A DNA stretch of 64,000 nucleotides from Candidatus Solirubrobacter pratensis. GTDB taxonomy: Bacteria > Actinomycetota > Thermoleophilia > Solirubrobacterales > Solirubrobacteraceae. Location: NCBI RefSeq assembly GCF_000425945.1, contig NZ_AUEK01000012.1, positions 124,001 through 188,000 of the forward strand, in the 5' to 3' direction. Shown here piece after piece: positions 1 to 64,000 of this stretch (its first letter is position 1; each line of letters starts with the position of its first letter). The notes beneath the pieces are model-generated. The model saw only the letters and a list, made by a program, of their open reading frames with translations, ran no database searches and was not told where the DNA came from. Position numbers and translations under genes: made by a program.

Positions 1-461
1 GCGGCGCCGCGTGGATCGCCGAGGAGATCGAGTGGCTGCGCGCCGCCGACAGCGCCGAGCTGCCGGTGCTCGGCATCTGCTTCGGCGCCCAGGCGCTCGC
101 GGCCGCGCTTGGCGCGCGGGTGTACCGGCTGCCGGAGCCCGAGAGGGGCTGGATCGAGGTCGACACGCTCGACCCCGAACGCGTCCCCGCCGGCCCGTGG
201 ATCGCTTGGCACCAGGACGGGTTCGAGCTGCCGCCGCTCGCCTACGAGCTCGCCCGCAACGCGTTCGGCGTGCAGGCGTTCTGCCACCGGCGGCACCTCG
301 CGGTGCAGTTCCATCCCGAGGCGACGCCCGCGATCGTCGCCGGCTGGGACCGGGACGGCCGCGGGCTCGGCGGTGCTGCCGCCTCGGCGGCCGCGGCAGC
401 CGCGCGCAGGCTCTTCGACGGCTTCGCCGCCCGGGCGGGCCTTCAGCCGCTGCGCGTCTGA
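1..461 (+). CDS. Class I glutamine amidotransferase, 5' end cut by window
   Basis: The reading frame is open from base 3, so the N-terminus lies left of the window; about 152 residues are visible. The nucleophile elbow GICFGAQ and the histidine-glutamate motif VQFHPEAT are the catalytic Cys and His/Glu of class I (triad) glutamine amidotransferases, which release ammonia from glutamine for a partner reaction. WIAWHQDGFELPP between them matches the GMP-synthase-like/YfeJ type of stand-alone domain. The acceptor substrate cannot be told. An Ala-rich helix precedes the C-terminus. The next gene follows after about 100 bp with no obvious link. Confidence 0.85.
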   Translation, partial: GAAWIAEEIEWLRAADSAELPVLGICFGAQALAAALGARVYRLPEPERGWIEVDTLDPERVPAGPWIAWHQDGFELPPLAYELARNAFGVQAFCHRRHLAVQFHPEATPAIVAGWDRDGRGLGGAAASAAAAAARRLFDGFAARAGLQPLRV

Positions 462-555
462 CGCTCGCGGTCAGATCAAGGCGGCGGGCGCCGGCCTCGC
501 CGTCCGCCCACTGACGGCCCGGCGGCGATCCCACGTCCACTTGCTGCGCAGGCGA

Positions 556-561
556 CAGTGT
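556..561 (+). promoter_or_regulatory. Possible -10 element (CAGTGT) before the sigma factor gene
   Basis: CAGTGT lies 7 nt before the ATG at 569, the spacing seen for the TANNNT elements ahead of other starts in this window. There is no Shine-Dalgarno in between. The first base departs from TANNNT, so this is a weak call. Confidence 0.3.
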
Positions 562-568
562 TGATGCG

Positions 569-1339
569 ATGGATGCGCTCATCCGCACGAGCCCATCGCG
601 ACCGCTGCGGCGCGCCGATGAGCAAGTGCTGTTCCGGCGCTATCGCGAGACGCGCGACCGCGCCGCGCGCGCCGCTCTGGTCGAGCGCTTCCTCCCGCTC
701 GCACGGCATCTCGCCCGCCGCTACCCGAGCGCCGGCGAGCGCGACGACGTCACGCAGGTCGCCTGCCTGGGTCTCGTCAAGGCCGTCGATCGCTTCGACC
801 CCGAGCGCGGCATCGCGTTCTCGTCGTTCGCGACGCCGACGATCCTCGGGGAGATCAAGCGCTACTTCCGCGACTGCGGCTGGTCCGTCCACGTCCCCCG
901 CGAGCTGCAGGATCGCAAGCACCGCGCCGATGCCGCCGCGGAAAGCCTCACAGCCGCGCTCGGCCGCGCGCCGACGGCGAACGAGCTCGCCGAGGACCTC
1001 GACCTCAGCGTCGAGGACGTCATGGAGGCGCTTGCGACGGCCACCGCCCACCGCCCCGTCCCGCTGGACAAGCCGAGCAGCGAGCGCGAGACCGCTGCGG
1101 TGCCGTTCGCCGCGAGCGAGGACGAGGGCTACGCGCGCGCCGACGACGCGGCGGTCGTCGACTCCCTGCTGCGCCTGCTCGGGGAGCGCGAGCGGGCGGT
1201 CGTGGTCCTTCGTTTCCGCTATGACCTGCTGCAGCGCGAGATCGCCGCCCTGCTCGGCATCTCGCAGATGCAGGTCTCGCGCATACTGACGGCCGCGATC
1301 GCCCAGCTCGCGCGCCACGTCGAAGAGTCGCCGGCTTGA
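569..1339 (+). CDS. SigB/SigF/SigG-family RNA polymerase sigma factor
   Basis: A 256-residue sigma-70 family protein. Region 2 (about residues 40-110) holds FLPLARHLARRY, the DDVTQVACLGLVKAVDRFD core-binding helix and FSSFATPTILGEIKRYFRD, typical of the stress/sporulation SigB-SigF-SigG group. Region 3 starts near HVPRELQD. Region 4 at the C-terminus ends with a helix-turn-helix (LLQREIAALLGISQMQVSRI). It should direct RNA polymerase to a stress or developmental regulon. No anti-sigma or anti-anti-sigma gene is adjacent, so its control is not visible here. The GTT..GGGTAG promoter-like sites seen elsewhere could be its targets (inference). Confidence 0.93.
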   Translation: MDALIRTSPSRPLRRADEQVLFRRYRETRDRAARAALVERFLPLARHLARRYPSAGERDDVTQVACLGLVKAVDRFDPERGIAFSSFATPTILGEIKRYFRDCGWSVHVPRELQDRKHRADAAAESLTAALGRAPTANELAEDLDLSVEDVMEALATATAHRPVPLDKPSSERETAAVPFAASEDEGYARADDAAVVDSLLRLLGERERAVVVLRFRYDLLQREIAALLGISQMQVSRILTAAIAQLARHVEESPA

Positions 1340-1389
1340 CGGCGGGCGTCAGCAGACCGACGCGCTCGGGCCGGACGCGCGCAGCCGGG

Positions 1390-1395
1390 TAGCCC
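1390..1395 (+). promoter_or_regulatory. Leaderless-type -10 element (TAGCCC) before the MBL gene
   Basis: The string GGGTAG (1387-1392) precedes TAGCCC, which ends 7 nt before the ATG at 1403, with no Shine-Dalgarno in between. It matches the pattern before several other starts. The last base is not T, so it is a partial match to TANNNT. Confidence 0.35.
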
Positions 1396-1402
1396 CACGC
1401 GC

Positions 1403-2146
1403 ATGATCACGCGCGATGTCGCCGCCGGCGTCCACCGCATCGAGGACGCGTTCACGAACTGGTACCTGGTCGAGGGCGACGGCGGCCTGACGATCGTGGA
1501 CAGCGGCGTCCCCGCGTCCTGGCAGTCGCTGCTCGAGGCGCTGGCGCAGGTGGGACGCTCGCGCGAGGACGTGCGGGCGGTCGTGCTCACGCACGCGCAC
1601 TTCGATCACGTCGGCTTCGCCGAGCGCGCCCGCACCGAGCTCGGCGTCCCCGTCTACGTCCACGAGGACGACGTGCCGCTGACGCGTCACCCCTGGCGCT
1701 ACGACCACGAGCGCTCCCGCGTGCGCTACCTGGCGACGCAGCCGAAGGCGCTCCCGATCGTGGCGACGTTCCTGCGCGAGCGCGCGTTCTGGCCCGCGCC
1801 GATCGGCGCGGTCGTCCGCTACGGCGACGACGGCGTCCTCCCCGTCCCCGGCCGCCCGGCGATCGTGCGCACGCCCGGCCACACGCTCGGCCACTGCGCG
1901 CTGCACCTCCCCGAGCGCGACACCGTGCTCGCCGGCGACGCGCTGGTCACGCTCGACCCCTACACCGGCCGCACCGGCCCCCGGCTCGTCGCGCGCGCGG
2001 CGACGGTCGACACCGAGCGAAACCGCGCCAGCCTGGCCGCCGTCAAGGACACGGGCGCGAGAATCGTGCTGACCGGCCACGGCGAGCCCTGGATGCAGGG
2101 AGCCGAGGCCGCGGTCAAGCAGGCGCTGGCCGCAAGAGTCGCGTAG
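1403..2146 (+). CDS. MBL-fold metallo-hydrolase
   Basis: A 247-residue metallo-beta-lactamase fold protein. It carries the dinuclear metal motif THAHFDHVG (HxHxDH) near residue 63, a later histidine in HTLGHCALHL, the bridging Asp in VLAGDALVT and a C-terminal LTGHGEPW histidine. The set and length fit the glyoxalase II-like/hydrolase branch that cleaves thioesters, lactones or similar small molecules. The substrate cannot be inferred. The ATG at 1403 is chosen because homologues begin close to the VAAGVHRIEDAFTNWYLVE strand. It stands alone, 63 bp after the sigma factor gene. Confidence 0.88.
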   Translation: MITRDVAAGVHRIEDAFTNWYLVEGDGGLTIVDSGVPASWQSLLEALAQVGRSREDVRAVVLTHAHFDHVGFAERARTELGVPVYVHEDDVPLTRHPWRYDHERSRVRYLATQPKALPIVATFLRERAFWPAPIGAVVRYGDDGVLPVPGRPAIVRTPGHTLGHCALHLPERDTVLAGDALVTLDPYTGRTGPRLVARAATVDTERNRASLAAVKDTGARIVLTGHGEPWMQGAEAAVKQALAARVA

Positions 2147-2210
2147 CCGACTGTCAGAGCGCCGACCTTCCGGCAGGCATGACCGGTGCGATCGGGAGAA
2201 TCATGGCCGA

Positions 2211-2612
2211 ATGCCGGACGATCGAACGCACCAGGTCGCCCTCACCGAGGCGGCGTTCCGGATCGCGAACGAGCGCATGTCGGACTGGAGCGAGCGCCAC
2301 GCCGGCGGGGAGCGTGAGCTCTACCTGTGCGAGTGCGGGGTGCAGCCGTGTCGCAAGCGCGTCCCGCTCACGCGCGAGGAGTACGAGTCCGTGCGCTCCG
2401 ACGCGCGCCACTTCTTGACCGTGCCCGGTCACGCGATCCCCGACCTCGAGACCGTGGTCCAGGTCTTCCCCGAGTACGAGGTGATCGAGAAGCCGACCGC
2501 GCTGCTGGATCTGCTCACCGAGACCGACCCGCGCGACGCGCGCTCCGGCGAGGCGACCGGCCGCGCGCAGGAGCTCGCCGACGACCTGGGCGAGGCGGCC
2601 ACCGGAGGCTGA
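2211..2612 (+). CDS. Conserved hypothetical protein with CECG..C motif
   Basis: A 133-residue acidic protein of unknown function. The middle has ELYLCECGVQPCRKRVPLT, three cysteines that could bind a metal or form a disulfide, followed by LTREEYESVRSDARHFLTVPGH. The last 35 residues are low-complexity acidic helix. No signal peptide or membrane segment is seen. Codon use is like its neighbours and the frame is clean, which supports real coding. CGGGAGAA upstream of the ATG is a modest ribosome binding site. It may belong to the small Cys-motif proteins often found beside signalling genes, but no function is assigned. Confidence 0.6.
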   Translation: MPDDRTHQVALTEAAFRIANERMSDWSERHAGGERELYLCECGVQPCRKRVPLTREEYESVRSDARHFLTVPGHAIPDLETVVQVFPEYEVIEKPTALLDLLTETDPRDARSGEATGRAQELADDLGEAATGG

Positions 2613-2618
2613 TCCGCG

Positions 2619-2624
2619 TAGCCT
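2619..2624 (+). promoter_or_regulatory. Leaderless-type -10 element (TAGCCT) before the methyltransferase gene
   Basis: TAGCCT matches TANNNT and ends 7 nt before the GTG at 2632. No Shine-Dalgarno lies in that gap. The placement predicts transcription starting at or next to the start codon. Confidence 0.4.
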
Positions 2625-2631
2625 GGACCGC

Positions 2632-3405
2632 GTGTCGGTCGACTGGGGGCTCGGGCGCTACGAGCGGACCGCCGCGCAGCTGCTGCCGGCCGCGCGCGCG
2701 GTGATCGAGCGGGCGGCGCCCGCGCCCGGTGAGCAGGTCGTGGACGTCGGCTGCGGGACGGGCAACGCGGCGCTGCTCGCCGCCGAGCGCGGCGCTCGCG
2801 TGACGGGCGTCGATCCCGCGGCGCGGCTGCTGGAGGTCGCCGCGGGCCGGGCCGCGGCGCAGGGACTCGACGCGACGTTCTCGCGCGGCGACGCGGCATC
2901 GCTGCCGGTGGCGGACGGCACGGCCGGCCTGACCGTGTCCGTGTTCGGCGCGATCTTCGCCCCCGACCCGACCGCCGCGGCGGCGGAGATGGCGCGCGTC
3001 ACCGCCCCCGGCGGCCGCATCGCGCTGAGCGCATGGCTACCCGACGGCGCCGTCGCCAGGGCCGTCCGCGCCGCGCGCGAGGCGGCCGGGGCCGCCGGCG
3101 GCCCGCCGCCGTTCCCGTGGCACGAGCAGGAGGCGCTGAGCGCGCTCTTCGCCCCGCACGGCTTCGACGTCACCGTGGAGCACGCGAAGATCGGCTTCAC
3201 CGCCGGCTCCGCGCGCGAGCTCGTCGAGCAGGAGCTGGCCAACCACCCGATCGCCGTCGCGACCCGCCCGGCGCTCGAGCGGCGCGGCGAGGCCGAAGCG
3301 CTCCCCGGCCGCATGGTTGCGATCTACGAGGCGGCCAACGAGGACCCGGACGCGTTCCGGGTCACCAGCCGCTACGTGATCGCGCTCGCCCGCCGGAGAG
3401 GGTGA
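2632..3405 (+). CDS. Class I SAM-dependent methyltransferase
   Basis: A 257-residue protein with the SAM-binding glycine motif VVDVGCGTGNAALLA (motif I, about residues 36-50), an acidic loop after beta-2 (VTGVDPAARLLEVA) and the motif-II/III region TFSRGDAASLPVADGTAGLTVS, typical of UbiE/Methyltransf_11 enzymes. The C-terminal third (PFPWHEQEALSALFAPHGF) probably forms the substrate cap. The acceptor is unknown. The GTG start at 2632 gives a family-like N-terminus (MSVDWGLGRYERTAAQLLPA) and is preceded by a TANNNT element. Confidence 0.88.
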   Translation: MSVDWGLGRYERTAAQLLPAARAVIERAAPAPGEQVVDVGCGTGNAALLAAERGARVTGVDPAARLLEVAAGRAAAQGLDATFSRGDAASLPVADGTAGLTVSVFGAIFAPDPTAAAAEMARVTAPGGRIALSAWLPDGAVARAVRAAREAAGAAGGPPPFPWHEQEALSALFAPHGFDVTVEHAKIGFTAGSARELVEQELANHPIAVATRPALERRGEAEALPGRMVAIYEAANEDPDAFRVTSRYVIALARRRG

Positions 3406-3540
3406 CCGTCGCGATCGGCCCGCGCCGTCGCGCGGCGCGATCGCCGACGTACCGTCGTGGAGCGCCGCGATGCGGTAGCGGGAGCTCGCCGCCGAGCCCG
3501 GCGGCACATGCCCGGCGCCGCTCGCCGACGCCTCGGCCGG

Positions 3541-4335
3541 ATGAGGACGTGCGAGGCTTTGCCGATGCCCAAGCGCCGCGACGTCCGCCGGTTCGGCCCG
3601 GGCCCGTACATCCTCGGGCTCGAGCCCGGCGCCGCGGACTGGGGTGAAGGCTTTCCGTTCGACGTGCCGGCCGTGGCGGACGTCGCCAAGCTGCGGCTCG
3701 ACGCGTCCGTGACGCTGCTCGCGGGCAACAACGGCAGCGGGAAGTCGACGCTGATCGAAGCGATCGCGGAGGCGATCGGCTTCGCCCCGGAGGGCGGCGA
3801 GCTCGAGCGCGCGGGCGAGCTGCCCGCCGTCCCGCGCGCGGTGTTCGGCGGCGCGCTCGAGCCCGTCCTCGCGCCGTGGTCGAAGCCGCGCACCGGGTAC
3901 TTCCTGCGCGCCGAGAGCTTCTTCAACATCGCCGCCTTCATCGACGGCGGGAGCACGTTCGCGCCCGACCTCTCGCTGTACGGCGAGGTCCCGCTGCACC
4001 AGCAGTCGCACGGCGAGTCGTTCCTCGCCCTCGCCGCCAACCGCTTCGGCGGCGAGGGCCTCTACATCCTCGACGAGCCCGAGGCCGCCCTCTCGGTCTC
4101 CGGCGCGCTCGCGCTGCTCACCGCCGTCGTGCCCGCGGCCCGCGCCGGCGCCCAGTTCGTCATCGCGACGCACTCGCCGGTCTTGCTCGCATGCCCGGAC
4201 GCCGTCATCTACGAGCTCGGCGAGGCCGGCATCGCGCGCTGCGAGTACGACGACCTCGACGCCGTCCGCTTCACGCGCGGCTTCCTCGATGCGCCCGAGC
4301 GCTACCTGCGCGCCGCGCTCGGGGAGCTCGACTGA
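3541..4335 (+). CDS. AAA-family ABC-type ATPase (predicted ATPase)
   Basis: A soluble P-loop ATPase of about 264 residues. Walker A is GNNGSGKST, an ABC-like signature region is LHQQSHGESFLAL, Walker B is GLYILDEPEAAL and a switch histidine follows in FVIATHSPVLL. There is no transmembrane domain, so this is the RecF/SMC-like AAA_15/AAA_21 type, probably a stand-alone regulator or DNA-associated ATPase rather than a transporter. Start ATGs exist at 3541 and 3565; the second (MPKRRDVRRFGPGPYI) may be the true one because homology begins there. Nothing nearby identifies a partner. Confidence 0.82.
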   Translation: MRTCEALPMPKRRDVRRFGPGPYILGLEPGAADWGEGFPFDVPAVADVAKLRLDASVTLLAGNNGSGKSTLIEAIAEAIGFAPEGGELERAGELPAVPRAVFGGALEPVLAPWSKPRTGYFLRAESFFNIAAFIDGGSTFAPDLSLYGEVPLHQQSHGESFLALAANRFGGEGLYILDEPEAALSVSGALALLTAVVPAARAGAQFVIATHSPVLLACPDAVIYELGEAGIARCEYDDLDAVRFTRGFLDAPERYLRAALGELD

Positions 4336-4344
4336 CGCGCCGAG

Positions 4345-6297
4345 CTAGGGCGTCGCCGTCGAGAGCGTGAACGTCAGCGTCTTGGTGTAGCTGCCGCTGC
4401 GCAGCACGTCGTTGCCGCCGATGTGCTGCTTGAAGCCGATCGGCACCTGATCGTTGGTGACCGGGCCGGTGTAGGTCAGCAGCGCGGCCGGGCTCCCGGA
4501 GACGGCCGCAAAGGCGCCGCCACGGGTTGGCCTCGAGCGCCTGCGGGAGCGAGAACGTCCCGTTGACGAGGTGGCCGGGCGCCGTGGCGCTCGCGTCGGC
4601 CACGCTCAGCACCGCATCGCCGGCGGTCGACGTCACGGTCGCCGTCAGCCCGGCCGTGTAGTCCTTGTCGACGCCGGCGATGAACGCGCCGAGCGACGCC
4701 CGCGAACCCAGCGCCGGCGCGAGCGCTTGCCCGCCGCGTCGAACAGGTTCACCGCGTCGCCGTCGGTACTGAGCCCGACGCCCGAGCCGCTGTAGCTGCC
4801 GATCTGCAAGCCCGTGGGCACGTTCTCGCCGAACCAGGCCGCCTTGAAGGCGGCGGCCGCGTTGCCCTCGGTGAAGATGACCGACTCGCCGGGGGCGATG
4901 CCGCTCACGCCCGTCAGCGCGACCGCGCTCCCGAACGCGTTGGAGCTGTCGTCCATCTTCCAGCCGGTCAGGTCGACGCCTGCGCCCCGGTGTTGGTCAG
5001 CTCGAACCAGTCGGCGGCGTACGGGCTGTTGCCGCTGCTCCATGGCGAGACCTCGGAGACGATCACCGACGCCGGCGCGGCCGCCGCGGTGACGGCGAGC
5101 GCGAACGGCGCGCTGGTCGCGTCCGGCGTGGCGCCGACGCTCGGGTCATCGACGGCGACGGACACGCCGTAGCTCGGCTTCGCGGTGCGGTTGAGCACGG
5201 TCCCGGCCTTCAGATACAGGCCGGTGCCGTCGACCTCGAAGGCGCTCGCGTCAGCCCCCGTGACCGTCAGGGCGTTCGTCCCGATGCCGTCGTCGGCGAC
5301 GGCGACGTCCGCGACCTTGACGCGCGACGCGGTGCTCGCGCTCTCGGGATCGAGTGGACCTGGTTGGCCAGCGTCACCGCCGTCGGCGCCTGGTGCTGTG
5401 CCGCGGACGGCGCGTAGACCCACAGCTGCGGGTGAGCGGCGTCGCCGCCGCCTTCCTCGCTGACCGTGTAGATCCGGCCGTCGTCGCCCATCGTGACGCC
5501 CTCGTGGGTCTGGTCGGGCACCGACAGCGGGTTGCCCGGGTCCGCCGGGATCGTCAGCGAGCTCGAGACGTGCCCGGAGCGGTCGACATCGACGATGCGG
5601 CCCGACTCCTGGCTGATGATCAGCAGGTGGCTCGCATCCGGCCCGCTCACCGCCGCCGGCAGATTCGACAGGGCGAACACGTCGGAGAAGTCGGCGACGC
5701 CGGCGAGCGCCGGGTCGAACAGGTTGACCGATTCGCCGGTGGCGGGGAGCCGTTCGTCGCGGCGCCCGCGGCGAAGTCGATGCCGGTCTGGAAGACGCCC
5801 GGCGGCTGCGTCTCCTTGACGACGACGAAGCCGCCCGTCTGCGGGTCGTTCGTGAGGCCTTCGAGCCAGACGTTGCCGACCGTCGTGCCGAGCTTGACCG
5901 TCCGGGCGGCCGCGCGCGTCAGCGTCCCATTCGGGACGTACGTGAACTTGACGACCTGCCGGTCGCGCTCCTCGGTGAAGACGAACTGCCCGCCGCCGAC
6001 GTACGCGATGCCCTCGGTGTCGTAGAACTCCGTGCCCTGGGGGCTGCTGCCCGAGGGCAGCGTCATCGAGTCGATCAGATGCCCGGTCTTGTCGACCTGC
6101 GTGACCGACGTGCCACCGTCGCCGACGATGAACAGCGTGCCGGTGTCCCAGTCGTAGGCCACGCCCGAGGCCTCCTGGGCGAGCAGGCTGCCGGGGGGCG
6201 CCAGGGTCCTGGTCGGCTCGGGAAGGTCGTAACGCCCGACGCGCTGGTAGGTCGAGAGATCGACGCCCGGTCGCGAAGCAGTCCATTGCTGCGCGAC
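4345..6297 (-). pseudogene. Decayed secreted esterase-like/lamin-tail protein, five frameshifts, no 5' end
   Basis: Read from 6297 down to the TAG at 4345-4347, one protein can be rebuilt by switching frame five times, near 5745, 5350, 4980, 4728 and 4520. Order: an SdiA-regulated/phytase-esterase-like propeller (GRYDLPEPTRT, QEASGVAYDWDTGTLFIVGD, FSDVFALSNLP, PDQTHEGVTM), a cadherin-like linker (KVADVAVADDGIGTNALTV), a lamin-tail domain (SEVSPWSSGNSPYAADWFEL, VDLTGWKMDDSSNAFGS) and a C-terminal module ending SYTKTLTFTLSTATP. In frame, the 5' end runs into a TAG just after 6297 and there is no start codon or signal peptide. The first four shifts act as -1, the last as +1. It is very unlikely to yield a functional product. 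Confidence 0.85.
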
Positions 6298-6382
6298 CTA
6301 GGGCGCCGCCGCGACGCCTTGTGACGGGGTTGTTCCCGCCGCGCAGGTGAGCCGCGACGCCGGATTGGGCAATGATGGAGGC

Positions 6383-8449
6383 GTGTCCACCACCTCCACG
6401 ACCTTCGACACCATGTACCGCCACGGCATCGTGCGCGTGGCGGCGGCAGTGCCGCGGCTGCGCGTGGCGGACCCGGCCTTCAACGCCGAGCGCACGCTGG
6501 CGCTCGCGCGGCGGGCGTCGGACGAGCGCGCCGCGGTCGTCGCGTTCCCCGAGCTCGGGCTCTCGGCCTACTCGATCGACGACCTGTTCCATCAGGACGC
6601 GCTCAACGACGCGGTCGAGGGCGCGCTCGCGACGATCGTGGCGGCGAGCGCCGACCTCTTCCCGGTCTTGATGGTCGGCGCGCCGCTGCGCGCGCAGGGC
6701 GGGCTGTTCAACTGCGCCGTGATCGTGCACCGCGGGCGCGTGCTCGGCGTGGTGCCCAAGAGCTACCTGCCGGAATATCGCGAGTACTACGAGGAGCGGC
6801 AGTTCCGCGCCACGCGCGAGCTGATCGGCGGCGAGGCCGAGGTGCTCGGGGAGCGGGTGCCGTGGGGCTCGGAGCTGATCTTCGAGGCCGCCGACCTGCC
6901 CGGCCTCGCGCTGCACGCCGAGGTCTGCGAGGACCTGTGGGTGCCGATCCCGCCGAGCCGGTACGGCGCGCTGGCCGGCGCGACGGTGCTCGTGAACCTG
7001 TCGGCGAGCAACATCACCGTCGGCAAGGCGGACTTCCGGCGCCTGCTGTGCGCCTCGCAGTCCGCGCAGACGTTCTCGGCCTACATCTACACGGCCGCGG
7101 GCGAGGGCGAGTCGACGACCGACCTCGCGTGGGACGGGCAGGCGCTGATCTGCGAGAACGGCGACCTGCTCGTCGAGGCCGAGCGCTTCGCCGTCGACGA
7201 GCAGGTGATCTTCGCCGACGTCGACCTCGGCCGCATCGCCTCCGACCGCTCGAGCACGAACAGCTTCGGCGACTCGATCCACGACCACCGCGAGCGGCTG
7301 GAGCGGTTCCGCCGGATCGGCTTCACGCTCGGCGCCGGCGCCGAGCGGGTGCCGCTGCGGCGCGAGATCGAGCGCTTCCCATACGTCCCCTCGGACCCCG
7401 CGAGCCGCAACGAGCGCTGCGAGGAGGTCTACAACATCCAGGTCCGCGGGCTCGAGTCGCGCCTGCGCGCGACCGGGATCGAGAAGGTCGTGATCGGCGT
7501 CTCCGGCGGCCTGGACTCGACGCACGCACTGATCGTCGTCGCGCGCGCGATGGACCGGCTCGGCCTTCCCCGCTCGAACGTCCTCGCCTACACGCTGCCC
7601 GGGTTCGCGACCAGCGAGCACACGCGCGGCAACGCGTGGCGGCTGATGGAGGCGCTCGGCGTCAGCGCGACCGAGATCGACATCCGGCCGTCCGCGACCC
7701 AGATGCTGCGCGACCTGGGCCATCCCGCGGCGGACGGCGAGGCGCAGTACGACGTGACCTACGAGAACGTCCAGGCCGGCGAGCGCACCTCGCACCTGTT
7801 CCGGCTCGCGAACTACCACCGCGCGCTGGTGGTCGGCACCGGCGACCTGTCCGAGCTGGCGCTCGGGTGGAGCACGTACGGCGTCGGCGACCAGATGTCG
7901 CACTACTCCGTCAACGCCTCGGTCCCCAAGACGCTGATCGGCTTCATGCTGCGCTGGGCGATCGACACGAACCAGTTCGGGCCCGAGGAGAACGCCGTGC
8001 TCGAGTCGGTGCTAAACACCGAGATCTCACCCGAGCTGATCCCGGGCGACGGCGACAAGCCGACCAGCGACAGCGAGAGCGTCGTCGGCCCGTACGAGCT
8101 GCAGGACTTCTTCCTCTTCCACATCCTCCGCTACGGCTACCGGCCGTCGAAGGTCGCGTACCTCGCGCTGAAGGCGTGGGGCGATCGCGAGCTCGGGAGC
8201 TGGCCGGACCTGATCCCGCCCGAGCGCCGCAACGAGTACTCGCTGGGCGAGATCAAGCACTGGCTCGGGGTCTTCCTCGAGCGCTTCTTCCACATCAGCC
8301 AGTTCAAGCGCTCGGCGATGCCCAACGCGCCGAAGGTCGGCTCGGGCGGCTCGCTCTCGCCGCGCGGCGACTGGCGCGCGCCGAGCGACTCGACGGCGAC
8401 CGCCTGGCTCGACGAGCTGCGCGCGAACGTGCCGGACGGTCAGTCGTAG
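6383..8449 (+). CDS. nadE: Glutamine-dependent NAD+ synthetase
   Basis: About 688 residues, the length of the two-domain actinobacterial NadE. It makes NAD+ from nicotinate adenine dinucleotide using ATP and ammonia from glutamine. The N-terminal nitrilase-like domain shows the catalytic triad Glu ([11 protein letters not shown]), Lys ([17 protein letters not shown]) and Cys ([11 protein letters not shown]). The synthetase domain has the PP-loop [12 protein letters not shown] and the motif [20 protein letters not shown]. The C-terminus [21 protein letters not shown] is diagnostic. Similarity to mycobacterial NadE begins near [11 protein letters not shown], so GTG 6383 (or ATG 6413) fits better than a longer start at 6347. 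Confidence 0.96.
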
Positions 8450-8957
8450 TAGCGGCGCACGCTCGAGCCGACGCGGTCGACGTCGGTGCCGTAGATGTGG
8501 ATCGAGATCGCGGTCGTGTCGCCGATGTTGCGGACCCGATGGATGTCGCCGGGCGGCGCGAAGCCGTTGACCTCGCCGGGAGAGGCGGCGCTCTCCCCCA
8601 CGCGCGTGCCGTGCGCGTCGAAGAGCTCCTCGTACTCGATGCCCTGCACGACGCCGAAGACGACCACGTCAGGTGGTCGTGGATCCGGGTCGCCTGCCCC
8701 GGCCGCCAGACGAGCGCGATGATCGAGAACGAGCCGTCGGGCTCGACGTGCAGGGTGTGGCTCCGGTGGCGGTCGGGATCGCCGAGCCGCTCCTCGGGCG
8801 TGAGGACGTCAGGGCCTGGGAGGTGACGGCGCAGCGCCGCGGCGACGAGCTGCGCGGTGGCCTCCCAGTCGGCTTGGACGCCGACCGCGCCGCGCACGGC
8901 GGCGACCAGGTCGGCGATCTGGCGGGTGTCGGTGCTGATGGCGGGGGCGGTGGACAT
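8440..8957 (-). pseudogene. Cysteine dioxygenase (CDO type I), single-base frameshift
   Basis: Cysteine dioxygenase oxidises cysteine to cysteine sulfinate with a mononuclear iron in a cupin. The first part (start ATG 8957) runs to TRIHDHLTW, containing the HxH iron ligands. The frame then breaks at about 8665-8670, and the rest continues in another frame as VFGVVQGIEYEELFDAHG...[30 protein letters not shown]. Restoring one G changes TGGTCGTC to TGGTGCGTC and rebuilds the family-typical TWCVFGVVQG. Everything else, including the third iron histidine, is intact, so this is either a very recent mutation or a sequencing deletion. Its stop overlaps the nadE stop on the other strand. Confidence 0.85.
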
Positions 8958-9062
8958 CGGGACGGCTCTCTTTCCAGGGTGTACCGATCAGGACGACCGG
9001 ACGTGCCGATCTGTTCCTCCCAGCGCGCAGGACTTGCCACAGCTCCCGGGAAGATGGTCCGC

Positions 9063-10226
9063 ATGCAGAGCGAGGGTGCGCTCGCCGGGCTCAAGGTGCT
9101 CGAGCTCACGCAGATCATGGCCGGGCCCTTCTGCGGCCAGGTGCTGGCCGACCTGGGGGCGGACGTCGTGAAGATCGAGCCGCCCGAGGGCGGCGATCAG
9201 GCGCGCCGCTCGCTCGGCTTCCCGCTGCGCGAGGGCGGGGACACGGCGGCGTTCCTCGCGGTCAACCGCAACAAGCGCAGCGCGGCGCTGGATCTCAAGG
9301 ATCCGGGGCAGCGCGAGCAGTTCTACGGGCTCGTGCGCGGCGCCGACGTGCTGATCGAGAACTTCCGCCCCGGCGTGGCGGCCCGGCTCGGGGTCGACTA
9401 CGAGACGCTCGAGCCGATCAATCCACGGCTGATCTACGCGAGCATCTCCGGCTTCGGGCAGACCGGTCCGTACGCGCAGCGCCCGGGCTTCGACCTGATC
9501 GCGCAGGGCCTGGCCGGCGTCATGAGCGTGACCGGCGAGCCAGGCGGCGAGCCCGTCAAGTGCGGCGTCCCGATCGGCGACCTGTCGGCCGGGCTGTTCT
9601 GCGCGGTGGCGATCCTCGCCGCGCGCATCGCGCGCGAGCGCACCGGTCGCGGCCAGCACATCGACACGTCGCTGTTCGAGGGCGCGCTGGCGCTCTCGAT
9701 CTGGGAGTCCGCGGAGCTGTGGGCGACGGGCCGGACGCCGCAGCCGCTCGGCTCGGCCCATCGCCTCACGGCGCCGTATCAGGCGCTGCGCACGGGCGAC
9801 GGCCACATCACGGTCGGCGCCAACAGCGAGCGCTTCTGGCGGCGGTTGTGCGCGGCAGTCGGGCGCGAGGAACTGGCCGAGGACCCGCGGTTCGCGACCA
9901 ACGCCGCGCGCATGGAGCACCGGCCGGAGCTGGTCGCCGAGCTGGAGTCCGCGCTGGCGGTGCGCGGGACCGGCGAGTGGGTCGAGATCCTGCTCGAGGC
10001 CGGCGTCCCCGCCGGGGCGATCCACGACTACCGCGAGGTCTTCGACGATCCGCACACGCTGGCGCGCGAGATGGTGGTCGAGGTCGACCATCCCGTCGAG
10101 GGGCGGGTGAAGGCGCTGGGGATCCCGGTCAAGCTGAGTGCGACGCCCGGGTCGGTGCGGCGCGCGGCGCCGCTGCTGGGCGAGCACACGGGCGAGGTGC
10201 TGCGCGAGGCCGGCAGCGCGCGTTGA
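9063..10226 (+). CDS. CaiB/BaiF-family CoA transferase
   Basis: A 387-residue class III CoA transferase, moving CoA between an acyl-CoA and a carboxylic acid. N-terminal LKVLELTQIMAGPFCGQVLADLGADVVKIEPP is the CoA-binding Rossmann signature. NRNKRSAALDLKDPGQ, GFGQTGPYAQRPGFDLIAQG and GQHIDTSLFEGAL follow; the last carries the catalytic Asp. The ATG at 9063 is preferred over 9054 because GGGAAG lies about 9 bp upstream of it. The substrate is unknown; carnitine, formate/oxalate, racemase and succinate types all share these motifs. It stands as a single gene divergent from the dioxygenase remnant. Confidence 0.93.
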   Translation: MQSEGALAGLKVLELTQIMAGPFCGQVLADLGADVVKIEPPEGGDQARRSLGFPLREGGDTAAFLAVNRNKRSAALDLKDPGQREQFYGLVRGADVLIENFRPGVAARLGVDYETLEPINPRLIYASISGFGQTGPYAQRPGFDLIAQGLAGVMSVTGEPGGEPVKCGVPIGDLSAGLFCAVAILAARIARERTGRGQHIDTSLFEGALALSIWESAELWATGRTPQPLGSAHRLTAPYQALRTGDGHITVGANSERFWRRLCAAVGREELAEDPRFATNAARMEHRPELVAELESALAVRGTGEWVEILLEAGVPAGAIHDYREVFDDPHTLAREMVVEVDHPVEGRVKALGIPVKLSATPGSVRRAAPLLGEHTGEVLREAGSAR

Positions 10227-10264
10227 GTGCGACCAGTTCCGCGCCCTGCGGCAGTCTGCACCGT

Positions 10265-10663
10265 ATGACCCACATCACCCAGCTGTCGACCGTGCTCGTC
10301 CGCGTCGCCGACCAGGACCGGGCGCTCGAGTTCTACACCGGCACACTCGGGTTCGAGAAGCTCGTGGACTTCGGCTACGCCGGCGGCGCGCGCTGGATCG
10401 AGGTGGCGCCGCCGGGCGCCGCGACCTCGCTCTCGCTCGCGCGCGGCACCGGTGGCGAGGAGACCGGCGTGGCGTTCGACAGCGCGGACGTCGAGGCCGA
10501 TCACGCCGCGCTGCGCGCCCGCGGCGTCGACGTGGACGAGTCGATCCTGCGCGAAGGCGATTCCGTCCTGCACTGGGCCGGCGCCGTGCTCGCGGGCATC
10601 CCGCCGATGTTCCGGCTCCGCGACCCCGACGGCAACTCGCTGCTCGTCGTCCAGCAGCCCTGA
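10265..10663 (+). CDS. VOC-family (glyoxalase/bleomycin-resistance-like) protein
   Basis: A 132-residue vicinal-oxygen-chelate protein with two beta-alpha-beta-beta-beta modules. The first is TVLVRVADQDRALEFYTGTLGFEKL; the second ends FRLRDPDGNSLLVVQQP, which holds the metal-ligand Glu/Asn region DPDGN. Such proteins are dioxygenases, isomerases or binding proteins; none of these can be chosen here. It follows the CoA transferase by 38 bp on the same strand and could be co-transcribed. Confidence 0.85.
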   Translation: MTHITQLSTVLVRVADQDRALEFYTGTLGFEKLVDFGYAGGARWIEVAPPGAATSLSLARGTGGEETGVAFDSADVEADHAALRARGVDVDESILREGDSVLHWAGAVLAGIPPMFRLRDPDGNSLLVVQQP

Positions 10664-10668
10664 GGGCG

Positions 10669-10965
10669 TCAGGCGGCCATCCATGGCCGGTCGGCGACGT
10701 CGCACGTCTGGACGACGCGGGTGTCGAGCCGCGGCAGGATGCGGTCCACGACGAGCGCCTTGAAATGCTGCGACTCCCGGTGGGCCGCGAACGCCTCGGG
10801 CGACGTGTAGCGCTCGAGCACGACGACGTTGCGAACGTCGCGCTCCTCGCGGTAGGCCGCGAAGAAGACGTTCCCCGGCTCGGTGCGGGTGGCCGCGGCC
10901 AGCCTGGGCAGCAGTGAGAGGACCTCGTCCTCGCTGCCGGCGGAGATCCGGTAATAGGCGATCAC
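10669..10965 (-). CDS. Antibiotic-biosynthesis-monooxygenase-fold (YgiN-like) protein
   Basis: About 98 residues of the dimeric alpha/beta ABM fold: VIAYYRISAGSEDEVLSLLPRLAAATRTEPGN, then VVLERYTSPEAFAAHRESQHFKAL, the strand-helix signature of YgiN/quinol-monooxygenase-like and heme-degrading proteins. A GTG at 10965 with AGAGAG about 8 nt upstream is the likely start; a TTG at 10980 is possible. It is convergent with the VOC gene, with 5 bp between stops. Confidence 0.8.
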   Translation of the reverse strand: MIAYYRISAGSEDEVLSLLPRLAAATRTEPGNVFFAAYREERDVRNVVVLERYTSPEAFAAHRESQHFKALVVDRILPRLDTRVVQTCDVADRPWMAA

Positions 10966-11149
10966 TTGAAGCTCTCTCAAGACGGCATCCTCGGTCCGAG
11001 GGCGGCGGCCGAGCCGGGTGCTCCGAATTCACCCGGCCCGGAAGCCCGGGTCCTGCTTTGAAGGGCGTTGTCTCACGAGCCGGACCCTCCCGGGCAGGCG
11101 CGGCACCCGCTCTTGCCCCGAAGGTGCCATGCCCGCAGATGGACTTCAG

Positions 11150-11167
11150 GGTCCAATTGCTTGGACC
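11150..11167. promoter_or_regulatory. TetR operator (GGTCCAA-N4-TTGGACC)
   Basis: A perfect 7-bp inverted repeat around TTGC. It overlaps the -35 hexamer TTGCTT (11157-11162) that stands 17 bp before TACGCT (11180-11185) in front of the TetR gene. A related half-site, TGGAC-N6-GTCCA (11140-11155), adjoins it on the left. The overlap with the -35 element is what autorepression would require. A cognate-looking palindrome lies before ogt. Confidence 0.65.
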
Positions 11168-11185
11168 GGTTCCGCCGGGTACGCT
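11157..11185 (+). promoter_or_regulatory. Promoter of the TetR gene
   Basis: TTGCTT and TACGCT are separated by 17 bp. The -10 element ends 6 nt before the GTG start at 11192 and there is no Shine-Dalgarno, so the transcript is predicted to be leaderless. Confidence 0.5.
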
Positions 11186-11191
11186 GTCCCC

Positions 11192-11812
11192 GTGGGCACT
11201 CGGCGGCCTTCACGCTTGACGGCGCGCGGAGCGGCGACGCGCGCGCGGATCGTCGAGTCCGCCGCCGATCTGATGCACCTCAACGGCGTGTCCGCGACGA
11301 CGCTGGACGACGTCCGGGCGGCCAGCGGCACCAGCAAATCGCAGCTCTACCAGCACTTCGCCGACAAGGACGCGCTCGTTGACGCGGTGATCGCGTTCCA
11401 GGCCGGCGAGCTGATCGCGCGCCAGACGCAGCGGCTGCAGCGGCTGGACTCGCTGCGCGGGCTCGAGCTGTGGAGGGACGCGGCAGTCCGCCGGAGCGCA
11501 CTCCGCCGCGGCGCGCATGGCTGCGAGCTCGGATCGCTGGCGAGCGAGCTCGCCGACCGCGACGAGGACGCGCGCGCCGCCCTCGCGGCGCACTTCAGGA
11601 ACTGGGAGGCGCTGCTGACGGCCGGCCTCGAGCGGATGCGGGCGAACGGCGCGCTCAGGCCCGAGGCGGACCCGGTCAAGCTCGCGACCGGCATCCTCGC
11701 AGCGCTCCAGGGCGGCTACCTGCTGGCCCAGACGGCGCGCGACACGGCGCCGCTGGAGGTCGCGCTCGACATGGCCCTCGACCGGGTGCGGGCGGCTGCA
11801 GCAGCGGAGTGA
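11192..11812 (+). CDS. TetR-family transcriptional regulator
   Basis: About 206 residues. The N-terminal helix-turn-helix (residues 10-60) is RGAATRARIVESAADLMHLNG, then TTLDDVRAASGTSKSQLYQHFADKDALVDAVI, the classic TetR signature. The C-terminal TetR_C domain contains GCELGSLASELADRDEDARAALAAHFRNWEALLTAGLE and GILAALQGGYLLAQTARDTAPLE, the ligand/dimer part of the YxaF/LmrA-like branch. The GTG at 11192 is chosen because it follows a promoter-like TTGCTT-N17-TACGCT by 6 nt. A strong palindrome covers the -35, and a related palindrome sits right after the stop, upstream of ogt, suggesting autorepression and control of the next gene. Confidence 0.92.
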   Translation: MGTRRPSRLTARGAATRARIVESAADLMHLNGVSATTLDDVRAASGTSKSQLYQHFADKDALVDAVIAFQAGELIARQTQRLQRLDSLRGLELWRDAAVRRSALRRGAHGCELGSLASELADRDEDARAALAAHFRNWEALLTAGLERMRANGALRPEADPVKLATGILAALQGGYLLAQTARDTAPLEVALDMALDRVRAAAAAE

Positions 11813-11813
11813 A

Positions 11814-11831
11814 TTGGACCTTGAGGACCAA
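11814..11831. promoter_or_regulatory. Second operator-like palindrome (TTGGACC-N4-GGACCAA)
   Basis: It lies 2 bp after the TetR stop and 39 bp before the ogt ATG. One base breaks perfect symmetry. The half-sites TTGGACC/GGACCAA match those of the palindrome over the TetR promoter, though in inverted order. TTATAC at 11861-11866 could be the ogt -10. It suggests that the TetR protein also controls ogt. Confidence 0.55.
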
Positions 11832-11870
11832 TTTCCCTCACGCGACGGGCGGCGCGGGCGTTATACCGGC

Positions 11871-12395
11871 ATGACCACGTCCTGGACCATCTACGAGAGC
11901 CCGCTCGGGCCGCTGACGGTGATCGCGGGCGCCTCCGGCATGAGCCGCATCCGCTTCCCCGGCTCGGACGAGCGACTCGACGAGGCCGGGCGCCGCCCCG
12001 CCGCCTTCGCGGTGGCGACCGAGCAGCTCGACGAGTACTTCGCGGGCGACCGGCAGGCGTTCGAGCTGGACCTGGACCTCAGCGCCGGAACCGCGTTCCA
12101 GCGCAAGGTCTGGGTGCAGCTGCGCGTGATCCCCTACGGCACGACGGTGAGCTACGGCGACCTGGCCCGTGCGATCGGGCGCCCCGACCGGCTCCGCGCC
12201 GTCGCCGCCACCGTCGGGCGGACGCCCGTGCCGATCGTCATCCCCTGTCACCGCGTCATCGGCGCCGACGGCTCGCTAACGGGTTACGGCGGCGGCCTGC
12301 ACCGCAAGCAGGCGCTGCTCGAGCTCGAGGCGCGCGGCGCCGCCGGGCAGGCGCCCGAGCCCGCCTGGGCATTCCGCCAGCTCACGCTCAGCTAG
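11871..12395 (+). CDS. ogt: Methylated-DNA-protein-cysteine methyltransferase
   Basis: A 174-residue Ogt/AdaB-type suicide repair protein that takes O6-alkyl groups from guanine onto its own cysteine. The C-terminal domain carries TAFQRKVWVQLRVIPYGTTVSYGDLA, the arginine finger region IGRPDRLRAVA and the acceptor motif PVPIVIPCHRVIGADGSLTGYGGGL (Cys near residue 125). The N-terminal region is the usual ribonuclease-like cap. Length is normal. The gene lies directly behind the TetR gene with an operator-like palindrome in between, an unusual arrangement, as ogt is more often Ada-linked or constitutive. Confidence 0.94.
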   Translation: MTTSWTIYESPLGPLTVIAGASGMSRIRFPGSDERLDEAGRRPAAFAVATEQLDEYFAGDRQAFELDLDLSAGTAFQRKVWVQLRVIPYGTTVSYGDLARAIGRPDRLRAVAATVGRTPVPIVIPCHRVIGADGSLTGYGGGLHRKQALLELEARGAAGQAPEPAWAFRQLTLS

Positions 12396-12451
12396 GCCAC
12401 CTCCCCCGGACCGGGGATGAAGACCGGCGCCGAGCGTCCGATGACACGGAT

Positions 12452-13480
12452 GTGCAGCGACTTCCCCCTGAGCCGGTGCAGCGCCACGTGCAGCGCCTGG
12501 CTCCGTTCGCCGCGGTGACGGCCGTCGGGCTGGTCCTCGCGCTGCCCTGGTCGGCATCGGCGGAGAGCTACGCGGGCTACGGCATCTGCTGGCTGCTGAT
12601 GCTGGCGGTCGGCGCGATGTCCGTGTTCGCGCGCTCCTCAGGCCCGGCCTGGCTGCGCCTCGGGCGCCCGCTGACGTACCTCGCCGCCGTCGGCGTCCTG
12701 CGCGAAGTCACCGGCGGCGCGAGCGGCGGCGTCGGGATCCTCGTGCTCGTGCCCGTGATGTGGGTCGCCCTCTACGGCTCGCGCTGGATGCTCCGCGGGA
12801 CGCTCCTCGGCGTCGCCCTGGTGTGGGTGCTGCCGCTCGTGGCGATCGGCGGGGCGCGCTATCCGGCGACAGGTTGGCGCAGCTGCGTCCTGACGGTCGC
12901 GCTCGCGGCGATCATCGGCACGACGGTGCAGCACCTCGTCGCCCAGGCGCGCGAGCAGGCCGGGAGCGCGCGGCGTCACGCGCGCGAGCGCGAGCGGCTG
13001 CTGGCTCAGGTCAGCGAGCTCGCGCGCACCGACTCGCTCACCGGGCTGGCCAACCGGCGCTCATGGGAGGAGCACGTCGCCGCGACGCTGGAAAGCGGCG
13101 AGCACGCGGTCAGCGTCGCGGTGCTCGACCTCGATCGCTTCAAGGCCCTCAACGACGAGTCCGGGCACGCCGCCGGCGACCGCTGCCTGCGCGAGAGCGC
13201 CGCGGCGTGGACCGCGCAGCTGCGCCCGAGCGACCTGCTCGCGCGCATCGGCGGCGACGAGTTCGCGATCCTGCTGCCCGGCTGCACACTCGACGAGGCG
13301 CGCGTCATCGCGACCCGTGTCGCCGAGGCGACCGCGGGCACCGGGTGCTCGATCGGGGTCGCGGAGTGGGACGGCAAGGAGACGCCCGAGGAGCTGCAGC
13401 GGCGCGCCGACCTGTCGCTCTACGCGGCGAAGCGCGAGCGCGCGGGTAGCTCGGTGTGGGCGCCGAGCAGGGCCGCGTAA
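12452..13480 (+). CDS. Membrane-anchored diguanylate cyclase (GGDEF)
   Basis: 342 residues. The N-terminal half has about five to six hydrophobic helices (LAPFAAVTAVGLVLALPW, YGICWLLMLAVGAMSVFA, ILVLVPVMWVALYG, TLLGVALVWVLPLVAI, VLTVALAAIIGTTV), then a coiled linker (REQAGSARRHARERERLLAQ) and a GGDEF domain starting at ARTDSLTGLANRRSWEEH. The active-site loop is intact, RIGGDEFAILL near residue 266, so it should make c-di-GMP from two GTP. The RxxD-type inhibitory site is not evident. No EAL domain is present. The GTG at 12452 is the best in-frame start. Confidence 0.9.
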   Translation: MQRLPPEPVQRHVQRLAPFAAVTAVGLVLALPWSASAESYAGYGICWLLMLAVGAMSVFARSSGPAWLRLGRPLTYLAAVGVLREVTGGASGGVGILVLVPVMWVALYGSRWMLRGTLLGVALVWVLPLVAIGGARYPATGWRSCVLTVALAAIIGTTVQHLVAQAREQAGSARRHARERERLLAQVSELARTDSLTGLANRRSWEEHVAATLESGEHAVSVAVLDLDRFKALNDESGHAAGDRCLRESAAAWTAQLRPSDLLARIGGDEFAILLPGCTLDEARVIATRVAEATAGTGCSIGVAEWDGKETPEELQRRADLSLYAAKRERAGSSVWAPSRAA

Positions 13481-13594
13481 CCCTCCGTCCTCCACCGGTG
13501 AGCGACAACCACGGTTGACGATCGCGCCAGGATCCGGACCATCCGTCCTGCCAGCAACCGGACCACTGGACGCCACGGACGGTCCGCATCCCCG

Positions 13595-13600
13595 TAGCGT
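13595..13600 (+). promoter_or_regulatory. Leaderless-type -10 element (TAGCGT) at 13595
   Basis: TAGCGT fits TANNNT and ends 6 nt before the ATG at 13607, with no Shine-Dalgarno in the gap. Same layout as the promoter of the TetR gene. Confidence 0.4.
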
Positions 13601-13606
13601 TGGGCC

Positions 13607-13912
13607 ATGCCAGACCTCGCGCACCGGCCGCAGCGCCCGGCACGCGCCGCGGGGACGACCTGGACGCGCGCCGGCGAGCCGGATCCGGACTTCGGGGACG
13701 AGGAGCGGCGCAGGAACCACCTCGGCCTCACCGACGCCTGCCTCGCCGCGCGCTTCCTCCAGCGCCGCCCCTACCGTGCGCACGCGGGCTACGACGAGAT
13801 GATCCGCGCGCTCGGGTACGTATGGGAGTGCCGGAACGACGGCACGCTCAACGTGACCGGATACCGCTGCGCCGCATGCGGCGAGCGGCGCGGCCTCGCG
13901 CTCGACGAGTAG
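13607..13912 (+). CDS. Small hypothetical protein with C-terminal zinc-knuckle-like CxxC
   Basis: 101 residues with no assigned family. The N-terminal 35 residues are Arg/Pro-rich and probably disordered. A helical segment LGLTDACLAARFLQRRPYRAHAGYDEMIRAL is followed by WECRNDGTLNVTGYRCAACGERRGL, where three cysteines (one in WEC, two in CAAC) could form part of a zinc ribbon. It is preceded by TAGCGT 6 nt before the ATG. It is soluble, has no signal peptide and no clear operon partner. Confidence 0.55.
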   Translation: MPDLAHRPQRPARAAGTTWTRAGEPDPDFGDEERRRNHLGLTDACLAARFLQRRPYRAHAGYDEMIRALGYVWECRNDGTLNVTGYRCAACGERRGLALDE

Positions 13913-14162
13913 CGAGCCGCGCCGCGGAACGCCGTCAGGCGGCTCGCGGAGAGAGCGCGAGCAGCGCGTCGAGGACCTGCGCCGGCTGCGCCGGCGGCGT
14001 GCCGCCCAGCGTCGACGGATTGAGGATGCCCGTGATGCCACGCGCGCCGGACCGGTCTGCGCACCCGCGACGCCGGCGCCGCACGCGATCGTGGCCGCCA
14101 CCGGCGTTCAGGTGCCGTTCAGGCGCCACGCGGCACGCTGAGGGCATGGCACCATCGGCGGG
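13913..14162. other. Intergenic region with a possible broken small secreted ORF (minus strand)
   Basis: On the minus strand a GTG near 14098 opens a signal-peptide-like start (MAATIACGAGVAGAQT) but in one frame. The more natural continuation (GITGILNPSTLGGTPPAQ..VLDALLALSPRAA, stop near 13935) is in another frame. If both belong together this is a small exported peptide gene with one frameshift. If not, the region is only the upstream region of the response regulator gene. Confidence 0.25.
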
Positions 14163-14834
14163 GTGAGAGTGACCCAGATCGGGATCTGCGAGGACGACAC
14201 CGGATTGCGCTCGGTGCTCACCCGCGCGCTCACCGACGAGGGCTTCGACGTGCGGGCGGTGGCCGGCGGCCGGCTGGCCGTGCAGGAGTTCTCGGCGCTG
14301 CCGCCGGATCTGCTGGTGCTCGACATCGGCTTGCCCGACGCGGACGGGCGCGACGTCTGCCAGGCGCTGCGGGCCCACGGCGTCGAGGCGCCCGTGATCT
14401 TCCTCACCGCGCACGGGCAACTGACGGACCGGCTCGCCGGCTTCCACGCCGGCGGCGACGACTTCCTCACCAAGCCGTTCGCGCTCGCCGAGCTGCTCGT
14501 CCGCATCCATGCGCTGCTGCGGCGCCGCGCGGCGGAGCCGGAGGCCGCGGACCGGGGCGGCCTCCAGCTCGACCCGGCCGCCCACGGCGTCCGCGCCGGC
14601 GACCGCACGGCCGCCCTCACGCCGACGGAGTTCCGGCTGCTCGGGGCGCTGGCCGCGCGCCGCGGCGAGGTGGTCCGGCGGCGCGAGCTCGTCTCGGCCG
14701 CGTGGCCGGACGGCGCGATCGTGCACGCAAACACGCTCGACGCATACATCGGCCGCCTGCGGCGCAAGCTGCGCACCGTCGAGGCCGACGCGGAGATCGC
14801 CACGGCGCGCGGGGTCGGGTACGTGCTGCGGTGA
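14163..14834 (+). CDS. OmpR/PhoB-family response regulator
   Basis: A 223-residue two-domain regulator. The receiver domain (residues 1-120) has the acidic pair GICEDD, phosphoacceptor Asp in LLVLDIGLPDADG, switch Thr in VIFLTAHG and Lys in FLTKPFA. The winged helix (about 130-223) ends with RRRELVSAAWPDGA, THTLDAYIGRLRRKL-like recognition residues (NTLDAYIGRLRRKL) and GVGYVLR. It should be phosphorylated by the histidine kinase encoded immediately downstream. The GTG at 14163 gives the standard short N-terminus. Confidence 0.95.
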   Translation: MRVTQIGICEDDTGLRSVLTRALTDEGFDVRAVAGGRLAVQEFSALPPDLLVLDIGLPDADGRDVCQALRAHGVEAPVIFLTAHGQLTDRLAGFHAGGDDFLTKPFALAELLVRIHALLRRRAAEPEAADRGGLQLDPAAHGVRAGDRTAALTPTEFRLLGALAARRGEVVRRRELVSAAWPDGAIVHANTLDAYIGRLRRKLRTVEADAEIATARGVGYVLR

Positions 14835-16120
14835 GCCTGCGCACGCGCGTCACGCTCGGCACCGTCGCCGTGCTCGGCGCCGGGCTGGCAATCCTCTCGG
14901 TGGCGCTCAATCTGCTGCTCGTCAGCCGCCTCAGCGCCGACGCCTCCGCGGTGCTCGCCAACCGCGCCGACGCGCAGCTCGCGACGCTGGACGCGCGCCA
15001 CGGCACGCTGCGGGTCCGGGAGACGGCCGACGACGCGGCGCTCGACGAGCACGCGTGGATCTTCGACCGCCAGGGCCGCGCGATCGAGCGTTCGCCGGCC
15101 GAAGCTCGGCTCGCCGCGGCGGTCGAGGCGCTCGCCCGCGTCGACCGGCCGACGGTGCGCAACCCGACCGAGCACGTCCGCCTGCTCGCCCGCCCCATCG
15201 ACCGGGCCGGCGTCGTCGTCGTCGGCGTCTCGATGGACCCATACCGCCACACCGAGCGGATCGCCGTCGGCTTCACGGTCGTCCTCGACGTCTTCGTGCT
15301 GCTCGCCGGCGCGCTCGTCGCCCGCCGCGCCGTCGGCGCCGCCCTGCGCCCGGTCGCCGACATGACCCAGCGCGCGGCCGAGTGGAGCGAGCACGACCTG
15401 CACCGCCGCTTCGGACTTGGCCCGCCGCGCGACGAGCTCACCGCCCTCGCCGCGACGCTCGACGGACTGCTCGGCCGCATCGACGCCGCGCTGCGCCACG
15501 AGCAGCGCTTCTCGGCCGAGATGGCACACGAGCTGCGGACCCCGCTGAGCGGCGTCCGCGCCGAGGCCGAGCTCGCGCTCCACGCCGGCCGGTCCGACGC
15601 CGAGCTGCGCGCCGCGTTGGAGACCGTGCTCGCCGGCACCGACCGGATGGCGGCGGTGATCGACACGCTGCTGGCGGCCGCGCGCAGCGACACGGTCCGC
15701 GGCTCGTCGGACGCCCTCGCCGCCGCGTACACCGTCCAGCAGCTCGTCCGCCCCGTCGCCGAGGCGCACGACCGGCGCGTGAGCGTCCACGCGGACGGCG
15801 CACCACTGACCGTCGGCGCCGCGGAGGACGTCGTCGCCGGCGCGCTGCACCCGCTGCTCGAGAACGCCGTGCGCCACGCGCAGCATGCCGTCGAGGTCAG
15901 CCTGCTGCGCGAGAACGGCAGCGTCGTCATCGCCGTCGCCGACGACGGCGCGGGCGTCACGCCGAACGATACGGAGCGGATCTTCGAGCCCGGGGTGAGC
16001 GACACGGGCGGCGCCGGCCTCGGACTGCCGCTGGCTCGACGGCTCGCCCGCTCGGCGGGAGGCGACGTCGTCGCCGTGCCGCAGGAGGGCGGCCGCTTCG
16101 AGCTGCGGCTGCCCGCCTGA
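14831..16120 (+). CDS. Two-component sensor histidine kinase
   Basis: About 429 residues, overlapping the response regulator by GTGA, so translationally coupled. TM1 is near residues 8-30 (VTLGTVAVLGAGLAILSVALNLLLV); an extracytoplasmic sensor region follows to about 138, then TM2 (IAVGFTVVLDVFVLLAGALVA) and a HAMP-like stretch. The HisKA H-box is EMAHELRTPLSGVRAEAEL with the phosphorylated His near residue 234. The ATPase has an N-box (LENAVRHAQHAVEV), G1 (VADDGAGV) and G2 (GGAGLGLPLARRL). The signal is unknown. The following gene is 630 bp away and apparently unrelated. Confidence 0.94.
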   Translation: MSLRTRVTLGTVAVLGAGLAILSVALNLLLVSRLSADASAVLANRADAQLATLDARHGTLRVRETADDAALDEHAWIFDRQGRAIERSPAEARLAAAVEALARVDRPTVRNPTEHVRLLARPIDRAGVVVVGVSMDPYRHTERIAVGFTVVLDVFVLLAGALVARRAVGAALRPVADMTQRAAEWSEHDLHRRFGLGPPRDELTALAATLDGLLGRIDAALRHEQRFSAEMAHELRTPLSGVRAEAELALHAGRSDAELRAALETVLAGTDRMAAVIDTLLAAARSDTVRGSSDALAAAYTVQQLVRPVAEAHDRRVSVHADGAPLTVGAAEDVVAGALHPLLENAVRHAQHAVEVSLLRENGSVVIAVADDGAGVTPNDTERIFEPGVSDTGGAGLGLPLARRLARSAGGDVVAVPQEGGRFELRLPA

Positions 16121-16159
16121 GCGCTGAACTGGCGGGTGACGGCGCGGGGCATACGGCCC

Positions 16160-16304
16160 GGCTTGCTCGCGCCCTGCCGGCTCCGGCGAACGTCAACGGC
16201 GGCGGGTGAGGGAAGCGAGGGGCGAGCCGCGCGGCTTGCTTCGCGCCCCGCCGGCGCCGGCGAGCGTCAACGGCGGCAGGTACGGGAAGCGAGGGGCGAG
16301 CCGC
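16160..16304. repeat. Two tandem imperfect repeats of about 72 bp
   Basis: Copy 1 spans 16160-16230 and copy 2 16233-16304. Both start GGCTTGCT and end GGGGCGAGCCGC, share TCAACGGCGGC and GGGAAGCGAGGGGCGAGCC, and differ at a handful of bases. Part of each copy can form a GC-rich hairpin. They follow the histidine kinase stop by 40 bp and could serve in part as a terminator. Confidence 0.75.
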
Positions 16305-16344
16305 CCGCCCAAACGATCACGGCGCGCGATGGGTGCACGACGTT

Positions 16345-16363
16345 CCTTCGAACTATTCGAAGG
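16345..16363. repeat. 19-bp perfect palindrome CCTTCGAA-CTA-TTCGAAGG
   Basis: Eight-base arms are separated by CTA. It sits in a locally AT-richer pocket followed by AGGTCACCCCCGGGACCT, another interrupted inverted repeat. The size and symmetry are those of a binding site for a dimeric repressor. No start codon is near enough to name a target; FTR1 is about 390 bp downstream. Confidence 0.55.
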
Positions 16364-16433
16364 GTTTGTAGGTCACCCCCGGGACCTGCCGGGCGGAGAC
16401 GATCGTTTGTGACGAATATCCACCAATCGCGAT

Positions 16434-16482
16434 CGGGCGCGATCGGACTCACGCCCTTACCGCGCAGTTGACGTCCGCCGGC
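16434..16482. repeat. 49-bp direct repeat, copy 1
   Basis: This 49-bp sequence, starting CGGGCGCGATCGG and ending GACGTCCGCCGGC, recurs without mismatch at 16579-16627. It contains CTTACC and TTGACG, the latter being a good -35 hexamer, so both copies could carry a promoter half. Flanks differ after a few bases, so only this core is duplicated. Confidence 0.8.
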
Positions 16483-16578
16483 CGAGATCCGCGGGCCGCA
16501 GAGACCGCGCGGGGGGGCAGGGATTCGTCACGGCGGCGGAGACGAACGATCGCGATCGCCGAGCCGGCCCACGGTGAC

Positions 16579-16627
16579 CGGGCGCGATCGGACTCACGCC
16601 CTTACCGCGCAGTTGACGTCCGCCGGC
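16579..16627. repeat. 49-bp direct repeat, copy 2
   Basis: Exact copy of 16434-16482, starting 145 bp downstream of it. Both copies are preceded by short GATCGCGATC palindromes and by GAGACGA. The exact identity implies either a recent duplication or selection on the full 49 bp. Confidence 0.8.
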
Positions 16628-16732
16628 AGAGACGGACCGCCCGCCGAACCTGGGCCCGCGGCGGAACGCGGCGCTGCCCGGGTATCGCGCCCCGGGTCTC
16701 GCCCGCTGCAACGGCCCTGTAACAGCCGGTGC

Positions 16733-16748
16733 GTTAGGGTGACCTAAC
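16733..16748. promoter_or_regulatory. DtxR/IdeR-like iron box before FTR1
   Basis: GTTAGG-N4-CCTAAC is an exact 6-bp inverted repeat that matches the half-sites TTAGG/CCTAA of the DtxR/IdeR consensus. It ends 1 bp before the FTR1 ATG and overlaps TAGGGT, a possible -10 element. An iron-loaded repressor bound here would block initiation, fitting an iron-uptake gene that is shut off when iron is plentiful. Confidence 0.7.
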
Positions 16749-16749
16749 G

Positions 16750-17766
16750 ATGTCCGCCGCCGACGCCACCGACCGCCGCGCCCAGACCCGCCGCCGCCTC
16801 CTGCTCTGGACCACCGCCGCCGCCATCGTGACCGGCCTCGTCTACCTCATGGCCACCGCCAGCACCGGCCCCATCGACCCGACCGAGATCCACCACTCCC
16901 AAAGCCACGCGACGATCGTCTTCAACGCCGGCATGATCGTCTTCCGCGAAGGCCTGGAAGCCGTGCTGATCTTCGCCGCCGTCACCGCCAGCTTCCGCGG
17001 CGCCAACACCGCCCGCCGGCGCCCCGTCACCCTCGGCGCCCTCACCGCCTTCGCCGCCGCCGTCGCGACCTGGTTCATCGCCCAAGCGATCCTCGACGCC
17101 GCCTCCGGCCTCGGCCCGCGCCTTGAGGCGATCACCGGCTTTCTCGCGATCATCGTCCTGCTGGTCGTCCTCAACTGGTTCGTGCACAAGGTCTATTGGT
17201 CGCAGTGGATCGCCCGCCACCACCGCCAGCGCCGCAAACTGCTCACGCGCACCGGCCACACCGCGACCCTCGGCCTGATCGCCCTCGGCTTCACCAGCGT
17301 CTACCGCGAAGGCTTCGAAGTCGTCCTCTTCCTCCAGAACCTCCAACTCCAAGACGGGTCGGGCACCGTCCTCGAAGGCGTCGCCTTCGGCCTCATCGCC
17401 ACCGCCATCGTCGGCGCCCTGACCTTCTGGCTGCACGCCAAGCTGCCCTACCGCCGCATGCTCATCCTCACCGGCGTCCTCGTCGGCGTCGTCCTGGTCG
17501 TCATGACGGGCGGCACCGCCCTGAGCTTCGTCGAGCTCGGCTGGCTCCCCAACGACCCCACCCCCTTCACCCTCCCCACCTGGCTCGGCGCCTGGTTCGA
17601 GATCTACTCCACGTGGGAGACCCTCGCCGCCCAGTTGCTCGCCGCCGCGTTCGTCATCGGCTCCTACTACGCAGCCGAATACCTCAAGGTCACCCGCCCC
17701 CAACGCCGCGGTCAACCCATCACCGCCACCCGCGCCACCGCCGCACCCGCCGAGGTCCCCTTCTAG
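16750..17766 (+). CDS. FTR1-family high-affinity iron permease
   Basis: 338 residues with about seven membrane helices. Both FTR1 iron-binding motifs are present: FREGLEAVLIF (REGLE, about residues 60-70) in an early helix and YREGFEVVLFL (REGFE, about 185-195) in the fourth. These acidic pairs carry Fe3+ through the membrane. The N-terminal helix (LLLWTTAAAIVTGLVYLMA) is followed by a short acidic extracellular loop with HHSQSH. No EfeO, EfeB or multicopper oxidase gene is adjacent, so the oxidising partner must be elsewhere. The iron-box-like palindrome right at the start codon indicates DtxR/IdeR-type repression. Confidence 0.95.
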   Translation: MSAADATDRRAQTRRRLLLWTTAAAIVTGLVYLMATASTGPIDPTEIHHSQSHATIVFNAGMIVFREGLEAVLIFAAVTASFRGANTARRRPVTLGALTAFAAAVATWFIAQAILDAASGLGPRLEAITGFLAIIVLLVVLNWFVHKVYWSQWIARHHRQRRKLLTRTGHTATLGLIALGFTSVYREGFEVVLFLQNLQLQDGSGTVLEGVAFGLIATAIVGALTFWLHAKLPYRRMLILTGVLVGVVLVVMTGGTALSFVELGWLPNDPTPFTLPTWLGAWFEIYSTWETLAAQLLAAAFVIGSYYAAEYLKVTRPQRRGQPITATRATAAPAEVPF

Positions 17767-17942
17767 GCGCGGCGTCGGAGACCCCGTCGCCGGCGTGGGC
17801 GACGAGGTGCTCGCGGTCGATCGGGCTCATGACCGCATCCACGCCTGCGCGTGGGCAACGTCCGGTGCGTGCCGTCGCGCAGGCCCCCGCGACGCGGCGG
17901 CGACTCGGCCGTAAGAGCGGGCTGACCTCGCGCGCCCCGGGC

Positions 17943-17963
17943 GGTCAGGGGGTCACCCTGACC
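17943..17963. promoter_or_regulatory. 21-bp inverted repeat GGTCAGGG-N5-CCCTGACC
   Basis: Perfect 8-bp arms around GGTCA lie 98 bp before the COG4315 start codon, in a 294-bp region otherwise without a gene. The arms themselves contain GGTCA/TGACC. It may be an operator or, less likely, a terminator for FTR1; there is no T tract after it. Confidence 0.45.
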
Positions 17964-18060
17964 TTTGCCCTCCGCTCCCCTCGAACCGGCGGCGCGCTGA
18001 ACCGGGAGCTCGGAGGCCGCGTACCCCGCCGCGACTCCGCTCCACAACGAAGGAAGTCCG

Positions 18061-18498
18061 ATGCGTCGTCTGTTGATCGCGGTCGCGGTCATCGCGGCGG
18101 CCGGTCTCGCCGTCGGCGCGACCGGGCACGCCGCCGGCAGCGCCACCGCGCTGAAGACCCGGCACGGCGAGCTCGGCACGTTCCTCGTGGACGGCCACGG
18201 CCGCACGCTGTACCTGTTCGAGAAGGACAAGACGTCGAAGAGCACGTGCTCCGGCGCGTGCGCGGCGGAGTGGCCGCCGCTGCGCACCAGCGGCAGGCCG
18301 ACGGCGTCCGGGGTCGGCGAGGAAGTCGCTGCTCGGGAAGACCAAGCGCGGCGACGGGACCACGCAGGTGACGTACAAGGGTCATCCGCTCTACGCCTTC
18401 AGCCGGGACCAGAAGCGAAGGGGCAGGGCGTCAAGGCGTTCGGCGCCAAGTGGTACGCGGAGTCGGCCGCGGGCACGAGGATCGGCGGCGGCTACTGA
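18061..18498 (+). pseudogene. COG4315-type secreted lipoprotein-repeat protein with two compensating frameshifts
   Basis: A Sec signal peptide (MRRLLIAVAVIAAAGLAVGA) leads into a COG4315 repeat domain: GELGTFLVDGHGRTLYLFEKD, then SKSTCSGACAAEWPPL. At the GGGG run 18310-18313 the frame slips by +1; the true continuation SLLGKTKRGDGTTQVTYKG, then HPLYAFSRDQK lies in the next frame. Near 18414-18420 it slips back by -1, so the ending GQGVKAFGAKWYAESAAG is again in the first frame. The annotated frame is open throughout but its middle 35 or so residues are nonsense. Either the protein has lost the core of its domain or two indels are sequencing errors. AAGGAAG is a clear ribosome binding site. 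Confidence 0.75.
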
Positions 18499-18544
18499 CG
18501 CCGCGTATACGCGGCCGGGCATGCGTACGTGCCCGGCTCCGGCG

Positions 18545-20170
18545 TCACCGCGGCAAGCGGGGGCTCTCTCCCGCCGGCTCCTCGGCGGCGCCTGCGGGAA
18601 GGGTGACGGCGCCGAGAAGGCGCACGTCCAGGCGCTCGAGCGCGCGGCGCGCCTCGTCCGCCTCCTCGGGCGAGCACTCCTCGGGACAGGCGAGGATCGC
18701 GGCGTCGGCAGCGCGCGCGACCAGGCACCCCTCCGGCGCGACGAGGAGCCCCGGCGCGTCGACGACGATGTAGTCGTAGCCGGCGTCCCTCAGCGCGCCG
18801 AACAGCGCGTCCACCACCCCCGGCCGCACGAGCCCGATGCCGTCGTCAGGGCGGCCGCCGCCCGGGACGACGTGCAGCGAGTCCAGCCCCGGGACGCGCG
18901 TGGCGCGCAGGCGCACCGCGGTGCCGGTGCGGGCCTGCTCGAGCGCCTGTACCAGCCCGGGACCGGCGGGCACGCCGAGGGCGTCGGCGAGCTGCGGCGA
19001 CGCTACATCGCTCGACAGCACGAGCGTCTCCTCGCCCGCCCGGGCCAGCCCCTGCGCGAGGCCGGCGGCAACCTGCGCCGAGTGCCGCCCGCGTCCCGGA
19101 CTGGTGACCAGGATCACGTGGCGAGCTCCTGGCGGCAACGTGAGCAGCGTCGCGGCGAGCAGCGACCGCAGCCCGTCCTCGGCGACCGCCCGCACCTGCT
19201 CGCGGCGGGCGGCCTGCGCACCACGGCGGCGCGCGGCCACGCCGGCCATCAGCTCCCGCAGCCGCGACGGCGCGCGGGCCTCCAGGGCCTCCAGGCCGCG
19301 GTCCCAGGGCGACACCGGCGGGTACGCCGGCAGCGCCGCAAGCAGCGGCACGCCGGCGAGGCGGGCGACCTCGCGCCTGGACGCGGCGAGACGCCGGTAC
19401 TCGCGCAACGCGACGATCAGCACGGCGGCGACGAGGGCGGCGAGGAACGCTCCGGCGGCCGCGCGCAGCGGGCGCGGCGCGTACGGCCGCGCCGGCGCCT
19501 GCGCGGGCTGGACGAGCTGCAGGTCGGTGCCGGCGCCGGCCGCGGCGACCACCAGTTCGTCGACGCGGGCTCGCAGCGCCGCGACCTCGGGGGCGCGGTC
19601 GGGCATCGCGACGAGCGGGGCGATCTGGGCCTCCAGCGCGCCTTGGGACTGCGCGATCGCCGCTCGCCGGTTCTCCGCGCGCCGGCTGAGGAAGGCGGCG
19701 GCGACGGCGTTCGCGATCGCAGCGGCGCCACGGGCGTCGTGGTCGTGAGCCGTGATCTCGATCAGGTCGGCGTCCGGCGCGATCGCCGTCGTCACCTTGC
19801 CGGCCAGCGAGGAGCGGCTCTCACCCGGGAGCTTCGCCGCGGCGGCGGCGAGCACGGGCGCACCCTTCACGAGCGCGACCTGCGTCCGCAACCACCGCAC
19901 CTCGTCCTGCGGGCTCGTATGGGGCGCCGCCGAGGCGGCGATGCGGGCGGTCGCGCGGTAGCGCTTGGCCGCCGACGAGGCGATCGCGTAGGTGCAGAGC
20001 GTCAATCCTGTGACCACCAGCGCGATCGCGAGCGCGTTGTCGCGCAGCGCCTGGGCGAGGCGGCCTGGATCGATCCGGTGCTCCTGCTGGGGCCCTGCTC
20101 CCATCTGCCCGACAGCGCGGTCCAACGCGGCCACCTGGGATTTGTACCGCCTCGGCGCCCGGGCGACCAA
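18545..20170 (-). CDS. Wzz/BY-kinase-like polysaccharide co-polymerase with degenerate P-loop
   Basis: 541 residues. An N-terminal cytoplasmic stub, TM1 (NALAIALVVTGLTLCTYAIA, about 45-65), a Wzz-like extracytoplasmic domain with coiled coil, TM2 (AGAFLAALVAAVLIVALREY) and a MinD/BY-kinase-like domain make this a chain-length regulator of exopolysaccharide. The ATPase is degenerate: where BY-kinases have GEGKST it reads SPGRGRHSAQ, and Walker A' is VLSSDVASP; only the Walker B-like IVVDAPG is typical. No C-terminal tyrosine cluster is seen. A TTG start at 20170 follows the phosphoesterase stop by 4 nt; ATG 20104 is an alternative. Probably a non-catalytic scaffold (inference). Confidence 0.85.
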   Translation of the reverse strand: MVARAPRRYKSQVAALDRAVGQMGAGPQQEHRIDPGRLAQALRDNALAIALVVTGLTLCTYAIASSAAKRYRATARIAASAAPHTSPQDEVRWLRTQVALVKGAPVLAAAAAKLPGESRSSLAGKVTTAIAPDADLIEITAHDHDARGAAAIANAVAAAFLSRRAENRRAAIAQSQGALEAQIAPLVAMPDRAPEVAALRARVDELVVAAAGAGTDLQLVQPAQAPARPYAPRPLRAAAGAFLAALVAAVLIVALREYRRLAASRREVARLAGVPLLAALPAYPPVSPWDRGLEALEARAPSRLRELMAGVAARRRGAQAARREQVRAVAEDGLRSLLAATLLTLPPGARHVILVTSPGRGRHSAQVAAGLAQGLARAGEETLVLSSDVASPQLADALGVPAGPGLVQALEQARTGTAVRLRATRVPGLDSLHVVPGGGRPDDGIGLVRPGVVDALFGALRDAGYDYIVVDAPGLLVAPEGCLVARAADAAILACPEECSPEEADEARRALERLDVRLLGAVTLPAGAAEEPAGESPRLPR

Positions 20171-20174
20171 GCGC

Positions 20175-21113
20175 TCACAGGTGGAACGCTGAGCGTATGC
20201 TCTTTGCTGAGGCGGCGTTGCCCAGCAGCGGCGTGACGCCCAGCATCTCCTCGGTCGTGCGCAGCATGGAGTAGTGGTCGAACCGCACCCCGGACCGTGT
20301 CCCCGCCCTCACCGAGGGCGCGACGACGAGCGTCGGGATGTGGTTGCCGCTGGCGTCGTCGTCCTCGTCCCAGGTCAGGAACATCGCGGTTCTCCCCGCT
20401 CGGTACTGGCGGCTGGCGAGGACCTTCGACACGAAGCGCTCGAGCCACGCATCTCCGGTCGAGACGCTGCAGTCATGCATGTTGTGGCAGTTGTTCGGCG
20501 TGACGAACGTGAACCTCGCGCTGAGATCCGGCCTGGCGCCGAGCGGGACGACGTTGGTCTGACAGGCGCCGCGCAGGTTCGTGTAATACGCCGCGGGGTT
20601 GTGGTGGACCGCATACGCGCCGGCGTCGCTGCGACGACAGGCCGAGGGCATCGACTCCTGCAGCGAGCGCCAACCGCGCGGCCCGAGTTGGGAGAAGATG
20701 CTCGGCGCGGTCAGCTGGTGCGCGTCCGGTCCGTCGTCGTCGGTGACCCCCTGCGTCGAACCGGACGTCATGGCGATGTAGTTCGGCAGGCTCGGATGCC
20801 GCTCCGCGAAGAAGCGCGTGGCCACGCCGCAGCGCGCGGCCAGGCGGTTGATGTACGGCGCCCTCCGCGACCCGATGACCTGCGAGTACGCGTGGTTCTC
20901 CATCACCACCCAGACCACGTGGTCGTAGGTGGCGGGCGGGCGCTTCGCCCGCCCGCAGACCGGCCCGATCGTGGCTGCCGTGTCGCGCGTGCCGGACGTG
21001 CCGGGCACGACCGACAGCAGCGCGGCGACCGCCACTGCGAGCACGGCTGTGCCGGCCATGAACCACATCCTTCCGACGGGGAGTCCGAACATCGAAGGCC
21101 CTCGCTTGCTCAT
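20175..21113 (-). CDS. Secreted phosphoesterase (acid phosphatase/phospholipase C family)
   Basis: 312 residues. An N-terminal membrane anchor or signal (MWFMAGTAVLAVAVAALLSVV) precedes a phosphoesterase (PF04185-like) domain: YDHVVWVVMENHAYSQVIG holds the metal-binding Glu-Asn, PSLPNYIAMTSGSTQG carries the nucleophile region, and FLTWDEDDDASGNHIPTLVVAP is the C-terminal metal motif. It probably hydrolyses phosphate mono- or diesters outside the membrane, possibly during glycan assembly. The ATG overlaps the upstream gene stop by 4 bp (ATGA), so the two are co-translated. Confidence 0.87.
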   Translation of the reverse strand: MSKRGPSMFGLPVGRMWFMAGTAVLAVAVAALLSVVPGTSGTRDTAATIGPVCGRAKRPPATYDHVVWVVMENHAYSQVIGSRRAPYINRLAARCGVATRFFAERHPSLPNYIAMTSGSTQGVTDDDGPDAHQLTAPSIFSQLGPRGWRSLQESMPSACRRSDAGAYAVHHNPAAYYTNLRGACQTNVVPLGARPDLSARFTFVTPNNCHNMHDCSVSTGDAWLERFVSKVLASRQYRAGRTAMFLTWDEDDDASGNHIPTLVVAPSVRAGTRSGVRFDHYSMLRTTEEMLGVTPLLGNAASAKSIRSAFHL

Positions 21114-23002
21114 GCCGCCTCCACGTACTCGAAGACCTGCGCCGCGCCGCGGCGGAATACGAGCCGGAAGTCCGGGGACGCCGCCAGTGCGCGCCCGAGG
21201 CGAGCGAAGGAGTCCCCCGGCGCCAACCCGTAGAAGCGCGCGTAGCGCTCGCCGCTCGGCGTCAGCGCGAGGTAGCGGGCGCGCGTTCCGCCCTTGCGCA
21301 GCAGGCGCTCCAGGACCGGGACGTCCTGCGGCCCGAGGCGGTGCGGCCGGAAGCCGGGCGTCTCGACCAGGCTCAGCGGCGAGTCGAGGCGCTCGGCGTA
21401 GCGCCCGTTCAGCCGGGCCGGCAGGTTCGGGGCCACGAGCATCAGGCTGGCGTCGGGCGGCGTGTGGTCCAGGAACCAGCGGCTCGCCGCCACGTCGTCG
21501 CGCCCGATCCGGTTCACCATCTCCTGGCCGAAGTAGCCGAACAGCGTGCCGATGCCGAGGAGGACCGTCACGCCCACAAGCCGCCAGGACCCGCGCAGGG
21601 ACGTCGCGTCGCACGCCGCGGCGGCGAAGAAGGCGAGCCACGGCAGGGCGAACAGGTAGGCCCGCAGGGGCGCCTCGCCGCCGTAGGCCTGAATGCCCAC
21701 GACCAGCACCGGCGCCGCGGCGAGCGCAAGCGGCGCGACGTCCGTGTGACCGGCGCGCAGCCGGCGTACGACTCCCGCCGCGGCCACCAGCAGCAGCACG
21801 AGCATCGCGGCGCGCGACACGTCGACGCCCAGGTGGGCTCCGGGCAGGCCGGGGCCCGCGGGCCGGGCGCTCGCGGCGACGTCGACGCTGAAGACGGCGA
21901 AGTGCTCCAGCAGGAAGGCGTGGCTGAGGTACAGCCACCAGGCCTCCAGCGCGATCAGCCCGCAGACGATCCAGAGCGGCGGCCGGCCGGTCATGAGGGT
22001 GAGTGCGCCGACGCTCACGATCAGCATGACCGGCGACAGCTGGTGGGCGACGACCACCGCCAGCGAGCACAGCGCCCCGACGACCACGGCCGCGGCGGGA
22101 CTCATGGGCGGCGCCGCCCGTGCGGGCCGGCGGGCCAGGCGCCCGCGCCGCGCCGTGGAGGCGATCCGGTCGACGCGGCGGTCCACCCACCGCCCCAGCG
22201 CCGTCTGTCGCGCGGACGCCGGCGTGCAGCGCAGGATCAGGCCGAGGATGACCTCCACGACCAGGAACCCGAACGCCTGCGGCGCGAGGTAGTCCTGCCC
22301 GATCCAGTTCGCGACCACGAAGATCCACACGGCGGTCCACTGCAGGCGCGGATCGCGCGTGACGCCGCGCAACGCGAACAGGATCGCGGCGACGTTCGCG
22401 AGCTCGAAGGCGGGCTGCGCCCACGCCGCGTAGTCGATCGGCGCGACCCCCGTGGCCCGGCTGAACCAGGCGTTGAGCGCGAAGAACCCAGGCCAGTTCT
22501 GGTAGACGTCGATCCAGCGATCGACCGAGCCGTGCCCGGCGATGTAGTCGATCACGCCGAGGTGCTTGTACGTCCATGCGTACCGCGGCTCGGAGTACAG
22601 CAGCGCGGTCGTCGCGTGCAGCACGACCACGAGCGCGACGACGTACAGGCCGAGGACCGCCGGCTGCACGCGGCGGCGCGTCGCCGCGACCGCGAAGCCG
22701 CCGGCGAGCAGCGCCAGGGCGGCGTAATAGGCGGGCGGCAGCGCCGCGAGCAGCCCGTAGCCCGAGATCCGGCCCAGGTCGGTGCCGGTCAGCGCGACCG
22801 CCCAGCACAAGAGCGCGGCGCCGGCGACGCCCGCGTGGGCGGCGGCCGGCGTCGCGAGCCGCGTCCAGGGCAGCGGCACCGGCGCGGTGGCGATCGCGCC
22901 GTCGGCCGTCCCCGGCCGCAGGCCTTCGGGCAGCACCGGGGGCGAGTCCCAGTGCGCCGCGTTCGGCGCAGCGACGCGCCGCTGATCCTCGTAGGCGGTC
23001 AT
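21110..23002 (-). CDS. Polytopic membrane protein, probable GT-C-like glycosyltransferase or polymerase
   Basis: 630 residues with about 12 hydrophobic helices, for example YYAALALLAGGFAVAA, VLGLYVVALVVVLHATTALL, AAAVVVGALCSLAVVVAH and AAMLVLLLVAAAGVV. After TM3-4 an extracytoplasmic loop contains YKHLGVIDYIAGHGSVDRWIDVYQNWPGFFALNAWFSRATG, resembling catalytic loops of GT-C transferases and EPS polymerases. A soluble tail of about 120 residues follows the last helix. No named family is recognised. The position, upstream of a phosphoesterase and a Wzz-like gene with a 4-bp overlap, supports a role in polymerising or modifying a surface glycan. Confidence 0.72.
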   Translation of the reverse strand: MTAYEDQRRVAAPNAAHWDSPPVLPEGLRPGTADGAIATAPVPLPWTRLATPAAAHAGVAGAALLCWAVALTGTDLGRISGYGLLAALPPAYYAALALLAGGFAVAATRRRVQPAVLGLYVVALVVVLHATTALLYSEPRYAWTYKHLGVIDYIAGHGSVDRWIDVYQNWPGFFALNAWFSRATGVAPIDYAAWAQPAFELANVAAILFALRGVTRDPRLQWTAVWIFVVANWIGQDYLAPQAFGFLVVEVILGLILRCTPASARQTALGRWVDRRVDRIASTARRGRLARRPARAAPPMSPAAAVVVGALCSLAVVVAHQLSPVMLIVSVGALTLMTGRPPLWIVCGLIALEAWWLYLSHAFLLEHFAVFSVDVAASARPAGPGLPGAHLGVDVSRAAMLVLLLVAAAGVVRRLRAGHTDVAPLALAAAPVLVVGIQAYGGEAPLRAYLFALPWLAFFAAAACDATSLRGSWRLVGVTVLLGIGTLFGYFGQEMVNRIGRDDVAASRWFLDHTPPDASLMLVAPNLPARLNGRYAERLDSPLSLVETPGFRPHRLGPQDVPVLERLLRKGGTRARYLALTPSGERYARFYGLAPGDSFARLGRALAASPDFRLVFRRGAAQVFEYVEAA

Positions 23003-23124
23003 CCGGCTCGCGGTGCGGCCTCGCGCAGAACGTCCCCGCCGTACGCCCACCGGCGCGGATGCAACGTCATGCTTCGAACGCTCAACCGCAAACTGTCCGT
23101 CAGTCCTTCTCCTCGCGCCAGGCG

Positions 23125-23130
23125 TAGTGT
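23125..23130 (+). promoter_or_regulatory. Leaderless-type -10 element (TAGTGT) before the GT2 gene
   Basis: TAGTGT fits TANNNT and ends 7 nt before the ATG at 23138; no Shine-Dalgarno is present. It would start the plus-strand EPS block of three genes, divergent from the minus-strand block beginning at 23002. Confidence 0.45.
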
Positions 23131-23137
23131 TGCACGC

Positions 23138-24115
23138 ATGTTCGAGGCCACGGCCGCGGTCGCCGTCTCCGTCGTGATCTGCGCCTATGCCGATCGCCGC
23201 TGGCCGGAGCTCCAGGAGGCCGTCGAGTCCGTGCGCGCCCAGTCCCTGCCGCCGCTCGAGACGATCGTGGTCATCGACCACAACCCCGCCCTGCTCGAGC
23301 TCGCCCGCCGCGGGCTGCCGGGCGCGATCGTGATCGAGAACGAGGAGCCGCGCGGGCTGTCGGGCGCCCGCAACAGCGGCCTGCGCAGAGCGCGCGGCGC
23401 CGTCGTGGCGTTCCTGGACGACGACGCGATCGCCGAGCCGGACTGGCTGCAGTGGCTCGCCGCTCCATACGCCGAGCCGGAGGTGCTCGGGGTGGGCGGA
23501 GCGATCGAGCCGCGCTGGGCCGGCGAGCGTCCGGCCGCGTTCCCGCCGGAGTTCCAGTGGGTCGTCGGCTGCAGCTACGAGGGCCTGCCGACCCGGCGCG
23601 CTCCCGTCCGCAATGTGATCGGCGCGAGCATGTCGATGCGGCGGGACGTGTTCGAGCTCGCCGGCGGTTTCCAGACGGGCATCGGGCGCGTGGGACCGAT
23701 CCCGCTCGGCTGCGAGGAGACCGAGTTGTGCATCCGCGCGCGCCGGCGGCGCGGTGACGGCGTGTTCCTCTACGAGCCGCGCTCCAGGGTCGCCCATCGC
23801 GTCCCGGAGGGCCGCACGACCTGGAGCTACTTCTGCTCGCGCTGCTTCGCCGAGGGCATCTCCAAGGCGCGCGTGTCGTCGGCGGCGGGCCCCGGCGACG
23901 CGCTCGCCTCCGAGCGCGAGTACGTCCGGCGCACCCTCCCGGCCGGCGTGTTGAGGGGCATCGGCGACGCCCGCCGCGGCGATCCGTGGGGGCTCGCCCG
24001 GGCGACCGCGATCGTCATGGGCCTGGCGCTCACCACGCTCGGCTACGTCGCGGGCAGCGTCGCGGAGGTGACCGCGCGAGCGCGGAAACGCGACGAGCGC
24101 CGCAGCCCGCCTTGA
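23138..24115 (+). CDS. Glycosyltransferase family 2 (plus-strand block 23.1-26.2 kb)
   Basis: 325 residues. A GT-A fold begins VAVSVVICAYADRRWPELQEAVES. The metal-binding DXD-like motif is AFLDDDAIAEPDW, preceded by GLSGARNSGLRRARG. Acceptor-side signature: NVIGASMSMRRDVFELAGGF and GCEETELCIRARRRRG (ED-type base region). The C-terminus has one helix (GLARATAIVMGLALTTLGYVAG) that may hold it to the membrane. It adds a sugar from a nucleotide donor to a lipid-linked or glycan acceptor. First gene of a three-gene plus-strand block. Confidence 0.92.
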   Translation: MFEATAAVAVSVVICAYADRRWPELQEAVESVRAQSLPPLETIVVIDHNPALLELARRGLPGAIVIENEEPRGLSGARNSGLRRARGAVVAFLDDDAIAEPDWLQWLAAPYAEPEVLGVGGAIEPRWAGERPAAFPPEFQWVVGCSYEGLPTRRAPVRNVIGASMSMRRDVFELAGGFQTGIGRVGPIPLGCEETELCIRARRRRGDGVFLYEPRSRVAHRVPEGRTTWSYFCSRCFAEGISKARVSSAAGPGDALASEREYVRRTLPAGVLRGIGDARRGDPWGLARATAIVMGLALTTLGYVAGSVAEVTARARKRDERRSPP

Positions 24116-24116
24116 C

Positions 24117-25445
24117 ATGGCGGCGCGTTTCTGGCCCCCTAGCGGGATGGCGTCGCCCGTCACGGCCGGAGCCGCCCGCCGGTTCATCGAGCACGTCCGG
24201 ATACCCCTGCACCGCGATGCGTACGCACTGGCCCTCAGCTCCGGGCTGACCGCGGCGACCGGGCTGGTCTATTGGATCGTCGCGGCGTACGTCTACAGCC
24301 CGCACGCCGTCGGGGTCAATTCGGCCCTGATCGCGAGCATGATGTTCCTCGCCGGCATCTCGAGCCTGAACCTGCCCAACATCATCGTCCGCTTCCTGCC
24401 GGAGGCCGGGAGCCGCACGCTGCGGCTCGTGGCATCGTCGTACGCGGCCGCGGCGCTCCTCGCGGCCGTCGCCGCGACGGTCTTCCTGGTCGGCGTGAGC
24501 GCGTTCGCGCCGAAGCTGGGCTTCCTGCGCGGACACGGGTCGATGCAGCTGTGGTTCGCCGTCTCCTCGCTGGCCTGGTGCATCTTCACGATCCAGGACG
24601 GCGTCCTCACCGCGCTCGGGCGCGCGGTCTGGGTCCCCGTCGAGAACGCGGGCTTCTCGCTGCTCAAGCTCGGGCTGCTCGTGGGCACGGCCGCGCTCGC
24701 GCCGGTCTACGGCATCTTCGTCTCGTGGACGATCGCGACGCTCGTCGCGGTGATCTGCGTGAACCTGCTGATCTTCCAGCGGCTCGCCAAGACGGCGCCG
24801 CGAGCGCGGGCCGGCGGGTTGATCGTGCTCCGCGACCGGGCCTTCGCGCGCTACTTCGCCGCCGACTACGTGTGCTCGGTCGCCTGGGTCTCGGCCTGCA
24901 ACCTGATGCCGGTGGTCGTCACGGCCGTGGCGGGAGCCACGACGAACGCCTACTACGCCCTCGCGTGGGCCGTCTCGCTGCCCGTATACGCGATCGCGGC
25001 GAACATCGGGACGTCGCTGGTGCTGCACGGGACCATGGACCCCCCATCGCTCGGCGTCCTCAGGCGCCAAGCCGCCGTGCAGGGCGCGCGCGTCCTGGTC
25101 CCCATCGTCCTCGTGCTCATCGTGGGCGCGCCCTACATCCTGGCCCTGTTCGGAGGCGACTACGCGGAACGCAGCGCGACGCTGCTCCGGCTGCTCGCGA
25201 TCGGGACGCTGCCCTACCTCGTGCTGGTGCTCGCGGTCAGCGCCGCGCGCGTGCGGCGGCGCCTGCGTACGGCGGTGATCGCGATGAGCTCCCAGGCGGT
25301 GCTGGCCCTCGCCCTCGTGGCCCCGCTGCTGGACCGGTTCGGCGTGACCGGCGCCGGCGTCGCCTGGCTCGCCAGCCAGTGCGTGGTGGCGGCTGGGCTG
25401 CTGCTCGTGGGATCGCGCCGGCGCGAGGGGCGGCGCCGTGCGTAA
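24117..25445 (+). CDS. Wzx-like oligosaccharide flippase
   Basis: 442 residues with about 12 predicted membrane helices of the polysaccharide-export MATE/MVF type. N-terminal DAYALALSSGLTAATGLVYWIVAAYVYSP and VGVNSALIASMMFLAGISSLNLPN match O-antigen/EPS flippases; LNLPNIIVRFLPE is well kept. It should move the lipid-linked repeat unit across the membrane. The start is one base after the previous stop (ATG 24117; ATG 24147 is also possible). The 3' end overlaps the deacetylase gene by 8 bp. Confidence 0.9.
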   Translation: MAARFWPPSGMASPVTAGAARRFIEHVRIPLHRDAYALALSSGLTAATGLVYWIVAAYVYSPHAVGVNSALIASMMFLAGISSLNLPNIIVRFLPEAGSRTLRLVASSYAAAALLAAVAATVFLVGVSAFAPKLGFLRGHGSMQLWFAVSSLAWCIFTIQDGVLTALGRAVWVPVENAGFSLLKLGLLVGTAALAPVYGIFVSWTIATLVAVICVNLLIFQRLAKTAPRARAGGLIVLRDRAFARYFAADYVCSVAWVSACNLMPVVVTAVAGATTNAYYALAWAVSLPVYAIAANIGTSLVLHGTMDPPSLGVLRRQAAVQGARVLVPIVLVLIVGAPYILALFGGDYAERSATLLRLLAIGTLPYLVLVLAVSAARVRRRLRTAVIAMSSQAVLALALVAPLLDRFGVTGAGVAWLASQCVVAAGLLLVGSRRREGRRRA

Positions 25446-26199
25446 CGGGCTGCCGATCCTGCTCTATCACGGCGTCGGGCCGCCCAGCGGGCGCTTCAGC
25501 GTCAGCGAGGCCGAGTTCGCGCGCCAGATGGACGCGGTCGTCGCCAGCGGGCGCTCCGCGCAGACCGTCGGCCGGCTCGCCGAGCCGCGCGTCCGCGGCG
25601 AGCCGATGGCGGCCTCGGCCGTCGCGATCACGTTCGACGACGGCACGGCGGACTTCTACGATCGCGCGTGGCCGGTGCTGCGCGAGCGCGGGCTCCCGGC
25701 CACGCTCTACGTCACCAGCGGCCTTGTCGGCGGCCGCCACGAAGGCACGCCGATGCTCAGCTGGCAGCGGCTCGAGGAGCTGCGCGACTCCGGGCTGGAG
25801 ATCGGCGCGCACAGCCACGAGCACATCGCCCTGGACCTCGTGCCGCTCGAACGGGCGGCGCGCGAGCTGGTCAACAGCAAGCTCGTGCTCGAGGATCGGC
25901 TGCAGGTGGAGATCAGCGGCTTCGCGTACCCGTTCGGCTACCACACGGCCGCGGTCAAGGCGCTCGCGGCGCGCGCGGGATACCGGTCGGCCTGCGCGGT
26001 CAAGAACGCGCTCAGCCACCCGTATGACGACCGCTTCGCGCTGGCGCGCTTCATGGTGACGGCCGTCACGCCGACGGCTCGCATCGACCGGCTCCTGGCC
26101 GGCCGCGGCGCGCGCGTCGCGCCCCGGCGCGAGCTCGTGCGGACGCGTGTGTGGCGGCTCTACCGGCGCGCGCGGGCGATCTCTGTTCCGACCGCCTAG
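25438..26199 (+). CDS. Polysaccharide deacetylase (NodB domain)
   Basis: 253 residues. The carbohydrate esterase 4 motifs are present: motif 1 VAITFDDGTADFYDRAWPVL (catalytic base Asp, metal Asp), motif 2 EIGAHSHEHIAL (HxxxH metal ligands) and motif 3 FAYPFGYHTAAV. It removes N- or O-acetyl groups from a sugar chain. There is no signal peptide, so it may act on a cytoplasmic or lipid-linked intermediate. A GTG start inside the last codons of the flippase gives an 8-bp overlap. The stop overlaps the convergent FemAB-like gene by 4 bp. Confidence 0.93.
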   Translation: MRNGLPILLYHGVGPPSGRFSVSEAEFARQMDAVVASGRSAQTVGRLAEPRVRGEPMAASAVAITFDDGTADFYDRAWPVLRERGLPATLYVTSGLVGGRHEGTPMLSWQRLEELRDSGLEIGAHSHEHIALDLVPLERAARELVNSKLVLEDRLQVEISGFAYPFGYHTAAVKALAARAGYRSACAVKNALSHPYDDRFALARFMVTAVTPTARIDRLLAGRGARVAPRRELVRTRVWRLYRRARAISVPTA

Positions 26200-27251
26200 T
26201 AGTCCCGGAACCGGAGCACGCGCTTCACCTGCCGCCGCAGCTGCGCGTCCATCGCCGTCAGCGGCAGCCGTTCGAAGCGGTAGCCGGCATGCGGCTGCTC
26301 CACGGCGCCGAAGCCGCGCTTGAAGCGGGCCAGCGAGGAGCCGGGCGCCGTCTCGCCCATGTGGTACCAGCGCCGGCCCGAGGCGCAGGCGTCCTCGATC
26401 GCGAGCCGGTGGAGCAGCTCGTTCGCCCCGGTGCCGGATATCAGCTCGCGGTCCATCGCCCCGCGCCAGTACGTGCTGTGCTCGCCGTGCGTGAGCACGA
26501 TGATGGCCGCCGCCGGCTCGCCCGAGCGCCGCGCGAGCCACACCCTGCAGCCGCGCCCCACCCGCTCGGCCACGACGGAGAACTTGCGCCTGGGGTCGCG
26601 GCGCTGCCCTCGCCACTGCGCGAGCCGCTCGGGCTCGTGCTGCTGGCCGGCCCAACGGGCGATCGAACGGCGATACAGCTCGTCGAAGGCGCCGATGAGC
26701 CGCCCGGCGTCATCGCACTCCACCGTCAGTCCCAGCCGCTCCGCCCTCCTGCACGCCCGTCGCACGTTGGAGGAGAACCGGCGCGACCACACCTGGTCGA
26801 AGCCGCCCGAGAGATCGAGTGCCTGGCTCGTGTGCATCGTCCGCACGACGCCGGAGGGCACGGCATCCTCCCAGACCGGATAGGCGGATGGACTCGGCCG
26901 GACCGCGACGCGCAGGCGGCGCTGGGCCTCCAGGTCTGCCACCACGGCGGCGACGTCCTCGCGCAGGACACGGCCGCCGGAGGACACGAGCCCTCCGGTG
27001 CTCCATCCGAACGGCATCGAGCTCTCCACGCCGGCCGCATCGGGCAGGCGGCGAACCCGGGCCAGCGGCAGGACGAGCTCGCGGCCGTCGGACGTGCGGT
27101 ACGCGCGCGTGGCGTCGGCGTAGCGGCCCACGACGCAGACGCAATCCAGCCATGCGGGCGTCTGCGACACCAGCGCCGTGGGATCGCTCGCCAGCGCGCG
27201 GGTCCACGCCGGACGCGCCGCGGGACCGACGGCCGTCAGCGTCACCGTCAT
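26196..27251 (-). CDS. FemAB-like GNAT-fold transferase
   Basis: 351 residues with two GNAT-like halves, as in FemAB/MurM and PEP-CTERM-associated FemAB proteins. The C-terminal half has RFSSNVRRACRRAERLGLTVE, FDELYRRSIARWAGQQHEP, AAAIIVLTHGEHSTYWRGAMD, ANELLHRLAIEDACASGRRWYHMGE and FKRGFGA, the BioF2-like/GNAT pattern. Such enzymes move aminoacyl or acyl groups to cell-wall or glycan amines. The ATG at 27251 overlaps the upstream kinase stop (ATGA). Third gene in a tightly coupled minus-strand triad; the substrate is not known. Confidence 0.85.
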   Translation of the reverse strand: MTVTLTAVGPAARPAWTRALASDPTALVSQTPAWLDCVCVVGRYADATRAYRTSDGRELVLPLARVRRLPDAAGVESSMPFGWSTGGLVSSGGRVLREDVAAVVADLEAQRRLRVAVRPSPSAYPVWEDAVPSGVVRTMHTSQALDLSGGFDQVWSRRFSSNVRRACRRAERLGLTVECDDAGRLIGAFDELYRRSIARWAGQQHEPERLAQWRGQRRDPRRKFSVVAERVGRGCRVWLARRSGEPAAAIIVLTHGEHSTYWRGAMDRELISGTGANELLHRLAIEDACASGRRWYHMGETAPGSSLARFKRGFGAVEQPHAGYRFERLPLTAMDAQLRRQVKRVLRFRDY

Positions 27252-28246
27252 AGCGCCGCCAGGACGACGTGGACGTTGCGCGCCTCCCACAGCCGGTAGC
27301 GGAGGCCGCCGATGCGGCTGCGCTGGCGCGCTTCCATGGCGACCTGGCGCAGCCAGTACAGCAGAAGGGCGTGACGGTCCGACAGCGAGCCGTCATGCCG
27401 CCAGGTCGCGTAGCGCTCGAGCAGGCGGCGCTCGCGCAGCGGCCAGCTCCAGTGCCTCAGCTGCTCGCGGACGATCGTTCCCATCTGCTCTCCGCTCGCC
27501 TCCCTCCGGGTGGACACCAGCAGATGCAGCACGTCATGGACCGCAAGCTCCGGCGCCGCGGCCGCCTCCCAGTCCACGATGCCGGCCGGCCGCTCGCGCG
27601 CTTCCTCGAACAGCAGGTTGCCGATCCAGTAGTCGCCGTGGATCCAGCCGGCGGAGAAGTCGCGGCCGGCGACCGCTTCGTGGAGCTCCTCGCGCAGCCG
27701 CCGCATGCGCGTGGCGATGAACGGCGGCGGCGGCCCGTGGCGCGCCAGGTCGCGCACCGGCGCGTCGATCCAGCGCTCGACGTCGCCCGCGACGCGGGTG
27801 GCCGTGGCTTGGTGCAGCAGGTGGATCGTCTCGGCGGCGCCGTCCTGGAGGCCTCGCCGGCCGGCCTCGCCGGCGTCCACCGAGCGGCCGGACAGGGCCG
27901 AGTCCACGCGGTAGGCCTGCCCGAGGACGGAGCCCGACGCGAGCGGCCGGGCCAGCAGCGCGCGCCATCCGTCGAGCCGCGCATCGGCGTGCAGCGCGGT
28001 CATCGCGGCGCCCTCGCGTGCGAGGCCGCGCGCCGCCGCTGCGGTCACGGGCAGCTTGACCACGGACGACGGCCGCCCGCCATCCGCGGTCAGCATCACG
28101 ATCCCCATGCCCGTGGATGTCAGCCGGGCGTCGGCGACGAGCGAGCGCCGGACGGCCGCGGGGAGCGTCCCGGCGGCGTGGGCGTCGGCGAGGATCCGCG
28201 GCACCAGCGCGGCGGCCTCCGCCAGCCGGCGGCGCCGCTCGATCAC
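27248..28246 (-). CDS. APH-fold kinase (sugar or aminoglycoside-type phosphotransferase)
   Basis: 332 residues of the aminoglycoside-phosphotransferase/choline-kinase fold. N-lobe: IVMLTADGGRPSSVVKLPVTAAAARGL with the ATP-binding Lys. C-lobe: catalytic loop WIHGDYWIGNLLF (HGDxxxxN) and metal-binding GIVDWEAAAAPELAVHD. No resistance-gene hallmark is present and the setting is a glycan locus, so a sugar kinase similar to NahK is the better guess. A GTG start (28246) overlaps the preceding stop by GTGA. Length is usual for the fold. Confidence 0.87.
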   Translation of the reverse strand: MIERRRRLAEAAALVPRILADAHAAGTLPAAVRRSLVADARLTSTGMGIVMLTADGGRPSSVVKLPVTAAAARGLAREGAAMTALHADARLDGWRALLARPLASGSVLGQAYRVDSALSGRSVDAGEAGRRGLQDGAAETIHLLHQATATRVAGDVERWIDAPVRDLARHGPPPPFIATRMRRLREELHEAVAGRDFSAGWIHGDYWIGNLLFEEARERPAGIVDWEAAAAPELAVHDVLHLLVSTRREASGEQMGTIVREQLRHWSWPLRERRLLERYATWRHDGSLSDRHALLLYWLRQVAMEARQRSRIGGLRYRLWEARNVHVVLAAL

Positions 28247-29559
28247 CCGTGAAACGGGGTCGGCGAGGCGGAGCGGTGCGGGGGCGGCGGCGCCCCGCGC
28301 CGGCGGACCCCGGCCCACCGGTCGGCGACCCGGCGCCAGACGATCGCCGTCACCTCGGCGCGGACCGCGGCGAGCTCGCGCGACGCGTCGACGATCTCTG
28401 CGCCGGGCACGCGGCTCGCGACCTGGCGATAGACCCGCCGGTCCGCGTCGATCTGGGCGGGCGGGTTCTCGTTCTTGCGCCCGTAGGCCACCGCGGCGGG
28501 AGCGTCGAGCACGACGGTGGCGGCGGGCCGCGGGACCGCGTGCGCGAGCAGCCAGAAGTACGGCCGCTTCAGCGCCGTGAGCGGGGGCTGCGGCGGCAGC
28601 TGCGCTTCGTAGACGTAGCGGTCGTAGATCACGAGGCGCCCGCGCAGCTGGTGGTACTGCGCGAGCAGGTAGCGGCGCCAGATGCGAAGCGGCCGCACGG
28701 CCGCCGCGGCAAGCCCCGGCGGGCGGTTCCCGGTCATCTTCCACAGCCCCATGTAGATGATCCGCGACTCCAGCGGGAAGCCGCCGGCGATGGCGGCGGC
28801 GACCGTCGACTTGCCGACCCCGTCGGGCCCGAGCAGCGCGACGCTGATCCCGCGCCGCCGTCGCAGCAGCAGCGGCTTGCGCGCCAGTGCGGCGAGCCGC
28901 CCGCGTGCCGCGTGGAGCCGCTGTGCGACGGGCCTCTGGCGCCGCAGATCCGCGAGCAGGCGCTCGCCCAGCGCCTCGACGCCTTCCCAGTCGCCGCGCA
29001 GGACGGCGGCGGTGAAGGCGTCGGGGCCGGAGGTCGCTCCCGCCGCCTCGAGCAGCTGCCGTCCAAGCTCCGAGTCGTCGTTCGCACGCGCCAACTCGCG
29101 CAGCGGGGCGCGATGGCGCTCGGCCACGCTGCCACGGTCGAGCAGGCAATGCAGGAGCAGCAGCCAGAACTGGTCCGCGTCCGCCGGCACGGCCATGGCG
29201 TCGCTGAGCCGGCGGCGGCGGATCACCTCGCGGGCGACGTCCGGAGGCCGCCAGCCGGGCGCGCGGCGGAACGCCACGGTGGTCACGATGTCGAGCATCA
29301 GCCAGCGGTCCGACGGCAGGTCGAAGCTGAGCAGGAGAAGGTTCGGCGGGGACTCCCATCCGGGCAGCGACGCGAACCCCAGCCGGTGCGCCGCCGCCCG
29401 CAGCTCCGTCGCGTCCCCGGGCGCGACGAGGATGTCCACGTCACCGCTGGGCGCGGCGGGGTTCGAGGGCGTCCGCAGCAGGGTCCAGGCGACGTGTCGC
29501 TGCTCGAGGTCCTCGAACAGCCGCCGCAGGACCGGGTGAAGGTCGGCTCCGATTATCAT
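28243..29559 (-). CDS. Nucleotidyltransferase-like domain fused to thymidylate-kinase-like P-loop domain
   Basis: 438 residues. The N-terminal domain has SGDVDILVAPGDATELRAA (residues about 38-56), the paired acidic residues of Pol-beta-type nucleotidyltransferases, then helices of the same superfamily to about 200. From residue 235 a P-loop kinase begins: SVALLGPDGVGKSTVAAAIA (Walker A), LVIYDRYVYEAQLPP (the DR motif of TMP kinases) and a LID-like RKNENPPAQI. It could both phosphorylate and adenylylate or uridylylate a sugar or polyol. First of three genes coupled by 4-bp overlaps; divergent from the GH16 gene by 34 bp. Confidence 0.83.
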   Translation of the reverse strand: MIIGADLHPVLRRLFEDLEQRHVAWTLLRTPSNPAAPSGDVDILVAPGDATELRAAAHRLGFASLPGWESPPNLLLLSFDLPSDRWLMLDIVTTVAFRRAPGWRPPDVAREVIRRRRLSDAMAVPADADQFWLLLLHCLLDRGSVAERHRAPLRELARANDDSELGRQLLEAAGATSGPDAFTAAVLRGDWEGVEALGERLLADLRRQRPVAQRLHAARGRLAALARKPLLLRRRRGISVALLGPDGVGKSTVAAAIAGGFPLESRIIYMGLWKMTGNRPPGLAAAAVRPLRIWRRYLLAQYHQLRGRLVIYDRYVYEAQLPPQPPLTALKRPYFWLLAHAVPRPAATVVLDAPAAVAYGRKNENPPAQIDADRRVYRQVASRVPGAEIVDASRELAAVRAEVTAIVWRRVADRWAGVRRRGAPPPPHRSASPTPFHG

Positions 29560-29593
29560 CGGATCAGAGCAATAGCGGGAGGTGGGTCAGAAG

Positions 29594-30412
29594 ATGCCCA
29601 GGACGTCTGGATCTCGACCTCGGCACCGACGCGGCCGGCCGACGGGCAGGCAAAGGGTACTGTCTCGTGGCCCGCTCGTGCTCGTGTTCGCAGCGCTCGC
29701 CGTGGTAGCTGGCGCGCTCGCCGCGGTCGGACTTGGACAGCCGCAGCGCGGCTGGAAGCTGGTCTTCTTCGATGACTTCTCGGAGGGGCTGAAGGAGGCC
29801 AACTGGGGCAGGTACTCCGGCCAGCCCGGCGGCGATCCGGGTGGCTGGTGGGCCCCGTCGCACGCGGTGGCGACGAACGGGATCCTGCGCCTGCAGACGT
29901 ACCGCGACCCAAGGGTCGGCAACCGCTGGGTGTCGGGCGGCCTCTCGAGCGCGCGCGCGCTGCGGCAGACCTACGGCAAGTACGAGGTCCGCTTCCGCAT
30001 GGACGCCGGCCGCGGCGTCGCGGGCGTCGTGCTCCTGTGGCCGGCGCGCGACCGCTGGCCGCCGGAGATCGACTTCGCGGAGAGCGGCGGCCGGCAGACC
30101 ACCCGCCGCGCCATGACGGCGACGCTGCACTACGGCCCCGACAACCGCCAGATCCAGCGCTCGGTCCGCGCCGACTTCACCCGCTGGCACACGATGGGCG
30201 TCCAGTGGACGCGGGGGCGGCTCGTCTACACGCTCGACGGCCGCGCGTGGGGAACGGTCAGGAGCCCCCACGTGCCGAACGAGCCGATGGAGCTCGACAT
30301 CCAGAGCCAGGCCGGCACCTGCGGAGACCACTACGTCCCCTGCCCGGACGGCTCGACGCCCGAGCGCGTCGACCTCGAGGTGGACTGGGTACGCGCATAC
30401 GCATACCGCTAG
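29594..30412 (+). CDS. Glycoside hydrolase family 16-like protein, membrane-anchored
   Basis: 272 residues. A basic N-terminus (SRPRHRRGRPTGRQRV) and one helix (GPLVLVFAALAVVAGALAAVGL) suggest a signal-anchor. The concanavalin-like jelly roll carries VFFDDFSEGLKEANWGRY, YGKYEVRFRMDAGRGVAGVVLLWP and the catalytic motif WPPEIDFAES (ExDxxE-type, Glu nucleophile and acid/base near 157-162), followed by RADFTRWHTMGVQWTRG. GH16 enzymes cleave or transglycosylate beta-1,3/1,4-glucans and related polymers; here it may trim the exported glycan. A GGGAGG site 11 nt upstream supports ATG 29594. Confidence 0.88.
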   Translation: MPRTSGSRPRHRRGRPTGRQRVLSRGPLVLVFAALAVVAGALAAVGLGQPQRGWKLVFFDDFSEGLKEANWGRYSGQPGGDPGGWWAPSHAVATNGILRLQTYRDPRVGNRWVSGGLSSARALRQTYGKYEVRFRMDAGRGVAGVVLLWPARDRWPPEIDFAESGGRQTTRRAMTATLHYGPDNRQIQRSVRADFTRWHTMGVQWTRGRLVYTLDGRAWGTVRSPHVPNEPMELDIQSQAGTCGDHYVPCPDGSTPERVDLEVDWVRAYAYR

Positions 30413-30607
30413 CCGAGCGGCATTCTGGAGCCCAAGAGAACGCAATATGGGAACCAGATGAGACTCCTGGCGGACGGTCGGCTCATTGCTGACGTCGGCA
30501 ACGCGTATACGTCGAGTTGGCACGAGCATCCCTGACCGGGGCATTGACGCCATGGGCAACGGCGCCGAGACTTTGTTGCCGAATCGTTAAGGAGAACCGC
30601 GACGCCA
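30413..30607. other. Intergenic region, no gene seen
   Basis: 195 bp between the GH16 gene and the first GT2 gene of the plus-strand block. It is noticeably less GC-rich than its surroundings (for example GAACGCAATATGGG and GAATCGTTAAGGAGAA). It probably holds the promoter of the glycosyltransferase operon; AAGGAGAA near 30589-30596 is the likely ribosome binding site. Confidence 0.5.
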
Positions 30608-31522
30608 GTGGGGATGGATGTAAAGGCGTCGTGCGGCCGTAGCGAAGGACATTGGATGCCCGTGGAACCGGAAGAACTGGATCGTCCGGGGCCCGGCCCC
30701 GGTGGTGCTCGGGGACGGAGCGGCTCGCCCGTGAGCGCGATTACGTGGCTTACCGAGGCACCGCCTGTGACCGGCCCTGGTCTTGAGCGGTCGCCGTCGG
30801 CGGCCCCGCGCGTAAGCGTCGTCATACCGACCCTCAATGAGGAACGAAACCTGCCGTTCGTGTTCGAGCGGCTGCCGTCGAGCCTGCATGAGGTGATCGT
30901 CGTCGACGGTCACTCGACCGACGGGACCGTCGAGGCGGCCCGGCGGCTGCGGCCGGACGTGCGCGTGCTGCATCAACGCGGCCGCGGCAAGGGGAACGCC
31001 CTGCAGGAAGGCTTCGCCGCCTGCACGGGGGAGATCATCGTGATGCTGGACGCCGACGGGTCCACCGACGCGGCTGAGATCCCGCGCTTCGTCGCCGCGC
31101 TCAAGAACGGCGCCGACTTCGCGAAGGGCTCGCGCTTCGTGCAGGGCGGAGGCAGCTCGGACATCACCGCGTTGCGCCGGATCGGCAACCGGGTCCTCAA
31201 CGCCTTCGTCAACTCGCTCTACGGAACGCGCTACAGCGACCTGTGCTACGGCTACAACGCCTTCTGGTGGCGGTGCCTGCCGTACATGCGGGTCGACTGC
31301 GACGGGTTCGAGGTCGAGACCCTGATCAACATCCGCATCGCCCAGGCCGGCCTCGTGATCCACGAGGTTCCGAGCCACGAGTACTACCGCATCTACGGGA
31401 CGAGCAACCTCCGCGCGGTCCGCGACGGCATCCGCGTCCTGCGGACGATCGCCCTCGAGCGCCTGCCGACGCTGCGGAGGGCGTGGGCCGTCGTCGGGGC
31501 GACCCGCACGGCGGTGTCATGA
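30608..31522 (+). CDS. Glycosyltransferase family 2 (dolichyl-phosphate-mannose-synthase-like)
   Basis: 304 residues. After a 70-residue disordered leader the GT-A core reads RVSVVIPTLNEERNLPFVFERLPSSL, VIVVDGHSTDGTVEAARR, QRGRGKGNALQEGFAA and IIVMLDADGSTD (DXD), the DPM/UDP-glucose:polyprenyl-phosphate glycosyltransferase type. GSRFVQGGGSSDITALRRIGNRVLNAFVNSLYGTRYSDLCYGYNAF is the conserved C-part. It probably charges polyprenyl phosphate or extends the lipid-linked unit. The GTG at 30608 is used; in-frame ATG 30614 and 30656 are alternatives, and the leader may be shorter. Confidence 0.9.
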   Translation: MGMDVKASCGRSEGHWMPVEPEELDRPGPGPGGARGRSGSPVSAITWLTEAPPVTGPGLERSPSAAPRVSVVIPTLNEERNLPFVFERLPSSLHEVIVVDGHSTDGTVEAARRLRPDVRVLHQRGRGKGNALQEGFAACTGEIIVMLDADGSTDAAEIPRFVAALKNGADFAKGSRFVQGGGSSDITALRRIGNRVLNAFVNSLYGTRYSDLCYGYNAFWWRCLPYMRVDCDGFEVETLINIRIAQAGLVIHEVPSHEYYRIYGTSNLRAVRDGIRVLRTIALERLPTLRRAWAVVGATRTAVS

Positions 31523-32661
31523 GGATCGCCGCGGTGGTCCCTCATGCCGCTGCGGGCGGGCGAAGCGCGGAGCGCCGCCTCGTCAACGGCGCGCTGGCCC
31601 TGGGGGCGGCGGGCGTGAGCGTGGACATCTTCTCCGACCGCGCCGCGCCCGGAGCGCCGCGACGGCTCGGCGCGGGCGTGGCCATCCGGCGGCTCGCCCC
31701 CCATCGCGTGCAGCGCGACCTGATCGCGCGGCATGAGGCCTATGACGTGATCCACGCGTTCGGCCTGCCCGCGATGCGCATGATCGCGGCGCCGGGCACG
31801 GCGCCGCGCCGCGTCTTCAGCCCATACGGCGACCGCTGGTCGCAGCCCGCTCCGGTCCATGCGATGCACCGGGCGTGGCCGCGTGCCGCGGCCATGCTGG
31901 TGGGCGCCGTCGACACGATCGTCTGCGGCTCCGACCGGGAGGCCGCCCGCGTGAGGCGCGACGCACCCGAGCTCGCCGATCGGGTGCGCGTAGTACGGCC
32001 CGGCGTCGACGCCGAGGCGCTCGCGCGCGCCGAGCCGCTGCCGATCAACCGCGCGGTCGTCCTGGCGGTGGGCCCGCTGATCCGGAGCCCGCGGCTGGTC
32101 CGCGTGGTCGGCGCGCTCGCCAGCCTCGACGAGCGGTTCATCCTGGTCGTGCTCGGAGACGGTCCGGCGCGACGGCGGCTGCGCGGCGTCGTGGCCGACC
32201 TCGGCCTGGCGGATCGCGTCCGCTTCCTCGGCGACGTGACGCTCGAGCAGCGCCGGCGCTGGATGCGCACCGCATCCGTGCTGCTGCCGATCACGGAGTA
32301 CGAGGACGTCGAGATGCTGGCGCTCGAGGCGGCGGCGATCGGCAAGCCGCTGATCATCCCCGACTCCGCCGACCATGCGGGAGGCTGGGAATACCACAGC
32401 GGCGGCGTCGTGCGCGTCATCTCGGGTCCCTCCTCCCCACTCGCGATCGCCGATGCGATCCGCGAGACGGCGGTGCTCCACGGACCCTCGGAGTCGCGCA
32501 CGGGCGTACGGTCCTGGGCGGCCTACGCGCACGAGATGCTGAGCGTGTACCGGCTCACGATCCACGGACTGCGCGAGATCGAGGCGCCGCCGGACGAGGA
32601 GCCGCACGGCGAGCCGGCAGTCGGGTCGACGCCGGTCGAGCGGCAGGGCCGCGTCTTATGA
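31519..32661 (+). CDS. Glycosyltransferase family 4-like (GT-B)
   Basis: 380 residues. The N-terminal Rossmann half (RIAAVVPHAAAGGRSAERRLVNGALALGAAGVSVDIFSD) binds acceptor, the C-terminal half (NRAVVLAVGPLIRSPRLVRVVGAL, ILVVLGDGPARRRLRGVVADLGL, RVRFLGDVTLEQRRRWMRTASVLLPITEYEDVEMLALEAAAIGKPLI) is the GT4 donor domain. The usual E-x7-E reads EYEDVEMLALEAAAIGKP, keeping one clear glutamate. It overlaps its neighbours at both ends by ATGA, so it is co-translated with the two GT2 genes. Donor and acceptor unknown. Confidence 0.88.
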   Translation: MRIAAVVPHAAAGGRSAERRLVNGALALGAAGVSVDIFSDRAAPGAPRRLGAGVAIRRLAPHRVQRDLIARHEAYDVIHAFGLPAMRMIAAPGTAPRRVFSPYGDRWSQPAPVHAMHRAWPRAAAMLVGAVDTIVCGSDREAARVRRDAPELADRVRVVRPGVDAEALARAEPLPINRAVVLAVGPLIRSPRLVRVVGALASLDERFILVVLGDGPARRRLRGVVADLGLADRVRFLGDVTLEQRRRWMRTASVLLPITEYEDVEMLALEAAAIGKPLIIPDSADHAGGWEYHSGGVVRVISGPSSPLAIADAIRETAVLHGPSESRTGVRSWAAYAHEMLSVYRLTIHGLREIEAPPDEEPHGEPAVGSTPVERQGRVL

Positions 32662-33929
32662 CCGGCACGGTGCCGATGGCGGTGCGAATCCTCGATCTCG
32701 ACCGGCCGCTGCGCGAGATCGTGCCGGCACCGGCTCCCCCCTACCGCTCAGCGCTGTTGATCGTGCGATTGCACGGCGCTCCGCTCGGCATCGCGACCAT
32801 CTCACTCGAGCCCGGCGGCGACGGCCTCGCACCGGCGCGGCTGGCGGAGGCCGTCCGGGAGCAGCTCGGGCGGGAGCTCGAAGAGGCGGGGATCGACCTC
32901 CGGTCCGGGCTCCCCGCGGACGGCGTGCCCGTTGCGGAGCCACCCGCCCTGAGCCGCGTCCCTGAGCCGGCGGTGACGGTGGTCGTCCCGACGTGCCGGC
33001 GCCCTGAGGCGCTCCGGCGCTGCCTGGAGTCGATCCTCGCCTGCGACTACCCGCGCTTCGACGTCATCGTGGTGGAGAACCGCCCGGGTTCGGCGGAGAC
33101 CGCGCGCGTGCTGGCCGAGCGCTTCGCGCGCGAGGGCCGCCTGCAGTATCTGGAGGAGCTGCGGCGAGGCTCGTCGCATGCCCGCAACGCCGGGCTCCGG
33201 CGAGCGTCGGGCGAGATCGTGGCGTTCGTCGACGACGACGTGGTGGTCGACGAACGCTGGCTGCGCGCCGCGGTGGCGGGCTTCTTGCGCGCCCCGGACA
33301 TCGGCTGCGTGACGGGGATGATCGCGCCGCTGCGCCTCGATACGCGCGCCCAAGCCCTGCTCGAGCAGCTGGCCTCGTTCGGCAAGGGGTTCCGGCCACT
33401 GCGGTTCGGGCTACCGGAGTCGCGCGTCGCGAATCCGCTCTTCCCGTACACCGCCGGGCACATCGGCTCCGGAGCGAACATGCTCGTCCGTGCGGGGCTC
33501 GCGCGCGACCTCGGTGGGTTCGATCCGCGGCTCGGACCCGGCACGCCCGCCCATGGCGGCGAGGAGCTGGACTTCTACATCCGCACGATCCGGAGCGGCG
33601 CGTCGATCGCCTACGAGCCCGCCGCGATCGTCTGGCACGAGCACCCGGCCTGCTGGGAGCAGCTGCAGCGCCATGCCTTCCGGTACGGCATCGGGCTGAC
33701 CGCGATGCTGACCAAGCAGCTCGTCGCAGGCCCGGAGCGGCTGCGCATGCTCAGTCTCGTCCCCGCAGGCGTGCGCTACGCCTTCGATCCGCGTTCGCGC
33801 AAGAACGCGAGCAAGACGCCGGCCTTCCCGCGCCGCCTCAACGCCCTTGAACGCGCGGGGATGCTCCTCGGGCCCGCCGCCTTCGTGCGCAGCGCCGCCG
33901 TCGCGACCGGGCGCCGGGAAGCTCGATGA
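32658..33929 (+). CDS. Glycosyltransferase family 2 with extra N-terminal domain
   Basis: 423 residues. The first 100 or so form a small extra domain (RILDLDRPLREIVPAPAPPYRSALLIVRLHGAPLG) found in front of some actinobacterial GT2 enzymes. The GT-A part: VTVVVPTCRRPEALRRCLESI, GSSHARNAGLRRASGEIVAFVDDDVVVDERW (DXD as DDD), GHIGSGANMLVRAGLARDLGGFD and GGEELDFYIRTIRSG (base region). The 4-bp overlaps on both sides tie it to the operon. It probably adds a branch or backbone sugar to the lipid-linked unit. Confidence 0.9.
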   Translation: MTGTVPMAVRILDLDRPLREIVPAPAPPYRSALLIVRLHGAPLGIATISLEPGGDGLAPARLAEAVREQLGRELEEAGIDLRSGLPADGVPVAEPPALSRVPEPAVTVVVPTCRRPEALRRCLESILACDYPRFDVIVVENRPGSAETARVLAERFAREGRLQYLEELRRGSSHARNAGLRRASGEIVAFVDDDVVVDERWLRAAVAGFLRAPDIGCVTGMIAPLRLDTRAQALLEQLASFGKGFRPLRFGLPESRVANPLFPYTAGHIGSGANMLVRAGLARDLGGFDPRLGPGTPAHGGEELDFYIRTIRSGASIAYEPAAIVWHEHPACWEQLQRHAFRYGIGLTAMLTKQLVAGPERLRMLSLVPAGVRYAFDPRSRKNASKTPAFPRRLNALERAGMLLGPAAFVRSAAVATGRREAR

Positions 33930-34921
33930 GGGTGCCGCCGCAGCGGCTGCTCGCGCTGGCCGGCGCAGTCGTGCTGTTCGCCGCCGCGGGGACGGTCGTC
34001 ATCGACGCGTTCGCGCGCGACGGCACCGACCGCGCCGTCGCCACGGTGCTGATCGTCGCGCTGCTCGCGGTGGCGGCCGCCGCCGCGCGCGTGTTCGTCG
34101 GGACGCTGGCCGCCCGCTCGCGCGGGCCGCGGTGGTCGGACGCGCCCCCCACCCGCGACGGAGCGCGTCCGCCGCCGCCGCCTCCGCCGCGCTCGCCGGC
34201 CGCCGCGCCCGCGCGGATCGTCGAGGCGCAGTTGCCGAGGGGGCGCAGCGATCTCGTGCTCAAGGTCGCCGCGGCGGCGTGCGTGACGGCGCCGCTGCTC
34301 GTCCTCGTCGACGCGCCGGCCTGGGCGCGCTTCCCCGCCGTTCTGCTGCTCCTTGCGCTGGCTCCAGGCGCGGCGCTGCTGCGCGTGCTCGGGCGGCCCG
34401 GACGGCGGATCGAGATCGGGGCCGCCGTCGGCATCAGCCTCGCCGTCGCGGTCGTGATCGCACAGTGCATGCTCTGGATCGGCCTCTGGCACCCCGATCT
34501 GCTCGTCTGCCTTCTCGCCGCGACCTGCCTCGCCGCCCTGGTCGGGCGGCCGTCCGGCCTGACGTGGCGGCGGCGGATCCGCGCCCGGGCGCCGATCAGC
34601 CGGCCGGGCCCGTGGAGCGCCCGCAGACGCGCGCGGCCGCGGCCCCGGCGCCGTGAGCGGACCGCCGGGCTCAGCGCGCTGCTGCTCTCCGAGGCGCTCG
34701 GTCCGGACGCGGTAGACGAGCCCGAGCGCGGCACGAGCATCGTGGTCCGCGCCCGCGGCGATCCGGCGCCGCCCGGGCTCGCGCTCGAGGCGCTGCCGGC
34801 GCTCGAGGCGCCCGGCGAGCGAGGGGCGCTGGAGATGACGCGGCGAGACGCAGACATGCAGGAAGACGGCTCGGTCGTTCCGGACGAGCCGCTCGAGTCC
34901 AGGGACCCCACCGAACCTTGA
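33926..34921 (+). CDS. Hypothetical membrane protein of the glycosyltransferase operon
   Basis: 331 residues, no family recognised. Two helices near the N-terminus (LLALAGAVVLFAAAGTVVI and AVATVLIVALLAVAAAAARVFVG) precede a Pro-rich stretch (PPPPPPPRSP). Then two or three more helices (VAAAACVTAPLLVLVD, FPAVLLLLALAPGAALL, IGAAVGISLAVAVVIAQCMLWIGL) and a charged C-terminal tail of 120 residues, first Arg-rich then acidic. DUF1616-like architecture is possible. ATGA overlap with the upstream GT2 supports true coding. It may be a scaffold for the glycan machinery. Confidence 0.65.
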   Translation: MRVPPQRLLALAGAVVLFAAAGTVVIDAFARDGTDRAVATVLIVALLAVAAAAARVFVGTLAARSRGPRWSDAPPTRDGARPPPPPPPRSPAAAPARIVEAQLPRGRSDLVLKVAAAACVTAPLLVLVDAPAWARFPAVLLLLALAPGAALLRVLGRPGRRIEIGAAVGISLAVAVVIAQCMLWIGLWHPDLLVCLLAATCLAALVGRPSGLTWRRRIRARAPISRPGPWSARRRARPRPRRRERTAGLSALLLSEALGPDAVDEPERGTSIVVRARGDPAPPGLALEALPALEAPGERGALEMTRRDADMQEDGSVVPDEPLESRDPTEP

Positions 34922-34939
34922 CGAGAGAGAGGGAAGGCC

Positions 34940-36442
34940 ATGGTAAGGAAGCTCGCAGTGCTTTTACCGGCGGTCGCCTGCTGCACCGCGGCGGCCGCGG
35001 CGGTCCCGCGGACGGCGGCCGCCGATCCGGTCGTCTATGTCGGGGGCGACATCGCGTGCGACCCCGCCGACCCCGGCTACAACGGCGGCGACGGCACGCC
35101 GACGTCATGCCGCCAGAAGGCGACCTCGGACATCATCGGCGGCGGAGGCTTCGATGCGGTGATCCCGCTGGGCGATCTCCAGTACGAGGACGCCACGCTG
35201 AGCAAATTCCAGCAGTCCTATGACCCCACCTGGGGCCGGTTCAAGGCACAGACCTATCCCGTGATCGGCAATCACGAGGGGACCACCGCGGCGAGCGGCG
35301 ACGGATACTGCGCGTACTTCGGCGCTGCGGCGCACTGCAACGCGAGCGGGGTACAGGGCGGTGCCGGGTACTACTCGGTCAATATCGGCGCCTGGCACGT
35401 GGTGGTGCTCAACTCCAACTGCGACGCGGCGGGAGGCTGCGACGTCGGCTCCCCCCAGTACCAGTGGCTGGCGGCCGATCTCGCCGCGAACCCGCGGGCG
35501 TGCACGCTGGCGGCATGGCACCATCCGCGCTGGAGCTCGGGCGAAGGCGGCAACAACGCGTTCATGCAGCCGATCTGGCAGCTCTTCTATGCCGACGGCG
35601 GCGACCTCGTCCTGGCGGGGCACGCTCACGTCTACGAGCGCTTCGCGCCGATGGACGGCAGCGGCGCCGTCAACTGGTCGGATGGGATGCGCTCGTTCGT
35701 CGTGGGCACCGGCGGGGTCAACTTCTTTCCCTTCGTCGGGCCGCCCGGGACGGGCAGCGAGGTGCGCGAGAACACGGTGTTCGGCGCAATGCGCCTCGTG
35801 CTGCACCCGACCAGCTACGAGTGGAGCTTCTCCCCCGCGGCCGGCGGGGCGTTCACGGATTCGGGCGTCCAGTCATGCCGCGCCTTGCCCGACACCGTGG
35901 CGCCGAGCGCGCCCGCCAGACTGAGCGCGACGGCGAAGGCCCCGAAGCGGGTCAATCTCACATGGGCCGGCTCGGCGGACAACGTGGGCGTGGCCGGATA
36001 TGAGATCTGGCGTGGCGCGCCGAATGGCCCGATGGCGCCGATCGCGACCGCGGCCGCGCCGGGCTTCGCCGACACCAGCGTGGCCGCCGGGAAGCGCTAC
36101 GCCTACCAGGTCCGGGCGCGCGACGCCGCCGGGAACGTGTCGGCGATGTCCAACGCCGACTCCGTGACGACGCCCACTTCGTCCAAGCGCCGCCGTGGAA
36201 CGCTGCTCGCGCGCTGGCGCCTGAAGCGCGCGGTCGCGCGCCGCGCGCTCGCGCGCGGGCGCGCCCGCATCCGCGCACGGCGCTGGGCCCCGACCGTGAT
36301 CACCGTGAGCGTGGGGGGCCGGGTCGCCGCGACCCGGAAGACGCGAGTCAAGCACGCGCTCACGCTGCGGCTGGCCTCGTGGTCGAAGCGGCACCGCTAC
36401 CGCCACCGCACGGTGGTCGTGACGATCCGCCGGCCGGTCTGA
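34940..36442 (+). CDS. Secreted metallophosphoesterase with FN3 domain and very basic tail
   Basis: 500 residues. Signal peptide (KLAVLLPAVACCTAAAAAVP). The calcineurin-like domain (about 30-310) holds GGDIACDP, IPLGDLQYED, VIGNHEG, AAWHHPRWSSG and VLAGHAHVYERF, the dinuclear metal site of purple-acid-phosphatase-like enzymes. An FN3 domain (about 315-405) runs from APSAPARLSATAKA to GNVSAMSNADSVTT. The last 90 residues are extraordinarily Arg/Lys-rich yet contain beta-strand-like repeats (TVITVSVGGRVAATRKTR), perhaps gripping an acidic polymer. GGGAAGG is its ribosome binding site. It ends the EPS block and is followed by a hairpin. Confidence 0.88.
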   Translation: MVRKLAVLLPAVACCTAAAAAVPRTAAADPVVYVGGDIACDPADPGYNGGDGTPTSCRQKATSDIIGGGGFDAVIPLGDLQYEDATLSKFQQSYDPTWGRFKAQTYPVIGNHEGTTAASGDGYCAYFGAAAHCNASGVQGGAGYYSVNIGAWHVVVLNSNCDAAGGCDVGSPQYQWLAADLAANPRACTLAAWHHPRWSSGEGGNNAFMQPIWQLFYADGGDLVLAGHAHVYERFAPMDGSGAVNWSDGMRSFVVGTGGVNFFPFVGPPGTGSEVRENTVFGAMRLVLHPTSYEWSFSPAAGGAFTDSGVQSCRALPDTVAPSAPARLSATAKAPKRVNLTWAGSADNVGVAGYEIWRGAPNGPMAPIATAAAPGFADTSVAAGKRYAYQVRARDAAGNVSAMSNADSVTTPTSSKRRRGTLLARWRLKRAVARRALARGRARIRARRWAPTVITVSVGGRVAATRKTRVKHALTLRLASWSKRHRYRHRTVVVTIRRPV

Positions 36443-36461
36443 GCCGCCGCCGCGCCGAACG

Positions 36462-36488
36462 CCCGCCGGCCCGTCTGCGGCCGGCGGG
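36462..36488 (+). terminator. Hairpin after the metallophosphoesterase gene
   Basis: A perfect 10-bp stem CCCGCCGGCC/GGCCGGCGGG with loop CGTCTGC begins 20 bp after the stop. No T tract follows, as is common in high-GC actinobacteria. It would end the 30.6-36.4 kb transcript. Confidence 0.55.
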
Positions 36489-36602
36489 TCGGCTGCGGCG
36501 TGTAACGAAACTTGCGCGGAGTCGTGGGGCTGACCCGCGCCTTGCGGCGGGCGGAGAGCCGGTGGGAGGCTGGCCCCCATCCGAGCCCCAGGAGCCTTTC
36601 AG

Positions 36603-37517
36603 ATGCCCACATCCCAGGCTGTCCGCGCAGTGCTCGGTGCTCTCGTAGCCCTCTTGGTCTGGACCGGCGGCGCGTCCGCTGCGACCGACCATGTGGTGAT
36701 CACCGGCGGCGCAGTCGTTCCGCCCGGCCAGACCGCCGGCGACGTCGTCGTGCTCGACGGCCCCGTGACGATCGCCGGACACGCCACGGGCGACGTCGTG
36801 GCGGTGAGCGGACCCGTCCGCGTCAGCGGACGCGTCGACGGCGATCTGATCGCCGTGTCCGGCCAGGCCTTGCTCGGGCCGACGGCGCGCGTCGGCGGCG
36901 ACCTGCGCTACGGCGACGAGCGCCCCGTGCTGGCGCGCGGCGCGAGGGTCGCCGGCACGATAAGCAACGAGGACTGGACCGACACGGCGAACGGATGGGG
37001 TTGGATCAGCGCGATCGCGTGGTGGCTGGCGGTGTCCGTGTCGACGCTGATCGTCGGCGCCCTGCTCGTCTGGCTGGCGCCGGCCGCGCTGTCCGCAACC
37101 GAGCGGGCGGTGCGCGAGCGCCTCGGCGCGACCATCGGGTGGGGTGTCGCGATCGCGATCGGCGTGCCGCTGCTCGCGGTGCTGGCGCTCGTCACGCTCG
37201 TCGGCATCCCGTTCGGCATCGCGCTGTTGCTGGCCGCGATCCCCGTCCTGCTGGTCGCCTACGCGACGAGCGCCTGGGTCGTCGGGCGGCGGGTGCTGCG
37301 CAACCGGTCGGCGTCGCGGTGGGTGGCGCTGCTGATCGGCTGGGCGATCCTGCGCGTGCTGGCCCTCATCCCCGTCGTGGGCGGCCTCGTGTGGGTCGTG
37401 GCGACGGTCCTCGGGCTCGGAGCGCTGGCCGTCGCGCTGTGGCGAGGCGGCAGGACCGGCGCAGTGGCGGCGACGCCCGAGGCGCCGGCTCCCGGTCGTC
37501 CCGCGCCGGCCGCCTGA
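36603..37517 (+). CDS. Bactofilin/polymer-forming-like membrane protein
   Basis: 304 residues. Signal peptide (VLGALVALLVWTGGASAA), then short beta-helix repeats (GQTAGDVVVLDGPVTIAG, ATGDVVAVSGPVRVSG, VDGDLIAVSGQALLGP) as in polymer-forming/bactofilin-like domains. A linker follows, then four hydrophobic helices (WISAIAWWLAVSVSTLIVGALLVWLAP, ATIGWGVAIAIGVPLLAVLALVTLVGIPFGIALLLAAIPVL, WVALLIGWAILRVLALIPVVGGLVWVVATVLGLGALAVAL). This domain order is common in secreted/membrane polymer-forming proteins; the exact role is unknown. AGGAG upstream marks the ATG. Convergent with the ppa remnant. Confidence 0.78.
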   Translation: MPTSQAVRAVLGALVALLVWTGGASAATDHVVITGGAVVPPGQTAGDVVVLDGPVTIAGHATGDVVAVSGPVRVSGRVDGDLIAVSGQALLGPTARVGGDLRYGDERPVLARGARVAGTISNEDWTDTANGWGWISAIAWWLAVSVSTLIVGALLVWLAPAALSATERAVRERLGATIGWGVAIAIGVPLLAVLALVTLVGIPFGIALLLAAIPVLLVAYATSAWVVGRRVLRNRSASRWVALLIGWAILRVLALIPVVGGLVWVVATVLGLGALAVALWRGGRTGAVAATPEAPAPGRPAPAA

Positions 37518-37570
37518 CCTCGCAGACCCGCTGCCCGGCAGGCGAAGGCCGCGCTGCGGCTGCACGCGCT

Positions 37571-37690
37571 CCAGGCGCCGACCAAGGCGTCGAGCACGTC
37601 ACCGTCCTGTCCGAGCGTGTCAGGAAGTAGCCATAGTCCGCGGGATACGGCGCGGCGCTCATGAGCAGCCGGTCGAAATCGATCCTTCCA
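37571..37690 (-). pseudogene. ppa: Remnant of inorganic pyrophosphatase
   Basis: About 40 codons survive. One frame reads GRIDFDRLLMSAAPYPADYGYFL; after a 1-base slip the next frame reads TLGQDGDVLDALVGAW. Together these match the soluble pyrophosphatase core (DRxL...YPADYGFI...TLGEDGDPLDALVL), including two active-site acidic residues of DGDxLDAL. Both the N- and C-terminal parts are absent: the sequence loses similarity at 37690 and at 37571. It is a relic and cannot be functional. Confidence 0.8.
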
Positions 37691-37776
37691 TGAGAAGCGG
37701 GGCCTACCCGCGATTGCGGTTCGTCCCGCGCGGGGTAGCCCAGCAGCGCACCCGCTTCACTCTCTGGAGGAGTTAC

Positions 37777-38310
37777 ATGTCGCGCTTCATGACCGGGATC
37801 GCGCTCGGCACGAGCGTCGCCGCCCTGAGCCTCGGTGTGAGCACCGCCCATGCGAGGGTGGCGCCCACCGCCTCAGGCCTCGACAAGCAGTACCTCACGA
37901 CGTCGATCCAAGGCGATCGCTTCGAGGTGCTCGGCGGCCAGCAGGCACTCAGCCGATCCCAGAACCCGGCCGTGCGGGCCCTGGCCACGCGCCTGGTCAA
38001 GGACCACGCCAAGTCGCTCAAGGAGAGCATCGCGCTCGCCAAGCGGCTCGGCGTCTCGGTCCCCAAGGCTCCCGCGCCCTCCATGCGATGGGAGCTGCAG
38101 ATGGTCGGCGCGCTCTCGGGTCCGCAGTACGACCACTGGTACGCCGACCTCGAGGCGAAGGACCACGTCCAGGACATCTCCGAGGCCTCCGACGAGGTCA
38201 AGATGGGATCCAACGCCGCGGTGCGGCAGTCGGCGCGCAAGGAGCTGCCGACGCTGCGCGCGCACCTGAAGCTCTCCCGCGCGGCCCTGAAGGCCAGCCC
38301 GGGCACCTGA
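37777..38310 (+). CDS. DUF4142-family secreted protein
   Basis: 177 residues. Signal peptide (MTGIALGTSVAALSLGVSTAHA) then a helical bundle of the DUF4142 type: LDKQYLTTSIQGDRFEVLGGQQALSRS, PAVRALATRLVKDHAKSLKE, YDHWYADLEAKDHVQDISEASDEVKMGSNAAVRQSARKELPTLRAHLKLS. The family is ferritin-like, often periplasmic and stress-linked, with unknown biochemical role. CTGGAGGAG ends 5 nt before the ATG, one of the best ribosome binding sites in the window. A hairpin follows. Confidence 0.88.
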   Translation: MSRFMTGIALGTSVAALSLGVSTAHARVAPTASGLDKQYLTTSIQGDRFEVLGGQQALSRSQNPAVRALATRLVKDHAKSLKESIALAKRLGVSVPKAPAPSMRWELQMVGALSGPQYDHWYADLEAKDHVQDISEASDEVKMGSNAAVRQSARKELPTLRAHLKLSRAALKASPGT

Positions 38311-38328
38311 TCCGCCTCGGAACGCGGT

Positions 38329-38356
38329 CGCCGGCCGGTGCTCGGGCCGGCCGGCG
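38329..38356. terminator. Hairpin between convergent DUF4142 and receiver genes
   Basis: A perfect 10-bp stem CGCCGGCCGG/CCGGCCGGCG around TGCTCGGG. It lies between a plus-strand stop (38310) and a minus-strand stop (38379), so it can serve both directions. Confidence 0.55.
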
Positions 38357-38378
38357 CCGCGTCTGCGGGTAGCGCGGC

Positions 38379-38714
38379 TCAGCCGAGCAGCGCCGCGAGG
38401 TCGGCCGTCGCAAGCTCCGTCTTGGGGAGGAAGGAGATGCCCCCGGTGGGGCGGATCACGGCATCGGAGGACGTGAGCAGCACCCGCAGCTCCGGGAACG
38501 TGCCCATCAGCTCCGCGGCCAGTGCCGGGCCGTAGCCGTCCGGCAGATTGACGTCGATCAGGGCGGCATCGGGGCGAAGGCGCGCGCACGTGAGCTGCGC
38601 CGCGGCGGCGTCGCCCGCCTCACCGGCGACGCAGAGGCCGGAGCGGCGCAGCAGTATCGCGGCGAGCCGTCGGAACTGCTCGTCGTCGTCCACGATCACG
38701 ACGGTGGCCGTCAC
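38379..38714 (-). CDS. Stand-alone receiver-domain response regulator
   Basis: 111 residues, a single REC domain. Acidic pair VVIVDDDEQFRRL, phosphoacceptor Asp in DAALIDVNLPDGYG, switch residues in RVLLTSSD and Lys in ISFLPKTELA. No output domain, so it acts by protein contact or as a phosphate relay. It could pair with the PAS/GAF kinases in this window, which lack adjacent regulators (inference). Length is slightly short but all active-site residues are present. Confidence 0.88.
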   Translation of the reverse strand: MTATVVIVDDDEQFRRLAAILLRRSGLCVAGEAGDAAAAQLTCARLRPDAALIDVNLPDGYGPALAAELMGTFPELRVLLTSSDAVIRPTGGISFLPKTELATADLAALLG

Positions 38715-38844
38715 CGGTGAAGAACATAGCTGCGCGCAGAAGCGAATGGATTACAACGTTGGTCTCCAGGCTTACCGTGGGGTCAAGGGCCGCGACGCCC
38801 TGCGTCACATTCCGTGGCCTCCCTGGCGCCGATGTTCGCCAGGG

Positions 38845-39816
38845 TCATCTCCCTGGCATCGGATGGCGCATGAAGAACCCGTACATCGCGCCGGCCGCTC
38901 CCGGGCCGCCGGGGTCGGCGTATGCGGCGCAGCTGCAGCCGCCTGACCACGCGTGACCCATCCCGCGCACGAGCCAGCGCTGCACGAGCTCCTGGCCACG
39001 ACGATCCGTATAGCCGGCGACGCTGGCGGTCTGGCGGCCGGACCGCCGATCGAACGAGGTCTTGCGTGGGACGCGCGGGATCGAGCGGTTGGCGGCGCCG
39101 TCATCCGCCCAGTCGGCGGTGACCTGCCACTGCCGCACGAGCTGCTCGGCGTTGACCGGTGGCACCGTCGTGTCCCGGTCGCCCTGGAAGACCACGACGG
39201 GCAGCGGGCGGGCGAAGGGTCCCATGGCGCGCTGGGCGAGCAGCCCCGCCTGCTCGGGATCGGCGCCGCGATAGCCGGCGCAGGGCACGCCGGCCGCGTA
39301 CTCGCACCCCGAGGCGACGCCGATCGCCGCGTAGAGGTCCGGATACGTCGCGCCCATCACCGAAGCCATCGCCCCGCCTGCGGAGAAGCCGGTCACGTAG
39401 ATCCTCCGCGGGTCGATCGCGTAGTGCCGCCGCACCCAGGCGGTGATGCCGGCGATGATCGACGGCTCACCGGCCGACCGGCGCATGTTCGAGTCGAGGA
39501 ACCAGTTCCAGCAGCCGAAGAAGTTGGCCTTCTTGCTCTGCTGCGGGTAGACGACGACGAACCGCTTCGCCTTGGCGAGCTTGTCGAACCCCGTCAGCTT
39601 CCGGAACTGCGCCGCGGTCTGGGTGCAGCCGTGAAGTGCCACGACCAGCGGCAGCGGCGTCGCCCTGTTGTACGCCGGCGGCACGTATCCGAGGAACGAC
39701 CGGGCGCCCGCCGCCTCGCTCTGCCGGCCGGCGAAGGTCGCCGCCTCCCCGGCGGCCGACCCCGGGCCCATCAGCACGCCGAGTGCGATCAGCGCCGTCG
39801 CGAAGCACCCTCTCAT
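38845..39816 (-). CDS. Secreted PHB-depolymerase-family esterase
   Basis: 323 residues. Signal peptide (MRGCFATALIALGVLMGPGSAAGEA) then an alpha/beta hydrolase of the poly(3-hydroxybutyrate) depolymerase type I/feruloyl-esterase group: oxyanion region PLVVALHGCTQTAAQF, nucleophile ITGFSAGGAMASVM-like motif (VTGFSAGGAMAS), catalytic Asp region FQGDRDTTVPP and His in RGMGHAWSGG. It hydrolyses extracellular polyesters or acyl esters of plant polymers. ATG 39816 is chosen as it opens the signal peptide. Confidence 0.9.
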   Translation of the reverse strand: MRGCFATALIALGVLMGPGSAAGEAATFAGRQSEAAGARSFLGYVPPAYNRATPLPLVVALHGCTQTAAQFRKLTGFDKLAKAKRFVVVYPQQSKKANFFGCWNWFLDSNMRRSAGEPSIIAGITAWVRRHYAIDPRRIYVTGFSAGGAMASVMGATYPDLYAAIGVASGCEYAAGVPCAGYRGADPEQAGLLAQRAMGPFARPLPVVVFQGDRDTTVPPVNAEQLVRQWQVTADWADDGAANRSIPRVPRKTSFDRRSGRQTASVAGYTDRRGQELVQRWLVRGMGHAWSGGCSCAAYADPGGPGAAGAMYGFFMRHPMPGR

Positions 39817-39921
39817 CCCGTCGCTCCCCAGTCCGGTGACGATCGGCGGCACGCTAAGCGCAAAGCCGCCCGGCGTCGATGCAGGAAACCGAGAACCCGG
39901 CCGCCCAGCTGTTGTGGAGCG

Positions 39922-41409
39922 TCACGCTTCCCGGCGCTCGAGCGGGTCGACCGCGGGTCCCTCCAGCACGCTGCCGTCGACGTCGAAGCGCGAGCCGTGG
40001 CAGGGACAGTCCCAGCTGCGCTCGGCGCGATTGAACCGCACCAGGCAGCCGAGGTGGGTGCAGCGCAGCGAGACCGCGTGAAGCTCGCCGTCCTCGTCGC
40101 GATAGACGCCGGTCTTGCCGAGCCCGTCGCGCACCTCACGCGCCTCGCCGGGTGGGATGTCGTCGGTCGCGCCGATCCCTGGACGCAGTCGGTCGCCGAC
40201 GAAGTGGATGCCGGCCTTGGCGTTGAGCCGTGCGAGCTGCGGCGTGGATCGTGGCGAGAGCCGGTTGGGACTGAAACGAGCCGCCCAAGGGTTGTCGCGG
40301 CCGGCGATCACGTCCGCGAGCACCATGCCGGCGAGCGTCCCGCCGGTCAGACCCCACTTCATGAATCCGGTCGCGACGTGGATCCGGGAGGGCAGCGGCG
40401 TGTATGGCCCGATCAGCGGCAGATGGTCGTGCGGGATCGGGTCCTGGGCCGACCAGCGGTGCGTGACGGCCTCGACGTCCCACTGCGCGCGGGCGAACGC
40501 CTCGAGCCGGCGGAACCGCTCCTCGTCGGCCGCGCCGCTCCCCGCGGCGTGACCTTCGCCGCCCACGATCACCAGGTCCCCGTACGAGCGGATCGACCGT
40601 GTCGGGCTGCCGGCGCTGATCGACATCCCGCTCGGCAGCGGACCGCGGACCCGCACCGCGACGCAATACGAGCGCTGCACCTCGAGCCGGGTGAAGAACA
40701 GGCCGCGGTCCAAGAACGGATAGTGCGACGCCACGACGACGCGGTCGGCGGTCACCGTGCCGTTGGTCGTGCGGATACGGCATGGCGCGGCGTCGCTCAC
40801 GCTCAGTGCGCGCACGCCTTCGGCGACCAGCGAGCCGTCGCCCGCGACGGCCTCGGCGAGACCTTGCACGTAGCGGACCGGATGGAACGCGATCTGTCCC
40901 CGCAGTCGTACCGCGCCGGCGACCGGGAACGGCAGATCCACCGCGTCCGTCAACTCGACCGGCAGCCCGGCGGTGCGAGCGGCATCGAACTCCTCCTCGA
41001 CGGCGCCGAGCTCGCCTGCGTCGGCCGCGTAGGTGAACGCGTCGCGCCGTTCGAGGTCGCAGTCGATGTCCTGCTCGCGGGCAAGCCCGGCGACCCGATC
41101 GACGGCCGCGGCGCTCGCCTGCGCGTACACGGCCGCCGCTTCGGGTCCGTGCGCGCGGCGGATCGTCGTGTACACCGTGCCCTGCAGCGCGGTGACCTTG
41201 GCGGTGTTGCAACCGGTCACCCCGTGACCTACTCGTCCGGCCTCGATCACCAGCACGCGAGCGCCGTCACGCTTGAGCAGCACGGCCGTGGTGAGGCCGG
41301 CGATCCCGCCGCCGATGATCGCGACGTCGACGTGGACGTCGACCGGCGGTGACAACGCCGCTCGGGCGCGCCCATCCAGCCACAGCGAGCCCGCGGCGGA
41401 GGTCGTCAT
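39922..41409 (-). CDS. FAD-dependent (DadA-like) oxidoreductase with C-terminal Rieske domain
   Basis: 495 residues. FAD-binding VDVAIIGGGIAGLTTAVLLKRDGARVLVIEA is near residue 27. The DadA/GlpD-type body follows, with HVATGFMKWGLTGGTLAGMVLADVIAG as the second FAD contact. From about 430 a Rieske 2Fe-2S domain has CTHLGCLVRFN (Cys, His) and WDCPCHGSRFDVDGSVLEGPA (Cys, His). This FAD/Rieske fusion is a known bacterial family of unknown substrate, linking dehydrogenation to an iron-sulfur electron path. Start ATG 41409 gives the expected short lead. It has no operon partner. Confidence 0.92.
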   Translation of the reverse strand: MTTSAAGSLWLDGRARAALSPPVDVHVDVAIIGGGIAGLTTAVLLKRDGARVLVIEAGRVGHGVTGCNTAKVTALQGTVYTTIRRAHGPEAAAVYAQASAAAVDRVAGLAREQDIDCDLERRDAFTYAADAGELGAVEEEFDAARTAGLPVELTDAVDLPFPVAGAVRLRGQIAFHPVRYVQGLAEAVAGDGSLVAEGVRALSVSDAAPCRIRTTNGTVTADRVVVASHYPFLDRGLFFTRLEVQRSYCVAVRVRGPLPSGMSISAGSPTRSIRSYGDLVIVGGEGHAAGSGAADEERFRRLEAFARAQWDVEAVTHRWSAQDPIPHDHLPLIGPYTPLPSRIHVATGFMKWGLTGGTLAGMVLADVIAGRDNPWAARFSPNRLSPRSTPQLARLNAKAGIHFVGDRLRPGIGATDDIPPGEAREVRDGLGKTGVYRDEDGELHAVSLRCTHLGCLVRFNRAERSWDCPCHGSRFDVDGSVLEGPAVDPLERREA

Positions 41410-41721
41410 GAAGTCATGAGTGGGTGGCGCTGACGCACAGTGGCGGTATCTACCCACTGCACCTTCGCAACCATCGACTCGATGACGGCCGCCACGGGCC
41501 TCGCCGCGGCGCGGATCGGGCGCGTGCCGGTCTGCTGACATCGGGTCACCCCGCGGACGCCCGGTTTTCGGGCGGGATCGAGCGGGGGTAGCGCGCAGGT
41601 CTGCGCCGGAGCCATGGGTCCGGTCGCTCCTTCTCCCTGGGAGGTGACCGTTGGTCATGGTCGACGCTTCGGACATTCCGTGGGAGACGCACGATCAGTC
41701 GATGTCCTTCAGGAGACTCTC
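41410..41721. other. Divergent intergenic region with SigB-like promoter
   Basis: 312 bp between the FAD/Rieske gene and a small membrane-protein gene, with no ORF of note. It contains GTTTTC (41564-41569) and GGGTAG (41586-41591) 16 bp apart, fitting the GTTT-N15-17-GGGTA type used by SigB/SigF-like factors, and AGGAG just before the ATG at 41722. Confidence 0.5.
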
Positions 41722-42021
41722 ATGAGCACACAGACCGGAACCCGCGACGACGGAATCACCGGCGCCCGCACCGCCCCGGCGCGTACCCGCCGCCAGACCA
41801 CGGAGACGAAGGCGGCCTTCAAGACCACGGAGTTCTTCGCCTTCGTCGCGGTGCTCGTCGGCATCCTCGTCGCCGCGATGGTGGTCGACGAGACCAACGC
41901 CGGCGGCTTCGGCGCTCGCCAGGCCTGGCTGTACGTCACCATCCTCACCGTCGGCTACATGGTCAGCCGCGGCCTGGCCAAGTCCGGAAGTCGCGACCCG
42001 TACGACGCGGACGACCGCTGA
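41722..42021 (+). CDS. Small two-helix membrane protein
   Basis: 99 residues, unknown family. A Thr/Arg-rich cytoplasmic N-terminus (to about 40) is followed by two helices (FFAFVAVLVGILVAAMVV and WLYVTILTVGYMVSRGLA) joined by DETNAGGFGARQ, and a short charged tail. AGGAG about 8 nt upstream of the ATG and a plausible SigB-type promoter 130 bp before it suggest a stress gene. Followed by a strong hairpin. Real gene likely; function not known. Confidence 0.7.
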   Translation: MSTQTGTRDDGITGARTAPARTRRQTTETKAAFKTTEFFAFVAVLVGILVAAMVVDETNAGGFGARQAWLYVTILTVGYMVSRGLAKSGSRDPYDADDR

Positions 42022-42051
42022 GGGCGTGAGCCCGATCCTCGGACGGCGCGA

Positions 42052-42076
42052 GGGCGCGGCCGCTACGGCCGCGCCC
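42052..42076. terminator. Strong hairpin between convergent genes
   Basis: A perfect 11-bp stem GGGCGCGGCCG/CGGCCGCGCCC with the 3-nt loop CTA, between the plus-strand stop at 42021 and the minus-strand stop at 42130. Likely bidirectional. Confidence 0.65.
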
Positions 42077-42129
42077 CGCGGCGCCCCGGGAGCTGACCGG
42101 GTATGGCCGGCGACGGTCGACGCGTGCGG

Positions 42130-43251
42130 TCAGCCGGAGACGATCGCGGTGCGGTAGCGACGGTAGTTGACGTATCCGCCGCGCATCCAGAGCGGCCCGC
42201 CGCCGCGCGCGACGACGGGACGGACGTTCTTCTCGCCCGACCCGCTCGTGATGGCGGTGCGCTGCCACGTGGCGCCGGCGTCGCCCGTGTGCCATCGCTC
42301 GATCTCCCACTGCTCGCCGACCCGCCGGGAGAGATACACGACCGCGGGATCGGCGTGGTCGAACACGATGCCGCCGGAGTACTGCTGCTCGGCCCCGTCG
42401 TCGTCGAAGAAGCCGCCGGCGGGCGTGAGCTGGCGATCCGCCCAGGCGCTCCCGGTCCAGCACGCGTGGCGGTAGCGATGATCCGTGGCGGAGCGGAACA
42501 CGGCATAGACGACCCGCGGCCGACCGCTGCCGTCGAACGCGACGTCGTGGACCCAGGCGTGATCGCGCCGGCGCGTCACGTCCCAGATCAGGTCGGCGTC
42601 GGCGGGGCTGAACGGTGGCCCGGGGATTCGCCGTCCACCGGCTCGGTACCACGCCCCGCCCGTGTAGCGGGCGTAGTAGAGGCTCGTCGCGGTCTCGCGT
42701 GGATGTCCGTCGGTGAACGCCACGTGGATCGTCTCGCCCCCATCGGAGGCGATCTTGACGTAGGGCCGCTGCCCCGGGACGCGGACGAGCGTCGCCGCCG
42801 GCGCCCAGCTGAGCCCGTCGACGGACGTCGAGAACGCGGGATTCCAGTCGCCGCCGCGCCAGAACAGGTGGATGCGCCCATCCTCGCCGGCGAGTTGGAC
42901 CGGGTTGGGATACGTATATCCGCGCGACCCCGGCGTGTTGACCCCGACTCGCTGCTCGACGTCCCACTCGATTCCGTCCGAGCTGAGCCGGGAGTACATC
43001 TGCGGACCGCCGTGCGCCGAGTAGAACGCCTGCACGCGCCCGTCCGCGCGCAGCAGCAGCGCCGGATTGTTGTGGTCGTCCACACCCAGACCGGCATGCA
43101 GCGTCGCCGTCGTGACCACCGATCCGGCGTCGCTGACCGTCGCGACGCGGATGTCGCCGGCCCCGTCGACCCATCCCACGTGCAGCACGTCGCCCGCGAC
43201 GATCGCCCGCGGCTCGGCGAACCAGCACCAAGCGCCCGAGCCGAGCTCCAC
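42130..43251 (-). CDS. BNR-repeat beta-propeller protein
   Basis: 373 residues. Opens WCWFAEPRAIVAGDVLHVGWVDGAGDIRVATVSDAG, the start of BNR-4-type (PF15892-like) propellers. Repeats of FYSAHGG, RIHLFWRGGDWNPAFSTSVDGLSW, IHVAFTDGHP, RPRVVYAVFR and GDAGATWQR (Asp-box) follow. Five blades are likely. Relatives act on polysaccharides (lyases, sialidase-like) or bind them. No signal peptide is seen. A short 5' untranslated region separates it from the divergent PAS-GAF kinase. Enzymatic activity cannot be concluded. Confidence 0.8.
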   Translation of the reverse strand: MELGSGAWCWFAEPRAIVAGDVLHVGWVDGAGDIRVATVSDAGSVVTTATLHAGLGVDDHNNPALLLRADGRVQAFYSAHGGPQMYSRLSSDGIEWDVEQRVGVNTPGSRGYTYPNPVQLAGEDGRIHLFWRGGDWNPAFSTSVDGLSWAPAATLVRVPGQRPYVKIASDGGETIHVAFTDGHPRETATSLYYARYTGGAWYRAGGRRIPGPPFSPADADLIWDVTRRRDHAWVHDVAFDGSGRPRVVYAVFRSATDHRYRHACWTGSAWADRQLTPAGGFFDDDGAEQQYSGGIVFDHADPAVVYLSRRVGEQWEIERWHTGDAGATWQRTAITSGSGEKNVRPVVARGGGPLWMRGGYVNYRRYRTAIVSG

Positions 43252-43371
43252 GGCACGATCCTAACGGGGCGCCACTCGGGCGCGCCCACGTTGTCGGGTC
43301 AGCGGCGTGCCGGTGCGGCACCGTCAGCCGCTCGTTCTGGGGCATAATCCGGAACGAAGGAGCGCGTCGAC

Positions 43372-45933
43372 GTGGGCAGGCCGCATCCGCCGCAGTCCGG
43401 GATCGAGCTGGAGGAGTTCTTCGACCTCTCGATCGACCTCCTGTGCATCGTCGGCTTCGACGGCTACTTCAAGCGCGTGAACGCGTCGCTCGAGCGCACG
43501 CTCGGGTATCCGAAGCCGGAGCTCTACTCGCTGTCGGTCTTCGACATCACTCATCCGGACGACGTGGAGCCATCGCGCGAGGCGCTGGGGCGTCTTGCGG
43601 AGGGACACGATCTGGTCGGGTTCGAGGCCCGCGTCATCTGCGGCGACGGCTCGGTGCGGTGGCTCGAGTGGAACACGCGGACGATGCCGGAGCGGGGCGT
43701 CGTGTACGGCGTCGCCAGGGACACGACCGAGCGCCGGCGCGCCGAGGCCGAGCTGGGCGAGGCGCACCGCATGCTCGAGGCACGTCGCGACGAGCTGCGC
43801 ATGCTCGCCGAGGAGCAGGCCGCGCTGCGGCGGGTGGCCACGCTGGTCGCTCGCGAGACCCCGCCCGACGAGGTGTTCGCCGCCGTGGCGAGGGAGGTCG
43901 GCGAGATCCTGGGCGTGGACGCCACGCACCTGGGACGCTACGACCCGGACGGCACGGTCGTCAGCGTGGCGCAGTGGGGCCGCTATCCGGGCGTCCCGGT
44001 CGGGGCACGATTTCCGCTCGAGGGCGACAATGTGTCCACGCGGGTGCTGCGGACCGGGCGACCGGCACGCATGGACGGCTACGCGGACGCCCCCGGCGTC
44101 ATCGCGGCCACGGTGCGGCAGATCGGCATCCGCGTCTCCATCGCCGCCCCGATCTCCGTCGAGGGGCGGACCTGGGGCGTGATGATCGCCACGTCGAAGG
44201 GTGAGACCCCGTTTCCTGCCGAGACCGAGTCGCGCCTGCAGAACTTCACAGAGCTCTTGGCGACGGCGATCTCCAATGCCAGCGCCCACGACAAGGTCCG
44301 CGTCCTGGCGGACGAGCAGGCGGCGCTGCGCCGAGTCGCCACCCTCGTCGCGCAGCAGACGCCCCAGGCGGATGTCTTCCGGGCGGTCGCCGAGGAGATC
44401 GGCCGGCTGCTCGCCGTCGGCTCGATCGAGATGCTCCGCTACGAGGAGGACCGCTTCGGGGTCGTCGTCGCGAGCGCGGGCCCGGTCACCGAGGTGATCC
44501 CGATCGGGACGCGGGCACCGCTCGAGGGCCGGAACGTCGCATCGCTGGTGTTCCAGACCGGTCGCGCGGCGCGTCTCGACCACCACCGGGAGGAGGCGAC
44601 CGGACCGTTCGCCGAGCGCCTGGCGGCGGCGGGGGTGCGCTCGATGGTGGGCACGCCGATCATGGTCGAGCGGCGGCTCTGGGGCGCGATGCTGGCCGTC
44701 ACGCACGATGCCCCGCTGCCCCCTGACACCGAGTCGCGCATCGGCCAGTTCACCGACTTGATGGCCACGGCGGTCGCGAACGCCGAAGCGCGGGCCGAGG
44801 TGGCGCGCCTGGCCGACGAGCAGGCGGCGCTTCGGCGCGTGGCCACGCTGGTCGCGCAGGGCGCCCCGCCCAGTGCGGTCTTCGACGCCGTCACGGGCGA
44901 GGTGGCGGAGCTCTTGGACGTCTCGGCGGTGTCGCTCGCCCGGTACGAGGACGACGTGCTCACCGTGGTCGCCCAGCGCGGGGTCTCCTATGTGCAGATC
45001 GGCGAGCGCTTCCCGGTCGGAGGCGCGAACGTCACGTCGACCGTGCTGCGCACGAGACGGACCGCGCGACTCGATGACTTCGCGCAGGCGACCGGCCCGA
45101 TCGGCGATCTCGCGCGCCGGGCCGGCGTCCGGTCGGTGGTCGCGGCACCCGTCGTCGTGGACGGCCGCATCTGGGGCATGCTGGCCGCGATCTGGACGGA
45201 CCACGGGCCGCCGCCCGACGACACCGAGGAGCGGATGGCCACGTTCGCCGAGCTGCTCGATACCGCGATCGCCAACGCCGACAGCCGGGTCCAGCTCACC
45301 GCGTCGCGCGCCCGCGTGCTCGCCGCAGGCGACGACGCGCGCAGGCGCGTGGTGCGAGATCTTCACGACGGCGCACAGCAGAGGCTCGTGCACACGGTCG
45401 TGACTCTGCAGCTCGCGCAGCAGGCGTTCAACGAGGACCCGGGCGACGCAGAGGCGTTCGTGGCGCAAGCGCTCAGCAACGCGGAGCAGGCGACGGCCGA
45501 GCTGCGCGAGCTGGCGCGCGGAATCCTGCCGTTCGTGCTGACCCACGGAGGGCTGCGCGCCGGCGTCGACGCGGTCGTGGCGCGCCTCGATCTCCCGGTC
45601 GATGTCGACGTCTTGAACGAGCGGCTGCCTCCGGACATCGAGGCCAGCGCGTACTTCATCGTCGCCGAGGCGCTCACCAACGTCGTCAAGCACGCCCGGG
45701 CGACGCGGGCGACGGTGACGGCAGCGGTCGATGACGGCGTCCTCACCCTCCAGGTGCGCGACGATGGAGTCGGCGGCGCGAATCCCGAGGGGCACGGCCT
45801 CGTGGGCATCGCCGACCGGGTCGACGCGCTGGGCGGCCGGCTGCGGATCGAAAGCACGCACGGCGAGGGCACGGTCCTGGCCGCCTGGCTGCCGTCGTCG
45901 ACCGGGTGGCCGCGCGGGTCGGAACGTCGTTGA
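43372..45933 (+). CDS. PAS-GAF-GAF-GAF sensor histidine kinase (HisKA_3)
   Basis: 853 residues, soluble. A PAS domain (about 12-125: DLSIDLLCIVGFDGYFKRVNAS..) is followed by three tandem GAF domains, each introduced by the linker LADEQAALRRVATLVA or a near copy (about 145, 315, 485). The NarL-partner HisKA_3 domain begins RRVVRDLHDGAQQRLVHTVV with phosphorylated His, and the HATPase has EALTNVVKHARATRATVT (N-box), VRDDGVGGANPEGHGLVGI. No response regulator is nearby. GAAGGAG supports the GTG start at 43372; CATAAT before it resembles a -10. Confidence 0.93.
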   Translation: MGRPHPPQSGIELEEFFDLSIDLLCIVGFDGYFKRVNASLERTLGYPKPELYSLSVFDITHPDDVEPSREALGRLAEGHDLVGFEARVICGDGSVRWLEWNTRTMPERGVVYGVARDTTERRRAEAELGEAHRMLEARRDELRMLAEEQAALRRVATLVARETPPDEVFAAVAREVGEILGVDATHLGRYDPDGTVVSVAQWGRYPGVPVGARFPLEGDNVSTRVLRTGRPARMDGYADAPGVIAATVRQIGIRVSIAAPISVEGRTWGVMIATSKGETPFPAETESRLQNFTELLATAISNASAHDKVRVLADEQAALRRVATLVAQQTPQADVFRAVAEEIGRLLAVGSIEMLRYEEDRFGVVVASAGPVTEVIPIGTRAPLEGRNVASLVFQTGRAARLDHHREEATGPFAERLAAAGVRSMVGTPIMVERRLWGAMLAVTHDAPLPPDTESRIGQFTDLMATAVANAEARAEVARLADEQAALRRVATLVAQGAPPSAVFDAVTGEVAELLDVSAVSLARYEDDVLTVVAQRGVSYVQIGERFPVGGANVTSTVLRTRRTARLDDFAQATGPIGDLARRAGVRSVVAAPVVVDGRIWGMLAAIWTDHGPPPDDTEERMATFAELLDTAIANADSRVQLTASRARVLAAGDDARRRVVRDLHDGAQQRLVHTVVTLQLAQQAFNEDPGDAEAFVAQALSNAEQATAELRELARGILPFVLTHGGLRAGVDAVVARLDLPVDVDVLNERLPPDIEASAYFIVAEALTNVVKHARATRATVTAAVDDGVLTLQVRDDGVGGANPEGHGLVGIADRVDALGGRLRIESTHGEGTVLAAWLPSSTGWPRGSERR

Positions 45934-45954
45934 ACGCGACGCGAAAGGGGCTTC

Positions 45955-46575
45955 ATGGAGGTTGGGATCGGGCTGCCGGCGACCATTCCCGGGGTCGAGC
46001 GCGCGCAGTTGCTCGAGTGGGCCGCTCGAGCCGAGCGCCGCGGCTTTTCGAGTCTCGGGACGATCGACCGCATCGTGTACGGCAACTGCGAGCCGCTGAT
46101 CGCGTTGGCCGCGGCCGCGGCGGTGACCGAGCGAATTCGCCTCGCGACGACGATCTTGATCGCGCCGTACCGCGGCAACGCCGCGCTGGTCGCCAAGCAA
46201 GCCGCAACGCTGGACGTGCTCTCGGGCGGCCGGCTTGTGCTGGGCGTCGCGGTCGGGGGGGCGCGAGGACGACTACAGCGCGTCAGAGGTCCACTTCCGG
46301 ACCCGGGGGCGTCGCTTCGAGCAGATGCTCGAGAGATGGCAGCGGATCTGGACGGGGGAGCGGTTCGGGAGCGCCGGGGCGATCGGCCCTCGCCCGCCGA
46401 AGGGCCGCCCGACGTTGCTCATGGGCGGCTCGGCCGCCGTCGTCTTCGAGCGGGCGGCGAGGTACGCGGACGGCTGGGTCATGGGCGGCGGCAGCCCCGA
46501 GAACCTCAAGGACGGCATCGAGCGGCTCAATACCGCCTGGGCGGCCGCCGGGCGCGACGGGACGTGCAACGGCGG
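45955..46575 (+). pseudogene. LLM-class flavin-dependent oxidoreductase, frameshifted and truncated
   Basis: Starts normally ([40 protein letters not shown]420/FMN LLM fold) and reaches [17 protein letters not shown]. In the G7 tract 46255-46261 one extra G puts the rest out of frame; the true continuation is [33 protein letters not shown], then [28 protein letters not shown]. The match ends near [12 protein letters not shown] (46565), so about 90-100 C-terminal residues are missing and the isochorismatase-like gene begins 110 bp later. AAAGGGG is a good ribosome binding site. Two independent lesions argue against a functional enzyme. Confidence 0.82.
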
Positions 46576-46667
46576 CGTCCGAGGTCGTCCGCCGTCTTGC
46601 CGTACCGGGACCTGGGATCGTCCGCGCGCTCCCGCGACCACGCGCCTGAAGCGCCGCGGCGCGCGTG

Positions 46668-46673
46668 TAGCGT
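46668..46673 (+). promoter_or_regulatory. Leaderless-type -10 element (TAGCGT) at 46668
   Basis: TAGCGT fits TANNNT and ends 8 nt before the ATG at 46682. No Shine-Dalgarno lies between. It sits in the region left by truncation of the LLM gene. Confidence 0.4.
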
Positions 46674-46681
46674 CTCGACAC

Positions 46682-47341
46682 ATGGACCGCTTCAACGGGT
46701 TGGACGTGCCGGAGACGCTCGACGACGCCCTGCGGCCGCAGACGCTCGCGTTGCTCGTCTACGACATGCAGGTCGGCGTGCTGGGACAGATCTCGGGCGC
46801 CGAGGAGGTGCTGGCCAACGTGCTCCGCGTGCTCGACGCCGCGCGCGAGCGCAAGGTCCGCACGATCTTCCTGCGCCATTACTTCATGCCGACGCGGCTC
46901 GCGGGAGCGTACGCGCTGCGCCAGGCGAAGCTGTGGCAGGCCCAGGCGCGGGCAGCGGATACGCGTCCGCTGATCCCCTATGGATCGCCGGAGTTCGAGC
47001 TCGTCCCCGAGGTCGTGCCGGAGCCGCACGAGGCGGTCGTCGACAAGGTCACGATGTCGGCCTTCGAGGGCACGCCGCTCGACATCGTCCTGCGCGACTG
47101 CGGCGTGCGCAGCTACCTGATCGTGGGCGTGGCGCTCGAGGTGGGCATCGAGCCGACCGTTCGCCACTCGGCCGATCTCGGATACGTCCCGGTCGTCGTG
47201 CGCGACGCATGCGGTGCCGGGAACGCGGAGGCCGCCGAGCGCTCGCTTCGCGCCCTCGACTTCGCGGGCGACGCCCTCATCGCCGACACGGCGGAGGTAT
47301 GCGCGGCCCTGGCTCGCTCTCCTGTGGCCGAATTGGGCTGA
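46682..47341 (+). CDS. Isochorismatase-family protein lacking the catalytic cysteine
   Basis: 219 residues of the cysteine-hydrolase/isochorismatase fold. The catalytic Asp is in [14 protein letters not shown] and Lys in [14 protein letters not shown]. At the cysteine position, where relatives have a motif like GVATNVCV, it reads [20 protein letters not shown], with Gly in place of Cys. The C-terminal [12 protein letters not shown] is typical of the fold. With the nucleophile missing it may be a non-hydrolytic or isochorismatase-type enzyme, which can use a different mechanism, or a binding protein. Confidence 0.85.
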
Positions 47342-47371
47342 GGCGCGTTTGCCCACGCCTCGGCACGCCGC

Positions 47372-47890
47372 TCAGGCGATGAGCTCGACGCGTCCCGTCG
47401 TGAGGCTGTACCGGCCGCCGACGATCATCAGCCGGCCGGCCTTGATCTTCTCCGCGAGACCCGGCTCGTTCTTGCGCTGTGCGACCGTCAGCTTGGTCTG
47501 TGCTCGGACCATGTTGTCGACCATGTCGCCGCTCTGGCCCACGGCGATGTCGTAGGCGGGGCGCAGCGCGTCGACCACCGCTTGGACGTGGCCGGGAGCG
47601 GGCGTGTTCGTCCGGATCGACTCGATCGCCGCCGTCACCGCGCCACAGGCCTCGTGGCCGAGGACGAAGATCAGCGGGGTTCCCGTCTCGTCGGGCCCGA
47701 ACTCCACGCTGCCGAGCGCGACGGCGTCGGCGGTCTGGGCGCCCGTGCGGGTGGCGAAGAGGTCGCCGAGCCCGCGGTCGAAGACGATCTCGGGCGGTAC
47801 CCGGGAGTCGATGCAGGAGAAGACGACGGCGAACGGCATCTGGCCCTTGGCCAGGCGCCGGCGTCGCTGGACCGTCTGGTTGGGGTGCAC
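47372..47890 (-). CDS. Beta-carbonic anhydrase, probably missing its N-terminal arm
   Basis: About 172 residues from GTG 47890. Zinc ligands are intact: CIDSRVPPE (Cys, Asp-Arg pair), GHEACGAV (His, Cys). The body [20 protein letters not shown], and the ending [20 protein letters not shown] are typical. Before [24 protein letters not shown] the expected helix and GNxRF-type segment is not in this frame; a neighbouring frame gives GARAAL, hinting at a lost or shifted start. The divergent VOC gene begins 80 bp upstream. It would hydrate CO2 if it still folds and dimerises, which is doubtful without the N-terminal arm. Confidence 0.75.
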
Positions 47891-47956
47891 GGCAAGGCCG
47901 CGCGGGCGCCGCGTCGGCGCGCGGTCGGGAGCCGGACCTACTGCAGCTTCTCGACC

Positions 47957-47962
47957 TACACT
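47957..47962 (+). promoter_or_regulatory. Leaderless-type -10 element (TACACT) at 47957
   Basis: TACACT fits TANNNT and ends 7 nt before the GTG at 47970. It falls where the N-terminal coding part of the carbonic anhydrase would be expected on the other strand. Confidence 0.4.
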
Positions 47963-47969
47963 CGCCGCG

Positions 47970-48320
47970 GTGTCGATGCATCTCTTCGCGGGTCTGCGCG
48001 TGCGGGATTTCCAAGCGGCCCGACAGTGGTATGAGCGGCTGCTCGGCGAGCCGACGTTCTTCCCCCACGCCACGGAGGCGGTGTGGACGCTTGCCGAAGC
48101 CCGGTCGGTCTACGTGGTGGAGCACGCCGAAGGCGCGGGCAACTCCGTCGTGACGATCTTCATCGACGATCTGGATGCACGCGTGGCCGCGATCGCTGCC
48201 CGCGGGCTCGAGCCCGACGAGCGCCTGACGTACTCCAACGGCGTACGCAAGGCGCTCTACCGCGACCCCGACGGCAACGAGCTGGGATTCGGCGGCGCGC
48301 CGCTCGGCACCGGTTCGTAG
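47970..48320 (+). CDS. VOC-family (glyoxalase-like) protein
   Basis: About 116 residues, the typical single VOC unit pair: HLFAGLRVRDFQAARQWYERLLGEPTFFPHATEAVWTLA, then GNSVVTIFIDDLDARVAAIAARGLEP and RKALYRDPDGNELGFGG with the conserved DPDGNE metal-ligand motif. The Glu in that motif is present. Start is GTG 47970 or ATG 47976; the GTG lies 7 nt behind a TANNNT element. Catalytic reaction unknown. Confidence 0.83.
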   Translation: MSMHLFAGLRVRDFQAARQWYERLLGEPTFFPHATEAVWTLAEARSVYVVEHAEGAGNSVVTIFIDDLDARVAAIAARGLEPDERLTYSNGVRKALYRDPDGNELGFGGAPLGTGS

Positions 48321-48334
48321 CGGCGCCTGTACGG

Positions 48335-48829
48335 CTAGCGCGGCAAGGCGGCTGCGATCTGCTCGGCGGACCGCTTGACCTCCTCGAGCGTGTGCTGCTC
48401 CTGCGCGAGGTTCTGCTGCAACAGCGAGACGACGTCGTCGCGCCCCATCGCACGCGCGTTGGTGATCAACGACTCATAGACCGCGATCTCGTGGTGCTCG
48501 GTCTCCGCCGCGCCCGACACGATGATCGAGTCCACGATCGAGTCGTCGGTCTTCTTGACGTTCGTCTTGCCTTCCTTGTGGATCGCCTCGATCGCCGGGC
48601 ACGGCGAGTCGTCAACCTCCCAGCCAAAGGCCGAGAACGCCTGCTCGAGGTTGTCGATCTGCTGCCGGGTCTCGTCCATATGGTGGCGGAACAGCTCCTT
48701 CAGCTTGGCGTCCTGGGCCTCCTCCATGTTGTCGGCGAGGATCTTGTCCAGGACGGTGTGCTCCATCTTCAGCGCCGCGCCGAGCTGGTAGTTGAACGCC
48801 TCCTCCGGCGTGTTCAGTCGCTCGAACAT
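48335..48829 (-). CDS. DUF892/YciE-like ferritin-fold stress protein
   Basis: 164 residues, helical. FNYQLGAALKMEHTVLDKILADN, HHMDETRQQIDNLEQAFSAFGW, DSIVDSIIVSGAAETEHHEIAVYESLITNARAMG and LLQQNLAQEQHTLEEVKRSAEQIAAAL give the four helices with Glu/His pairs (EH, ETEHHE, EQHT) that bind a di-iron centre in this family. Members are linked to desiccation and oxidative stress. GAAGGGG precedes ATG 48829. It shares a divergent promoter region with a small ORF at 49003. Confidence 0.86.
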   Translation of the reverse strand: MFERLNTPEEAFNYQLGAALKMEHTVLDKILADNMEEAQDAKLKELFRHHMDETRQQIDNLEQAFSAFGWEVDDSPCPAIEAIHKEGKTNVKKTDDSIVDSIIVSGAAETEHHEIAVYESLITNARAMGRDDVVSLLQQNLAQEQHTLEEVKRSAEQIAAALPR

Positions 48830-48990
48830 GTGACCCCTTCGGTCGTGATTGCCAGATGCCTTGCGACTACCCATCGGGCACCACCGGCGTGCGTCCGTAT
48901 GAGCGAGAGCGGATCTGCGCGCGCCATCTGGGCCCCGCACTCATGGTCGTTCACCGGCGTCGTCGTCGGTGATCGGCTCCGGCGATCGGG

Positions 48991-48996
48991 TAGGCC
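48991..48996 (+). promoter_or_regulatory. GGGTAG/TAGGCC element before the 74-residue ORF
   Basis: GGGTAG spans 48988-48993, and TAGGCC ends 6 nt before the ATG at 49003. GGTGAT lies 14 nt upstream as a weak -35. The layout matches the sites at 49333 and 50625. Confidence 0.4.
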
Positions 48997-49002
48997 GATC
49001 GC

Positions 49003-49227
49003 ATGGATGAGGAACAGCAGCGCCGCTTCAAGCAGGCCGTCGAACGCAAGGCGCAGCAGAGCGAGGACGCGTCGCATGCGACCGATCAGGGCCGAGCTGC
49101 CGAACGCACCGGCGTCCGAGGCGACCAGGAAAGCCTGCGCAGCGCGGCCCAGGTGCAGGACGAGATGAGCCCGCGCGAGAAGAACACGCGGCACAAGAAG
49201 GTCACCGCGGACAAGTGGAATCAGTGA
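49003..49227 (+). CDS. Small hydrophilic protein, unknown function
   Basis: 74 residues, strongly charged (Lys, Arg, Glu, Gln) with no hydrophobic core: MDEEQQRRFKQAVERKAQQ, then SPREKNTRHKKVTADKWNQ. Such compositions are typical of disordered stress proteins in desiccation-tolerant actinobacteria. Its own promoter-like element and its place among DUF892 and DUF6328 genes support reality. A chance ORF in a GC-rich genome is still possible. Confidence 0.55.
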   Translation: MDEEQQRRFKQAVERKAQQSEDASHATDQGRAAERTGVRGDQESLRSAAQVQDEMSPREKNTRHKKVTADKWNQ

Positions 49228-49311
49228 GCTGAACATGCCGAGCGACGGCACGCGCGACAATGCTCGTCCCTTACCGCGGCGCGCCGGTGACGCGGCCTGC
49301 AGGCGGCGCCC

Positions 49312-49338
49312 GTTGATCACCGGGCCTTCGCTGGGTAG
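49312..49338 (+). promoter_or_regulatory. SigB-type promoter before the DUF6328 gene
   Basis: GTTGAT (49312-49317) and GGGTAG (49333-49338) are 15 bp apart; the -10 ends 9 nt before the ATG at 49348. It fits the GTT-N-GGGTA architecture of stress sigma factors and predicts a leaderless or near-leaderless transcript. Confidence 0.5.
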
Positions 49339-49347
49339 CACCCGACG

Positions 49348-49878
49348 ATGACCCGGCTCGCACCGCCGCTGTCTGAACGCAATGAGACCGAGCTCGAGCG
49401 CGCCGACCGCCACCTGGCCGAGCTCATGCAGGAGGTGCGGGTCGCCCAGACCGGCGTGCAGGTCCTGTTCGGCTTCCTCCTCACCGTCCCATTCAGCGCG
49501 CGCTTTGCATCGCTCGCCGGCGTCGAGCGAATCCTCTACTTCGCGACGCTCGCGCTCGCCGGCGCGGCCGCGATGCTGCTGATCGCCCCGAGCTCACAGC
49601 ACCGCGTCCTCTTCCGCTGCGGCGATAAGCCCTACATCGTGCGGATGGCCAACCGCTACGCGATCGCGGGCTTCGCCTGCGTCGCCCTGGCGATGGCCGG
49701 CGCGCTGCTGTTGGTCGCCGAGGTCGTCTTCGGCAGCGGGCTCGCCGGACTCGTGGGCGCCGCAGCCGGCGCCGGTGCCCTCTGGTGCTGGTACCTGCAA
49801 CCGCTGCGCCGCCGGCTGCTCCTCCACCGTCGAAGCCGGCCGCCGGCCGGCCACACGGCAGCGGCGGCTCCACGGTGA
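49348..49878 (+). CDS. DUF6328-family membrane protein
   Basis: 176 residues. An amphipathic start (ERADRHLAELMQEVRVAQTGVQVLFGFLLTVPFSARF) is the signature of the DUF6328 family, followed by four helices (VQVLFGFLLTVPF, ILYFATLALAGAAAMLLIAP, YAIAGFACVALAMAGALLLVAEVVFG, LAGLVGAAAGAGALWCWYLQP) and an Arg-rich tail. Histidine-Arg rich motif SQHRVLFRCGDK is a conserved loop. Function unknown; often beside stress genes. Promoter-like GTTGAT-N15-GGGTAG precedes it. Confidence 0.85.
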   Translation: MTRLAPPLSERNETELERADRHLAELMQEVRVAQTGVQVLFGFLLTVPFSARFASLAGVERILYFATLALAGAAAMLLIAPSSQHRVLFRCGDKPYIVRMANRYAIAGFACVALAMAGALLLVAEVVFGSGLAGLVGAAAGAGALWCWYLQPLRRRLLLHRRSRPPAGHTAAAAPR

Positions 49879-49959
49879 TCGGCCAGAGGCGGCGCCTGAG
49901 CGCGAGAGCGGTCTCAGAACGCGGGCCCTACACCCGGCGCGGCGACTCATAGAGCGGGA

Positions 49960-50478
49960 CTAGACGAAGCCCTTCAGCCGTCGGCCGAGCGCAGGGCGCC
50001 GCGCGGAGCTCGCCGGCGTCGGTGCGACCAGCACGTCGCTGAGCGCTCCCGTGACGAACGCGTACAGCGCCTTGTGAGAGAGGTCGATCATCAGCTCGTC
50101 GCGCGGCCACGTCCACGGCGGCGCGCCTGCGCCCGTGAGGTTCTCGAGCGTCTGATCGAAGCTGAGCCGCAGGTTGGTGTGCATCAGCGACGCGAACGGG
50201 CCGCGGAGGTTCGCGGCCGACATGACGCCTCGCAGCGCGCCGCCGGCGGCACCCGCCGCATAGTGCATCGCCCAGTTGCGCACCAGGCGGTCGGCATCCG
50301 GGTCCGGGAGGCCGAGCAGCCGCGCGAGCGTGTGCGCGGGTACGTAGGAGTCGGGGCGATGAGTGACGAGCTGCTCAGCTTTCGACGCCGCCGCCATGGC
50401 CGCGGCGCCGCCGAGGCCGGAGAGCGCGCCGAGCGCAGCGCCCTTGCCGACCGCGGAGAGGTGTCGGGAGGGGGACAT
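49960..50478 (-). CDS. Hypothetical Gly/Ala-rich protein
   Basis: 172 residues, unknown family. An N-terminal small-residue helix (GKGAALGALSGLGGAAAMAAASKAEQ) and HYAAGAAGGALRGVMSAANLRG look membrane-seeking, with a conserved-looking middle DSYVPAHTLARLLGLPDPDADRL and HTNLRLSFDQTLENLTGAG..PPWTWPRDELMIDLSHKALYAFVTGALSDVLV. It may be a DUF1440-like membrane protein. It is divergent from the decarboxylase gene. Confidence 0.55.
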   Translation of the reverse strand: MSPSRHLSAVGKGAALGALSGLGGAAAMAAASKAEQLVTHRPDSYVPAHTLARLLGLPDPDADRLVRNWAMHYAAGAAGGALRGVMSAANLRGPFASLMHTNLRLSFDQTLENLTGAGAPPWTWPRDELMIDLSHKALYAFVTGALSDVLVAPTPASSARRPALGRRLKGFV

Positions 50479-50600
50479 GGACCTGCGCTACCCCGATCGC
50501 GCGCGCCGGCAGCGGGACCTACGCGTGCCGGCGGAGCCGGGGCATGGACTCCACGGGCGCGATCCAGGTCGGTGGCGGCCGCCGAGGCCTCGCTCCTCAC

Positions 50601-50630
50601 GTTCGATCGGCCGGCGCCCGGTGTGGGTAG
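50601..50630 (+). promoter_or_regulatory. Possible SigB-type promoter before the decarboxylase gene
   Basis: GTTCGA (50601-50606) and GGGTAG (50625-50630) are 18 bp apart, a long spacing; the -10 ends 9 nt before the ATG at 50640. Weaker than the site before DUF6328, but the GGGTAG position relative to ATG is the same. Confidence 0.35.
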
Positions 50631-50639
50631 GAGCCCGGT

Positions 50640-52190
50640 ATGGAGCCCACGCCAGTGAAGAAGGCGGTCAACCGCGTCAAGGCATCGATCGAGCAGCGCC
50701 GCGGACCCGTGGAGAAGGACCAGAGAGCGGCGCCGATCGCGGACGCGGTCGGCGCGTACTGGGAGCGCGACACGCTGACGTTCGGCATCCCCGCGCACAA
50801 CGGCGGCCGCGGGCCGCTGCCCGAGGTGGCCAAGTGGGCGGGGCTGGACGCCGTCCGCACCGACGTGTCGATGAGCCATGGCGTGGACACGCGCGACCGC
50901 GCGTGGCAGGTGCAGTCGACGGCGCAGCAGCTGTTCGCGGAGGCCGTGGGAGCCAAGCAGGTGCTGTTCTCGACCAACGGCTCCTCGATGAACGTGCACG
51001 TGGCGGTCATGACGGTCGCCGGACCAGGCGACACGCTCGTGCTCGCCCGCAACGGCCACAAGTCCGCGTTCGCCTCACTCGTCCTCTCCGGCGCGCGGCC
51101 GATCTATGTCGACCCGTACTACGACGAGCAGCTCGAGATCGCGCTCGGGCCGCTGCCCGCCGACTTCGCCGCGATCCTCGACGCGCACCCGGAGGCGCGG
51201 GCCGGGCTCGTGTTCACCCCGAGCTACTACGGCACCAGCGCCGACGTCCGCGCGCTCGCGGACGCCTGCCACGAGCGCGGCATCCCGCTGGTGACCGACG
51301 ACGCGTGGGCGCTCGACTACGCCTTCGCCGACCACCCCGCCCTGCCGGAGGGCGCGCTCGCCCAAGGCTCCGACCTGGCGATCGGCTCGGTCCACAAGAC
51401 GCTCAGCGGCCTGGCGCAGACGTCCGTGCTGTCGATCGGCTCGGATCGCATCGACAGCGAGCGGCTGCAGCTCTGCTTCGAGCTGGAGGAGTCCACCAGC
51501 GCCTCGACGCTGCTGCTGTCGAGCATCGATGGCGCGCGGCGCCAGTTCGTGCGCGAGGGGCGCGAACTGCTCGACCGCGCGGTGAAGGCGGCGCGACTGC
51601 TGCGCGAGCGGCTCGCCGCCGAGGTGCCCGAGCTGCGCGTGATCGGCGTCGACGAGCTCGCCTCGCGGCCCGGGGTGACCGGCGTCGACCCCACGCACGT
51701 CCTGATCGAGACCGCCCCGGTCGGGCTGACCGGCTACCAGGCCGACGACTGGCTGCGCGACGAGCGCCACGTCGACGTCGAGCTCGTCGACCACCGCCGC
51801 ATCATGCCGCTCGTCTCGTTCGCCCACGGCGAGCAGGAGATCGACCGGCTCGTGAGCGCGCTGCGCGACCTCGTCGATGAGCACGGCGAGCCCGGCTCGG
51901 ACACCGACGTCGCGCGGCTGCCCAGCCGGCGCGAGCTGCGAACCGAGCAGGCGATGCTCCCGCGCGACGCGGTCTTCGCCGCCACCGAGGCCGTCAAGCC
52001 GCGCCAGGCGGCGGGGCGGATCAGCGCCGAGCTGATCACGCCGTACCCACCGGGCATCCCGGCGATCGCGCCGGGCGAGCTGATCGACGAGCCGCTGATC
52101 GCCTACCTCGAGGAGATCGTCGCCAACGGCGCCTTCCTCGAGGGCGCGGCCGATGCGAGCCTCGGCAGCTTCCGCGTCGTGACGGAGTAG
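50640..52190 (+). CDS. Orn/Lys/Arg decarboxylase-family PLP enzyme
   Basis: 516 residues of PLP fold type I, the short (about 480-520) decarboxylase type that lacks the wing domain. Core motifs: DTLTFGIPAHNGGRG, VLFSTNGSSMNVHVAVM, GLVFTPSYYGTSADV, VTDDAWALDYAF (PLP Asp) and the Schiff-base Lys in IGSVHKTLSGLAQTSV. C-terminal LITPYPPGIPAIAPGE is the signature of Orn/Lys/Arg decarboxylase C domains. It should make cadaverine, putrescine or agmatine. Start ATG 50640 follows a GGGTAG element. Polyamine genes are not adjacent. Confidence 0.92.
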   Translation: MEPTPVKKAVNRVKASIEQRRGPVEKDQRAAPIADAVGAYWERDTLTFGIPAHNGGRGPLPEVAKWAGLDAVRTDVSMSHGVDTRDRAWQVQSTAQQLFAEAVGAKQVLFSTNGSSMNVHVAVMTVAGPGDTLVLARNGHKSAFASLVLSGARPIYVDPYYDEQLEIALGPLPADFAAILDAHPEARAGLVFTPSYYGTSADVRALADACHERGIPLVTDDAWALDYAFADHPALPEGALAQGSDLAIGSVHKTLSGLAQTSVLSIGSDRIDSERLQLCFELEESTSASTLLLSSIDGARRQFVREGRELLDRAVKAARLLRERLAAEVPELRVIGVDELASRPGVTGVDPTHVLIETAPVGLTGYQADDWLRDERHVDVELVDHRRIMPLVSFAHGEQEIDRLVSALRDLVDEHGEPGSDTDVARLPSRRELRTEQAMLPRDAVFAATEAVKPRQAAGRISAELITPYPPGIPAIAPGELIDEPLIAYLEEIVANGAFLEGAADASLGSFRVVTE

Positions 52191-52210
52191 CGCCTGGCCG
52201 CGTTCGGTCG

Positions 52211-54064
52211 CTAGCCGCGCCTGCCGTCGAGCCAGAGCGACAGCGCCATCAGCCCCCAGAGCTGGCGGGACATGTCCTCCCTCCCGGCGGCGTGGCGCTC
52301 GAGCACCTGGCCGGCGGCCGTGGCGTCGAGAACGCTCTGGGCGCGCAGTCGCGCCGGGGAGAGCACCTCGCGCGCGAACGGCAGCAGCGGGCCGCGCAGC
52401 CAGGCTGCGGCGGGGATCGAGAAGCCGCGCTTGCGGCCGTGGACTACCTGTCGCGGGAGCAGCGGCGCGACGGCGCGGCGCAGCAGACGCTTCTTGGCGA
52501 GGCCGCGGACCTTGTCGCGCGTGCGCAGCGCGAGCGCGAGCTCAGCCACGTGCGCGTCGAGGAACGGAACGCGCGCCTCGAGCGAGTGCGCCATGCTCAT
52601 GCGGTCCGTCTTGAGCAGCAGGTCGTCGACGAGGTAGATCCCGAGGTCGAGGTCCTGCAGCCGCGCGAGCGGCGCTGCCCCCTCGGTCTCGGCCCAGCGC
52701 GCTCGGTGCGCGGCCAAGGGGTCGCCGCCTGCGGCGCCGAGCAGCGCGCGCCGCTGCTCGGCGCCGAAGATCTCCTTGAACCCCTGGTGCGCCTCGAGCG
52801 GCGGAAGGTGGGCGGCGCGCGTGAAGCGCTTGAGCTTGTAGTCGAGTGGCACGCGGCCGTTGCCGGACGGCAGCCGCTCGACGACCGGTGAGAGCGCCCG
52901 GGCGGCGCGGCCGAAGCGCGCCGCGAGCAGCCCGGCGGCGTAGGTCTCGTAGCCGCCGAAGAGCTCGTCGCCCCCCTCCCCTGACAGGACCACCTTGACG
53001 TGGCCGGCGGCCAGCCGGGAGACGAGGTACGTAGGGAGCGCCGACGAGTCGCCGAGCGGCTCGTCACAGGCGGCGGCGATCACGGGCAGCAGCTCGGCGG
53101 CATCCGGCCCGACCACGAGCTCGTGGTGGTCGGTGCCGTAGCTGCGCGCGACCAGGCGCGCACGCTCGAGCTCGTCGAAGGAGCGCTCCCGGAAGCCGAT
53201 CGAGAACGTCTGCACCGGCTGCCCGCTCTCCTGGGCGGCGAGCGCGGTGAGCGCCGAGGAGTCGATCCCGCCCGAGAGCAGGACGCCGACCGGGACGTCG
53301 GCCACCAGGTGCGCCCGAACGCTGTCGCGCAACCGGGCGCGCAGCTCGGCCGCGAGGACGTCGCCCGGCTCGGACCGCACCATGCTCACCGGACGCGGCC
53401 GGCACCAGCGCGCGATCTCGACCCGCCCATCCTCCGCGTCCCACGTCAGCCAGTGGCCGGCCGGCAGCTTGCGCGCCGCCGCGTAGGCGGTCATCGGCGC
53501 GGGAATCGAGTTGAAGGCGAGGTAGGCCTCGAGCGCGACCGGGTCCAGCTCGCGCGGGAAGCCGGGAGCGAGCGCCAGCGCCGAGAGCTCGGACGCGAAC
53601 GCGAGGCCGCCGTCGCGCAGGCGGGCGTGGAACAGCGGCTTGATCCCGAAGCGGTCGCGGGCCAGCACCAGGCGGCGGGCGCGGGCGTCCCACAGCGCGA
53701 TCGCGAACATGCCGCGCAGCTGCTCGAACGCGGCGAGGCCGTCCTGCTCATAGAGGTGGCCGATGACCTCGGTGTCGCAGCGCGTCCGGAAGCGGTGCCC
53801 GCGCGCCTCGAGAACGCGGCGCAGCGCGGCGTGGTTGTAGATCTCGCCGTTCTGCACGACGGTGACGGCGCCGTCTTCTGTGGCGATCGGCTGGTCGCCG
53901 TGCTCGAGGTCGATGATCGCCAGCCGGCGCGCGTCGAGCGCGACCGGCCCGAGGGCCGCCTCGCCGTGCGCATCGGGTCCCCGGTGCGCAAGCGCCGCGC
54001 TCATCGCGCGCAGTGCGCCCGCGTCGACCGCCCCGGTCGCGGCGATGCCGCAGATCCCGCACAT
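52211..54064 (-). CDS. asnB: Asparagine synthase-like amidotransferase (glutamine-hydrolysing)
   Basis: 617 residues. N-terminal class II glutaminase with nucleophile Cys2 in MCGICGIA, the RRLAIIDLEHGDQPI and NGEIYNH motifs; C-terminal synthetase with PP-loop VGVLLSGGIDSSALTALA and KVVLSGEGGDELFGGYETY. It transfers glutamine nitrogen to a carboxyl group. In this setting, directly behind a priming sugar transferase, it resembles the amidotransferases of EPS loci that amidate sugar acids rather than the housekeeping enzyme. Third gene of a minus-strand trio. Confidence 0.93.
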   Translation of the reverse strand: MCGICGIAATGAVDAGALRAMSAALAHRGPDAHGEAALGPVALDARRLAIIDLEHGDQPIATEDGAVTVVQNGEIYNHAALRRVLEARGHRFRTRCDTEVIGHLYEQDGLAAFEQLRGMFAIALWDARARRLVLARDRFGIKPLFHARLRDGGLAFASELSALALAPGFPRELDPVALEAYLAFNSIPAPMTAYAAARKLPAGHWLTWDAEDGRVEIARWCRPRPVSMVRSEPGDVLAAELRARLRDSVRAHLVADVPVGVLLSGGIDSSALTALAAQESGQPVQTFSIGFRERSFDELERARLVARSYGTDHHELVVGPDAAELLPVIAAACDEPLGDSSALPTYLVSRLAAGHVKVVLSGEGGDELFGGYETYAAGLLAARFGRAARALSPVVERLPSGNGRVPLDYKLKRFTRAAHLPPLEAHQGFKEIFGAEQRRALLGAAGGDPLAAHRARWAETEGAAPLARLQDLDLGIYLVDDLLLKTDRMSMAHSLEARVPFLDAHVAELALALRTRDKVRGLAKKRLLRRAVAPLLPRQVVHGRKRGFSIPAAAWLRGPLLPFAREVLSPARLRAQSVLDATAAGQVLERHAAGREDMSRQLWGLMALSLWLDGRRG

Positions 54065-54068
54065 CGCG

Positions 54069-54779
54069 CTAGACGTACGGGCGGGGACGGGCCAGCCGGC
54101 CGAGTACGAGCCCGAGCGTCTGCGCGAGGATCGTCAGGTACAGCCGGACGGAGCGGTCGGCGATGAACTCGAGGTCGTGCACCAGCTTCTCGGCCCATGT
54201 CATCTCGCGCGAGAGGCGCAGCTGCGCGAGGCCGGTGATCCCCGGCCGCACCACCAGCCGCTGCCAGTAGGCCGGGATGCCGTAGCAGAGGTCCAGGAAG
54301 AACGCCGGCCGAATCGGACGCGGACCGACGAGGCTCATGTCGCCGCGCAGCACGTTGTAGAGCTGCGGCAGCTCGTCGAGCTTGGCCGCCCGCAGGCGTC
54401 GCCCGACGCGCGTCATCTCGCTCGCGGTCAGCTGGTCGAGCTCCCCGCCGAGGCGGCGACCGAGGCGCTGCTCAGCTCCAGGGCGCAGCGTGCGGAACTT
54501 GTACATCATGAAGATCCGCCCGGCGCGGCCCACCCGCTCGCCGCGGTAGAGCACCGGGCGGCCCGAGGCGCGCACCGCCAGCGCGCAGAGCGCCAGCAGC
54601 GGCGCCGCCACGGCCAGGGCGACCGCCGAGATGACGAGATCGAGGGCGCGCAGCGCGCGATCGACCGGGCGCTTCTCGAACTCGTGCGCCATCCGCGCAT
54701 ACCGGCTGACGATCGAGTCCTCGGCCGCCAGCCGGCGATCGGCCGCCTCCGTGGCGGGATCGGCGCCGATCAGGTTCAT
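54069..54779 (-). CDS. Polyprenyl-phosphate sugar-phosphate transferase (priming enzyme)
   Basis: 236 residues of the PglC/WcaJ C-terminal type. Membrane hairpin ALDLVISAVALAVAAPLLALCALAV, then RVGRAGRIFMMYKFRTL, the core TRVGRRLRAAKLDELPQLYNVLRGDMSLVGPRPIRP and RPGITGLAQ, including the DE catalytic pair. It moves sugar-1-phosphate from a nucleotide sugar to undecaprenyl phosphate to begin repeat-unit assembly. The ATG overlaps the DUF354 stop by 4 bp. It is the likely first enzyme for the 18.5-36 kb glycan locus. Confidence 0.93.
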   Translation of the reverse strand: MNLIGADPATEAADRRLAAEDSIVSRYARMAHEFEKRPVDRALRALDLVISAVALAVAAPLLALCALAVRASGRPVLYRGERVGRAGRIFMMYKFRTLRPGAEQRLGRRLGGELDQLTASEMTRVGRRLRAAKLDELPQLYNVLRGDMSLVGPRPIRPAFFLDLCYGIPAYWQRLVVRPGITGLAQLRLSREMTWAEKLVHDLEFIADRSVRLYLTILAQTLGLVLGRLARPRPYV

Positions 54780-55786
54780 GCGGCCGCCCCGAGGATGAGA
54801 TCGGCGAGCACGCCCGGATCGCGCCGATGCAGCTGCGGAGCCCCGGGCGGCCGCTTGACGAGCTCCAGCGCGCGCGGATCGCTCAGCGGCCGCAGCCGCC
54901 CCTGCCTGACCAGCGCCTCGTCGACGCCGCCGAGCCGGCCGCCGTACGTCGTGTAGACGGGCGTGCCGAGCGCGACCGCCTCGCGGTTCATCGTGCCGCC
55001 CGCCGACACCACGAGATCGGCGAACGCGATCAGGCTCTGCGCGTCGACCGCGCCGTCTGGGACCACGAGCGACGGCAGGCGCAGCGCCCGCACCGTCAGC
55101 CGCTGCAGCTCCGTGCGCGGGATGACGACCGCCTGCACGTCCTCACGCCGGCCGAGCGACTCCAGCAACGCCGGAAACAGCTTGTTGGACCGCCGGTGAT
55201 ACAGCGACACATCCGGCGGCGGGCGCAGCACCACAAGAACCCGCTCGCGCTCGACGCCCAGCTGGTCGAGCACACCGACATCGGGCTCGAAGTCGGCGAG
55301 GTAGTACTCCTCCTTGAGACCCGGATACTGGCGCAACTTCGCCGGCTCCACGCCGTAGCGCCGCAGCCGGGCCGCAGGGATCATGTCGGGCGTCAGCACT
55401 CGCCGCGCGAGCCGGCAGCCGATCTGGTGCTGGGTCGTCGCCCACTCGTAGTCGAACGCGTTGACCTCCGGCACGCGCAGCGCCTTCGCCGCCAGCGCGA
55501 GATCGTTGGAGCCGTGCGCCACCGCGAGATCGAACCGGCCCCGCCGCCCATACGCGATCATCGCGCTCGTCCGGCTCGCGAGCGCACCGAGCTTGCGCAC
55601 ACGCGAGGCGCCGCCGTGTTGCCCGATCGCCGTGTGGGCGATGCCGAACCGCTCCAGCAGCGGCAACGTCTGCGCGTAGTCGCGTGCAGTCACTCGCACC
55701 TCGTGTCCTGCGCGCCGCATCTGCGCGATCACCGGCCGGAACACGACCGGATGCGCCGGCGCGGTCATGTCGAACCACACCCTCAT
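54776..55786 (-). CDS. DUF354-family (GT-B-like) protein
   Basis: 336 residues. MRVWFDMTAPAHPVVFRPVIAQMRRAGHEVRVTARDYAQTL is the DUF354 signature, then VAHGSNDLALAAKALRVPEVNAFDYEWATTQH, LRQYPGLKEEYYLADFEPD, VVLRPPPDVSLYHRRSN and VVSAGGTMNREAVALGTPVYTTYGG. The fold is GT-B-like and resembles UDP-GlcNAc 2-epimerase/MurG. In EPS loci these are probably glycosyltransferases or epimerase relatives. It opens the minus-strand trio and is coupled to the sugar transferase. Confidence 0.87.
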   Translation of the reverse strand: MRVWFDMTAPAHPVVFRPVIAQMRRAGHEVRVTARDYAQTLPLLERFGIAHTAIGQHGGASRVRKLGALASRTSAMIAYGRRGRFDLAVAHGSNDLALAAKALRVPEVNAFDYEWATTQHQIGCRLARRVLTPDMIPAARLRRYGVEPAKLRQYPGLKEEYYLADFEPDVGVLDQLGVERERVLVVLRPPPDVSLYHRRSNKLFPALLESLGRREDVQAVVIPRTELQRLTVRALRLPSLVVPDGAVDAQSLIAFADLVVSAGGTMNREAVALGTPVYTTYGGRLGGVDEALVRQGRLRPLSDPRALELVKRPPGAPQLHRRDPGVLADLILGAAA

Positions 55787-55990
55787 CCGTGCGCCCTACC
55801 CTCCGGAGGGGCCGCGCCAAGCGTCCTGCGACCACGGTGCACCCGCACACCGCCGCAGCTGCTGCGCGCCCGATGGCGCCGCGGCGTTTCCGCGCGGTGG
55901 ACGGCCGCAACGACACGCGCTTAGAGTCGATCGCCAGCTGAGGATGTTCCCTCGGGCGCGCGTAGCCCGCAAGGGCGAGGGAGGGACACG

Positions 55991-57871
55991 ATGAGTGACC
56001 ATGGCCGGCGCAGCGACGAGGAGCGCGCCGCGAGGCGGGAGCTCGACCGCCGGGAGTTTCTGAAGTCCATCGGGATCGCAGCCGCCGGCGGCGTGATCGC
56101 CGATCTACGCATCTTCGACAGCATGGGCGCGGCGAGCATGGCCGGGGCCCGAGCGGGCCGGACGAGGCCGAACATCCTCGTGGTGCTCGTCGACGAGATG
56201 CGCTTCCCCACCGTCTTCCCGCAAGGCATCACCACACCGGCGGCATTCCTGCGCAAGTTCATGCCGAACGTGTACGAGCTCTGGCGCCACGGCGTGAAGT
56301 TCACGAACCACCACACGGCCGGCAACGCCTGCAGCCCGGCTCGGGCGGCGATCGCGACCGGCCTGTACCCGCATCAGGAATGGCTGCTGGCGACGCGCAC
56401 CGCGGCCGGTCCTTCGCTGCAGACCGCCTTCCCGACGTACGGCAAGCTGCTGCGCCGCCTCGGCTATCGGACGCCGTACGTCGGCAAGTGGCACCTGTCG
56501 AACGCGCCGAGCGACGGGAGCACGGCGGGCTATCTGGAGGATTACGGCTTCGACGGGATGACCAACCCCGATCCGCTCGGACAGAACGGCGAAGGACAGG
56601 CGAAGGACGCCGGCATCGCCGGGCAGGCGGCGGCGTGGCTGCAGAACCAGAGTCCGGCCCGGCAGCCGTACTGCCTCACCGTCAGCTTCGTCAATCCGCA
56701 TGACCGGCAGTTCTTCTGGGCCGGTACCGAGGGCACCGGCTACGAGCGCCTGTTCGCCGGGCAGGCGCTCAAGCCGTACATCACCAGCTTCTCGTCCGTC
56801 CCGGGCCAGGACGCTCCGCCGGCGCTCGGATACCCCGACGTGCCGCCCAACTGGGAGTCGGCCGCGACGCTTGAGGCGAACAAGCCGCCGAGCCAGATGC
56901 TCTTCCGCGCGTTCCAGCAACTCGTGTGGGGAGCGGCCAGCGATGACAGAGCGGCGAACGGCTTCGCCCTCGCTCCGTCCTCGAACCAGCCGATGCGCCT
57001 CGGCGTCGGCGTCGCACCCTTCAGCTATTGGAGCCGCGGACTCGACGAGTACACCTACGTGCTGACGATGGTCGACGAGCAGGTCGGTCGAGTGATCGCG
57101 AGCGTGCCGAAGCAGCAACTGCGCAACACGGTGATCGTGTTCGCGTCCGATCACGGGGAGTACGACGGAGCTCATGGCTTCCTCGCCGGCAAGCTCGGCA
57201 CCGCGTACGACGAGGCCTGGCACATCCCGATGATCGTGGCCGATCCGAGCGGCCGGGTCACGGAGGCGATCGACAGGCCGCGAACGCAGCTGACGTCGAG
57301 CGTCGACTTCATGCCGATGCTCGTGACCCTGGGCAACGGCGGCAGCCGCTCGTGGATGAAGGGAAGCCTCCGTCAGATCTACTCCGAACGCCTCAACCTC
57401 GTGCGATTGCTGCGCGACCCGCGCGCCGCGGGGCGCGATCACGTGCTGTTCGCCACCGACGAGATCGTCCCGGTCGCGCTGAACGACATGCGTGCCCCCC
57501 TGCACCTCCTCGGGGTGCGGACTCGTGAGGCCAAGTTGTCCACGTACAGCCACTGGCACCGCGGCACGGCGGTTCCGGCTGCCGACGGCATGGCGCTCGA
57601 GTACTACGACTACAGCACCGAGGCGGGACGGGCGGAGATGCGCAGCACGCCGGAGGACCCGCAGGCCAAAGCGCTCGCAAGGAAGCTGTTCGACGAGTTC
57701 GTGCCGCGCGCAATGCAGGCACCGCTTCCCACAAGCTCGCTGCGTCAAGCGTCGCGACGGGGCCGCGAGAGCTATCTCGCCTTCGGCGCCCTGGCGAACG
57801 CCTACAGCGTCAAGCAGCTCATCGACGGCGAGAAGCTCAAGACGGTCCTGGGCTATGGCCTGCACATGTGA
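55991..57871 (+). CDS. Tat-exported sulfatase
   Basis: 626 residues. N-terminal twin-arginine signal (LDRREFLKSIGIAAAGGVIA). Alkaline-phosphatase-fold metal motifs: NILVVLVDEMRFP; the sulfatase signature NACSPARAAIATGLYPHQ, with CSPAR holding the Cys destined to be formylglycine (near residue 115); VGKWHLSN; VIVFASDHGEYDGAHGFLAGK. A cysteine-type sulfatase needs a maturase, none of which is seen here. Cleaves sulfate esters outside the membrane. GGGAGGG precedes the ATG. It is an isolated gene, divergent from DUF354. Confidence 0.93.
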   Translation: MSDHGRRSDEERAARRELDRREFLKSIGIAAAGGVIADLRIFDSMGAASMAGARAGRTRPNILVVLVDEMRFPTVFPQGITTPAAFLRKFMPNVYELWRHGVKFTNHHTAGNACSPARAAIATGLYPHQEWLLATRTAAGPSLQTAFPTYGKLLRRLGYRTPYVGKWHLSNAPSDGSTAGYLEDYGFDGMTNPDPLGQNGEGQAKDAGIAGQAAAWLQNQSPARQPYCLTVSFVNPHDRQFFWAGTEGTGYERLFAGQALKPYITSFSSVPGQDAPPALGYPDVPPNWESAATLEANKPPSQMLFRAFQQLVWGAASDDRAANGFALAPSSNQPMRLGVGVAPFSYWSRGLDEYTYVLTMVDEQVGRVIASVPKQQLRNTVIVFASDHGEYDGAHGFLAGKLGTAYDEAWHIPMIVADPSGRVTEAIDRPRTQLTSSVDFMPMLVTLGNGGSRSWMKGSLRQIYSERLNLVRLLRDPRAAGRDHVLFATDEIVPVALNDMRAPLHLLGVRTREAKLSTYSHWHRGTAVPAADGMALEYYDYSTEAGRAEMRSTPEDPQAKALARKLFDEFVPRAMQAPLPTSSLRQASRRGRESYLAFGALANAYSVKQLIDGEKLKTVLGYGLHM

Positions 57872-58251
57872 TGCAGCGAGCGGGACGGGACGCTGTCAAG
57901 CTCGATGGTGAACGTCATCACGATCATCGCCCCGTCGCTCCGGTGCGACGATCTGAACACCGAAGACGTCCCGCTGGGCCTGATCGAGACCAGGACGTTC
58001 GGCTCGCGCGTGATCTACGAGCGCTACGGACGCGCCCGCGACGAGTCGGACCGACACCGCCGGCCTCCGTCCTTGCACACCTGCGGCGGGCTGTGCAGTT
58101 TGCCCGCCGGAACCGGCGTCTGGTCACCGTGTCGGCGCCCAGAGTTGCCGATACCGTGCCGCGCTGGGACGATTCGGCGAGGTGTGCGACCGTGCCGGCA
58201 CGGCGGCGATCCATGACTTGGAAGGCGGCTCTCTGACCTGTCGCGATTCTG
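57872..58251. other. Intergenic region with a doubtful short ORF
   Basis: 380 bp between the sulfatase and the GAF kinase. A plus-strand frame from ATG 57905 reads NVITIIAPSLRCDDLNTEDVPLGLIETRTFGSRVIYERYG before becoming Arg/His/Pro-rich. The first 40 residues look protein-like, the rest do not, so it may be a degenerate gene end. No promoter or terminator is clear. Confidence 0.35.
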
Positions 58252-59820
58252 GTGGCCGCTGAGACTTCCCCAGACGACATCCTCACCAAGATCGCGGAGG
58301 AGGTCGGGCTGCTCCTGCGCGTCGAGGTCGTGGTCATCCACCGCTTCGAGTCCGACGGGGACGGCACCGTCGTGGCGCGCTGGGGCGAGCAGGTCGGCGA
58401 CGCCTTCCCGGTCGGGCGGCGCGCGCGGCCGGATGGCAGGAGCGCGACCGCCGCGGTCTACCGGACGCAGCAGCCCGCTCGCTTCGAGCACTACGAGGCC
58501 GCCTCGGGCTCGATCGGCCTCGGCGCCCGCTCCTTGGGCGTCAGGACGGGGATCGCCAGTCCGATCCTCGTCGAGGGGCGCCTCTGGGGCGCGATCGCGG
58601 CGGGCACGACGCGGCTCGACCCGCTGCCCGCCGACGCGGAATCGCGCCTCGCCGGGTTCGCCGACCTGGCGGCGACGGCGATCGCGAGCGTCGAGGCGCG
58701 GGCGGAGATCCAGCGGCTGGCCGACGAGCAGGCGGCGCTTCGGCGGGTCGCGACCATGGTCGCCCAGGGACGTCCGCCGGATGAGGTCTTCGCGACCGTC
58801 GCCACCGAGGTGGGCCGGGTCGGCGGCGCCGAGACCGCGGTGATCCACCGCTTCGACCCGGACGGCCTGAGCACGATCGTCGCCAGCTACGGCCGGCTGC
58901 AGGATTCGTTCTGGGTCGGCAGCCGCTGGAGCATGGAGGGCCAGAGCGTCGCGGCAGGCGTCTATCGCACGGGCAAGCCCGCGCGCTTCGATCACTACGA
59001 GACCGCGGCCGGCTCGATCGGCGTGAGCGCTCACGACCTCGGCATCCGCTCGGGGGTCGCGAGCCCGATCGTGGTCAACGGGCGCCTGTGGGGCGCGATC
59101 GCGGCCGGGACGACCCGGCCGCGGCCCTTGCCGCCCGATGCCGAGCCGCGGATGGCCGCCTTCACGGAGCTGGCGGCGACGGCGATCGCCAACGTTCAGG
59201 CGCGCGCGGACCTCGCCGCCTCGCGCGCGCGGATCGTGCTCACCGCGGACGAGGAGCGCACCCGCGTGGCGCGCGATCTCCACGACGGCGCGCAGCAGCG
59301 CCTCGTGCACACCATCCTCGTGCTCAAGCTGGCCTCGAACACGCTGGAGCGCGACCCGCACGAGTCCGCCCCGCTCGTCGAGGAGGCCCTCCAACAGGCG
59401 CAGATCGCCATGGACGAGCTGCGCGAGCTCGCCCACGGCATCCTGCCGTCCGTCCTCACACGCGGCGGGCTGCGCGCTGCGGTCGACTCGATCGTCTCGC
59501 GGATGTCGATCCCGGTCGACGTCGACATCTCCGTCGGCCGGTGCGCTCGCGCGGTCGAGGCGACCGCGTACTTCGTGGTGGCCGAGGCGCTCACCAACGT
59601 CGCCAAGCATTCGCGAGCCAAGCGCGCCACGGTCAGCGCCCACCTGGACAACGGCATCCTGCAGCTCGAGGTGCGCGACGACGGGATCGGCGGCGCTCGC
59701 CGCGACGGCACCGGACTGGTCGGGCTCAGCGACCGGGTGGCGGCGTTCGAGGGCAGCCTCCGGGTCGTGAACCCGGCGCAGGGCGGCACCGTGGTCGAGG
59801 CGTCGATCCCGGTCCGCTGA
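58252..59820 (+). CDS. GAF-GAF sensor histidine kinase (HisKA_3)
   Basis: 522 residues, soluble. Two GAF domains (about 8-155 and 170-325) joined by LADEQAALRRVATMVAQG, the same linker as in the 43.4-kb kinase. Each GAF contains the ARFEHYEAASGSIG / ARFDHYETAAGSIG and RLWGAIAAGTTR signatures. The kinase part starts ERTRVARDLHDGAQQRLVHTILVL (phospho-His), with EALTNVAKHSRAKRATV and VRDDGIGGARRDGTGLVGL for ATP. No PAS domain and no response regulator beside it. The GTG at 58252 cuts close to the first GAF, so the true start may be missing or earlier. Confidence 0.9.
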   Translation: MAAETSPDDILTKIAEEVGLLLRVEVVVIHRFESDGDGTVVARWGEQVGDAFPVGRRARPDGRSATAAVYRTQQPARFEHYEAASGSIGLGARSLGVRTGIASPILVEGRLWGAIAAGTTRLDPLPADAESRLAGFADLAATAIASVEARAEIQRLADEQAALRRVATMVAQGRPPDEVFATVATEVGRVGGAETAVIHRFDPDGLSTIVASYGRLQDSFWVGSRWSMEGQSVAAGVYRTGKPARFDHYETAAGSIGVSAHDLGIRSGVASPIVVNGRLWGAIAAGTTRPRPLPPDAEPRMAAFTELAATAIANVQARADLAASRARIVLTADEERTRVARDLHDGAQQRLVHTILVLKLASNTLERDPHESAPLVEEALQQAQIAMDELRELAHGILPSVLTRGGLRAAVDSIVSRMSIPVDVDISVGRCARAVEATAYFVVAEALTNVAKHSRAKRATVSAHLDNGILQLEVRDDGIGGARRDGTGLVGLSDRVAAFEGSLRVVNPAQGGTVVEASIPVR

Positions 59821-59823
59821 CGC

Positions 59824-61992
59824 TCACTCCAGCTCCGTAAGACGGAAGTCGACCGTCAGCGGCGCCTCGAGGTGCTGGAAGTCCAGCCACAGCGACCGCC
59901 CCGTGAGCGGGTCGATGTACTGGCGGAACTCGAGCCGCTCGTCGAGCACCAGCTGCGGCCCGAGCTCCGCGGCGGCCGGCACGCGGTAGGGCGCCGTCTC
60001 GCGCCAGTTGGAGCCGAGCGGGCCGAGCACCGCGCCCGACCCCGCGGCCTGCACGACGATCTCCTCGCCGTCGCGGCAGACGTTGAGCACGTCCCCCCAC
60101 CGGTGCAGGATCTCGAGGTCGCGGACCTCGTAGTGGTCGCGGCGGTTGCGCAGATCGGCCAGCCGCGCTCGGCGTAGCTCGTCGCGGCGGGCCTCGGTCG
60201 CGGCGGCGTCATAGCCACCGTCGCCGGTCACGACCACGCCGTAGACGTCACGTGCCACGGCGGCGTCGGAGCTGCCCTCGTGCACGTTGGCGGCCACCAG
60301 CGCGGCATCCCGCTCGAGCGGGTCGCCGAAGCCGCCGCCGTTCTGCGTGACGTTGTTGATCACGTCGCCGCGCGTCATCGGGACGGTCTCCTTCGCCGAC
60401 GGGATGCGGTGGGCACCCTGGAGATCGCGCATCTGCTCGTGCACGGCGCCGGCCGCCATGTCCGCCTGCCAGTCGGCGCCGGAGACGAGCTCGTAACGCG
60501 ACGTGCCGCCGGGGTAGCCCCCGAAGAGCCCAACGCCCGTCGGGATCACCACTCCCTGCGCGATGCAGGTCGCGGTGACGGTGTCCGAGTCGTGCACGGC
60601 CAGCGCGAACTCGATGCCGTTGCCGCCGCGGTGCGCGCCCGCGCCGCCGGAGTCCTTGACCTCGCGCCGCCACAGGTAGAGCAGCGGCTGGTGGTTCTCA
60701 TGCAGCTCGACGTCGTTGGAGCCGCCGCCGAGGATGATCAGCGAGCCGCCGGCCGAGACACCGTCGCGGTGCCGGAAGGCCGGCCCGCCCCAGCCCAGCG
60801 AGTCCATGATCATCGTCGCGAACGGCTCGCCGTACTGGTTGAGGCCGCCGAACTGGCTGAGCACCCACGACCCGTCGGGCGGCCCGAACGCGAAGTCCGC
60901 GTACTCGCTGGAGAACGCCAGCAGCTTCGCAAGGCAGCCGGCCGCCAGCGAGAGCGCGACCCACGAGCCCGACACCGAGCCCGCCGAGATCGGCGCCGGC
61001 TCCTCTGCGCTCACGCAGGTGTTCGGCGGGATCTCGAGCGAGACCGGCCGCATCAACCCCGCGTTCCACTGCAGCGCCGAGCCGAACACGCCGAGGATCG
61101 CGCACCCGACAGCGCCGTAGGTCGCCGAGCGCGAGGCGTTGCCGGTGCCGACGATCGAGGGGCTCGAGCCCGCGAAGTCGAACACCAGCTCCTGGCCGCG
61201 CTTGCGCAGCGTGCAGTCGACGCGGTAGAGGTTGTTGGCGTGGCCGTCGTGGTCGATGTACCCGGCGGTCTGGAAATCGCCATCCGGCAGGCGGCCCAGC
61301 GCGTAGCGCATGCCGTCCTCGGTCAGAGCGATCGTCCGCTCGATCGTGTCGAGCACCGCGTCGCCGCCGTATTGCCTGCACGTCTCTTCCAGCCGCGCCT
61401 GGGCCACCCGGTGCGACGAGAGGAAGGCCGAGAAGTCGTTGGCCACCATCGAGGGCATACGGGAGTTGGCGAGGATCGTGTCCCACAGCGCGCGGTTGAC
61501 CTTGCCGGCATCGACGATCCGGTTGATCGGGACGCGGATGCCCTCCTGGTAGACCTCGGTCGCGGTCGGGCACCACGAGCCTGGATTCATGCCCCCGAGA
61601 TCCATCACGTGGGCCATGCAGCCCGTCCACGCCCGGACCTCGCCCTCATGGAAGAACGGCGAGACGAACTGCACGTCGGACTGATGGATGCCGGCGACGA
61701 ACGGGTCGTTGGTGATGAACACGTCGCCGGCGCGGATGTCGTCGCCGAAGCGGCTGATGACCTCCTTGACGAATAGCTGCATCGTGTAGATCGGCAGCAT
61801 GTAGAACACGCCCGACACGGCGAGATCGCCGTTGCGCGCGTAGATCGCGAAGTTGTAGTCCGTGGCGTGGACCACGGGCGACCCGGACGCGTGCACGATC
61901 GTCGTCGAGCCCTCGTCGTTGATGGACCACAACCGGTGCCTGATCACCTCGTAGGTGATGGAGTCGAGCGTGCGCGCGTCGGTGATGCTCAT
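59824..61992 (-). CDS. hyuB: Hydantoinase B/oxoprolinase-family subunit
   Basis: 722 residues. HyuB-type motifs: DSITYEVIRHRLWSINDEGSTTI, GDVFITNDPFVAGIHQSDVQFVSPFF, HVMDLGGMNPGSW, FDFAGSSP, TYGAVGCAILGVFGSALQWNAGLMRP and KDSGGAGAHRGGNGIEF. With HyuA it forms an ATP-dependent amidohydrolase (5-oxoproline, N-methylhydantoin or acetone carboxylase-like substrates). It overlaps hyuA by ATGA. The N-terminus (MSITDARTLDSITYEV) and the C-terminal tail are complete. Convergent with the GAF kinase, stop to stop in a few bases. Confidence 0.93.
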   Translation of the reverse strand: MSITDARTLDSITYEVIRHRLWSINDEGSTTIVHASGSPVVHATDYNFAIYARNGDLAVSGVFYMLPIYTMQLFVKEVISRFGDDIRAGDVFITNDPFVAGIHQSDVQFVSPFFHEGEVRAWTGCMAHVMDLGGMNPGSWCPTATEVYQEGIRVPINRIVDAGKVNRALWDTILANSRMPSMVANDFSAFLSSHRVAQARLEETCRQYGGDAVLDTIERTIALTEDGMRYALGRLPDGDFQTAGYIDHDGHANNLYRVDCTLRKRGQELVFDFAGSSPSIVGTGNASRSATYGAVGCAILGVFGSALQWNAGLMRPVSLEIPPNTCVSAEEPAPISAGSVSGSWVALSLAAGCLAKLLAFSSEYADFAFGPPDGSWVLSQFGGLNQYGEPFATMIMDSLGWGGPAFRHRDGVSAGGSLIILGGGSNDVELHENHQPLLYLWRREVKDSGGAGAHRGGNGIEFALAVHDSDTVTATCIAQGVVIPTGVGLFGGYPGGTSRYELVSGADWQADMAAGAVHEQMRDLQGAHRIPSAKETVPMTRGDVINNVTQNGGGFGDPLERDAALVAANVHEGSSDAAVARDVYGVVVTGDGGYDAAATEARRDELRRARLADLRNRRDHYEVRDLEILHRWGDVLNVCRDGEEIVVQAAGSGAVLGPLGSNWRETAPYRVPAAAELGPQLVLDERLEFRQYIDPLTGRSLWLDFQHLEAPLTVDFRLTELE

Positions 61993-64000
61993 CGCGATCC
62001 CTCCGCCTCGAGGAAGACGTTGCGGTTGGCGTCCACCGACGCGACCTGATCGACCCCGACGACGATCGTCGTGTCGGGGAGCTCGACGATCGCCGGGCCG
62101 GAGAACGTGCTGTCGAGCCGCAGCGCGGTCTCGTCGTAGATTGCGGCGTCGTGCCAGCCGCCGCCCAGGTACACCGGCCGCCGCCGCGGCTCGTGTACGC
62201 CGGCGCCGTCGTGCGGGGCGCCGGCCGCCAGGCTGGGCTTCGCGAGCCGGCCGGTCATCACCACCCGCCAGGTGACCATCTCGACCCCGGCGGCGGTGAA
62301 GGCCGAGCCCTCGCCGAAGCGCAGCTCGTAGTTCTCGATGAAGCGCGCGACCAGCGCGTCGAGGCCGTCCGCGGTGATCGGCCGCGCCGGGATCTCGACG
62401 GTCAGCTCGTGGATCTGGAAGCGGAAGCGCATGTCCACGAACGCCGTCGTCTCGATCTCGCCCGGCGGCACGGATTGCGCGCTCATCGTCTCGCGTGCGT
62501 CGCGCTCGAGCGCATCGAGCACGGAGTTCACCGCGCCCGCGTCCACGTACCCGGAGGCGCCTTCGCTGCCGGGCGGCGTGAAGAAGGACCGCGTCTGTGC
62601 GCGCGTGATGACGAGGTCGGAGGCCAGGATGCCGTAGGCCGAGTGCACCGAGGCCGTGACGGGGACGATCAGGCGTTTGACGCCGAGCTCGGCGCCGTAG
62701 GCGTGCGCGTGCACGGGCCCGGCGCCGCCGAAGGCGAGCAGCACGAACTCGCGCGGGTCGAAGCCCTTGTGGATCGTGACGCTGCGGACGAGGTCGGCCA
62801 TCTTGGAGTCCACGATCCGCTTGATCCCGGCCGCCGCGTCCTCGACCGACAGGCCGAGCGGCCCGGCGATCCGCTCCCGGATGGCGTGGCGGGCGCGCTC
62901 GGGATCGAGCCGGATGCGGCCGCCGAGGAAGTTCTCGGGGTTGATCAGGCCGAGGACGACGTCGGCGTCGGTGACCGTGGGCTCGGTCCCGCCCTCTCCG
63001 TAGCAGGCGGGGCCGGGAACCGCCCCGGCGCTCTCCGGCCCGACCGTCAGCAGCCCGTTGCCGGCGCGGGCGATGCTGCCGCCGCCGGCGCCGATCGTCG
63101 CGATCGCGACCGAAGGCGTGGCGATGGGCTGGTTCGCCATCACGGTCGAGGCTTGGATCAGCGGCCGGCCGTCGACGACCATCCCGACGTCGAAGCTCGT
63201 CCCCCCCATGTCGGTCGTGATGACGTTGCGCTCGCCGAGCTGCTCGCCGACGAACCGTGAGCCGACGACGCCGCCGACCGGTCCCGAGAGCAGGATGCTG
63301 ACCGGCTCGTCCGCCACCTGCGCGACGGCGCCGACGCCGCCGTTGGAGAGCATCAGCAGCGGCGGGGACGACAGGCCGGCGTCCTGCAGCTCGCGATGCA
63401 TGGCGCGGGTCGAGCGCGCGACGTCGGGGCCGAGGAAGGCGTTGACCACCGCGGTCACCGTGCGCTCGTACTCGTTGATCCTGGGCAGCAGGTCGCTGGA
63501 GGCGGTGACGAACGCGTCCGGCGCCTCCTCGAGCACGATCTGCTTGACCCGCTGCTCGTGCTCGGGATGCTTGAACGACCACAGCAGGGAGACGACGAAC
63601 GCCTCGGCGCCCTCGTCGAGCAGCTCCCGGACGGCCGTGCGGGCGGCGTCCTCGTCGAGCGGCCGCAGCACCTGCCCCTTGTAATCCACCCGCTCGGAGA
63701 CCTCGCGCGTGAGCCGGCGCTCGACGAACGGTCGCGGCTTGACGAGGTGGCGGAAGTTCTTCAGCGCCGCCTCGTCCATCCCGAACGCCTTCCACGCGCG
63801 CGAGACGAACAGGGTGTCGCCGAAGCCCGCGGTGTGCAGCGTCCCGACCGTCGCTCCCCGGCGCTGCAGCAGTCCGTTGGTGGCCACGGTGGTGCCCTGG
63901 CTGAACAGCTTGACGGCGCGCATGAACTCCGAGAGGCCGAGTCCTCGCTCCTGGCCGGCCAGCTCGCACGTGGCCAGGACGCCGCCGACGAGGTTGCCCG
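61989..64000 (-). CDS. hyuA: Hydantoinase A/oxoprolinase-family subunit, 5' end outside window
   Basis: At least 670 residues; the frame is open to the right window edge (upstream of MRAVKLFSQGTTVATNGLLQRRGA, residues such as GNLVGGVLATCELAG are already in frame). The actin-like ATPase motifs are GTTVATN and TTDMGGTSFDVGMV. SILLSGPVGGVVGSRFVGE and LLAFGGAGPVHAHAYG are typical HyuA. It provides ATP-dependent ring activation for HyuB. The C-terminus (DVNRNVFLEAEGSR-like) and the 4-bp overlap show a two-gene operon. Confidence 0.93.
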   Translation of the reverse strand, partial: GNLVGGVLATCELAGQERGLGLSEFMRAVKLFSQGTTVATNGLLQRRGATVGTLHTAGFGDTLFVSRAWKAFGMDEAALKNFRHLVKPRPFVERRLTREVSERVDYKGQVLRPLDEDAARTAVRELLDEGAEAFVVSLLWSFKHPEHEQRVKQIVLEEAPDAFVTASSDLLPRINEYERTVTAVVNAFLGPDVARSTRAMHRELQDAGLSSPPLLMLSNGGVGAVAQVADEPVSILLSGPVGGVVGSRFVGEQLGERNVITTDMGGTSFDVGMVVDGRPLIQASTVMANQPIATPSVAIATIGAGGGSIARAGNGLLTVGPESAGAVPGPACYGEGGTEPTVTDADVVLGLINPENFLGGRIRLDPERARHAIRERIAGPLGLSVEDAAAGIKRIVDSKMADLVRSVTIHKGFDPREFVLLAFGGAGPVHAHAYGAELGVKRLIVPVTASVHSAYGILASDLVITRAQTRSFFTPPGSEGASGYVDAGAVNSVLDALERDARETMSAQSVPPGEIETTAFVDMRFRFQIHELTVEIPARPITADGLDALVARFIENYELRFGEGSAFTAAGVEMVTWRVVMTGRLAKPSLAAGAPHDGAGVHEPRRRPVYLGGGWHDAAIYDETALRLDSTFSGPAIVELPDTTIVVGVDQVASVDANRNVFLEAEGSR

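Follow-up and report, generated by a model that had tools for sequence, protein, structure and literature searches.

A TetR-type regulator resembling NemR and QdoR as a likely second input to the DNA-repair gene ogt

In the 64 kb window (the whole stretch of DNA that was analysed), the gene for a TetR-type regulator lies directly upstream of ogt, on the same strand and 58 bp away. Our main reading, to which we give a probability of roughly 0.55, is that a NemR/QdoR-like TetR represses both itself and ogt, that a signal releases the two, and that ogt keeps an ECF-type promoter. According to this model, TetR would have two targets, one operator immediately before its own promoter and another copy immediately before that of ogt; in the bound state it would repress its own gene and hold down ogt, and both genes would be released by a ligand or when an electrophile or oxidant modifies TetR's only cysteine. 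The CTCACG-N16-CGTT element of ogt would probably be read by an ECF sigma factor whose gene lies at another place in the genome and shares an operon with a second ogt-type gene. What the analysis shows directly is the sequences and their rarity, the operator form of the family, the alignment of the cysteine, and the promoter element held in common; binding, repression, the signal, and the assignment of the sigma factor are inferred from sequence. TetR looks like a second switch of ogt rather than the sole one, and the arrangement as a whole would be a new wiring of known parts. The features on which the argument turns are the following.

10669–10980, minus strand: gene with an ABM domain (Pfam ABM), the divergent neighbour of tetR
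11139–11156, plus strand: operator O1 of tetR, ATGGAC-TTCAGG-GTCCAA, with one mismatch to the family form; the same form is found before the tetR genes of relatives
11150–11167, plus strand: first palindrome of the earlier note, best taken as O1's right half together with the O2 half-site
11157–11185, plus strand: likely tetR promoter, TTGCTT (11157–11162), 17 bp, TACGCT (11180–11185), read by eye
11161–11167, plus strand: additional TTGGACC half-site overlapping the -35; it probably forms the left half of O2, a second and degenerate operator (11161–11178)
11192–11812, plus strand: tetR, 206 aa, GTG start, an LmrA/YxaF- and NemR-like TetR regulator (Pfam) with a single cysteine, Cys111
11814–11831, plus strand: candidate operator before ogt, TTGGAC-CTTGAG-GACCAA, with one mismatch, which falls in the right half's core
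11837–11862, plus strand: ogt promoter of the ECF-sigma type, leaderless; CTCACG-N16-CGTT, ending 8 nt before the ATG
11871–12395, plus strand: ogt, O6-alkylguanine-DNA alkyltransferase, 174 aa (Pfam DNA_binding_1 and Methyltransf_1N, and TIGR00589, all above cut-off)

Operators of tetR and of its relatives

Comparison of the regions upstream of relatives of this TetR gave TTGGAC-N6-GTCCAA as their common operator form. In the register of the relatives, O1 of tetR (11139–11156) is ATGGACTTCAGGGTCCAA, which places an AC-N6-GT inverted repeat at tetR's own promoter. Related sites also occur upstream of tetR in genomes of the same genus and of the same family, in Kribbella, and in a Rhodospirillales MAG; a paralogous tetR of the same genome, on contig C6, has TTGGACCGGTCGGTCCAG upstream, and two Streptomyces plasmid loci (L160 and L161), whose TetR is ~66% identical to ours, have AGGGACCTTGAGGTCCCT before tetR, with GGACCTTGAGG in common with the site before ogt. 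Eleven of the 12 close relatives that we examined, which are not all independent (three are Kribbella, and L160 and L161 are near-identical), have GGAC-N6-GTCC without mismatch within 220 bp before tetR. The exception is a plasmid of M. abscessus, which has GGTC-N6-GACC instead. Four near-duplicates (L049, L051, L053, and L054) and the more distant L056 had been omitted from this set. When 24 tetR loci were scanned over their whole length, the operator was found at ≤1 mismatch in 11 and in none of the other 13; for minus-strand tetR genes, its presence was taken from such whole-locus scans. The family-form operators upstream of the relatives' tetR genes bear out the suggestion of the earlier note that the regulator governs itself, and we consider it very likely that tetR is autoregulated.

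The earlier note had based its case on two palindromes, both of which are there as written: 11150–11167 reads GGTCCAA-TTGC-TTGGACC, a perfect 7-4-7 inverted repeat, and 11814–11831 reads TTGGACC-TTGA-GGACCAA, with one unpaired position (A opposite A). The two were taken to share half-sites and spacing, and hence to be one operator. This does not hold, given that the order of the half-sites is opposite (GGTCCAA...TTGGACC at the first palindrome vs TTGGACC...GGACCAA at the second), and each pattern therefore matches its own site alone at 0 mismatches. We consequently rejected that register as the common operator; the site at tetR that has the family form is 11139–11156 and not the palindrome named there. 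The latter is most readily explained as O1's right half joined to the left half of O2 on the -35, because the tandem operators of locus L040 show the same arrangement: its two operators are 22 bp apart, and their junction is GGTCCA-N6-TGGACC. The offset from O1 to the extra half-site is also 22 bp, and tandem operator sites, 22–63 bp apart, are present in 15 listed relatives.

Translation of tetR apparently begins on a leaderless transcript, at the GTG at 11192. The placement of the first palindrome on the tetR -35 stands insofar as it overlaps a -35 that is plausible by eye; a sigma-70 consensus scan, at its threshold, found no promoter before tetR. On the other side of the intergenic region, no operator was found before the divergent ABM-domain gene, where the best match in 10961–11138 has four mismatches. 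Just upstream of that gene, at 10985–11005, a small palindrome, CCTCGG-T-CCGAGG, was seen by eye.

The site before ogt

The second palindrome does sit just before ogt, in the interval from the end of tetR (11812) to the ATG of ogt (11871), and in the register of the relatives 11814–11831 is TTGGACCTTGAGGACCAA. Its one departure from the family form is in the core, GACC for the otherwise conserved GTCC. Such sites are rare. In the 6.64 Mb genome, TTGGAC-N6-GTCCAA occurs at ≤1 mismatch in four places, namely O1, the ogt site, the operator of the paralogous tetR on C6, and a site within a coding frame that resembles an ABC-transporter ATPase. The genome-wide search thus did not bring up many unrelated copies of the palindrome, and three of the four sites lie beside a tetR of the same family. 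In a 20 Mb Markov-1 simulation with the composition of the window there were three matches at ≤1 mismatch, or ~1 per 6.64 Mb, and the next best match within the window has three mismatches. With ≤2 mismatches allowed, the sites are not enriched (80 in the genome vs 121 for the reversed control), and weaker matches on their own therefore mean nothing.

The same simulation gives an expectation of 8.7e-6 for a site with ≤1 mismatch in 58 bp, which makes a fortuitous match at ogt extremely unlikely, despite its core mismatch and despite the fact that another of the four genomic sites is in a coding frame. With a second site immediately before ogt that is so far beyond chance, we think it likely that TetR has an input to ogt. 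The proposal that TetR controls ogt is supported by that site; weighing against it are the core mismatch, the failure to find the site before the other ogt genes that we examined, and the independent promoter of ogt.

The operator before ogt spans -57 to -40 relative to the presumed leaderless start and is 5 bp from the -35, so that bound TetR would be expected to hinder a polymerase carrying the ECF sigma factor. O1 occupies -53 to -36 relative to the presumed start of tetR, and the geometry is therefore alike at the two genes. Repression by blocking of the polymerase is the simplest reading, and read-through from tetR would be a compatible addition to it. A point against the main model is that the ogt site does not overlap the promoter but lies before its -35.

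A terminator scan found no terminator-like element between tetR and ogt, a result that bears on two further explanations. The first takes the palindrome behind tetR for a transcription terminator or an RNA hairpin instead of an operator. In its favor, the palindrome starts at the tetR stop and is able to form a fold (-10.4 kcal/mol, z -1.53). However, neither this fold value nor the scan supports a terminator, just three T follow the palindrome, and its sequence fits the operator form of the relatives; we regard this explanation as highly unlikely. The second is that TetR acts on ogt chiefly by read-through, tetR and ogt forming one transcription unit that is read from the autoregulated tetR promoter, much as nemRA is said in the consulted part of PMC3739934 to read through into gloA in E. 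coli. Here the negative scan is in favor, as are the common strand and the short distance between the genes; a second operator between the genes, and a promoter element that recurs before ogt, would both be left unexplained. We judge read-through as the main route of control to be unlikely.

The promoter of ogt and its conservation

The strict form of the leaderless promoter occurs once in the window, at ogt. We searched 70 ogt upstream regions (30 loci and a further 40), a subset of the known places; in some of them the ogt match starts inside the gene, so that the stretch searched is partly coding. The element CTCAC-N15..18-GTT was found in 11 of them, two of which (G001 and G006) are identical, vs one in the reversed and none in the reverse-complement control. 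Five of six same-genus relatives have an ogt with this element, again with two identical. In seven of seven genomes of the genus, this one included, the same element is found at nearly the same spacing before the start codon of an ECF sigma gene, with another ogt-type gene after it. In 20 further genomes, a sigma match was found upstream of ogt in all 20 and the promoter element in 13; of the seven sigma–ogt loci that lack it, three have a CGTC variant, and in a few of the others the element is not directly before the sigma start as placed by the profile. Counted over 27 sigma–ogt loci, the strict leaderless form is present in 18. The looser CTCACR-N15..16-CGTT has 45 matches in the whole genome, many of them alike and probably coding, and the short promoter motif alone is therefore not specific.

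In this genome, the ECF sigma gene and the second ogt-type gene after it are found at C5:473600-475000 (L242); the arrangement is also seen in loci L236–L262. The sigma factor of the C5 operon is of the ECF type (TIGR02937, above cut-off). A leaderless CTCAC[AG]-N16-CGTT promoter common to sigma operons and other ogt genes in many genomes suggests a sigma/ogt regulon. There is a parallel in group ECF122, whose sigma factors, as mentioned in a review (PMC8999054), have genes for 6-O-methylguanine methyltransferases nearby; the C5 operon, and the promoter element that it shares with the ogt of the window, resemble that arrangement, the group label being taken from the review. Unlike those systems, a TetR operator would have been added here. 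The leaderless CTCACR-N16-CGTT of ogt genes and ECF-sigma/ogt operons would offer a testable regulon for a poorly characterized kind of ECF sigma factor, and this by-product may matter more than the link between TetR and ogt.

Two other genes may be mentioned. A third ogt gene, on C3 (L144, 2561-3909), is divergent to a different TetR gene, the best NCBIfam match of which is PsrA, below cut-off. Directly downstream of the ogt in the window, at 12452–13480, is a gene for a GGDEF diguanylate cyclase.

The recurrence of CTCACG-N16-CGTT before ogt and before sigma–ogt operons invites the explanation that ogt is under its ECF-sigma-type promoter alone, the site at 11814–11831 serving only tetR as a distant second operator or as a relic. 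Consistent with this, the TetR site is private: at ≤2 mismatches, the operator is found in one of the 70 ogt upstream regions, that of the window itself. Against it, the intergenic stretch measures just 58 bp, the distance from the site to the -35 of ogt is 5 bp, and the genome has only four such sites. We regard this explanation as possible, although we doubt it. With a conserved promoter of its own that resembles those of ECF sigma factors, ogt would not depend on TetR alone; the gene probably has two inputs, the ECF sigma factor and, added in this lineage, TetR.

The pairing of the two genes was not seen elsewhere in our searches. Using ogt as a tblastn query, we found it near none of 50 other tetR places, which comprise 23 with flanks of ≤1.5 kb, 12 of 69 loci with flanks of ≤4 kb (the remaining 57, being weak matches, were left out), and 15 further places (16 loci, two of which are the same place); contig ends truncate some of the loci. 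Conversely, with tetR as the query, tblastn gave no such regulator gene next to any of 29 other ogt loci. The closest relatives of the TetR that we found lie outside the class, at ~58–67% (Streptomyces plasmids, Actinomadura, Kribbella, and Leucobacter/Microbacterium), vs 43–47% for same-genus matches, which suggests that tetR was gained by transfer. Together with the results for the 50 tetR places and the 70 ogt upstream regions, such a transfer would make the link to ogt specific to the lineage, and the case for it rests on the site itself.

Kinship of the regulator and its possible signal

The regulator has the domains TetR_N (helix-turn-helix), TetR_C_13, and TetR_C_13_2 above cut-off, with 50.3 bits for PF00440, 57.7 for PF21993, and 56.6 for PF16925, all above the gathering scores. 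Its relatives of solved structure include NemR and YxaF, the latter (1sgm) being the second-best match. In its C-terminal family, its aligned cysteine, and its AC-N6-GT operators, the protein resembles NemR and QdoR.

TetR is 26% identical to E. coli NemR, and its Cys111, invariant in 15 of 15 aligned sequences, aligns with Cys106 of NemR, which is reported to be needed for the response of a NemR-based sensor to hypohalous acids (PMC8748444, consulted in part). The column of the lysine that we take to be NemR Lys175 is occupied by Gln180, so the lysine is lacking here; because the same source reports the lysine to be dispensable in the sensor, we did not treat it as defining. A palindrome with the same AC-N6-GT spacing, TAGACC-GACT-GGTCTA, is found upstream of E. 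coli nemR. The likeness to NemR thus comprises the position of the cysteine, the palindrome upstream of nemR, and the order of a regulator gene followed by protective genes. It differs, apart from Gln180, in that the downstream gene here is for DNA repair and has its own promoter and its own candidate operator. With QdoR/YxaF and LmrA of B. subtilis, the regulator shares the C-terminal Pfam families PF21993 and PF16925, but the target is different (QdoR represses its own gene and qdoI, according to an extract of PMC8481877), and Gly-Cys111 of this TetR corresponds to glycine-isoleucine in YxaF. AltR of Pantoea, described in a portion of PMC13178969 as a NemR homologue with a key cysteine and the operator CAATCTAC-N6-GTAGATTG, likewise has such a cysteine and the AC-N6-GT spacing, whereas its target is a thiosulfinate-tolerance cluster.

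Alkyltransferase genes are usually discussed under Ada. The system described here is like the Ada regulon in that an O6-alkylguanine alkyltransferase would be controlled, and unlike it in that the regulator is of the TetR type. Our literature search, conducted mostly at the level of title listings, brought up no case in which a TetR protein represses ogt. Should the site be functional, alkylation repair would receive direct input from a sensor of the thiol or electrophile type. One might go further and suppose that this single-cysteine, NemR-like TetR senses alkylating electrophiles through modification of Cys111 and, with an ogt-dedicated ECF sigma factor, makes up a two-input switch for alkylation repair, in which a TetR fold has taken up a logic like that of Ada (an alkylated cysteine as the signal) and, in this lineage, has been combined with an ECF-sigma promoter. 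We put this forward as speculation, and rather doubtful speculation at that.

The genes that lie next to homologues of the regulator would suit a redox or electrophile sensor: judged by eye from their translations, they resemble SDR oxidoreductases, peroxiredoxins, and quinone-oxidoreductase-like proteins, and flavodoxin-family and peroxiredoxin genes are also annotated among them. In the Kribbella loci (L046–L048), two TetR genes of this family are arranged tail to tail, and more sites like TTGGAC-N6-GTCCAA are found before neighboring genes, perhaps constituting a small local regulon.
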